This document shows, piece by piece, positions 1 to 33,047 of a stretch of DNA of 33,047 bases. The translations under genes were made by a program, and so were the position numbers. The notes below the pieces were generated by a model that did not search any database, was not told the DNA's origin, and was given only the letters and a program-made list of their open reading frames with translations. This DNA is from Caldilineaceae bacterium (GTDB lineage Bacteria > Chloroflexota > Anaerolineae > Caldilineales > Caldilineaceae), in the NCBI GenBank assembly GCA_026989655.1, contig JALSIX010000010.1, positions 1 to 33,047 on the forward strand, in the 5' to 3' direction. The first letter of the stretch is position 1. Every line of letters begins with the position of its first letter.

Positions 1-241
1 TTTCGGATGAGAAATCCACTCCCCACACGTCACAGCCTTGCTGGAGAAAGCGAGCAGCCAAGTTGCCAGTGCCGATGCCAAGATCGAGCACCCGCAGGCC
101 TGGCTTAACATTGGACGAGCTGAGCATGGTGTCCAGTACCTTGTTGTAGCCCGTGAAAGGGAAGGTGCCCTCACTCTGGGGGACGGTGCTGTCGTAATGC
201 GATGCCCAGTTGTCAAAGAGTTGGTCACGACGCTGTTGCAT
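1..241 (-). CDS. Class I SAM-dependent methyltransferase, N-terminal part (cut by window edge)
   Basis: Reading the minus strand from an ATG at 241-239, about 80 residues are present before the window ends. They contain an FDNWASHYDST segment followed by the SAM-binding motif I, VLDLGIGTGNLA, and the start of motif II (VWGVDFSSE). This arrangement, a short FxxWAxxYD lead and then a glycine-rich loop, resembles small YrrT-type methyltransferases; the methyl acceptor cannot be told. The start is chosen because the ATG is preceded by GGAAGAGG; the frame stays open further upstream, with possible TTG and GTG starts, so a 10-15 residue longer N terminus is possible. It lies downstream of the GNAT remnant and the amine oxidase on the same strand, in an AT-richer stretch than the rest of the window. 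The C-terminal catalytic part is outside the window. Confidence 0.7.
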   Translation of the reverse strand, partial: MQQRRDQLFDNWASHYDSTVPQSEGTFPFTGYNKVLDTMLSSSNVKPGLRVLDLGIGTGNLAARFLQQGCDVWGVDFSSE

Positions 242-300
242 GACCTCTTCCACACTCCACTTGTAGGCTTGCGGACTCAATGGGGCACGAGGTGAGGGGC

Positions 301-346
301 AACCCGGCGCGGCCGCGGAGGATGTCCGCTTCCGAGACGTGCAAGT
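301..346. repeat. Imperfect copy of a GAAGCGGACA...CTCCGCGGC element
   Basis: The minus strand here carries GGAAGCGGACATCCTCCGCGG. A related string, GAAGCGGACACCGCTCCGCGG, occurs on the minus strand at about 2205-2227. The two copies bracket the AT-richer segment with the methyltransferase, GNAT remnant and amine oxidase. The similarity is short and imperfect, so this could be chance in a GC-rich genome or a decayed interspersed repeat. Confidence 0.25.
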
Positions 347-424
347 CGAACAGGAAGACACGCAAGCCGGCGGCACTCTGTCAAGGGTTCCTTCTCTGCT
401 CCTGCATGGCTGCCCAGGGGTTCA

Positions 425-758
425 TCACAGCCCCAGCTCCAACGTCAAACTCTTGGGAACAAAGCCCGTCTTCCGGTAGAATACAACGGCCCTCTCGTTC
501 GCCACATACGCGGTCCCTTTCATCCTCTCCACACCCTGCTCTCTCGCCCACTCCAAGAACCTCTGCGCCAGTTGCCGACCCACCCCCTGACTTCGATACG
601 CTTCTTCCACGTACAGGCTCTCCAGTTCGGCCATCTTCACCGGGCGCAAGGTGGAGCTGCGTCTCAAGTACCCGACCAGGTAACCGATCGCCTTCCCTTT
701 CAGCTTCGGCCAGCAAACCGATGCTCAGCAATTCACGAATTCGTAGCGGAGTCGGCAT
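425..758 (-). pseudogene. GNAT acetyltransferase remnant (frameshifted, N-terminus missing)
   Basis: The minus-strand frame ending at 425 encodes a convincing C-terminal half of a GNAT N-acetyltransferase. It reads KAIGYLVGYLRRSS (beta 3/4), then the acetyl-CoA loop YRSQGVGRQLAQRF, and ends with motif B, NERAVVFYRKTGF. Upstream the frame meets a TGA at about 712-714. The expected preceding residues (RELLSIGLLAEAE) lie in another frame, so a frameshift around 690-700 is likely. No recognisable first 50-60 residues exist upstream. A TTG at 667 could start an 80-residue protein, but that would lack half of the fold. I therefore call it a decayed gene; a sequencing error would be the alternative. 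Confidence 0.6.
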
Positions 759-914
759 CCTCAGATGCCGATTCCAGAGGGGCGATGCCGCATCGGAGGA
801 TGCTCACTCCTCGGTTTGGCTCAAATCGTGAATTGCTCCTTCTCAAATGCTCGTTTGGTTGCAAGATCCCCGTATCTTGATGCGGGTACGTACCCTATTT
901 TCTTTGCACGCAAT

Positions 915-2105
915 CTATTTCTTTACACGGAAGAGGTCACGTGGTATTCCTCGGGGCCAGCGTCCGTCCATGGCCAATTCTGCCACCATCCGTCCTATCG
1001 CATCCGAGCTCTTGGCACCGCTGCCATGAGCACCAGTGGCCACATAGGTACGCTCCGTTACCTGGTCGATGATTGGATACTTGTTGGGCGTGCGGGTCAG
1101 AATGCACCGTTTCGTTTGGAATGAAAGAAAATCAACATCAGGAAGAATCGTTCGTAAAACCCGTTCCATGTCCGCCAAATAAGCGTCGCTGTTCCCATGG
1201 CGAAACCAATCTTGGATCTCGGCTAAACTGTTTGGATTGTAATCGCCAGGAGTATTGGCGCCCATCTTTATGTAGAAGTTGCCATCTCCATAACGAACTG
1301 GCGGAGCCATATAGATATCTCGAAGCACGGGATCATCTATCGTGTAGACCAAGGCGGGCATCCCCCTGAGTCGTGTCGCTTCCGAAGGTGACACCTGCCC
1401 TAAAACGATTATCTCGGTCTCTGCATAGCATGGGAGTTTGTCGGGAAATAGGTTGAAGCAATTGGTAAAAGCGCCTACGGTGACAATGGCTTTGCGAGCT
1501 CGATAGCGCTTACCTGTCCGCGTTTCGATCTGCACCCGGTCACGGTTCTCAGCCACATCCACAACGATCTCCGGGATGATGGTCGCCCCTTGCTGTTGGG
1601 CAATCACGTTCTGTGCCCGTAGCATGGCGCGCGGGTCAATCAGTCCGGCTGGAGCGGGCTCGTGGATGATCCAGTGTGTGTCGGGAAATTCAAAGTACGG
1701 AAAGTGCTCGCGCCAGGATGGATCTCCTTCTCCATAGTAGGTGTGTGGGATATTCAAGGTACGTGCAATTTCACGGGGTGATTCCAGGTTATTGTCCTCT
1801 ACCCTGTCTGAATTGACAATCAGACAACCAATGGGCTCATAGAATGGGATGCCCGACCGTTCCTCCAGCATTCGGTAATTGTCCATGGCCCATTGCCCAA
1901 TCTTTGACCGGATTACGGAACGGCCGATAGCCCGCACCAGTCGTCGTTCATCGTAATGGCTGGCATAAACGCCATCGTGGGTTCGTTCATCTTTGGGCTC
2001 ATCAGGGCCTATCACGGCGACATCTTTGCTTCGCTGACTCAAATAGCGAGTGGTGGCACTCCCAAATAGGCCATTGCCTATCACAATGTATTCAAAATCT
2101 GTCAT
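915..2105 (-). CDS. FAD-dependent oxidoreductase, DAO / monomeric sarcosine oxidase-like
   Basis: This 396-residue protein starts at ATG 2105, with AGGAGAG eight bases upstream. The N terminus has the dinucleotide-binding motif G10-N-G-L-F-G15. The middle (about residues 60-300) is a DAO-type substrate domain. Near the C terminus, RCILTRTPNKYPIIDQ is followed by VATGAHGSGAKSSDAIG, the flavin-contacting end of the fold. Cys334 in the RCILTRTP segment sits where monomeric sarcosine oxidases and N-methyltryptophan oxidases attach FAD covalently (family knowledge), so a cysteinyl-FAD is plausible. The likely reaction is oxidation of a secondary amine or amino acid with H2O2 release; the substrate is unknown. 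It is the upstream gene of the AT-richer minus-strand group. Confidence 0.8.
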   Translation of the reverse strand: MTDFEYIVIGNGLFGSATTRYLSQRSKDVAVIGPDEPKDERTHDGVYASHYDERRLVRAIGRSVIRSKIGQWAMDNYRMLEERSGIPFYEPIGCLIVNSDRVEDNNLESPREIARTLNIPHTYYGEGDPSWREHFPYFEFPDTHWIIHEPAPAGLIDPRAMLRAQNVIAQQQGATIIPEIVVDVAENRDRVQIETRTGKRYRARKAIVTVGAFTNCFNLFPDKLPCYAETEIIVLGQVSPSEATRLRGMPALVYTIDDPVLRDIYMAPPVRYGDGNFYIKMGANTPGDYNPNSLAEIQDWFRHGNSDAYLADMERVLRTILPDVDFLSFQTKRCILTRTPNKYPIIDQVTERTYVATGAHGSGAKSSDAIGRMVAELAMDGRWPRGIPRDLFRVKK

Positions 2106-2426
2106 GGGTACTCTCCTATACGATGGGCCAAGGCGTGCCACGCCCAGGGGATTTCCCAAGGAGATGCTAGCATAGGAGGCTTTCGTTTGCCTAATGGGGT
2201 GCAGCCGCGGAGCGGTGTCCGCTTCTGCGCGCCAGGCCGCCCAAGTACCTGCCCACGGTCCTCTCCAGGGACGAGCCCGATCTGCATCCGCGCCATGCAG
2301 CGGGGCCCCTTGGGCGTGCCCCGCCCCACACCCAGCCGAAGACGGCCTCCCGGAACTCCACAGCCTCCAGGCTCCCCCCGGGCCGGTCCCCCGTCTGCCC
2401 ACCCTCCCATCGCCCTCGTCCCCCAT
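2106..2426. other. Intergenic region, no gene supported
   Basis: About 320 bases separate the amine oxidase start from the promoter of the regulator. Base composition changes inside it from moderate GC (to about 2200) to the very high GC of the rest. Open frames exist on both strands, but none has a ribosome-binding site plus recognisable protein motifs. The minus strand at about 2200-2230 carries the GAAGCGGACA...CCGCGGCTGCACC string that partly matches copies near 301-346 and 32372-32384. A decayed gene cannot be excluded. Confidence 0.5.
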
Positions 2427-2455
2427 TTGACATCCTCCCGCCGGGGGTGTACAAT
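2427..2455 (+). promoter_or_regulatory. Sigma-70-type promoter of the metal regulator operon
   Basis: A perfect -35 TTGACA (2427-2432), a 17-base spacer and -10 TACAAT (2450-2455) face the regulator gene. Transcription would begin near 2462, right at the palindrome that follows. This also rules out the GTG at 2447 as a start codon. Confidence 0.8.
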
Positions 2456-2462
2456 GGTCCGT

Positions 2463-2483
2463 ACATTAGAACGGATCTAATGT
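2463..2483. promoter_or_regulatory. Palindromic operator (Fur/PerR-box-like)
   Basis: ACATTAGA, five bases (ACGGA) and TCTAATGT form a perfect 8-bp inverted repeat over 21 bp. It is AT-rich within very GC-rich DNA and covers the predicted transcription start. Position and symmetry fit autorepression by the Fur-family protein encoded 70 bases downstream. The sequence is not the classical Fur or PerR box, so assignment to this protein is inference. Confidence 0.7.
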
Positions 2484-2551
2484 GTGGGCGTCGGGCCGCT
2501 GCCGGAACGGGGAGGCCGGATCAGCGCCCACACCCATCCCCCGAGGACCCC

Positions 2552-3070
2552 ATGGCCGCCATCCCGCCGCGAGCCTCGAACCATCTGTTGGACACCCTCC
2601 GCCGGGCCGGGCTGCGCATCACCCGGCAGCGGCGGGCCGTCTGCGAGTACCTGGCCCAGGCCCAGGAACACCCCACCCCGGCCCAGGTGTACCAGGCCGT
2701 CCGGCAACGCCACCCCAACATCAGCCGGGCCACGGTCTACAACACCCTGAACACCCTCCGGGACCTGGGGGCCATCGTGGAGATCGGCCTGGGCAGCGCC
2801 CACACCCACTACGAGACCCGCCCCCATCCCCATGTGAACGTCATCTGCCTGCGCTGCAGCCGGGTGATGGACTTCGACGGCGGGCTGCCCCTCGAGCAGC
2901 TCCACCACACCGTCCAGGAGGCCCTGGGCGTCCAGCCCGTCACCACCCAGGTCCAGGTCTTTGCCTTCTGTCCCGAGTGCCAGGCCGCCCGAGCCCAGGA
3001 GATCCGTGCCCAGGCCCGCTCCCGGAATCCCCGTTTCCCAACGCACTTCCAGGAGGACCCCCGAACATGA
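2552..3070 (+). CDS. Fur/PerR-family metalloregulator
   Basis: A 172-residue protein with an N-terminal winged helix (about residues 8-80, recognition region ISRATVYNTLNTL) and a C-terminal dimerisation domain. Two CxxC pairs, C99/C102 and C140/C143, are the structural zinc site. Aligned to Bacillus PerR by spacing, the regulatory ligands would be H40 (H37), E88 (D85), H94 (H91), N96 (H93) and D107 (D104). Asp104 is thus kept, but two positions differ. The ATG at 2552 follows GAGGA and gives the normal family length; longer frames upstream would overlap the promoter. The stop overlaps the ATPase start as ATGA, implying translational coupling. It likely senses Fe(II), Mn(II), Co(II) or peroxide and represses its own operon through the 2463-2483 palindrome. 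Confidence 0.85.
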   Translation: MAAIPPRASNHLLDTLRRAGLRITRQRRAVCEYLAQAQEHPTPAQVYQAVRQRHPNISRATVYNTLNTLRDLGAIVEIGLGSAHTHYETRPHPHVNVICLRCSRVMDFDGGLPLEQLHHTVQEALGVQPVTTQVQVFAFCPECQAARAQEIRAQARSRNPRFPTHFQEDPRT

Positions 3071-5136
3071 CCACCCGTTCCCTGCACCCTGTGGCGGAGA
3101 CCTCGGGGGCTGCCGCTCCGACCGTGCGCGCGGCCCCCTCCCTGTGGCAGTCCCTCTGGACCCGGCAGTTCTGGCAGGAGAACCCGGAACTCCTCCTGGC
3201 CCTCGTCACCCTGGTGGCCCTGGTGGTGGGATGGCTGGGAGGGGATGTCACCGGATGGCTCCCCGGCTGGCTGGTGGCCCTCTGCGCGGGGGTCGCCTTC
3301 CTGGCCGGGGGCATCACCGGAACCCGGGAGGCCCTGGCCGAGCTCCGCCACGGCCGCCTGGACATCGACTTCCTCATGGTCACCGCGGCCCTGGGCGCGG
3401 CCGCCATCGGCGAATGGGAGGAAGGGGCCCTGCTCCTCTTCCTCTTCACCCTCAGCGGCGCGCTGGAGGAGTTCGCCATGGGGCGCACCCGCCAGGCCAT
3501 CGAGGCCCTCATGGACCTGCGGCCCGACACGGCCCGGGTCCGCCGAGACGGCCAGGTGGTGGAGATCCCCGTGGACCAGGTCCCCGTCGGGGCCGTGGTC
3601 CTGGTCCGTCCAGGGGAGCGTTTTCCCGTGGACGGGGTGGTGGTCAAGGGCACCACCACCGTGGACCAGAGCCCCATCACCGGCGAGAGCGTCCCCGTCT
3701 ACAAGGAGCCCGGCGACGAGGTCTTCGCGGCCACCATCAACGGCAGCGGCGCCCTGGAGATCCGGGTCACCCGGCCGGCCGGGGAGAGCACCCTGGCCAA
3801 GATCATCCAGCTGGTCCAGCAGGCCCAGGAGCATGCCGCGCCCACCCAGCAGTTCATCGACCGTTTCAGCCAGCCCTACACCCTGGCCGTCATCGGCGCC
3901 ACCCTGCTGGCCATCGCCGTGCCCCAGGTGCTGGGTCTGGAGCCTTTCAGCGAGACCATCTACCGGGCCATGACCCTTCTGGTGGTGGCCAGCCCCTGTG
4001 CCCTGATCATCAGCACCCCGGCCAGCATCCTGAGCGCCATCGCGGCCGCGGCCCGGGGCGGCGTCCTCTTCAAGGGGGGCGCCTATCTGGAGGCCGCGGC
4101 CGTGCTGGATATCATGGCCTTCGACAAGACCGGCACCCTGACCTACGGCAAGCCCGTGCTCACCGACGTCCGCCCCCTGAACCGGTACACCGAGGAGGAG
4201 GTGATCCGCCTCGCGGCCGGGGCCGAGAGCCTCAGCGAGCACCCCATCGGCCAGGCCGTGGTGGACGCGGCCCGGCAGCGGGGGATCTCCTTCCAGGAGC
4301 CCACGGAGTTCCGGGCCATCGCCGGCCACGGCGTCCAGGCCATCTACCACCGGGGCGACCACCGGGAGATCATCTACATCGGCAACGAACGCCTCTTCAT
4401 GAGCGAGCAGATGGACCTCTCCCCGGCCATCCGGATGATCGGCCAGGCCTTGCAAAAACAGGGCAAAACCGCTATGCTCGTGGTGCGCCGGAGCACGGTG
4501 GCCGATACCCTGGGCGAGGACCGGGACTGGGAGGTCGTCGGCTACCTGGCCGTGGCCGACACCCTTCGCCAGGGCGCGCCCCAGGCCGTCCGGCGCCTGC
4601 GGGAGCTGGGCGTCCGTCGGGTGGTGATGATCACCGGGGACAACCGGAACGTGGCCGAGAACATCGCCCGCCAGGTGGGCATCCCATCGGAGGACGTCTA
4701 CGCAGAGCTCCTGCCCGAGCAGAAGGTGGAGGTGGTGTGCCGGTTGGTGGAGGAGGGGCAGGTGGGCATGGTGGGCGACGGCGTCAACGACGCGCCGGCC
4801 CTGGCCACCGCCCACGTGGGCATCGCCATGGGCGCCGCAGGCACAGACGTGGCCCTGGAGACCGCGGACGTGGTCCTCATGGCCGACGACCTGGGCAAGC
4901 TGCCCTTCGCCATCGAGCTCAGCCGACGGGCCCAGGCCATTGTCCGCCAGAACATCGCCTTCTCCGTAGGGGTCATCGCGGTCCTCATCTTCCTCACCAT
5001 CGGGGTGCCCCTGCTCCTGCCGGGCTTTCGCATGCCCCTGCCCCTGGGCGTGGTGGGCCACGAGGGCAGCACCCTCATCGTGGTGACCAACGGCCTGCGC
5101 ATGCTGGCCCTCCGCCCCCGACCGCTGGAGGTGTGA
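3067..5136 (+). CDS. P1B-4-type metal-efflux ATPase (PfeT/CtpD/CoaT-like)
   Basis: A 689-residue P-type ATPase. The order is: hydrophobic N terminus without a CxxC metal-binding domain, actuator with SPITGESVP, SPC motif in a membrane helix (S309-P310-C311), phosphorylation site D353-K-T-G-T, the SEHPIG nucleotide-binding motif, GDGVNDAPAL hinge, and H665-E-G-S-T in the last membrane segment. SPC combined with HEGxT defines subgroup P1B-4, whose members export Fe(II), Co(II) or Zn(II). In Bacillus the P1B-4 pump PfeT is controlled by PerR, and in Listeria FrvA by Fur. The coupling here to a Fur/PerR homologue therefore suggests ferrous iron or cobalt efflux from the cytoplasm. Start and upstream stop overlap by ATGA. 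Confidence 0.9.
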   Translation: MTTRSLHPVAETSGAAAPTVRAAPSLWQSLWTRQFWQENPELLLALVTLVALVVGWLGGDVTGWLPGWLVALCAGVAFLAGGITGTREALAELRHGRLDIDFLMVTAALGAAAIGEWEEGALLLFLFTLSGALEEFAMGRTRQAIEALMDLRPDTARVRRDGQVVEIPVDQVPVGAVVLVRPGERFPVDGVVVKGTTTVDQSPITGESVPVYKEPGDEVFAATINGSGALEIRVTRPAGESTLAKIIQLVQQAQEHAAPTQQFIDRFSQPYTLAVIGATLLAIAVPQVLGLEPFSETIYRAMTLLVVASPCALIISTPASILSAIAAAARGGVLFKGGAYLEAAAVLDIMAFDKTGTLTYGKPVLTDVRPLNRYTEEEVIRLAAGAESLSEHPIGQAVVDAARQRGISFQEPTEFRAIAGHGVQAIYHRGDHREIIYIGNERLFMSEQMDLSPAIRMIGQALQKQGKTAMLVVRRSTVADTLGEDRDWEVVGYLAVADTLRQGAPQAVRRLRELGVRRVVMITGDNRNVAENIARQVGIPSEDVYAELLPEQKVEVVCRLVEEGQVGMVGDGVNDAPALATAHVGIAMGAAGTDVALETADVVLMADDLGKLPFAIELSRRAQAIVRQNIAFSVGVIAVLIFLTIGVPLLLPGFRMPLPLGVVGHEGSTLIVVTNGLRMLALRPRPLEV

Positions 5137-5140
5137 TCCG

Positions 5141-6082
5141 GTGTCCGAGTGCGTTGTGGGCGTGGACGGCGGCGGCACCAAGACCGCCGTGGTGGTCATG
5201 GCCCCCTCCGGCCATCTCCTGGGCCACAGCGTGGTGGGCTCCACCAACTGGAACAGCGTGGGCACGGAGGCGGCCCGCACCCATCTGGCCCTGGGCCTGG
5301 AGGAGGCCCTGCGCCTTGCCCAGTGTGCTCCCTCCCAGGTCCGGGGGATCTGTGTGGGCGCGGCCGGGGTGGACCGCCCCCGGGACCGGGAACGCCTGTT
5401 GCACTGGCTGGCGGAGATCCTGCCCGGGGTGCCCGCCCTGGTCTACAACGACGCGGTCATCGCCCTGGCCGCAGGCACCCAGGGGAACCTCTACGGGGTG
5501 GTCCTCATCAGCGGCACGGGCATGATCGTCTACGGGTTCAACCGAGACGGCCAGGAGGCCCGGGCCGGCGGCTGGGGAGCCCTGTTGGGGGACGAGGGCA
5601 GCGGCTACGCGCTGGGCGCGGCCGCGCTCAAGGCCGTCACCTGGGCCGCGGACGGCCGGGGCCCCGAGACCGCGTTGGCCCCCGCGGTGTTGGCTCGCCT
5701 GGGCCTGGACACCGTGGAGGACCTGATCGACTGGGCCTACCAGGACATGGCCTGGGAACGGTTCGCCAACCTGGCCCCAGTGGCCGTGACCTGCGCCGCG
5801 GAGGGCGATCCCGTGGCCGAGGCGATCCTGGACGCGGGCGCGGAGGGCCTGGCCGTGGCCGTGGACGCGGTGATCCGCCGGCTGGGCCTCCGGGATGAGG
5901 CCTTCCCCCTGATCCTGGCCGGGGGCACCCTCCGCAGCCCGGCCTACGCCGAACGCGTCCGAGCCCGGCTGCTCCAGGTGGCGCCCGGGGCAACCGTCCA
6001 GCCCCTGGAGCGGGAGCCCGCAGAGGGGGCCGCCTGGCTGGCCCTCCAGCGTTGGATGCCCCCCTCGCCCACCCGAGCCTAG
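5141..6082 (+). CDS. BadF/BadG/BcrA/BcrD-type ATPase, N-acetylglucosamine kinase-like
   Basis: A 313-residue ASKHA-fold kinase. It opens with the phosphate-1 loop GVDGGGTKTAVVV. Residues around 120-160 carry SGTGMIVYGF and GGWGALLGDEGSGYALG, the pattern of the COG2971 kinases (GlcNAc kinase, MurK). The expected role is ATP phosphorylation of GlcNAc, MurNAc or glucosamine in the cytoplasm; the exact sugar cannot be read. The start is GTG 5141, seven bases after GGAGGTG, which overlaps the ATPase stop. Only four bases separate the genes, so they share a transcript. The partner genes downstream act on D-amino acids, which favours a peptidoglycan-salvage role (inference). Confidence 0.75.
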   Translation: MSECVVGVDGGGTKTAVVVMAPSGHLLGHSVVGSTNWNSVGTEAARTHLALGLEEALRLAQCAPSQVRGICVGAAGVDRPRDRERLLHWLAEILPGVPALVYNDAVIALAAGTQGNLYGVVLISGTGMIVYGFNRDGQEARAGGWGALLGDEGSGYALGAAALKAVTWAADGRGPETALAPAVLARLGLDTVEDLIDWAYQDMAWERFANLAPVAVTCAAEGDPVAEAILDAGAEGLAVAVDAVIRRLGLRDEAFPLILAGGTLRSPAYAERVRARLLQVAPGATVQPLEREPAEGAAWLALQRWMPPSPTRA

Positions 6083-6094
6083 GAGCGCCCCCCC

Positions 6095-7147
6095 ATGCAG
6101 ATCCAGGACCTGGAGACCCCGGTGGCCGTGGTGGATCTGGACCGTCTGCAGGCGAACATCCGCCGCCTGCAGACCTACCTGGACCTCCACGGCCTGGCCA
6201 ATCGTCCCCACATCAAGACCCACAAGATCCCGGAGATCGCCCACATGCAGTTGGAGGCCGGGGCCACGGGCATCACCTGCCAGAAGCTGGGGGAGGCCGA
6301 GATCATGGTGGCCGCCGGCATCCGGGAGATCTTCCTGCCCTACAACCTTCTGGGACCCGCCAAGCTGGAGCGGCTCATGCACCTGACCCGCCGGGCCCGG
6401 ATCCGGGTCACCGCGGACGCGGAGACGGTGGTGCAGGGCTACGCAGAGGCCGCCCGGGCCGAGGGCACTGTCCTGCCCGTGCTGGTGGAGTTCGACACCG
6501 GGACCGGCCGCTGCGGCGTCCAAAGCCCCCAGGAGGCCGCGGACCTGGCCCAGACCATCGCGGGCCACCGCTCCCTCCACTTCGCCGGCCTCATGACCTA
6601 TCCCTTCAACGACCAGACCGGCGAGTTCGTGGCCGCGACCCGTCGCCTGCTGGAGGCCCAGGGCCTGCCCCTGGAGACGGTGAGCATCGGCGGCACCCCC
6701 GCCATGTGGCAGGCCCACACCGTGTCCGGCGCGACCGAGCATCGGGCCGGCACCTATGTCTACGGCGACCGCAACACGGTCCTCGCGGGGGCCATGACCC
6801 TGGAGGCCTGCGCGTTCCACATCCGCACCACAGTGGTCAGCCGGCCTACCCCGGAACGGGCCATCCTGGACGCGGGCAGCAAGGTCCTCTCCTCGGATCC
6901 GGCCCGGGGCGGCTCGGGTTACGGCCAGCTCCTGGAGTACCCGGACGCGGTCCTCTACAACCTCTCCGAGGAACACGGATGGGTGGATGTATCCCGCTGC
7001 GATCCCCGGCCCCAGATCGGAGAGGTGGTCACCGTGCTGCCCAACCACGTGTGCGTGGTGACGAACCTCCTGAACCAGGTGGTGGGCCACCGGCGGGGCG
7101 AGGTGGAGGTGGTCTGGCCGGTGTTGGCCCGCGGGATGGTGCAGTGA
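6095..7147 (+). CDS. D-threonine aldolase / D-serine dehydratase-like PLP enzyme (fold type III)
   Basis: A 350-residue protein with an alanine-racemase-type TIM barrel. The N terminus TPVAVVDLDRLQANIRR leads to RPHIKTHK, whose K41 should form the PLP Schiff base. The motif GGTPAMW lies in the barrel. In the C-terminal beta domain PNHVC contains H318 and C320, the pair that binds the metal in eukaryotic-type D-serine dehydratases. The reaction would be either D-threonine/D-3-hydroxyamino-acid cleavage or D-serine deamination; motifs do not separate them. AGGAGC sits eight bases before the ATG and overlaps the kinase stop, so it is operonic. Confidence 0.8.
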   Translation: MQIQDLETPVAVVDLDRLQANIRRLQTYLDLHGLANRPHIKTHKIPEIAHMQLEAGATGITCQKLGEAEIMVAAGIREIFLPYNLLGPAKLERLMHLTRRARIRVTADAETVVQGYAEAARAEGTVLPVLVEFDTGTGRCGVQSPQEAADLAQTIAGHRSLHFAGLMTYPFNDQTGEFVAATRRLLEAQGLPLETVSIGGTPAMWQAHTVSGATEHRAGTYVYGDRNTVLAGAMTLEACAFHIRTTVVSRPTPERAILDAGSKVLSSDPARGGSGYGQLLEYPDAVLYNLSEEHGWVDVSRCDPRPQIGEVVTVLPNHVCVVTNLLNQVVGHRRGEVEVVWPVLARGMVQ

Positions 7148-7305
7148 GGCACCGGCCCGGCCCTACCCACTCCGGGGCAGCTTCTCCACCCGCTGGAAAC
7201 CCTCCGGGGGAGGGCCACTGGACCCAGACAGGGTCAGGAACAGGAAGGGGGGCGAGGCGAGACCCCATGGCCCCCCTGCCAACGACTCCAGGAGATCCCA
7301 CCGCC

Positions 7306-8067
7306 ATGGCCGACCGTCCACGCACTGTGGGCATCCTGGGAGGGATGGGCCCCGCGGCCACGGTGGACCTGTTCCACCGGATCGTCCAGGCGACCCCGGC
7401 CCACCGCGACCAGGACCACCTGCCCATCCTCATCGTGAACGATCCCTCGGTGCCCGACCGCTCCCAGGCCATTCTCCACGGGGGGCCGGATCCGGTGCCC
7501 CGGATGGTGGAGGGCCTGCAACGGCTGGCCCGGATGGGCGCGGACTTCGCGGTGATCCCCTGCAACACGGCCCACCACTACCTGCCCCAGCTCCGGGCCG
7601 CGGTGGCCATCCCCATCCTGGACATGATCCAGGAGACCGTGGCCGCCCTGGCCCGCGCCCACCCCCAGGTCCGGCAGGTGGGCATCCTGGCCACCCAGGG
7701 CACCCTCTCGGTGGGCCTCTACCAGCAGGCCCTGGAGGCCGCGGGCCGGGTGCCCCTGGTCCCCGAACCGGCCGCGATCCGGGAGCTGATGGAGGCCATC
7801 TACGGCCCGGAGGGCATCAAGGCCCGGGGTGTCACGCCCCCGGCCCGGGCCCGGCTGCAGGCCGTGGGCCGGGCTCTCCAGGCCCGGGGGGCCCAGGCCC
7901 TGATCCTGGGCTGCACCGAGATCCCCCTGGCCCTCGGCCCCGGGGATCTCCCGGTGCCCCTCATCGCGTCCAACCAGGCATTGGCCGAGGCCGCGGTGCG
8001 AGAGGCTCGAGGGGGCGAAAACTGGCCACCTGACCAGTCCTCTTGGCCGCGTTCCGGCGTAGGGTAG
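7306..8067 (+). CDS. Aspartate/glutamate-type amino-acid racemase
   Basis: A 253-residue, cofactor-independent racemase. The signature GILGGMGPAATVDLF is at residues 9-23. The two catalytic cysteines are C86 (IPCNTAHHY) and C203 (LGCTEIPL). Length and motifs fit the Asp/Glu/hydantoin racemase family, nearer to YgeA/RacX broad-specificity enzymes than to MurI. The ATG at 7306 is preceded by AGGAG with 11 bases between; an in-frame ATG at 7267 would add 13 residues of no recognisable type. The 158 bases after the previous gene hold no clear promoter, so co-transcription with the PLP enzyme is likely. It could interconvert D- and L-forms of amino acids released in salvage. Confidence 0.85.
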   Translation: MADRPRTVGILGGMGPAATVDLFHRIVQATPAHRDQDHLPILIVNDPSVPDRSQAILHGGPDPVPRMVEGLQRLARMGADFAVIPCNTAHHYLPQLRAAVAIPILDMIQETVAALARAHPQVRQVGILATQGTLSVGLYQQALEAAGRVPLVPEPAAIRELMEAIYGPEGIKARGVTPPARARLQAVGRALQARGAQALILGCTEIPLALGPGDLPVPLIASNQALAEAAVREARGGENWPPDQSSWPRSGVG

Positions 8068-8087
8068 AGAGAGGGGGCCTGGGGGAG

Positions 8088-8702
8088 ATGGGCGCAGAGG
8101 CACGGAGAGCCGGGGGGTTGGACGCGTTCATCCGAACCACCAGCCAGCGGGCGGTCTCCTATCCCCTCTCCCCAGCAGGCACCCGTGCCTTTCTCCTGGA
8201 ATTCGCCCGGCGGACCGCGGGGATCGATCTCTCCTCTCTGGCCCGGCCCAGACGCTTTCTTCGGCAACTGGTGGCCATGCCTCCAGAGGTGTGGGGCGTG
8301 GAGGGCTTTCGGGCCAGCCTGATCGACGACCCCAACCCGGCCCGCCACTACGCGGCCTTCGTGTTCGTGGGCTACTGGCTTCCCGCTCCGCTGGGATACC
8401 TGGCCCTGTGGCTGTGGGAGCTGGCCGGAATGGTCCGCTACGGATACTGGAGCATCCCGGACCTGCGTTCGGGCTACATCGGGCTGTGGCACGGCCGTCT
8501 GGTGCGCCGCTATGGCCACACGGTGTTGCCCGCGCTCATGGCCCGGGATCTGGGCGAGACGATCTGGGGGCGGCTGTCCGCCTCAGGCCAACGGGCTGTG
8601 GCCCAGGCCCGATACCGGGATGGCCGTCCGTGGGTATGGGACGCGGACGAGGTAGACGGGGAGGTCAGCCATGAAGATCATCCTGGATCGGGGCCTGTGT
8701 GA
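8088..8702 (+). CDS. Unknown protein, 204 aa, one hydrophobic segment
   Basis: I do not recognise this protein. It starts at ATG 8088, about 10 bases after a GAGAGGGGG stretch; an upstream TTG at 8043 would overlap the racemase. Residues about 85-120 are rich in W, Y and hydrophobics (FVFVGYWLPAPLGYLALW) and could be one membrane helix or a buried core. The flanks are arginine-rich and soluble in character. The gene begins 20 bases after the racemase stop and overlaps the next gene by 32 bases, so it belongs to the same transcript. Codon bias matches its neighbours, which supports a real gene. Confidence 0.6.
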   Translation: MGAEARRAGGLDAFIRTTSQRAVSYPLSPAGTRAFLLEFARRTAGIDLSSLARPRRFLRQLVAMPPEVWGVEGFRASLIDDPNPARHYAAFVFVGYWLPAPLGYLALWLWELAGMVRYGYWSIPDLRSGYIGLWHGRLVRRYGHTVLPALMARDLGETIWGRLSASGQRAVAQARYRDGRPWVWDADEVDGEVSHEDHPGSGPV

Positions 8703-9021
8703 TGCGACCCTGGAGTTCTGTTCCCGGTGCTCCGCGGCCTTCTTCCGCAAACCCCTGGGCACAGACCGGCCCTGCGTGGTCGCGGTGATCGACGACGGCC
8801 GAGACGACGTGCTCCACTTTGTGCTGCGCACGGACGGCCGGGAGCTGGAGTTCGATCTGACCGACGAGGTCCGGGAGGGGCTGATCACCGAGGGGTGGGA
8901 GTTCCTGGCCGACTTCGACCCGGCTCTGTTCCGCCATGGGGCCGCGGAGCGGTGGCGGGAGATCGGACGGCTGCCGGCAGCGCACCCTGCCGTGGACGTG
9001 GAGTCCCCTTCCGAGGGCTGA
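8671..9021 (+). CDS. Unknown small protein, 116 aa
   Basis: The ATG at 8671 follows GGGGAGGT closely. The product is acidic and soluble. A CSRC pair sits near residue 18 (LEFCSRCSAAFFRKP), which could be a half zinc knuckle. The middle alternates strand-like runs (VVAVIDDG, VLHFVLRTDG, ELEFDLTDE). No family is recognised. It overlaps the 3' end of the preceding unknown gene, suggesting translational coupling, and is the last plus-strand gene before the convergent peptidase. Confidence 0.6.
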   Translation: MKIILDRGLCDATLEFCSRCSAAFFRKPLGTDRPCVVAVIDDGRDDVLHFVLRTDGRELEFDLTDEVREGLITEGWEFLADFDPALFRHGAAERWREIGRLPAAHPAVDVESPSEG

Positions 9022-9084
9022 GGGGACGTTCCAGAGGGGAGCCATCCAGGCGGCCCGGAGAGGCGGGCGGGGTCTGCCTCCCGT

Positions 9085-10524
9085 TCACTGGGTTGTGCGC
9101 AGCTCCACGAAGGTGGTCCGTCCGGCCTCCACCTGGATCCGCCGGGTCACCTGCTCGCCGTTGATGGTGGCCGTGACCGCGTAGGTGCCCGGTGGCACGT
9201 GGCCCACCGCGGCGTTCTCCCCCCAGATGGGATCGGGCTGGAGGGGTTCCTCCGCCGCGTAGGTCTCCACCGAGCGGTACCACTGCCCCTGTCCATCCAC
9301 GTAGCGGACGAGGCCCACCCGGACGCCCGGCCAGGCCCGCCCTTGGCGGTCCACCACCCGCAGGGCCACCACCCCCGTGTCCGGAGGCGGCTCCATCCAC
9401 AGGATGGGGTTCACCGTGGTCGCGTAGCTGTTCTCCGCCACCCGGACCTCCACGTGCAGGTGGGGGCCGATGGCGATCCCCTCCATCCCCACCGCACCCA
9501 CCACATCCTCCGGCTGCACGGACTGGCCGGCCTGCGCGTAGACCGCGCTCATGTGGCCGTAGAGCACGTAGATCTCCTTCTCGCCCTCGGGGGTGCGGAG
9601 GCGCCTGTCCAGCCGGATCACCACCGCGTTGCCGTAGAAGTTCGAGTAGGGGCCCAGAACGGTGGGCATGTCCCGGCCGGCATGGACCACCTGGCCCGTG
9701 ACGCCGGCCCGGATCGGGGTGCCCATGGGGTTGGGGATGTCCAGCCCGTGGTGGACCCGATACCGTCCCCCGGCGGTGCTCCCGAACGCGTAGCTCGCGC
9801 TGTAGATCCGGTTGAACTCCGGCAGGAAGGGGCTGGCCAGCCACAGGTGGTCCTGGGCCGGATCCGGGATGCGGTCGGGCCACAGGGGACCCGCGCGGAC
9901 GGCCGGGGCCGGCGGCGTGGGTGCGGGGAGTGGAACCCAGGCGGGGGTGGCCCGGGAGGCGGGCAGGGCCTTGGGTTGCCCGGGCCCGGAGAGGGCAGGG
10001 GCTCCCGCGGCCTCCCGGACTCGAGAGGCCTGGGCCCGGGCCAGCGCGCTCAGGGCCTTCAGCCGCAGCCGCAGCAGGCCCTGGCCGTCCATGGGGGGGC
10101 CGGCCCGCATGCTGGGTTCGGGAACGAGGGCCGGCACATCCAGCGGGATCCATCGGGCCTCGGCTTCCGAGGCCGCGATCTCGGCCACGGCCCGAGGCCC
10201 GGTGCGGATCCGTTGACCCGGACCCGGGAGGGCATCGGATCTCCCTGGGGCAGATCGGGGAGCCCGGACCCCCACCGCGCTCCGGGCCGGGGGACCTGGG
10301 GCCGTGGGGGCTGCCCCGGCTGCTCTCTCGGCAGGGGGCGATGGGGCCTCCATGGGCCGGGTCCGCTCCAGGGGGCTCGACCCCTCCGGCGCCTGGGGCC
10401 ATCCCAGCCAGACCACGGCCGCCAGTCCCAGGGCCAACCCCACCTGGCCAGCCCGCAGCCCCAGCCGAGACGGCTCCACAGGGGCCCGGACCAGGAGGGG
10501 CCGGGGCAGCTTCACCCGGGCCAT
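9085..10524 (-). CDS. Membrane-anchored M23 (LytM-type) peptidase
   Basis: A 479-residue protein from ATG 10524. One membrane helix ([15 protein letters not shown]) near residues 25-42 is followed by about 190 residues rich in Pro, Ala and Arg, then the M23 domain. Zinc ligands are visible as H259-x2-D262 (HHGLDIP) and H357 in HLHVEV, with a YGHMS segment between them. The last ~90 residues look like a beta-sandwich accessory domain of the carboxypeptidase-regulatory type ([13 protein letters not shown]). It probably cleaves peptidoglycan cross-links outside the membrane. The frame is open to 10728, adding 68 residues, but that part overlaps the trmD promoter and start; no strong ribosome-binding site marks either start, so the N terminus is uncertain. 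Confidence 0.8.
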
Positions 10525-10539
10525 CTGCTGTGCTACAAT
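10511..10539 (+). promoter_or_regulatory. Probable trmD promoter, overlapping the M23 gene start
   Basis: TTCACC (10511-10516), 17 bases and TACAAT (10534-10539) face trmD. The -10 is embedded in TGTGCTACAATGGGC, a form repeated at other promoters in this window. The -35 box lies inside the first codons of the oppositely oriented peptidase gene. Confidence 0.6.
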
Positions 10540-10674
10540 GGGCCTCTGGATCCGCCGCAACGGCGGTTCGGCGCCCAGTCGGGCCAGACGGAGCCACTCC
10601 CACCTCCGCGCGCCGGGGCGCACGAGCAGGGCGGTCAGCGCGCGGGGCGTCCGATCCAGGAGCCAGGGGCTGAG

Positions 10675-11601
10675 ATGCGCCAACGTCCGTCGGAAGAAGA
10701 GACCCAGGTCACCGCAACCGAAACGCACCGGGAATCACCTCGCGGTATCCACTTCGATATCTTCACCCTGTTCCCTCGCATGTTCGAGGGGCCGTTCTCC
10801 GAGAGCATCATCGCCCGGGCCCGGGCCAAGGGGATCCTGGGCATCGGGATCCACGATATCCGGGCCTACACCACGGACCGGCACCACGTCTGCGACGACA
10901 CGCCCTACGGCGGGGGCGGCGGCATGGTGATGAAGCCCGAGCCCATCTTCCGGGCCGTGGAGACCGTGCTGAGCCATCCTTCCGGCTGGCAGCTCCCCCC
11001 GGAGGACGCCCACACCCGCCTTCCGCCCTGGGACCCGGACCACCCGCCGCCTCTGCCCGGGGATGTGCCCATCGTCCTGTTGACGCCCCAGGGGCGCCTC
11101 TTCACCCAGCAGGTGGCCCACGAGCTGAGCCGCCACCCCCGGATCGCCCTCATCTGTGGCCGCTACGAGGGAGTGGACGAGCGGGTCCGTCTGTTGTTGG
11201 CCACGGACGCGATCAGCATCGGCGACTACGTGCTGAGCGGTGGAGAGCTCCCGGCCATGGTGATCGTGGACGCCGTGGCCCGGCTGCTCCCCGGGGTGCT
11301 GGGCTACCCCCTGGGCGCCCACCAGGACAGCCACTCCCCAGGCCTGGACGGTCTGCTGGAGGGCCCCCATTTCACCCGGCCACTGGTGTTCCGGGGGACC
11401 CAGGTCCCGGATGTCCTGCTCAGCGGCCACCATGCCCGCATCGCGCGCTGGCGCCGAGAGCAGGCCCTGCTGCGCACCCTGCAGCACCGCCCCGAGCTGC
11501 TGGAGCGGGCCGCCCGGACAGGGCGCCTGAGCCCGGAGGACCGGGCTTTCCTGGAAGCCCACGGCTGGCAGCCGCCGGAGAGCGACCTGCACCGTGCCTA
11601 G
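10675..11601 (+). CDS. trmD: tRNA (guanine-N1)-methyltransferase, G37
   Basis: A 308-residue SPOUT-class methyltransferase that makes m1G37 in tRNAs using SAM. Diagnostic segments are [15 protein letters not shown] at the start of the fold, the trefoil-knot motif [12 protein letters not shown], and [15 protein letters not shown]. It is longer than the usual 240-260 residues. About 24 extra residues precede the fold, and a Pro-rich insert (about residues 100-125) follows the VMKPEPIF region. The ATG at 10675 is chosen because AGGAG and AGGGG precede it and no start lies nearer the fold. Unlike the common rpsP-rimM-trmD-rplS order, it stands alone here between a peptidase and a tRNA gene. Confidence 0.92.
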
Positions 11602-11656
11602 ATATGGCTCGAGCCCATTCTATCACGGGAGAGAAGCCGGCCCAAACCCTCCCCAA

Positions 11657-11682
11657 GGCCCGGGAGGGCATCCTCCCGGGCC
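11657..11682. terminator. Hairpin after trmD (possible terminator)
   Basis: GGCCCGGGAGG and CCTCCCGGGCC form a perfect 11-bp stem with a four-base loop, 55 bases after the trmD stop. No T-run follows, so intrinsic termination is only probable. Confidence 0.5.
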
Positions 11683-11702
11683 CCGTGGGCCACGGGCAGA
11701 CG

Positions 11703-11738
11703 CGCCGAGGCCAGGAGAGCCCTCTCCTGGCCTCGGCG
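11703..11738. terminator. Strong hairpin between trmD and tRNA-Glu, probable bidirectional terminator
   Basis: A near-perfect palindrome (CGCCGAGGCCAGGAGA paired with its complement, 16-17 bp stem, very small loop) lies 12 bases beyond the 3' end of the tRNA gene and follows the trmD hairpin. Placement between convergent units suggests a shared terminator, although a T-tract is missing on both sides. Confidence 0.6.
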
Positions 11739-11750
11739 AGGTCTTCGGTG

Positions 11751-11823
11751 CGCCCCCAAGGGGATTCGAACCCCTGTTGCAGGCTTGAAAGGCCTGAGTC
11801 CTAGTCCTCTAGACGATGGGGGC
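11751..11823 (-). tRNA. tRNA-Glu (UUC)
   Basis: On the minus strand a full cloverleaf can be folded. The acceptor GCCCCCA pairs with TGGGGGC, the D-arm contains CTAGAGGACTAG, the anticodon arm is CAGGC-CTTTCAA-GCCTG with anticodon TTC, and the T-arm is CAGGGGTTCGAATCCCCT. The discriminator base is G. CCA is not encoded, so it is added after transcription. A good promoter lies 23 bases upstream and a hairpin just downstream. Confidence 0.97.
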
Positions 11824-11845
11824 ACGGGTGTCTCGCAACGGATGC

Positions 11846-11875
11846 AGTATAGCAGGAGCCGGAGATGGGGGTCAA
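11846..11875 (-). promoter_or_regulatory. Promoter of tRNA-Glu
   Basis: On the minus strand TTGACC (11875-11870), an 18-base spacer and TATACT (11851-11846) precede the tRNA 5' end by 22 bases, the expected distance for a short leader. Confidence 0.75.
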
Positions 11876-11887
11876 ATCCCGGGGCGT

Positions 11888-11917
11888 TTGACAACCCTGC
11901 TGGCTTCGTGTTTTACT
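11888..11917 (+). promoter_or_regulatory. Promoter of the DUF1257 gene cluster
   Basis: TTGACA (11888-11893), 18 bases and TTTACT (11912-11917) point toward the gene at 11962. It stands back to back with the tRNA-Glu promoter, with 12 bases between the two -35 boxes. Confidence 0.6.
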
Positions 11918-11961
11918 GGAGACGATCCCGCGGGGCTGTCGAGTTCCAGGAGGGGTGTTCC

Positions 11962-12336
11962 ATGTCCAAGTTCGTCCAGGTGCAGACCGAGCTTCGGGAT
12001 CTGGAGGTGGTGCGCCGGGTGTTGGCGGAGCAGCGAATTCCCTTTCAGGAGAACACCGTCTATCTCCACCGATGGAGCGGCCGTCGAGAGCCGGTGGCGC
12101 TCCTGTTGCGCCACCGGGGGGCGTCCTTCGGCCTGCGGCCCGGGAAGGATGGCGCCCTGGAGCTGGTGGGCGACGACATGGCCATGGGCCATGGCCGAGA
12201 GCTCCTGAAGCGGCTGCAGCAGCGCTACGCCTACCACTTTGTCCGGGCCCAGGTGGAGGCGGCGGGCTTCGAGCTGGTGGAGGAGAAGGTGGACCACAAC
12301 CAGGTGATCCGTCTGACCGTACGCCGATGGGGGTGA
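11962..12336 (+). CDS. DUF1257 (Ycf35-like) protein
   Basis: A 124-residue protein starting MSKFVQVQTELRDLEVVRRVL, the typical opening of DUF1257, known as Ycf35 in cyanobacteria and plastids. The C terminus AGFELVEEKVDHNQVIRLTVRRW also fits that family. No enzymatic motif is visible and the family's biochemical role is not established. AGGAGGGG lies six bases before the ATG, the strongest ribosome-binding site in this cluster. It is the first of three closely packed small genes; in other genomes DUF1257 and DUF2997 genes are often neighbours, sometimes with an AAA ATPase (family knowledge), but no AAA partner of that type is adjacent here. Confidence 0.75.
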   Translation: MSKFVQVQTELRDLEVVRRVLAEQRIPFQENTVYLHRWSGRREPVALLLRHRGASFGLRPGKDGALELVGDDMAMGHGRELLKRLQQRYAYHFVRAQVEAAGFELVEEKVDHNQVIRLTVRRWG

Positions 12337-12338
12337 GG

Positions 12339-12536
12339 ATGTCCCGCCAGGAGATCGAGATCGCCATCCACCCGGACGGCCGGGTGGAGTACGTGATCCG
12401 GGGGGTGAAAGGGCCTGGCTGCGAGGACCTGAGCCAGCTGTTGGAACGGCTGGGGCGGGTGGAACACCAGGAGCGCACCTCGGAGTACTACGAGCAGGAC
12501 CGGGAGGGCCATCTTGTCATCCGCCAGGAAGAGTGA
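12339..12536 (+). CDS. DUF2997 family protein
   Basis: A 65-residue protein: EIEIAIHPDGRVEYVIRGVKG, then a helix and ERTSEYYEQD near the end. The strand-turn-strand with PDGRV, the GVKGPxC motif and the YYE segment are hallmarks of DUF2997. The start at 12339 lies directly after GGGTGAGG and two bases past the DUF1257 stop; an in-frame ATG at 12327 would add four residues and overlap it. Its function is unknown. Tight coupling to the DUF1257 gene suggests that the two proteins act together. Confidence 0.7.
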   Translation: MSRQEIEIAIHPDGRVEYVIRGVKGPGCEDLSQLLERLGRVEHQERTSEYYEQDREGHLVIRQEE

Positions 12537-12762
12537 TCCACCCAGCGGGCGATCCCCCTCCGGTCCCGCCCAGGGGGGTGGATGTCTGCCCGAGGAGGGG
12601 GCGGCCGAGGCCCCGGGGTTCCCTGTGGAGACGGAGATCTTCATCCTGCCGGACGGCCGGGTGGTGGTGGTCGACCTGCCCGCGGAGCTGGCCGGATTGG
12701 TGGAAGGGCTGGGGACCGCCCTGGTGGACCCAGCCGACCAGCCCGTCGGCACATCGATGTGA
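12514..12762 (+). CDS. Small protein with a DUF2997-like N-terminal motif
   Basis: An 82-residue protein read from TTG 12514, six bases after GGAGGG and overlapping the DUF2997 gene by 23 bases. The first ~35 residues are Pro/Gly/Ser-rich and low in complexity. Then comes VETEIFILPDGRVVVVDLP, which shares the pattern E-x-E-I-x-I-x-P-D-G-R-V-x-x-V with the preceding protein, and a short helix (ELAGLVEGLGTAL). It lacks the GVKGPxC part. It may be a shortened relative of DUF2997 or an unrelated protein with the same beta hairpin. The true start could be internal. Confidence 0.5.
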   Translation: MSSARKSDPPSGRSPSGPAQGGGCLPEEGAAEAPGFPVETEIFILPDGRVVVVDLPAELAGLVEGLGTALVDPADQPVGTSM

Positions 12763-12784
12763 TGGCGAGGGCTCCAAGGGCCGT

Positions 12785-12816
12785 GGTGGGCCGGGCATCG
12801 TCGTGCCCGGCCCACC
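12785..12816. terminator. Bidirectional hairpin between the DUF cluster and ruvB
   Basis: GGTGGGCCGGGCA and TGCCCGGCCCACC make a perfect 13-bp stem with a six-base loop. It lies between the ends of convergent transcription units (12762 plus, 12823 minus). No T-run is present. Confidence 0.65.
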
Positions 12817-12822
12817 GCGCGT

Positions 12823-13908
12823 CTACGGGGCGGATGCGTCGTCCAAGAGGCGGGGCTGGGCCGAGGGGGGGGGCCGGTCCTCCTGGGGGTAGGCGTGGCC
12901 CAGGTGTTGGTACGCGGCCCGGGTGGCCACCCGCCCCCGGGGCGTCCGGTCCAGGAAGCCGAGCTGGAGCAGGTAGGGCTCCACCACGTCCATGATGGTG
13001 TCCCGCTCCTCGCTGATGCTGGCGGCCAGGGTCTCCAGCCCCACAGGCCCTCCGTTGAACTTGACGATGATGGCCTCCAGCACCCGTCGGTCCAGATCGT
13101 CCAATCCCAAGGAGTCGACCTCCTGGAGGGCCAGGGCCTGGCGGGCCACCTCCAGGTCGATGAAGCCCTGGGCCCGGACCTGGGCATAGTCCCGGACCCG
13201 GCGGAGCAGGCGGATGGCCACCCGGGGGGTGCCCCGGGAGCGTCGGGCGATCTCCTGCGCGCCGGCCGGGTCGATGGGGGTCTCCAGGAGCTGGGCCGCC
13301 CGGAGGACGATCTGCTGGAGGGCCGAGATCTCGTAGAAATCGAAGCGCTCCACCACGCCGAAGCGGGCCCGCAGGGGCGCGGTGAGGAGGGCCAGGCGGG
13401 TGGTGGCCCCGATGACGGTGAAGCGAGGCAGCTTGAGGCGGATGCTGCGGGCGCCGGGGCCGCTGCCCACGGTGATGTCCAGGACGAAGTCCTCCATGGC
13501 CGGGTAGAGGATCTCCTCCACCGCGCGGCCCAGCCGGTGGATCTCGTCGATGAAGAGGATGTCGCCCTGGCGCAGGTTGGTGAGGATGGCGGCCAGATCG
13601 CCGGCCTTCTCGATGGCAGGACCGGCCGTAGGCTTCAGGTTGCCCCCCATCTCGTGGGCCAGGATGTGGCTGAGAGTGGTCTTGCCCAGCCCTGGGGGCC
13701 CGTAGAGGAGCACGTGGTCCAGGGTCTCGCCCCGTTGACGGGCCGCCTCCACCAGGATCCGCATCTTGTCCCGCAGGCGTTCCTGGCCGATCATCTCGTC
13801 CAGGGTGTGGGGGCGGAGCGCGTAGTCCAGCCGTTCGTCGCCGGGCTGGCGCTCCGGACCGATGGGGCGGGCAGCCGGCTGGGCAGGGGTGCTGCGTTGG
13901 TCGACCAT
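12823..13908 (-). CDS. ruvB: Holliday junction branch migration ATPase RuvB
   Basis: A 361-residue AAA+ motor with RuvB hallmarks: [14 protein letters not shown], Walker [10 protein letters not shown], Walker [10 protein letters not shown], sensor 1 [18 protein letters not shown], sensor 2 [13 protein letters not shown], and the winged-helix end [14 protein letters not shown]. It pumps DNA through RuvA-bound Holliday junctions. The start MVDQRST (13908) is preferred; an ATG at 13935 would add nine residues and sits close to the promoter. Neither has a strong ribosome-binding site. No ruvA or ruvC is adjacent. The upstream gene on the same strand is a tyrosine recombinase, also a recombination protein. 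Confidence 0.95.
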
Positions 13909-13955
13909 GGCGGCTCTTGGGCAAGGGACGGGCATGCGAACGGGTGTGCGAGCCC

Positions 13956-13966
13956 ATTATACCACA
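13956..13966 (-). promoter_or_regulatory. Extended -10 promoter of ruvB
   Basis: On the minus strand TGTGGTATAAT (TATAAT at 13961-13956) followed by GGGC forms a consensus extended -10 element. No good -35 box is seen 17-18 bases upstream. It overlaps the stop region of the recombinase gene, so ruvB can be expressed independently of it. Confidence 0.65.
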
Positions 13967-13969
13967 GGG

Positions 13970-14959
13970 TCATTCTCCCTCGAAGGCCTGGCGATGGGCC
14001 CGGCGCACCGCGTCGTCCTCCAGCTTGGCGTAGATGCGGGTGGTGTTGGGGCTGGAATGGCCCAGGGCCGTCTGGGTGACGGCCAGGTCGCGGGTGGTCT
14101 GGTAGATCCGGGTGGCGAAGTAGTGGCGCAGGGCGTGGGGGGTGATGCCCCGGGAGGCCAGGTCCGCGGCCTGGGCCAGCCGGCGGACGATGTTCTGGAC
14201 GCTGGCCGAGCTCAGGGGCAGCACCTGGCTGCCGGCCCGCCGGTCGTGGCGGGCGAAGACCGGGAGCTCCCCCAGGGGCCGAGAGCTGGCCCCGTCCAGG
14301 GGCTGGCGTTCGGCCAGGTAGCGGTGGATGGCCTCCCAGGCCCGACGGTCGAAGTAGACCCGACGCAGGCGTCCCCCCTTGCCCACCACCCAGGCGGCCC
14401 GTTCTGCTTCCTGGAGCTGTCGCCGGGTCAGGCCCACCAGCTCGCTGACCCGGAGGCCGGTACAGCGTAGCACCTCCACCAGGGCGATGTCCCGGAGCTT
14501 GGCCAGCCGCTCCCGGGGATCGTGGGGCCGGCGCAGGGGGCGTTCCCGGGCCGCGGCCACCAGGGCCTCCAGGTCCTCGGGCCGGGGGGGATGGGGCAGC
14601 AGGTCGGGGGGGCGTTGGTTGCGGCGGATCCGCCGCACGCCCTCCTGGAAGCGGGCCAGCTCCTGGGGCGAGAAGGGCAGCCAGCCCCGGACCTGGAGGA
14701 ATTGGACCCAGCCCACCAGGCCGGCCAGGTAGGTGTGGAGGGTCCGTCGGCTCACCTGGGCCTGGTCCAGGAGCCAGGTGGCGTAGCCCAGCAGCCGGTC
14801 CACGTCCAGCTCCTCCAGGGAGGCCTGTCTCGGGTCCAGGCCCTTGTGGGCCAGGTATTCCTGGAAGCGGTTCATGGCGGTGCGGTAGGTGCGCCGGGTG
14901 TGGGGGCTGCCGGTGCTGGCGTCGTCCAGGTAGCGGTGGATGGTTTCGTGGATCCGCAT
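13970..14959 (-). CDS. Xer-type tyrosine recombinase
   Basis: A 329-residue tyrosine recombinase. The N-terminal SAM-like core-binding domain spans about residues 1-95 and the catalytic domain the rest. Active-site residues are R170 (CTGLRVSEL), K194 (GKGGRLRRV), H275-x2-R278 (HALRHYF), H301 (LGHSSPNTT) and the nucleophile Y310 (RIYAKL). Length and the LGHSSPNTT.IYAK end fit XerC/XerD housekeeping recombinases rather than phage integrases, and no att-like repeat or phage gene is nearby. Chromosome dimer resolution is the likely role. No ribosome-binding site is evident before ATG 14959. Confidence 0.8.
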   Translation of the reverse strand: MRIHETIHRYLDDASTGSPHTRRTYRTAMNRFQEYLAHKGLDPRQASLEELDVDRLLGYATWLLDQAQVSRRTLHTYLAGLVGWVQFLQVRGWLPFSPQELARFQEGVRRIRRNQRPPDLLPHPPRPEDLEALVAAARERPLRRPHDPRERLAKLRDIALVEVLRCTGLRVSELVGLTRRQLQEAERAAWVVGKGGRLRRVYFDRRAWEAIHRYLAERQPLDGASSRPLGELPVFARHDRRAGSQVLPLSSASVQNIVRRLAQAADLASRGITPHALRHYFATRIYQTTRDLAVTQTALGHSSPNTTRIYAKLEDDAVRRAHRQAFEGE

Positions 14960-15018
14960 GGTGGTGGTGTCCGAGGGTGGCGGTGGATGGCCCGAACGGG
15001 CGTTGGCCCCCTGGGCCC

Positions 15019-16368
15019 TCAACGGGGCGCCATCCGACAGCGCTCCATCTCCTCCAACATGGCCCGGGCCACCCGCTGCCCCATCTCCACCGCGTAGTTC
15101 GTCCCCCGATCCCAGGGGTAGACCTGGCTCATGGAGGCGTAGTAGAGGCCGGGCAGGGGCGTGCGCAGCTCGGGGATCCGTGCCAGGTAGCCGGGGACCG
15201 GCACGGGCTGGGCGTAGCGGGCCCGGTGGAGCCAGGCCCCGGTGACCCAGTCCTGGCGGAAGGCCGGGTTGAAGCGGGCCAGGGCAGGCAGGAACTCGTC
15301 CAGGAGCTCCTGGGTGGAGAGCTGGAAGTAGCGGTGGTCGGGGTCCAGGTAGTCGCCCAGGTAGAGCAGGTGATCGCCTCCGTAGTGGGCGGGGTCGATC
15401 ATGTGGGTGTGCTCCACCAGGGCCAGGAAGGGCAGGCCCTCGGCCTTGGGCACGTTGACCCAGTACGCGCCGTCCGGGAGGAGGGGGCGGTCCAGGGCCA
15501 CGGTGAGGACCACCGCGCCCATGCTGCGGAGGGAGCGGAGCCGGGCCAGGTAGGGCTCGGGCAGGTCCGGGGCCAGGCGCTGCATCCATTCCGGGCTCAC
15601 CGTGCTCAGGACCTTGTGGTAGCGGCGCTCCTCCTGGTCTCGGATCCGGAGCCGGAACCCCCGGTCGGCCAGGGGGCGGATGGAGGTCACCGGCGTCTCC
15701 GTGTGGATGGCCACGCCCCGTTGCCGGGTGGCCTGGGCCAGGGTGTCGATGAAGGTCTGGAAGCCTCCTTGGAAGTAGGCCAGCCGGGGGGTGCGCTTGT
15801 AGATCCGGGCCCAGAACCAGGCCAGGTTCACCTCCCGATAGTGGGGGCCGAACTTCCCCTCCAGCATGGGTTGCCAGAGGGTGCGGTAGGCCCGGGGTCC
15901 CATCCAGCGTTCCAGCCATTCGTGGGCCTCCACCCGATCGAAGCGCCGCCAGGGCGGCCGGGGATGGTAGCGCAGGTAGGCCAGGACCAACCCCATGCGG
16001 AGCTTGTCCACCAGGGGAAGGTGGGGAAAGCGCAGCACCCGAAGGGGGCTGTCGAAGGGGTAGTTGCGCCCCCGATAGTGCATGGCCGTGGTGGGCCGAT
16101 GGACGGTCACCCGATGCCGGATCCCGAGCTCGGCCACCAGGTCCAGAATGGCCCGATCGTTGGTGAACAGGTGGTGGTAGAACTTCTCCAGGGGCCAGTC
16201 CCAGGTGGGGCGGCCGCGGAAGCCCGCGGCCAGGCCGCCCAGTTCTCCCGCGGCCTCGTAGAGGGTGACCTGGCAGCGGCCGGACCGGGCCAGGTGGTAG
16301 GCCGCGGTCAGGCCGGCAATGCCGCCGCCGATCACCGCGATCTGGGGGGGTGAAGCGGCACGTGCCAT
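15019..16368 (-). CDS. NAD(P)/FAD-dependent amine oxidase / desaturase-like protein
   Basis: A 449-residue flavoprotein. It begins with a Rossmann motif IAVIGGGIAGLTAAYHLA, followed by LYEAAGELGGLAAGF, the pattern of the protoporphyrinogen oxidase, phytoene desaturase and UDP-galactopyranose mutase-like superfamily. The C terminus LPGLYYASMSQVYPWDRGTNYAVEMG holds the second FAD contact. Family members of this form are often near polysaccharide or terpenoid genes; here the neighbours give no substrate hint. The start at 16368 has AGGAAG seven bases before it. A terminator ends only 22 bases before the start codon, so expression must come by readthrough or from an unseen promoter. Confidence 0.75.
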   Translation of the reverse strand: MARAASPPQIAVIGGGIAGLTAAYHLARSGRCQVTLYEAAGELGGLAAGFRGRPTWDWPLEKFYHHLFTNDRAILDLVAELGIRHRVTVHRPTTAMHYRGRNYPFDSPLRVLRFPHLPLVDKLRMGLVLAYLRYHPRPPWRRFDRVEAHEWLERWMGPRAYRTLWQPMLEGKFGPHYREVNLAWFWARIYKRTPRLAYFQGGFQTFIDTLAQATRQRGVAIHTETPVTSIRPLADRGFRLRIRDQEERRYHKVLSTVSPEWMQRLAPDLPEPYLARLRSLRSMGAVVLTVALDRPLLPDGAYWVNVPKAEGLPFLALVEHTHMIDPAHYGGDHLLYLGDYLDPDHRYFQLSTQELLDEFLPALARFNPAFRQDWVTGAWLHRARYAQPVPVPGYLARIPELRTPLPGLYYASMSQVYPWDRGTNYAVEMGQRVARAMLEEMERCRMAPR

Positions 16369-16390
16369 GGGTCGGCTTCCTGGTCGGCGC

Positions 16391-16412
16391 AAAAAAGCCC
16401 GGTGGACCGGGC
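16391..16412 (-). terminator. Rho-independent terminator after the four-cysteine gene
   Basis: On the minus strand GCCCGGT-CC-ACCGGGC is followed by TTTTTT. Stem, tiny loop and clean T-run make it the most classical terminator in the window. It lies 39 bases after the stop at 16451 and directly upstream of the flavoprotein gene. Confidence 0.9.
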
Positions 16413-16450
16413 CTTTCGCTGGCTCTGGCAAGGGGCCGGCCCCGAGGGGC

Positions 16451-16816
16451 TCAGGCGGCCAGCAGCCGTTCGTACTGGCCCAGTCGCTGGCTCAGCTCCT
16501 GTTTGGCCTCCTGGAAGAGGGCCAGCAGATCCTCGTCCTCTCCTTTGAAGGACTGGATGGTCTGGATGGAACAGAGCGCGCAGCCCCGGAGGAAGCGGAA
16601 GTTGTTGCTGTGGCAGCGGAGGCACTCGCTCAGGCGGATCATCATCAGGACAAAGGCCAGGCTGTCCGGGTGGGTGTCCGGGAGGTCGGCCACCCGGTCC
16701 ACCAGTTGGCGCCACTGGGGGCCTCGAAGGTCCCGGAGGATGGGGATCAGGTGGGCGGGGAAGAGGATCTCCGCTCGGGGGCTGAAGGCGCTCTCGTCGA
16801 AGGTCGTCTGGGTCAT
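16451..16816 (-). CDS. Unknown four-cysteine protein, 121 aa
   Basis: I do not recognise a named family. The protein is mostly helical in character. One cluster, C65-x2-C68-x10-C79-x2-C82 (SECLRCH and GCALCS), could bind zinc or an iron-sulfur cluster. The last 35 residues (LLALFQEAKQELSQRL) look like a long amphipathic helix. A GAGAGAGGTGAG ribosome-binding stretch precedes ATG 16816. It follows the DUF1858 redox protein on the same strand by 69 bases and is ended by a strong terminator, so the two likely share a transcript and perhaps a redox function. Confidence 0.65.
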   Translation of the reverse strand: MTQTTFDESAFSPRAEILFPAHLIPILRDLRGPQWRQLVDRVADLPDTHPDSLAFVLMMIRLSECLRCHSNNFRFLRGCALCSIQTIQSFKGEDEDLLALFQEAKQELSQRLGQYERLLAA

Positions 16817-16885
16817 GGTCTCACCTCTCTCCCGGCCAGGCCGGGGTGGCCCGGCCGGGGAACGTGCCTGACGGGCAGGCGCAGT

Positions 16886-17389
16886 TCACTCGAGCTCCAG
16901 GGTGACGTTGGGCAGCTTCACCCGCTGGGGCCCCTGGGGCTGGAGGGGGACGGCATTGCCCGGGGCGGCCTCGGGGGGCAGGAGCTGGTTCAGTTGGGCG
17001 AGCAGCTCCTGCACGTCCAGGCCGTTGCGCCGGGCCACCTGGTCCAGCCGTTCGTCCGGGTCCACGGCACAGCCGCTGCACCCGCCCAGGTGGAAGGCGG
17101 CCAGGATCTCCGGGGCCTGGGGGTGCAGGGCCTGGGCCTCCCGGACGGTCATCTCCGGGGTGAAGCGGGCCCGGCCGGTGAGCCAGCGGATCTGGGCCTG
17201 GAGCTGGGCCTGCTCCGCGGCGTGGCGTTCCTCCAGGGCCTGGATCCGTTCGTTCACGTCGAACAGGGCTCGGTTGTAGCGGTCCAGTCGCCGTTGGGCC
17301 GTGGCCAGTTCGTGGGACAGCCGCCAGAGATAGAGCCAGGCTCCGGCGGCGGCCATCAGGCCACCGAGGGCCAAGAGCGTTCCCCACAT
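16886..17389 (-). CDS. Membrane-anchored DUF1858 redox-disulfide protein
   Basis: A 167-residue protein with three parts. Residues 3-22 are a membrane helix (LLALGGLMAAAGAWLYLW). Residues about 24-70 are a coiled coil rich in Arg, Glu and Gln. Residues 76-136 match the DUF1858 'hybrid-cluster-associated disulfide' domain: FTPEMTVREAQALHPQAPEIL, then GGCSGC with C104 and C107. Family members are small redox-active disulfide proteins. GGAGGAGGG lies seven bases before the ATG. A membrane-tethered form with a coiled-coil spacer is less common than the free domain. Confidence 0.75.
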   Translation of the reverse strand: MWGTLLALGGLMAAAGAWLYLWRLSHELATAQRRLDRYNRALFDVNERIQALEERHAAEQAQLQAQIRWLTGRARFTPEMTVREAQALHPQAPEILAAFHLGGCSGCAVDPDERLDQVARRNGLDVQELLAQLNQLLPPEAAPGNAVPLQPQGPQRVKLPNVTLELE

Positions 17390-17471
17390 GGTGGTTCCCT
17401 CCTCCGTCCGTCCATCACGGGGGCGACGTGGTTGCCTGCGCCTGGGTTCCCCGGCGGAGCGGGGCCCAGGG

Positions 17472-18170
17472 CTACAGGGCCAGGCTCTCGCCGGGCTGCA
17501 GGATCACGCACTCGATGTCGGCCTCTTCCCGGAGCTTCCGGGCAAAGGCCTGGGGGTCCTGTTCGATCACCGGGAAGGTGTTGTAGTGGATGGGGATCAC
17601 CCGTTTGGCCTGGACGAACTGGGCCGCGCGGACCGCGTCGTCGGGTCCCATGGTGAAGTTGTCGCCGATGGGCAGGACGGCCAGGTCCACGCCGCCGGCC
17701 TCGCCGATGAGCTTCATGTCGTAGGTGAGGCCGGTGTCGCCCGCGAAGTAGACGTCGGTACCGTCGTTGAAGTGGATCAGGATGCCGGCGGGGTTGCCGC
17801 CGTAGGAGCCGTCCGGCAGGCCGCTGCCGTGGTGGGCGATGGTGAGCTTCACCCGGCCGAAGGGAAAGCTGTAGCCGCCGCCGATGTGGAGGGGGTGGGT
17901 CTTCTCCACGCCCTGGTTGGCCAGCCAGTTCACGATCTCGAAGTTGCTGATGACCGTGCACCCGGTCCGCTGGGCAATGGCCACCGCGTCCGCGATGTGG
18001 TCCGCGTGGCCGTGGGAGATGACCATGAAGTCCGCGTCGATGGTGTCGGCCGTGGCCTGGGCCGGCGCGGCCGGGTTGTTGGGCGCGAAGAAGGGGTCGA
18101 TGACGATGCGGGTGCCGTCTGCGTGCACCACAAAGGTGGCATGTCCGTAGTAGGTCAGTGTCACCGCCAT
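17472..18170 (-). CDS. UPF0173-type metal-dependent hydrolase (metallo-beta-lactamase fold)
   Basis: A 232-residue MBL-fold protein. The start MAVTLTYYGHATFVV and the metal motif S52-H-G-H-A-D-H58 are typical of the UPF0173/YtkL group. Further ligands fall in HHGSG, the AGDTG loop and IPIHYNTFP. The cellular substrate of this group is not established. AGGAGGAG lies seven bases before ATG 18170. It ends 82 bases before the DUF1858 gene and may be co-transcribed with it. The nuo terminator hairpin lies just upstream. Confidence 0.85.
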   Translation of the reverse strand: MAVTLTYYGHATFVVHADGTRIVIDPFFAPNNPAAPAQATADTIDADFMVISHGHADHIADAVAIAQRTGCTVISNFEIVNWLANQGVEKTHPLHIGGGYSFPFGRVKLTIAHHGSGLPDGSYGGNPAGILIHFNDGTDVYFAGDTGLTYDMKLIGEAGGVDLAVLPIGDNFTMGPDDAVRAAQFVQAKRVIPIHYNTFPVIEQDPQAFARKLREEADIECVILQPGESLAL

Positions 18171-18235
18171 GGTCGATCTCCTCCTCTCGATCTCCCGCGA
18201 TGTCACGGGGCGGTGTGATGGAATCCGAAAGAACG

Positions 18236-18259
18236 GGCCAGGCCCTACCGGGCCTGGCC
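18236..18259 (-). terminator. Probable terminator of the nuoB-CD-I transcript
   Basis: GGCCAGGCCC, four bases and GGGCCTGGCC make a perfect 10-bp stem about 75 bases after the nuoI stop. On the minus strand it is followed by GTTCTTTC, a partial T-tract. Confidence 0.6.
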
Positions 18260-18334
18260 ACATGGCAGCCGACGGTCCAGGATATGTCCGCGGAGAGCGG
18301 CCCAAGGCCCCGGCGCGGGCATCTGGCGGTCGGG

Positions 18335-19135
18335 CTATTCGCCGCCCTGTTCCTTGCGCTGTCGGGCCCGCTCCGCGGCCTTCCGCTTCAGCTCCTCCAG
18401 CCGGGCCTTGCGGGCCTCCGGGTCCTCGCCACCGGTCTGGGCCTGTTGTCGCTGTTTGGCCCGCTCTGCGGCCTTCTGCTTCAGCGCCTCCCGCCCCTGG
18501 GGGGAGCGTTGAGCCTTGGGCCCGGCGGCCTTGGCCTGTTCCTTGGCGGCCTTCTCCGCCTCCTCCCGTCGTCGCCTCTCCTCCTCCTGGGCGTACTGGG
18601 TGGGCCACAGGGCCGCGTAGTACTCCAGGGGCACGGTGAGCTCCTCCATGTCGTAGACCAGTTGGGGGTACCGGTCGTAGACCGCGAGCTCGTAGTCGTG
18701 GTTCATCTTGATGGCGTCGAAGGGGCAGAACTCCGCGCAGAAGCTGCAGCTCATGCAGACCACCGCGTCGATGTAGAACTCCGCGGGGCGGGTGACGGGC
18801 TTGCCCTTCTCGTCCGTGTCCCGCACGATCCAGATGCACTGGGGAGGGCAGACCTTGGCGCAGATGCCGCAGGCGGTGCAGCGGTCCTCTCCCTTCTCCG
18901 TGTCCCAGATGAGCATGGGGATGAAGCGGAACCGCTCGGGCAGCAGCCGCTTCTCCTCCGGGTACTGGATGGTGAGCAGCCCTTCCTGGTCGATGGGCTG
19001 GCGGATGATGCGCCGGCCGTTGACCTCCTGGCTCCCCCGGTAGCGGCTGGGCACCTCCTGCATGTCGTCGGTGTAGGTCTGGATGAGGTGCTTGATGGTC
19101 ACCCCCAGGCCCTTGAGCAACCCCGTTCCGAACAT
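18335..19135 (-). CDS. nuoI: NADH-quinone oxidoreductase subunit I
   Basis: A 266-residue ferredoxin-like subunit carrying clusters N6a and N6b. Ligands are C86, C89, C92, C96 and C127, C130, C133, C137. An N-terminal amphipathic stretch (GLGVTIKHLIQTY) matches the family. It is about 80-100 residues longer than most NuoI. From about residue 185 the chain becomes a highly charged, Ala/Lys/Arg/Gln-rich helix with an internal repeat (LKQKAAERAKQRQQ and LKRKAAERARQRKE). AGGAGCGAG is nine bases before ATG 19135. It transfers electrons from the peripheral arm toward NuoB and quinone. The gene follows nuoCD by 36 bases. Confidence 0.95.
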   Translation of the reverse strand: MFGTGLLKGLGVTIKHLIQTYTDDMQEVPSRYRGSQEVNGRRIIRQPIDQEGLLTIQYPEEKRLLPERFRFIPMLIWDTEKGEDRCTACGICAKVCPPQCIWIVRDTDEKGKPVTRPAEFYIDAVVCMSCSFCAEFCPFDAIKMNHDYELAVYDRYPQLVYDMEELTVPLEYYAALWPTQYAQEEERRRREEAEKAAKEQAKAAGPKAQRSPQGREALKQKAAERAKQRQQAQTGGEDPEARKARLEELKRKAAERARQRKEQGGE

Positions 19136-19171
19136 GAGAATCTCGCTCCTGTCGACTCCAGGTCCGTCCGT

Positions 19172-21025
19172 TCAGCGGTCCACTTCACCCAACACGATGT
19201 CGATGGCCCCCAGGACCACGATGGCGTCCGCGACCTTGTAGCCCACGCACATGGGGCCCAGGGCGTTCAGGTTGATGTAGCTGGGGGCCCGGACGTGGTA
19301 GCGGTAGGGGTTGGGCTTGCCGTCGCTGACCAGGTAGAAGCCCAGCTCGCCCTTGGGGGCCTCGATCCGGCTGTAGATCTCCCCTTCCGGCGGCCGCAGG
19401 GTGTATCCCCCCTTGCCGCCCAGGATGGTGCCGAAGCCCTCCTCCAGGGTGGCGGACGCGTAGGCCGGCGGGCCGTGCACCTCGCCGCCGGGGATGTCCC
19501 GGAGGGCCTGCTGCAGGATGCGCACGGCCTCCCGGGCCTCCAACAGGCGGATGTAGTAGCGGTCGTAGACGTCGCTGTTGGGCAGGGTGGGGATGTCGAA
19601 CTCGAACCGGTCGTAGATGCCGTAGGGCTCTGCCTTGCGGATGTCGTAGGCCACGCCCGCGGCCCGGATCATGGGGCCCGAGACGCTGAGCGCGATGAGG
19701 TCCTCCGCGGAGAGGTAGCCCACGCCCCGGCAGCGGGCCTTGACGATCTCGTTCTCGGAGATGAGCCGGTCCAGCTCGTCCAGGGCCCGGGGAAGCCGCT
19801 CCTGGGCCAGGTAGCGGGCCCGCTCCAGCCAGCCGGGGGTCAGGTCTCGGACCACGCCGCCGAAGCGGAAGTAGTTGCACATCATCCGGGAGCCGGAGAC
19901 CTCCTCGAAGAGGTCCAGGATCATCTCCCGCTCTTCGATGGCGTAGAGGGCCGGGGTCTGGAGGGCCCCCAGGTCGTTGAGGAGGAAGCCGATGGACCAC
20001 ATGTGGTTGAGGATCCGGGTCAGCTCGGCCATGATGACCCGGATGTACTCGGCCCGTTCCGGGACCTGGATGCCGGCCAGCTTCTCCACGGCCAGGGCGT
20101 AGGCCCAGTTGTTGCTCATGGAGTTCAGGTAGTCCAGCCGGTCGGTGAAGGGCATGTTCATGAGCCAGGTGTTCCGCTCCCCGATCTTCTCGTGGTTGCG
20201 GTGGAGGTAGCCCATCTCCGGCTCCAGGGCCAGGATGGTCTCCCCTTCCACCCGGGTGAGCATGCGGAACACGCCGTGGGTGCTGGGGTGGTGGGGCCCC
20301 AGGTTGATGACGATGCTCTCGGTGTGGACGTGGGGCCGCCGCTCTTCCTCCTCTGGGTCCTGGACCACTGGGTGGGGGGCCATGCTGACGGGCACGTAGG
20401 CCACCGGCTCCTGCCAGGTGTCCGGGTCCCAGCCTGGGGGGTAGGTGGTGTTCTTGCCCCAGGGGAGCTTGTCCTCGTGGAACTGGTAGCCTCCTCGGGG
20501 GTGGCGGCTCTTGAAGGGCTTGGTGTCCTGCTCGTAGTAGGCCTCCTTCCAGTCCTTGCGCATGGGATGGCCGTGGAAGCCCTCCCAGAGGAGGATCCGG
20601 CGCAGGTTAGGATGCCCCTCGAACCGGATGCCGTAGAGGTCGTAGACCTCCCGTTCCTGGAGGTTGGCGCCCGGGTAGACGCCCACCGCGCTGGGCACGG
20701 TCTCGTTCTCGGGCACCCGGACGTGCAGGGCGATGTGGCCGCCGCCCTTCCGGGTGCTGTAGAGGTGGTAGACCACCTCGAAGCGCTCCTGGACACCCTT
20801 GCGCTTCTTGCCCTGATAGGTCAGGTAGTCCACGCAGGTGAGGTTGGACAGGTAGTCGTAGCCCAGCTCGTCCCGCAGGTGGGTGAGCAGGGGGATGAGC
20901 TTGTCGGGCGCGACGAGGTAGGCCTTGTCCGTCTCCTCGGCCCAGGTGCCGAGGACCGCGCCGGGGACCGCGTCGTTGAAGGGGAGCTGTTCGGTGCCTT
21001 CGGCCACCGCGGTGGGTTCACTCAT
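19172..21025 (-). CDS. nuoCD: NADH-quinone oxidoreductase, fused subunits C and D
   Basis: A 617-residue fusion. Residues about 1-200 are the 30-kDa NuoC domain ([29 protein letters not shown]). After a linker rich in Pro and Glu, residues about 240-617 are the 49-kDa NuoD domain ([26 protein letters not shown], the [15 protein letters not shown] helix, and the end [17 protein letters not shown]). NuoD forms the quinone pocket with NuoB. CD fusions are known in enterobacteria; in other lineages the genes are often separate. GGAGAG precedes ATG 21025. It begins 31 bases after nuoB. Confidence 0.96.
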
Positions 21026-21056
21026 GGCTTCATCTCTCCGTTCAAGGACTGGACGC

Positions 21057-21842
21057 TCAACCGCCCCGCTTCGCGGCCAGGCGCCGTTTGGCCTCCTCGA
21101 TCCGGGCCCGGGCCTTGTCGGAGAGCTGGGCCGGGCCTGCGGCCTTGGTGGGCTCCGCGGCCTGGGCGGCCTGGGCCGCCTCCCGGGTGGCCTGGAGGGT
21201 GTGCTCCTTGATGAGCTCCACCTGCCGGGGGTCGAAGATGTCCGGGCCCAGGCGGGGGACCGGAACGTAGCCGCTGAAGCCCTCCTGGTACCAGGGCACG
21301 GTGGCGATGCTCTGGCGCTCGATCTTCTCGTGGAGCTTCATCATGCCGTAGATGAGGGCCTCGGGCGTGGGCGGACAGCCGGGCACGTAGACGTCCACGG
21401 GGATGTACTTGTCCACCCCGCTGACCACGTTGTAGCCCTCCTTGAAGGGGCCACCCCCGCTGGCACACGCGCCCATGGCCACCACGTAGCGGGGCTCGGC
21501 CATCTGGTTGTAGATGCGCACGATGGCCGGGATCATCTTCTTGGTCACGGTGCCCGAGACGATCATCAGGTCGCTCTGGCGGGGGCTGGGCCGCATGACC
21601 TCCATCCCGAAGCGGGCCATGTCGTAGCGGCTGGCCGCGGTGGCGATCATCTCGATGGCGCAGCAGGCCAGGCCGAACAGCAGGGGCCACATGCTGGAAC
21701 GCCGGCTCCAGTTGTAGAGCTTGTCCAGGGTGGTGACCAGGACGTTCTGCCGGAGCTCGGGCGGCACCTGGATGGAGTCGTGCAGGTACTGCTGGATCTG
21801 CTGCTCCTTGAGCTTGTAGAAATCTGAGGGAACTGTGGCCAT
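21057..21842 (-). CDS. nuoB: NADH-quinone oxidoreductase subunit B
   Basis: A 261-residue subunit that carries the terminal cluster N2. Ligands are C60 and C61 (LACCAIEM), C126 (GACASGGG) and C156 ([11 protein letters not shown]). The body ends near residue 185. The remaining ~75 residues are a lineage-specific, Ala-rich, charged tail ending [19 protein letters not shown], like the tail of NuoI. GAGGACAGAG lies before ATG 21842. It is the first gene of the minus-strand nuo block, with two promoters upstream. nuoA, E-H and J-N are absent from the window. Confidence 0.95.
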
Positions 21843-21931
21843 CTCTCTGTCCTCGCAGGAAACCGGGCTCGCGCAGAGGAAATCCGGGAACCGGATGCAT
21901 GGGCACCGTTGCCGGGCAGGAACCAGGCGTC

Positions 21932-21960
21932 ACTATACCCCACCGCCCCGGAAATCGCAA
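21932..21960 (-). promoter_or_regulatory. Proximal nuoB promoter
   Basis: On the minus strand TTGCGA (21960-21955), 17 bases and TATAGT (21937-21932). The predicted start lies about 80 bases before the nuoB start codon. Confidence 0.55.
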
Positions 21961-22022
21961 CTCCGCCCGGCCGGTCGGAAAAGGCCCACATCGACCCCGT
22001 TGAGGAGGGATCCTTGTCTGCA

Positions 22023-22050
22023 ATTATAGCCGGGGCCGGAAATGTGTCAA
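22023..22050 (-). promoter_or_regulatory. Distal nuoB promoter, perfect consensus boxes
   Basis: On the minus strand TTGACA (22050-22045), a 16-base spacer and TATAAT (22028-22023). Both hexamers are perfect, making this one of the two or three strongest-looking promoters here. Its transcript would run through the proximal promoter into nuoB with a leader of about 170 bases. Confidence 0.8.
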
Positions 22051-22132
22051 GCCGACCCGTGCGGGATTTCACAAATGGGGCTCCCCGGGGCCGTGTTCCC
22101 CGGGCACGCCCGGCACCGGATCCCGGCGAAAG

Positions 22133-22143
22133 TGTGGTATACT
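22133..22143 (+). promoter_or_regulatory. Extended -10 promoter for the 22341 gene
   Basis: TGTGGTATACT (TATACT at 22138-22143) followed by GGC matches the extended -10 form seen elsewhere in this window. No convincing -35 box is present. The leader to the ATG at 22341 would be about 190 bases. Confidence 0.5.
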
Positions 22144-22286
22144 GGCTCGAGAGGAGCCCGAGCATGCCGCCGTCCACTTCCAGACGACGCCCAGGCGGGA
22201 TCCCGGTGGGGAGGAGGATGGAGGGTCCCGCCTGGGCCCGGGCTGTCATCGTACCCGGAGGGGCCCTCGAGGGCCGCTTCCGCCAT

Positions 22287-22319
22287 CGCGGATCGACAAG
22301 CCGACAACCGCGGATCGAC
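22287..22319 (+). repeat. Direct repeat of CGCGGATCGAC, 22-bp period
   Basis: CGCGGATCGAC occurs at 22287-22297 and again at 22309-22319, just before the start codon at 22341. The 22-bp period is two helical turns, which fits two protein molecules on one DNA face; chance duplication is possible. Confidence 0.45.
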
Positions 22320-22340
22320 CCACACGGACACCCCACAACC

Positions 22341-22640
22341 ATGGTCAAGGTGTTGCTGAGCTACACGATGAAACCCGGCCGGGAAGAGGAGTGCCAGCGC
22401 TACGTCATGCAGGTTCTGGCCCCGGGGCTGGCCCGCCTGGGCCTGCGGATCACCGACGCGTGGTACACCATGTGGGGCGACGCGCCCCAGATCCTGGGCG
22501 GCGGTGTGCTGGAGGACGAGGACCAGGCCCGGCGTCTGCTCTCTTCCCCGGAATGGGCCAAGCTGGTGGAGGGATTGGAGCCCCTGGTGGAGGAGTTCCA
22601 CGTGAAGGTGGTCCGGGCCAGTGGACGCTTCCAGTACTGA
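22341..22640 (+). CDS. Small protein, possibly a dimeric alpha/beta barrel (ABM/NIPSNAP/EthD-like)
   Basis: A 99-residue protein, MVKVLLSYTMKPGREEECQR at the start, then AWYTMWGD, EDEDQARRLLSSPEWAKLVEGL, and VKVVRASGRFQY at the end. The beta-alpha-beta-beta-alpha-beta pattern and the PGREEEC helix resemble dimeric ferredoxin-like (ABM/NIPSNAP/EthD) proteins. That is a structural guess, with no catalytic motif. No clear ribosome-binding site precedes ATG 22341; an in-frame ATG at 22218 directly after GAGGAGG would add 41 residues that do not look protein-like. The next gene overlaps its 3' end by 20 bases. Confidence 0.6.
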   Translation: MVKVLLSYTMKPGREEECQRYVMQVLAPGLARLGLRITDAWYTMWGDAPQILGGGVLEDEDQARRLLSSPEWAKLVEGLEPLVEEFHVKVVRASGRFQY

Positions 22641-23412
22641 GCGGGGAGGGGCTCAAGGGGACCTGGGGCGCGGCGCTCCGGGGGGCATCGGCCCGCCGAG
22701 AGCGGACGACGACGGGCCCCCGCCCGCGGCCGGGCCCCGGCCACCCCGTCCGCGGGCCCTGGTGGTCCTGCTGGAGGGGGTGGGCTCCATTGCCGGGCAT
22801 GCCCTGCCTCCGTGGCTCATGGCCGCGGTGGATCACCTGACCGAGGAGTACGCCAAGCGGCTCCTCCGGGGCCAGGAAGTCCACCGCCACTACCATCGGG
22901 TGGTGATCCTGGAGGATGCCCAGGTCACCGGGCCGATGTTCGTCCAGGCCATGGGGGAGGTGGGGGCCACCCATACGGTGGATCTCCTGCTGTTGGTCCA
23001 CGGCCTGGAGGGCCATCTGGTGGGTTTCCAGGGGCGCGAGCATCTGGGGGCGGAGACCTTCCGGGCCTTGAGGCGGCTCCGACGGGGCGATCCGGGGGCT
23101 TTGGAGCTGAGGACGGTCTACGGTGTCAACTGTTTCGGCGCGAGCCTGGCCCCTGCCTGGCTGGAGCTGGGGGCCCAGGCCGTGGCCGGTGCGGTGGGGG
23201 TGAACTGGTTCCCCGAGCCCAGCCTGCGCCTCTTCCTGGGCGCATGGACGGCCGGGGCCCGGTTCAGCCGTGCGGTGGAGGCCGCGTACCTGGGGGTCCA
23301 ACGGCTTGCCCGGGTCCTGACCCTGGGGCGGTCCCAGACCGTCTGGCCGGCCTGGTTGCGCAGCAGCCGACCGGTGATCCTGGGCCGGCGCGATCCCCGT
23401 CTCCACGAATGA
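22621..23412 (+). CDS. Predicted caspase-like (clan CD) cysteine peptidase, stand-alone
   Basis: A protein of up to 263 residues from GTG 22621. The first ~45 residues are Pro/Gly-rich and may not be translated; GTG 22762 is an alternative start. The folded part has a parallel-sheet pattern: ALVVLLEG, RVVILEDA, VDLLLLVHGLEGHLVGF with H127, then LRTVYGVNCFGASLAPAWLELGAQAVAGAVG with C171. A strand ending in HG, and a second strand ending in a Cys before a small-residue turn and a GA-x-x-V strand, is the His/Cys arrangement of caspases, metacaspases and CHAT domains. The FLGAWTAGARFSRAVEAA helix also fits. No partner domain is fused. I infer a peptidase; a non-catalytic relative is possible. Confidence 0.5.
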   Translation: MDASSTERGGAQGDLGRGAPGGIGPPRADDDGPPPAAGPRPPRPRALVVLLEGVGSIAGHALPPWLMAAVDHLTEEYAKRLLRGQEVHRHYHRVVILEDAQVTGPMFVQAMGEVGATHTVDLLLLVHGLEGHLVGFQGREHLGAETFRALRRLRRGDPGALELRTVYGVNCFGASLAPAWLELGAQAVAGAVGVNWFPEPSLRLFLGAWTAGARFSRAVEAAYLGVQRLARVLTLGRSQTVWPAWLRSSRPVILGRRDPRLHE

Positions 23413-23808
23413 GGGCGCTTGCTCGGTCGGCAAAGGCGCTGAGGGGTGGGCCAGAAAAATTGTGGCCGGCCCTCCCATCGCCACCGCCTTTTGCTTGCCC
23501 TTTCCGGAATCTTTTTTCCGGAGTTGACCTTTTCCGCGAGCCGCGCTACAATAGGGCTGCCCCCCGAGCTCCGGGCCATGGTCGCGAGCCCTCGCGCCCG
23601 GCCTGGACGCCTGCAGGCCCGCTGGAGGTGAAGTCGCGGCGGCCATGTCGTCCGTAGACACACGTGTACCCAGTGTCGAGGCACCCCCGTCCGCGGTCGC
23701 CGGTGCCGTGCATCCGCGGGCCTGGCGGCCGTGCGGGTGCCGTTCCATCGGTTACGCCTGGTTCTGTTCCCATCCACCATCGCGACACCCCCAACAAGGA
23801 GGAGGATC
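23413..23808 (+). other. Upstream region and long leader of the ABC transporter operon
   Basis: About 400 bases without a supported gene. It holds one promoter (23524-23552) and then a leader of about 250 bases before the lipoprotein ATG. A 17-codon open frame (23578-23631, starting ATGGTCGCG) is the only short frame near the transcript start; it has no clear ribosome-binding site. An 8-bp palindrome ACACGTGT lies at 23660-23667. No riboswitch class is recognised. Confidence 0.5.
23524..23552 (+). promoter_or_regulatory. Promoter of the ABC importer operon
   Basis: TTGACC (23524-23529), a 17-base spacer and TACAAT (23547-23552), followed by AGGGC. Five of six bases match in each box. Confidence 0.75.
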
Positions 23809-25236
23809 ATGCATCCGAAGACGCGCTGGTCTGTGCTGGTGGCTCTGCTCGTGGTGGCAGCCCTGGTGTTGACGGCCTGTCCGGCCCAGCCGGCGGCCGC
23901 GCCGGCCCAGGAGGCGGCTGGGGAGGAGGCCGCGGCCGCGCCCGCGGAGGAGGCCGGCCCCGGCGAGGAGCCCCTGGAGATCGTGGTCTGGGCCCAGGCC
24001 AACAACGTGGAGCGTTGGCGCGCGGACGGGCCGGCCAAGGCCGCGGAGATGGTCACCGACTTCAACGTGAAGGTGGTCCCCGTGAACGACGACTCGGGCT
24101 GGGGCGAGTACAAGCAGAAGTTCACCCTGGCCGCGGACTCCGGCGAGGCGCCGGACATCGTGGTCTCCGGCCACGAGGACATCCCCGTGTGGGCCAACGC
24201 GGGCTACATCACCGAGTTCGACTGGTGCCGGGAGCGCTATCCGGAGTTCGACGACGTCATCGAGAGCCTCTGGAACTCGGCCACCTGGAAGGGCAAGCTC
24301 TGGGGTGTGCCCCAGGACACGGAGGCTCGGCCCATGTTCTTCAACAAGAAGAAGCTGGCCGAGATGGGGTGGTCCCAGGAGGAGATCGACGCCCTGCCCG
24401 AGCGGATCAAGAACGGGGAGTTCACCCTGGACGACATGATCGCGACGGCCAAGGAGGCCATCGAGAAGGGCGTGGTGGAGCCCGGCTACGGCTACTGGCA
24501 TCGGCCCCGCAAGGGCGGCGACTTCATCCAGTACTACGCGGCCTACGGCGGTCGCCTCTACGATCCCGAGCAGGACAAGCTGGTGATCGACCGGGAGGCC
24601 CTGGAGAACTGGTACGCGTTCCAGCGTCGGGTGGTGGAGGAGGGCATCACCCCGGAGAACTACATCGGCACCGAGTGGAGCATCTGGCACGACACCGTCT
24701 CCCGGGGCCAGGCTCTCTTCTGGAACGGCGGCATCTGGCAGTGGGCCGACTGGGCGGTGAACTACGTGGCCGACCTGGGCGGCGAGGAGTACCTGTTCAG
24801 CTTCGTGGGCTACGCGCTGCAGCCCTCGGGCATCCCCGGCCGGCCCGGGGTCACCCTCTCCCATCCCCTGGTCTACATGATCACCACGCCGGAGGCCTCG
24901 GGCAAGGAGAACCAGGACGCGGCCTGCGCGGTGTTGGCCAAGACCACCACCCCGGAGATCAACACCCTCCACGCGGTGGAGAGCACCCACCTGGGCATCC
25001 TGAAGTCCCAGGCCGACTACCCGGACTACGCCAACAACCGCTTCCTCTCCGACGTGCTCTACATGCTGGACTACAACTTCTACCAGCCGAACCACGTGAT
25101 GTACGGTCCCTACTTCGACATCCTGTGGGACTTCATGGTGAAGGCCGAGAACGGTGAGATGTCGCCGGCCGACGCGGCCAACGCGGCCATCGAGCTGCTC
25201 CAGGCCGAGCTGGCCGACGCGGTCCTGGTGGAGTGA
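23809..25236 (+). CDS. ABC importer solute-binding lipoprotein (carbohydrate-type)
   Basis: A 475-residue lipoprotein. A signal peptide with the lipobox LTAC places the lipidated cysteine at C24. A low-complexity Ala/Glu/Pro linker (about residues 25-55) precedes an extracellular-binding domain of the UgpB/MalE type: LEIVVWAQANN, APDIVVSGHEDI, WKGKLWGVPQDTEARPMFFNKKKL, and FWNGGIWQWADW, with many tryptophans that could stack on a sugar ring. AAGGAGGAGG sits just before the ATG, an optimal ribosome-binding site fitting the high demand for a binding protein. It is the first gene of the importer operon. The ligand cannot be read. Confidence 0.9.
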   Translation: MHPKTRWSVLVALLVVAALVLTACPAQPAAAPAQEAAGEEAAAAPAEEAGPGEEPLEIVVWAQANNVERWRADGPAKAAEMVTDFNVKVVPVNDDSGWGEYKQKFTLAADSGEAPDIVVSGHEDIPVWANAGYITEFDWCRERYPEFDDVIESLWNSATWKGKLWGVPQDTEARPMFFNKKKLAEMGWSQEEIDALPERIKNGEFTLDDMIATAKEAIEKGVVEPGYGYWHRPRKGGDFIQYYAAYGGRLYDPEQDKLVIDREALENWYAFQRRVVEEGITPENYIGTEWSIWHDTVSRGQALFWNGGIWQWADWAVNYVADLGGEEYLFSFVGYALQPSGIPGRPGVTLSHPLVYMITTPEASGKENQDAACAVLAKTTTPEINTLHAVESTHLGILKSQADYPDYANNRFLSDVLYMLDYNFYQPNHVMYGPYFDILWDFMVKAENGEMSPADAANAAIELLQAELADAVLVE

Positions 25237-25260
25237 CCGCGGGTGAGAGCGGCGTCACTG

Positions 25261-25290
25261 GGGCAGGGCCGGATCCCCCCGGCCCTGCCC
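25261..25290 (+). terminator. First of two hairpins between binding protein and permease
   Basis: GGGCAGGGCCGG and CCGGCCCTGCCC form a perfect 12-bp stem with a six-base loop. No T-run follows, so it more likely stabilises the upstream mRNA or reduces readthrough than ends transcription completely. Confidence 0.55.
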
Positions 25291-25291
25291 G

Positions 25292-25309
25292 CCTCCCGGT
25301 GTCGGGAGG
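25292..25309 (+). terminator. Second hairpin between binding protein and permease
   Basis: CCTCCCG-GTGT-CGGGAGG, a 7-bp stem directly after the first hairpin and 24 bases before the permease start. Confidence 0.45.
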
Positions 25310-25333
25310 GCAGCCTCTCGGGAGAGCATCCCA

Positions 25334-26308
25334 ATGACCACCATCGATGAACGGATCCCCTCCACCCTGCCCGTGACGGCCCGGACGCCCTGGTGGAGCA
25401 ACCTCCGGCGCATGGTTGCCCCGCTCCTCTTCATGAGCCCCGCCTCCCTGCTGGTGCTGGTCTTCTTCTTCACCCCGGTGCTCATCCTCTTCGGCATCTC
25501 CCTGACCAATCTGAGCAGCTCCACCGGCTTCCGGAACTGGGAGTGGGTTGGCCTGGAGAACTACCGCCGGATCTTCGTCCATCCCCAGTCCGTGGACGTC
25601 TTTCGCAACACGGTGAAGTACGTGTTGTTCACCCTGGCCCTCTTCAACGTGGGCCTGGCCATGGTCCTGGCCCTGTTGACCACCCACATTCCCCGGCGAA
25701 CCGGGTTCTTCTTCCGCTCCCTCTGGCTGCTTCCCCGGATCACCCCCTCGGTGGTCTACATCATGATGTGGAAGTACATGGCCGCGGACGCTCCGTACGG
25801 GATCCTGAACCAACATCTGTTCGGCCCCCTGGGGGTGGAGCCCACCAACTGGCTCCCGGCCCAGGCCTGGGCCTTCGTGATCCTCACCAACGGCTTCGTG
25901 GGGGCCTCCTTCGGCATGATCATCTTCACGTCGGCCATCGAGTCCATCCCCCGGGACTACATGATCGCGGCCCTGGTGGACGGGTGCAACCTCCTCCAGC
26001 GGATCCGCTACGTGATCCTGCCCATGCTGCGCTGGCCCCTCCTCTTCGTCACCACGTATCAGACCCTGTCCCTGTTGACCTCCTTTGAGTACATTCTCCT
26101 CCTGACCGAGGGCCAGTTCAACACGGAGGTCTGGTCCCTGTGGGCCTACCAGCGGGCTCTGAACAACTACTGGGGCAACTTCCAATGGGGGTTCGGCGCG
26201 GCCCTGGCCATGATCCTGGTCGGGGTGGGGCTGCTCATGGCCGTGGTCTACATGCGCTACTTCCAGTTCAACCAGTTGGTCCAGGAGCCCAAGATCGAGG
26301 CCCTGTAG
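25334..26308 (+). CDS. ABC importer permease, MalF/UgpA type
   Basis: A 324-residue integral membrane protein with about six transmembrane helices, the first at residues about 34-55 (LLVLVFFFTPVLILF). The EAA-type coupling loop is DYMIAALVDGCNLLQRIRYVILPML at residues about 211-235, where A-x-x-D-G precedes the conserved LP. It forms the channel with the second permease and docks on the ATPase through this loop. It begins 97 bases after the binding-protein gene, past two hairpins. Confidence 0.9.
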   Translation: MTTIDERIPSTLPVTARTPWWSNLRRMVAPLLFMSPASLLVLVFFFTPVLILFGISLTNLSSSTGFRNWEWVGLENYRRIFVHPQSVDVFRNTVKYVLFTLALFNVGLAMVLALLTTHIPRRTGFFFRSLWLLPRITPSVVYIMMWKYMAADAPYGILNQHLFGPLGVEPTNWLPAQAWAFVILTNGFVGASFGMIIFTSAIESIPRDYMIAALVDGCNLLQRIRYVILPMLRWPLLFVTTYQTLSLLTSFEYILLLTEGQFNTEVWSLWAYQRALNNYWGNFQWGFGAALAMILVGVGLLMAVVYMRYFQFNQLVQEPKIEAL

Positions 26309-26326
26309 CATTCGGAGTGCGTTGCC

Positions 26327-27226
26327 ATGGACGAACACCTGGGTACCGGCTCCCGCTGGCGGGTCGCGATCCCGTTGGCGCTGTTGACGGGGATCTCCCT
26401 GCCCATCGCGGTGGGCTACATCTGGATCGGGGTCTCCACCTTCTCCCAGCGGACCTTCGGTCTCGTCCCGGTGGACAGCCAGGGGAACGTGGGCGGCCTG
26501 ACCCTGGACAACTGGTCCTTCCTCTGGGAGGACCCCAAGATCTGGCAGGTCACCCTGAACACCTTCATCCTGGCGGTGGGGCTCACCCTGGGGGTGGTCC
26601 TCATCTCGGCCCTGGCCGGCTACGCGCTCTCCCGGATCTCCTTCCCGGGACGGCGCCCCTTCCTGGCCACCACCCTGATCCTCCACGCCTTTCCCAGCGT
26701 GACCCTGCTCATCGCCATCTACTTCGTGCTCCGCTGGCTGGCCCAGCTTCCCCTGGTGGGCCGAGACCTGCCCCTCATCGGTGGCATCGGCTACAACACC
26801 CTGGGCGGCGTGATCCTGGTGAGCGTGGGCCTGGAGCTCCCCCTGGGGATCTGGCTGATGAAGGGGTTCTTCGACAACATCTCCTGGGACATCGAGCGGG
26901 CCGCGCTCATCGACGGCTGCAGCCGTTTCCGGGTCTGGTGGCAGATCCTCATGCCCCTGATCAAGCCCGGGGTGGCCGCGCTCTCCATCTTCTCCTTCAT
27001 CTCCGGGTGGAACTCCTTCCTGATCCCCTACACCTTCATCACCACCATGGAGAAGAGCACCCTCGCGGCCTACCTGCGCAGCCTGCTCAGCGACACCGCG
27101 CCGGTGAACTACAGCACCGTCGCGGCCGTGGGCCTCTTCCAGCTCATCCCCGTCCTGCTCTTCTTCTTCTTCACCCAGGAGTACCTGTTGAACATCTTCA
27201 GCGGCGGCACCAAAGGCGGGACATGA
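26327..27226 (+). CDS. ABC importer permease, MalG/UgpE type
   Basis: A 299-residue membrane protein with about six helices. The coupling loop IERAALIDGCSRFRVWWQILMPLI has the EAA-like A-x-x-D-G pattern and the LP end. The C-terminal part ALSIFSFISGWNSFLIPY is characteristic of MalG/UgpE proteins. CGGAG lies 13 bases before ATG 26327. The stop overlaps the ATPase start (ATGA). Confidence 0.9.
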   Translation: MDEHLGTGSRWRVAIPLALLTGISLPIAVGYIWIGVSTFSQRTFGLVPVDSQGNVGGLTLDNWSFLWEDPKIWQVTLNTFILAVGLTLGVVLISALAGYALSRISFPGRRPFLATTLILHAFPSVTLLIAIYFVLRWLAQLPLVGRDLPLIGGIGYNTLGGVILVSVGLELPLGIWLMKGFFDNISWDIERAALIDGCSRFRVWWQILMPLIKPGVAALSIFSFISGWNSFLIPYTFITTMEKSTLAAYLRSLLSDTAPVNYSTVAAVGLFQLIPVLLFFFFTQEYLLNIFSGGTKGGT

Positions 27227-28299
27227 TGGAAGTCCGACTCATCCAGCTGACCAAGCGTTTCGGCGACGTGACCGCGGTGGACCGGGTGGACCTGGAGGTG
27301 GGCCACGGGGAGTTCGTGGCCCTGCTGGGGCCTTCGGGGTGCGGCAAGACCACCACCCTGCTCATGATCGCGGGCATCTACGCGCCCACCGGAGGGGAGA
27401 TCCGCTTCGACGACCGGGTGGTCAACCGGATCCCGCCCAAGGACCGGAACATCGGCATGGTCTTCCAGAGCTACGCCCTCTACCCCCACATGACCGTGCT
27501 GGAGAACATCACCTTCCCCATGCGCCTGAAGAAGGTGCCCAAGGAGGTGATGCTGAAGCGGGCCCAGGAGGTCGCGGACATGATGGGCATCGGCCACCTG
27601 ATGGATCGCCGGCCAGGCCAGCTCTCCGGCGGCCAGCAGCAGCGGGTGGCCCTGGGCCGGGCCCTGGCCAAGGAGCCGGACATCCTGCTCTTCGACGAGC
27701 CCCTGAGCAACCTGGACGCCCGGCTCCGTCTCTCCATGCGCGCGGAGATCAAGCGCCTCCAGATCGAGCTGGGCATCACCTCCATCTACGTCACCCACGA
27801 TCAGGTGGAGGCCATGACCATGGCCGACCGGATCGCGGTCATGCGGGAGGGCAAGCTCCAGGCCTACGAGACCCCCGATGACCTCTACGACCGGCCGAAG
27901 AACCTCTTCATCGCCGGCTTCATCGGCAACCCTCCCATGAACTTCCTGGACGTGGAGGTGGTCCACCAGGGGGAGCGCTACCTGGCCCGGCGCCCCGGCC
28001 TGGAGGTGGCGGTGGCGCCCGAACGGGCCCAGAAGGCCGCGGGCCGGGGCACGGTGATCCTGGGCATCCGCCCCGAGGACGTCACCGTGGGGCAGGGCCC
28101 CATTCAGGGCCAGGTCTACGTGGTGGAGCCCCTGGGACGGGATGACCTGCTGGACATCCAGGTGGGGGACATCCGCATCCACGCCCTGGCGGATCCGGCC
28201 AGACGCTATGCCATGGGAGACTCGGTCCAACTGGCCATCGATCCCGACGCGGTCCAGTTCTTCGACCCACGCACCGAACAGTCTCTGTTGTGGACATAG
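27223..28299 (+). CDS. ABC importer ATPase, MalK/MsmK/UgpC type
   Basis: A 358-residue ATPase. It has Walker A GPSGCGKTT, the Q-loop in MVFQSYALYPHMT, signature LSGGQQQRVALGRAL, Walker B LLFDEPLSNLD and the switch histidine in YVTHDQVEAMT. Residues about 240-358 form the TOBE-type regulatory domain of CUT1 transporters (GTVILGIRPEDV). ATG 27223 overlaps the permease stop; a second ATG follows at once. The operon order (binding protein, two permeases, own ATPase) is complete, so the importer does not need a shared ATPase. Confidence 0.93.
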   Translation: MMEVRLIQLTKRFGDVTAVDRVDLEVGHGEFVALLGPSGCGKTTTLLMIAGIYAPTGGEIRFDDRVVNRIPPKDRNIGMVFQSYALYPHMTVLENITFPMRLKKVPKEVMLKRAQEVADMMGIGHLMDRRPGQLSGGQQQRVALGRALAKEPDILLFDEPLSNLDARLRLSMRAEIKRLQIELGITSIYVTHDQVEAMTMADRIAVMREGKLQAYETPDDLYDRPKNLFIAGFIGNPPMNFLDVEVVHQGERYLARRPGLEVAVAPERAQKAAGRGTVILGIRPEDVTVGQGPIQGQVYVVEPLGRDDLLDIQVGDIRIHALADPARRYAMGDSVQLAIDPDAVQFFDPRTEQSLLWT

Positions 28300-28330
28300 G
28301 GGCCTGGACTGCCGAGCGGTCTCACAACCC

Positions 28331-28360
28331 ACCGCCCGCCCCGTCGGGCGGTTTCCTTTT
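28331..28360 (+). terminator. Rho-independent terminator after the ABC operon
   Basis: ACCGCCCG-CCCCGT-CGGGCGGT forms an 8-bp stem followed by TTTCCTTTT. It sits 31 bases after the ATPase stop and only 27 bases before the next start codon. Confidence 0.8.
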
Positions 28361-28387
28361 GCACACCCGGACGGGGGAAAGATCCCA

Positions 28388-29887
28388 ATGGCACGCAACT
28401 GGATGCGGGAACTGGCCCGCCACTACGAGCGCATGCGCCAGCGATACCCCGGCGACCGGCTGATGATCGTCTTCGACATCGACGGCACCATCCTGGACAT
28501 GCGCTACATGATCGCGCATGTGCTCAAGGAGTACGACAAGGCCCACGGGACCCACCACTTCGATGGCCTGCAGCCCGAGGCCATCCATGTCCACGAGAAC
28601 CAGGTCCACCTCCTCCTGGACTCCATGGGCCTGCCCCCCGGGGTGCGGGAGGAGGTGTTGCGCTGGTACCGGAAACGGCGCTGGACCCCGGTGGCCATTC
28701 GCCACAGCCATCGGCCCTTCCGGGGCGTCCTGGAGGTGATCCGCTGGTTCCAGATCCAGCCCAACACCTACGTGGGCCTGAACACCGGCCGGCCCGCATA
28801 CCTCCGGGAGGAGACCCTGCGCAGCCTCAATACCCTGGGCCGGGCCCACGGCGTCCACTTCGACGACGCGCTGCTCCACATGAACCCCCAGGACTGGGAG
28901 GAGCACGTGGCCCAGGCCAAGGTGGCCGGCATCCGCTATTTCCAGGAACAGGGCTACCGGGTCTTCGCGTACGTGGACAACGAGCCCGAGAACCTGGCCG
29001 CGGTGGCCGAGTACGACCGGGGCGGCGAGATCCTCCTCCTCCACGCGGACACCCTCTTCGAATCCCGACGGGACCGGCTGCCGGCCCGCTCGGTCACGGG
29101 GCACACCTACGAGCTGGTGGAGCTGATCCCCGAACGACGCCTGCCCCGCCGGGTCCAGTTCGTCTGGCACGGCATCAACGACCACGCCAACCTGCGTCAG
29201 TTCCTGGCCGCGGAGAACGTCCGCTGGGGAGAGTTCGACGTCCAGCTCGACCCAGAGGCCGACCACCGGGTGGTCCTGCGCCACGACCGGGTGGAGGAAG
29301 CCCCCCTGAGCGAGGAGGAGGAGCTCCTCACCCTGGACTACGTGTTGACCCGTATCCGAGAGCGGGGCAAGGCGGTGAAGTTGGACCTGAAGAACAACGG
29401 CCGGCTGGTGGACCGGGTCCTGGAGCTGGTGGATCGCTTCGGCTTCCGGGACGAGGAGCTCTGGTTCAATGCCGAGGTGGACCTCATCGGCCCCGAGGGC
29501 TTCCGGAAGCTCCAGGCCGCCCACCCCGGCGCGATCCGCCAGTGTCCCATCGACCATCTGGCCGCCACCATCCTCACGGATCCCAGCCTGGCCCGGGCCG
29601 AGCTGGACCGCTACCGCTCCTGGGGGATCAATCGCTTCTCCCTCAGCTGGTTCACCCCCGAGCTGCGGGCCCTCCTGAACCAGATGGACGCCTGGGGATA
29701 CGAGGTGAACATCTACGACATCCCAGACCTGGAGGCCTTCCTCCGGGCGGTCCTCCTCCTGCCCCGCTCCGTCACCGCGGACTTCAACTTCCCCCAGTGG
29801 CACTACTACGGACGGGGCTCCGGCCACAAGGGACGACACTACGAGTACCTGGTCCGAGAGGTGAACGTCCGGGAGGAACCCCGGTAG
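28388..29887 (+). CDS. HAD hydrolase fused to a FAM151/menorin-like (DUF2181) domain
   Basis: A 499-residue two-domain protein. Residues about 20-225 are HAD-like: motif I D30-I-D32-G-T, motif II LNTGRP, and motif IV region VFAYVDNEPENL. Residues about 255-480 resemble FAM151/menorin proteins, distant relatives of glycerophosphodiester phosphodiesterases: FVWHGINDHANL, GEFDVQLD, GKAVKLDLKNN, LWFNAEVDLIGPEGF and NRFSLSWFTPEL. The first His, the E-x-D pair and the KLDLK strand fit a TIM-barrel metal site. Together the domains could open a phosphodiester and then remove the phosphate. The ATG follows GGGGGAAAG. It lies directly after the ABC importer, as ugpQ often does after ugpBAEC, but past a terminator. 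Confidence 0.65.
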   Translation: MARNWMRELARHYERMRQRYPGDRLMIVFDIDGTILDMRYMIAHVLKEYDKAHGTHHFDGLQPEAIHVHENQVHLLLDSMGLPPGVREEVLRWYRKRRWTPVAIRHSHRPFRGVLEVIRWFQIQPNTYVGLNTGRPAYLREETLRSLNTLGRAHGVHFDDALLHMNPQDWEEHVAQAKVAGIRYFQEQGYRVFAYVDNEPENLAAVAEYDRGGEILLLHADTLFESRRDRLPARSVTGHTYELVELIPERRLPRRVQFVWHGINDHANLRQFLAAENVRWGEFDVQLDPEADHRVVLRHDRVEEAPLSEEEELLTLDYVLTRIRERGKAVKLDLKNNGRLVDRVLELVDRFGFRDEELWFNAEVDLIGPEGFRKLQAAHPGAIRQCPIDHLAATILTDPSLARAELDRYRSWGINRFSLSWFTPELRALLNQMDAWGYEVNIYDIPDLEAFLRAVLLLPRSVTADFNFPQWHYYGRGSGHKGRHYEYLVREVNVREEPR

Positions 29888-29896
29888 GGCCCAGGG

Positions 29897-29926
29897 GCGG
29901 GAGGGGGCCGCTCATCCCCCTCCCGC
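29897..29926. terminator. Bidirectional hairpin between convergent genes
   Basis: GCGGGAGGGGG and CCCCCTCCCGC form a perfect 11-bp stem with an eight-base loop. It lies between the ends of the fusion enzyme (plus) and the surface protein (minus). Confidence 0.65.
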
Positions 29927-29947
29927 TCGCCGGGCCTCCTGCCTCCC

Positions 29948-32329
29948 TCAGCGGCCCGCCTCGGCCGGACGTCCCGTCGAGCCCCTCTCCAGCGCGTCCA
30001 ACCGGGCCTCCAGGGCCGTCAGCCGAGCCTCCAGCCCGGCGATCTGGGCGTCCCGGGCCGCCAGCACGGTCTGCACCAGCTCCAGATCCGGCAGGCCCAC
30101 CAGCACCCGGACGGTGTGGATCCCCTCCTCGGGGACCGTCTCCAGGGCTCGCCCCACCACCTGGCCCATCTGGGCTGGGGTGATCTGGGCCGGGGCCACC
30201 GCGATGCCGGTGCCGTCGTCCCGGCCCGAGGGCAGGATGAGGTCGCCGGCCTGGACCGGCCCCCGCACCCGTGCCGAGACCTGGCCCACGAAGGCCACCG
30301 GCACCCAGCCGGGGCGGTTCTCCTCCTCGGGCGTGTTGCCCGCGATGAGGGGCGCGGTGCTGACCACCATCATCCGCAGGGCCTCCCGGGTCTCCAGGGT
30401 GATCCCCTCAGGCGTCCAGGCCACGATGTCCCCGGGCTGGACCTGGGGCTCGGTTGCCGGATCCCGCAGGGGGAGCCACTCGGCGAAATCGGCGCTGCTG
30501 GAGTAGTAGGTCACGCCGCCGCTGCTGTTCCCCTGGATGGCCCCCACGCGCTGGTTGTTCGCATCGTAGAAGACGATGAAGCCGACGCCGGTCAGGTTGC
30601 CGCTGCGCTGAACCCTGATCCCCATGCCCTGGGGACAGGTGGGGTTGCATGCACCGGCGGTGTTCTCGATCCAGGCCACGAAGTTCCCGAAGGGCGGCAC
30701 TCCGAACCCGCCCGACCGAGGGGCACGCACGTCCAGAGGCGTCTGGGGCGACGAGATCCCGATGCCCACCAGGCCGTTTCCAGTGATGCTCATCACGTCG
30801 CCCCGGTTGCTGTTCCAGATGTTCAGCCGGTCGGCGCCCAGGCCGGAGCCGATGAGGCCGGCGATGTGCCAGCGGCGGGCCGTGTTGGCCGTGTTGGCGA
30901 ACTCCAGCCGCGCGTAGTCGGCGCCCTGCTCCTCCAGGCGCAGGGTTGGGAAGGCTGTGGTGGAGTTGGCCGACACGTGGAGCTTCCCCTTGGGCGCATT
31001 GGTGTCGATGCCTACCCCGCCCCCGGCCCGAACCAGGAACTGGTTGATGTCGGTGGAGGCGAAGCTCCCGGGCTGGCTGTCGGCCCAGACGAAGGTGCCG
31101 TCGTGCATGGCCTTGGCCCTCGAACCGGCCGCGAGGCTGGCGTCCCCGGCCGCGATGTTGGAGACCCCACCGGGGACCGTGGCCGAGGGCCCCGAGGCCT
31201 GGTTGTACTGCCCGCCGGCAACCGTGGCGTATTTCGCCGAGGCCTGGTTGTACTGCCCACCGGAGACCGTGGCCGAGAGCCCCGAGGCCTGGTTGTACCG
31301 CCCGCCGGCAACCGTGGCGTAGGCCGCGTTGGTGCTGCTCCCATCGTCGTTCCCCGCCTGGTTCCCCAGGCCTCCGGCCACCGTGCCGTAGTCGTCCGTC
31401 ACCCTGTTCCCCTCCGAGGGGCCGGTGCCCTCCTCCACCGAGCCCCCGCCGCCGATGGTCGCGCCCACCGCATTTCCCGTCACCGCGTTGTTCGGCGAGC
31501 CGCCGACGATGTTGGGGCTGCTGAGGTTGGGTTCCACCCGCCAGGCCCGTCGTCCGTCCACCCGGATCTCCAGGGGCTGGTCGTCCGTGGTGCCCAGGAA
31601 GTCTGTGCTGGGGTTCGTGCCGGCGTTGCCGCCCTGCTTCCAGTAGCGGTTGTCCGTGTAGTCTGTGTTCAGGCTCAGGGTGACGGCCCCCGACTTCCCG
31701 CCGCCGGCCAGCCCGGTGCCCGCGGTCACCGCGGTGATGTCGCCGCCGCTGTCCGCGTCCGGGGCGCAGACCCAGGCCGTGCCGTTCCACTTGGCCACCT
31801 GGTTGTCGGTGCAGGACAGGTTGGCCAGGGTGTCGTCGTCGCCGTCCGACAGCCCGGCGGGCACACCGGTCAGTCCGCTCCAGGGAGCGGTGCGGCTGTA
31901 GAGCGCGTAGGGGGTGGCCGTCAACGCCTGGCGGGGGCTCAACACCGTGTAGGTGCCGGTGCTGTTGCCAGGACGGACCTCCACCTGGAGCCAGCGGGCA
32001 TCGCCGTTGAACGCGTCGCCGCCGAAGTCGAGCTGGACGGTGAGGAGGCCATCCGCGACGGCCACGTCGTCCACGGTGATCGGGCTGCCCACCGCGCTGC
32101 CCCCCACGGGTGCATCGTAGAGGGTGAAGCGGAGATCGTAGACGCCGTTGGCCGGGTTGCCGCCATCCACCAGGCGCCCTTGGTAGGTGAAGGCCGTGCC
32201 CAGGGCCCCGGCCGTGGCCCGGGGCGTGTCCCCCCCGGGCTCCTGGGCCTGCACCCGATCGGGGGCCACGGAACCCACCAGGAGGGCCAGAGCTGTGAGG
32301 ATACCGAACCAGCGAGACAAGCGTTCCAT
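29948..32329 (-). CDS. Secreted surface protein with YadA-head-like repeats and C-terminal coiled coil
   Basis: A 793-residue exported protein. After a signal peptide (LTALALLVGSVAPDRVQA) comes a beta domain found in many bacterial surface proteins (FTYQGRLVDGG, YDLRFTLYDAPVGG, LSPRQALTATPYA). Next is a Gly/Thr region (CTDNQVAKWNGTAWVCAPD) like phage tail-fibre necks, then five 15-residue units of the ATVAGGQYNQASG type, as in trimeric autotransporter heads. A later region (YSSSADFAEWLP, VQPGDIVAW) resembles the folding or cap domain before C-terminal coiled coils. The end (DAQIAGLEARLTALEARLDALE) is a heptad coiled coil suited to trimers. No autotransporter barrel is present. AAGGAGG precedes ATG 32329. 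Confidence 0.75.
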   Translation of the reverse strand: MERLSRWFGILTALALLVGSVAPDRVQAQEPGGDTPRATAGALGTAFTYQGRLVDGGNPANGVYDLRFTLYDAPVGGSAVGSPITVDDVAVADGLLTVQLDFGGDAFNGDARWLQVEVRPGNSTGTYTVLSPRQALTATPYALYSRTAPWSGLTGVPAGLSDGDDDTLANLSCTDNQVAKWNGTAWVCAPDADSGGDITAVTAGTGLAGGGKSGAVTLSLNTDYTDNRYWKQGGNAGTNPSTDFLGTTDDQPLEIRVDGRRAWRVEPNLSSPNIVGGSPNNAVTGNAVGATIGGGGSVEEGTGPSEGNRVTDDYGTVAGGLGNQAGNDDGSSTNAAYATVAGGRYNQASGLSATVSGGQYNQASAKYATVAGGQYNQASGPSATVPGGVSNIAAGDASLAAGSRAKAMHDGTFVWADSQPGSFASTDINQFLVRAGGGVGIDTNAPKGKLHVSANSTTAFPTLRLEEQGADYARLEFANTANTARRWHIAGLIGSGLGADRLNIWNSNRGDVMSITGNGLVGIGISSPQTPLDVRAPRSGGFGVPPFGNFVAWIENTAGACNPTCPQGMGIRVQRSGNLTGVGFIVFYDANNQRVGAIQGNSSGGVTYYSSSADFAEWLPLRDPATEPQVQPGDIVAWTPEGITLETREALRMMVVSTAPLIAGNTPEEENRPGWVPVAFVGQVSARVRGPVQAGDLILPSGRDDGTGIAVAPAQITPAQMGQVVGRALETVPEEGIHTVRVLVGLPDLELVQTVLAARDAQIAGLEARLTALEARLDALERGSTGRPAEAGR
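31097..31321 (-). repeat. Five tandem 45-bp units (15 residues each)
   Basis: Within the surface-protein gene the units start at 31321, 31276, 31231, 31186 and 31141 on the minus strand. They encode YATVAGGRYNQASGL, SATVSGGQYNQASAK, YATVAGGQYNQASGP, SATVPGGVSNIAAGD and a diverged ASLAAGSRAKAMHDG. The first three are nearly identical in DNA, so the array could expand or contract by slippage or recombination. Confidence 0.9.
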
Positions 32330-32371
32330 GGGGTCAACCTCCTTGTTCTGTGGGCGGGCTGCCCACCCAAC

Positions 32372-32457
32372 GGTGCAGCCGCGGCGCGCGGGGCACCGGG
32401 CCATGGCCACCGCCCCCCTTCCCTGGCCTGGCGACCGGGGAGGAGCCGCGGTGCACC
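32372..32457. repeat. Long-range inverted repeat upstream of the surface-protein gene
   Basis: GGTGCAGCCGCGG (32372-32384) and CCGCGGTGCACC (32446-32457) are complementary apart from one missing base, with about 61 bases between. The left arm is identical to 2198-2210. The role is unknown; it may shape the mRNA between the two secreted-protein genes. Confidence 0.4.
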
Positions 32458-32470
32458 CGGATCCGGTGGG

Positions 32471-32755
32471 CTATCTCAACACCGTGGGCAGGTAGAGGTC
32501 GAAACGGGCAGCGGGCTGGGGGAAGCCGCTCCACAGGCCGCCGAACAGCCGATAGGGCCCGCCTTCCAGCGGGCCACCGGCGTCTGGCTGGCCGACAGTG
32601 CCGGTGAGGGCCATGGCGGAGCCGTAGGCCGCGGCGCCTCCGCCGCCGTCCACCGACCACCAGGGCAGCTCCATGCCACCCTGGAGGCCGATCCCCGTGG
32701 CGGCCAGGAGAGCCAGCAGGGCACTCACCAGGCCAAGAGACCATTGGTGGGACAT
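32471..32755 (-). CDS. Small secreted protein with WWSVDGGGG core and YLPTVLR C-terminus
   Basis: A 94-residue protein with AGGAGGTG five bases before ATG 32755. A signal peptide (LGLVSALLALLAATGIGLQG) is followed by LPWWSVDGGGG, TGTVGQPDAGGPLEGGPYRLFGG, and the end FDLYLPTVLR. I recall the WW-x-VDGGGG, GQPDAG and GGFW/GGLW pattern, and chains ending in YLPxVLR, as recurring in exported Chloroflexota proteins; this is memory, not a search. The terminal motif may be a sorting or anchoring signal. It precedes the large surface-protein gene by 141 bases on the same strand, so they may be co-expressed. Confidence 0.7.
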   Translation of the reverse strand: MSHQWSLGLVSALLALLAATGIGLQGGMELPWWSVDGGGGAAAYGSAMALTGTVGQPDAGGPLEGGPYRLFGGLWSGFPQPAARFDLYLPTVLR

Positions 32756-32930
32756 CGTGCACCTCCTGCCTTCCATGTCCGGTCGAAGGATATCCGAGAG
32801 GGGTGTGGAGCTCGGAAGAGGGGTGGAGGAGACTGCATGGCACAGACAGATGCGGAGCCGAAGCATCCATGGGGCATGGTGCCGCGCTCCAATGCCTGAC
32901 ACAGGTACAGGATGGCCACGGAGTGTGCCC

Positions 32931-32961
32931 ATTGTACCACACGGGACGCTGCCCCCACCAA
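32931..32961 (-). promoter_or_regulatory. Promoter of the secreted-protein pair
   Basis: On the minus strand TGTGGTACAATGGGC contains TACAAT (32936-32931) with an extended TG. TTGGTG lies 19 bases upstream (32961-32956). The leader to ATG 32755 is about 170 bases and holds no supported gene. Confidence 0.6.
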
Positions 32962-32993
32962 GGAGAGGGCCGAGGGTCCCCCTGAAGCGTCCG

Positions 32994-33023
32994 ATGACAT
33001 CGGGCCCTCGGCTGTGGTACAAT
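32994..33023 (+). promoter_or_regulatory. Promoter at the right edge, possible leaderless gene
   Basis: ATGACA (32994-32999), 18 bases and TACAAT (33018-33023) within TGTGGTACAATGGCC. An ATG at 33028 lies four bases after the -10 box, about where transcription should start. A gene beginning there would be translated without a leader; only six or seven codons are in view, so no CDS is called. Confidence 0.55.
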
Positions 33024-33047
33024 GGCCATGGCCGAGGCCCTCCCCGG

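Follow-up and report, generated by a model that had tools for sequence, protein, structure and literature searches.

The window, i.e., the whole stretch of 33,047 nucleotides of Caldilineaceae DNA analysed here, carries on its forward strand a complete ABC cassette of the CUT1 type (23809-28299) and, directly 3' of it, a gene (28388-29887) whose product joins an N-terminal HAD phosphatase domain to a C-terminal barrel of menorin-like character. The cassette encodes (i) a substrate-binding lipoprotein (23809-25236; SBP_bac_8, MalE-like), for which the start codon is the one proposed in this analysis, (ii) a first permease (25334-26308; BPD_transp_1, MalF/UgpA-like), (iii) a second permease (26327-27226; BPD_transp_1, MalG/UgpE-like), each permease scoring under both cut-offs, and (iv) an ATPase (27223-28299; ABC_tran, OB_MalK and TOBE). 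The first-pass annotation of this DNA had described a complete importer of the UgpBAEC type; the completeness of the cassette stands, while its identity as UgpBAEC does not. Respective to the NCBIfam models, the ATPase finds its best match in the UgpC subfamily under the cut-off (396.8 bits versus 432), UgpA and UgpE score far below theirs (43.6 versus 335 and 66.7 versus 297), the MalF, MalG and MalK models score comparably to the Ugp models, and the binding protein has no UgpB match at E ≤ 0.01. Assignment to UgpBAEC specifically was rejected on these grounds. The binding protein is nearest to the MalE-type sugar binders, its solved relatives also being sugar binders, and the importer as a whole is, judging from its sequence, a generic CUT1 system of the sugar type. 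Separating the fusion gene from that of the ATPase is a terminator-like hairpin (28331-28362, forward strand) with a GC-rich stem of 8 bp, a loop of 6 nt and a T-rich tail (local z of -3.1), so that co-transcription of the ABC genes with the fusion gene cannot be assumed.

The fusion gene occupies exactly the frame originally reported, from the ATG at 28388 to a TAG stop ending at 29887, without any break, and encodes 499 residues. Upstream of the ATG, the purine-rich GGGGGAAAG is a plausible ribosome-binding site. HAD motifs and segments resembling DUF2181/FAM151 had been recognised by eye in this single frame, namely DIDGT (residues 30-34), WHGIN (260-264), KLDLKN (331-336), and FNAEVDLIGP (360-369); they are indeed present, and chance resemblance can be dismissed, since 17 full-length homologues of diverse phyla show little or no variation at most of these positions. 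An assembly artefact or a chance fusion is ruled out, because full-length frames devoid of internal stops recur in independent assemblies; the fusion is thus real. Inspection by eye reveals no signal peptide at the N-terminus. At the other end, the tail formed by residues 471-499 (29798-29884) is modelled with low confidence, yet contains a conserved WHYYGRGSG.

The N-terminal domain (residues 1-248; 28388-29131) is a C1-capped HAD phosphatase domain bearing D30xD32, T133, K178, and D197/E199, i.e., motifs I (DxD), II (T/S), III (K) and IV (acidic) set in a Rossmann-like fold. In a fold search with an AlphaFold2 model, residues 10-248 matched C1-capped, phosphoglycolate-phosphatase-like HADs with a Z of about 15 (14-15). 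Sequence relatedness to these enzymes is weak, the best Pfam match of the window protein alone being PF03767 at 1e-5, whose 25.6 bits fall just under the gathering score of 27; when the whole family is considered, all 17 members match a Pfam HAD model at E ≤ 1 (best 2.8e-8). D30, D32, T133, and K178 are kept in every one of the 17 members and D197 in 16. While fold and motifs I-IV are common to the window domain, the phosphoglycolate-phosphatase-like enzymes and the phosphatase domain of Acinetobacter MtlD, the partner is a phosphodiesterase-type barrel in the former and a dehydrogenase in MtlD.

The C-terminal domain (residues 254-470; 29147-29797) is predicted to be a TIM barrel of a menorin-like branch of the GDPD/PLC-like superfamily. 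The AlphaFold2 model, built from the 17 homologues, recovers both domains (pLDDT 85.9, pTM 0.83), and the fold search with residues 254-470 returned about thirty GDPD entries at Z 16-20 (maximum 20.1), including the Agrobacterium GDPD, Bacillus subtilis GlpQ with glycerol-3-phosphate and the T. tengcongensis GDPD, spider venom phospholipase D ranking lower. The barrel would escape routine annotation, since the Pfam HAD match is sub-threshold, Pfam gives for the window protein alone neither a Menorin match at E ≤ 10 nor a GDPD match, NCBIfam assigns nothing useful to the barrel, and searches of PDB sequences with P0001, A1 and A3 found no meaningful relatives. At the level of the family, 11 of the 17 members match PF10223 (Menorin) at E ≤ 1 (best 3.1e-7), one of them, in genome G008, exceeding the gathering cut-off (31.7 versus 25 bits), and none matches PF03009 (GDPD) at E ≤ 1. 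Profile comparison with hhalign relates the barrel to prokaryotic menorins (probability 96.7, E 3.9e-10, about 30% identity over 93 columns) and to GDPDs (probability 94.4%, E 8.8e-8), whereas menorins and GDPDs compared directly reach a probability of 20% only. By these profiles, the barrel is nearer to menorin/FAM151 than to GDPD and, as each of them matches it so much better than they match one another, it bridges both. The resemblance of the C-terminal half to DUF2181 and GDPD, as put forward in the first-pass annotation, is thereby borne out by profiles and by fold alike.

Like the menorin/FAM151 proteins (PF10223, formerly DUF2181), the barrel exhibits the WHGxN, E.D, H, and KxDxK motifs and, in the alignment, lacks the insertion of about 45 residues that in GDPDs separates the HD motif from the strand after it; unlike them, it lies below Pfam detection, resembles GDPDs more closely in its WxExDVRxDP and RHDxF signatures and has a HAD domain as fusion partner. 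With the GDPDs (PF03009; e.g., UgpQ and GlpQ), it has in common the fold and the metal and acid-base residues, i.e., two His and three acidic predicted metal ligands, the third ligand being D in the barrel and E in GDPDs. Motifs and profile similarity speak for menorin and the modelled fold for GDPD, and the window protein reaches neither the PF10223 gathering score nor a match to PF03009. Because the window protein has no PF10223 match while 11 of its homologues do, the barrel is called here menorin-like rather than filed as a member of PF10223. According to a published analysis, FAM151 belongs to the PLC-like phosphodiesterase superfamily, the animal proteins possessing one or two menorin domains whose substrate is unknown (PMC6965129). 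The source genome also carries, separately from the fusion, a canonical menorin gene (G000:C82:2454-3107, reverse strand; locus L001; PF10223 E 1.9e-52), and such genes occur in another five genomes out of 40 relatives, which shows that the menorin family extends beyond animals.

Mapping of the active site by alignment brings E282, D284, and H299 into the columns of both the GDPD ELD...HD and the menorin E.D...H residues, and D333 into that of the menorin KxDxK aspartate and the GDPD glutamate; the roles of these residues and of H261 we take to be those of established GDPD enzymology. The window protein possesses the complete H/E/D/H/D set, metal-site residues included, alongside complete HAD motifs. 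H261, E282, and D333 are each found in 16 of the 17 members, D284 in 15 and H299 in 14, and the five together in 14 members from many phyla. Damage is confined to the member at L022 (1955-3448), with H261N, E282K, H299A, and D333H, and to the pair L019/L020, with D284T/S and H299D; the HAD site is spared in every case. The L022 protein, with its degenerate site, reads as a natural mutant with a dead barrel, and these losses next to an intact HAD site indicate that some carriers do without the barrel reaction.

Scanning one genome for each of 84,980 species yielded 19 loci whose products share 42-59% identity with the window protein. Of these, 16 are near full length, while contig ends or a stop truncate the other three. 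The carriers are titled as Aminicenantes, Zixibacteria, Acidobacteria, Marinimicrobia, Anammoxibacter, Chloroflexi, Nitrospirota, Planctomycetota, Deltaproteobacteria (grouped as Myxococcota in the tree), an unclassified bacterium, Heimdallarchaeota and another archaeon. The fusion thus recurs in archaea and across numerous bacterial phyla, which answers positively the earlier question of whether it exists in other genomes, but its occurrence is sparse. In the window's own family, 4 of 46 genomes have the barrel, three as a fusion and one (G016) as a free-standing protein of 253 residues with its site intact; under even sampling of the Chloroflexota, the fusion is found in 2 of 400 genomes, source genome included, and among the relatives of an Aminicenantes carrier in 2 of 99. 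No relatives were found on plasmids and viral contigs. The fusion is accordingly either old or mobile, well conserved wherever it occurs, and rare. Horizontal transfer seems likely from the tree, where the Chloroflexota do not form one group and phylum groups are not cleanly recovered, the support being moderate; metagenome binning errors may lie behind single occurrences.

Three further Chloroflexota (L011, L016, and L036) also have an orthologous CUT1 cassette next to the fusion, and an ATPase fragment is found near it in L008, whereas no such importer is adjacent to most members outside this phylum; recurrence of the cassette, suggested at the outset as a check, is borne out for these Chloroflexota. 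The order of an importer followed by a protein of GDPD fold recalls the E. coli-type ugpBAECQ operon, from which the window differs by a generic CUT1 importer, by a diesterase-like protein equipped with its own phosphatase domain and by the hairpin in between. Most non-Chloroflexota loci have no neighbours in common with the window. At L008, the fusion starts 3 nt after the gene of a protein whose C-terminal domain is a GDPD, and a second, canonical GDPD lies on the other side; a homologue of the first is directly downstream of the fusion at L011, the canonical HRG motif being missing from both homologues. At L014, the fusion is directly followed by genes for PstS-like and PstCAB-like proteins (a binding protein of the phosphate type, two permeases and an ATPase) and PhoU, and preceded by those for a response regulator and a sensor kinase. 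At L019 and L020, a Na/Pi cotransporter with a PhoU domain is immediately upstream, with an alkaline phosphatase 4 kb away at L020. With about three GDPD genes and a few phosphate-uptake genes among thousands per genome, several such immediate neighbours in unrelated lineages are, by rough estimate, unlikely to be there by accident. The N-terminal domain of the GDPD-domain neighbours, about 240 residues long with a conserved EYAIWWDWDIxHLYxLEHIW and no Pfam match, occurs at L011:3704-5191, L008:1582-2982, L016:9175-9891, and L036:10973-11698, free-standing in two loci and fused to the degenerate-motif GDPD domain in the two others; in the model of the L011 protein (pLDDT 62, low confidence), the fold search confirmed the GDPD half only.

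Altogether, the most likely reading, which we hold to be somewhat probable, is that of a cytoplasmic two-domain hydrolase, where the barrel splits a small phosphodiester, the product of which is then dephosphorylated by the HAD domain; we infer that both sites are active and act in sequence on one molecule, and the substrate class is likewise proposed. The barrel would hydrolyse a small, water-soluble phosphodiester (a glycerophosphodiester or a polyol/sugar phosphodiester) by metal-assisted acid-base catalysis, with H261 and H299 as the putative acid-base pair and E282, D284, and D333 as ligands of one divalent metal by analogy with GDPDs, giving an alcohol and a phosphomonoester. The latter would be dephosphorylated through an aspartyl-phosphate on D30, for a net yield of phosphate and alcohol, polyol or sugar from the imported diester. 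As the protein has no evident signal peptide, its substrate must enter the cell, with which the importer beside the fusion in Chloroflexota is consistent. In Caldilineaceae and some other Chloroflexota, the fusion would probably be fed by the neighbouring CUT1 importer, and in other lineages it may serve phosphate scavenging, the overall role being presumably one of phosphate and carbon salvage. From neighbours and fold, glycerophosphodiesters are the leading substrate candidates, albeit tentatively, and inositol phosphodiesters come next as decidedly doubtful ones.

The phosphate-related neighbours in unrelated lineages make the two-step enzyme more likely. Counting against it are the hairpin that sets the ABC cassette apart from the fusion gene, the degenerate or altered barrel sites of L022 and L019/L020, the lack of neighbours in common with the window at most non-Chloroflexota loci and the missing HRG motif in the GDPD-domain neighbours of L008 and L011. 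It is unlikely that the HAD domain is the sole working enzyme and the barrel a former phosphodiesterase turned to substrate binding, positioning or regulation: a HAD motif invariant in nearly all 17 members and the three members, from two lineages, that retain a damaged-site barrel would fit this explanation, but the retention of all five barrel residues in the other members across many phyla argues against it, and the free-standing barrel of G016 with an intact site is hard to explain as a HAD accessory. The acidobacterial locus L010, where a myo-inositol oxygenase gene (8492-9343; Pfam MIOX 1.1e-111) lies 82 nt upstream of the fusion on the same strand, points to another scheme, in which glycerophosphoinositol or di-inositol phosphate would be cleaved by the barrel in the manner of a PI-PLC, the HAD domain serving as an inositol-phosphate phosphatase. 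The barrel superfamily does include PLC enzymes (PMC6965129), but the link to inositol is seen at this one locus, the others pointing to general phosphate uptake, GDPDs and sugar-type importers, which leaves the scheme rather improbable.

Promiscuous phosphatases are common among HADs, and the patchy, sparse distribution with varied neighbours could likewise suggest domains acting on unrelated substrates, or in housekeeping and damage repair (e.g., of toxic sugar phosphates), without any link to import. That lineages so far apart have kept the two domains together, at the identities given above, and that phosphate and phosphodiester genes recur beside them make this very improbable. Returning to the two-step hydrolase, it is a real but tentative prospect that these proteins form a distinct family of single-chain phosphodiester-to-phosphate enzymes spread over bacterial phyla and archaea, with a barrel that is an evolutionary intermediate between GDPD and menorin, menorin-type barrels being then true phosphodiesterases whose phosphomonoester product a HAD can use.

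No description of a HAD domain joined to a menorin/GDPD-like barrel was found in searches of the open literature. Both domains come from superfamilies already known; what is new is the combination of domains together with a barrel subfamily between two named families. A precedent for a HAD phosphatase joined to a second enzyme domain is the HAD-terpene cyclase fusion of drimenol synthase (PMC12365925), of which the partner domain and chemistry are unrelated to those of the window protein. FAM151/menorin proteins have roles in dendrite branching and retinal survival (PMC6965129), and a bacterial barrel bridging menorin and GDPD, with an attached phosphatase that would act on its product, could provide a soluble test system and a clue to the menorin substrate. 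If the proposed function is true, it would also constitute a bacterial route from phosphodiesters to phosphate within one protein.

Elsewhere in the window, the reverse strand encodes at 29948-32410 a putative surface protein of 820 residues with repeated YNQASGxxATVxGG units, similar to the head repeats of trimeric adhesins, and at 19172-21025 an ORF of 617 residues resembling by eye a fused NuoC-NuoD, adjoined by NuoB-like (21057-21842) and NuoI-like (18335-19135) ORFs, likewise by eye. A tRNA gene at 11751-11823 on the reverse strand (Rfam, 61 bits) is the only RNA family match within the window.
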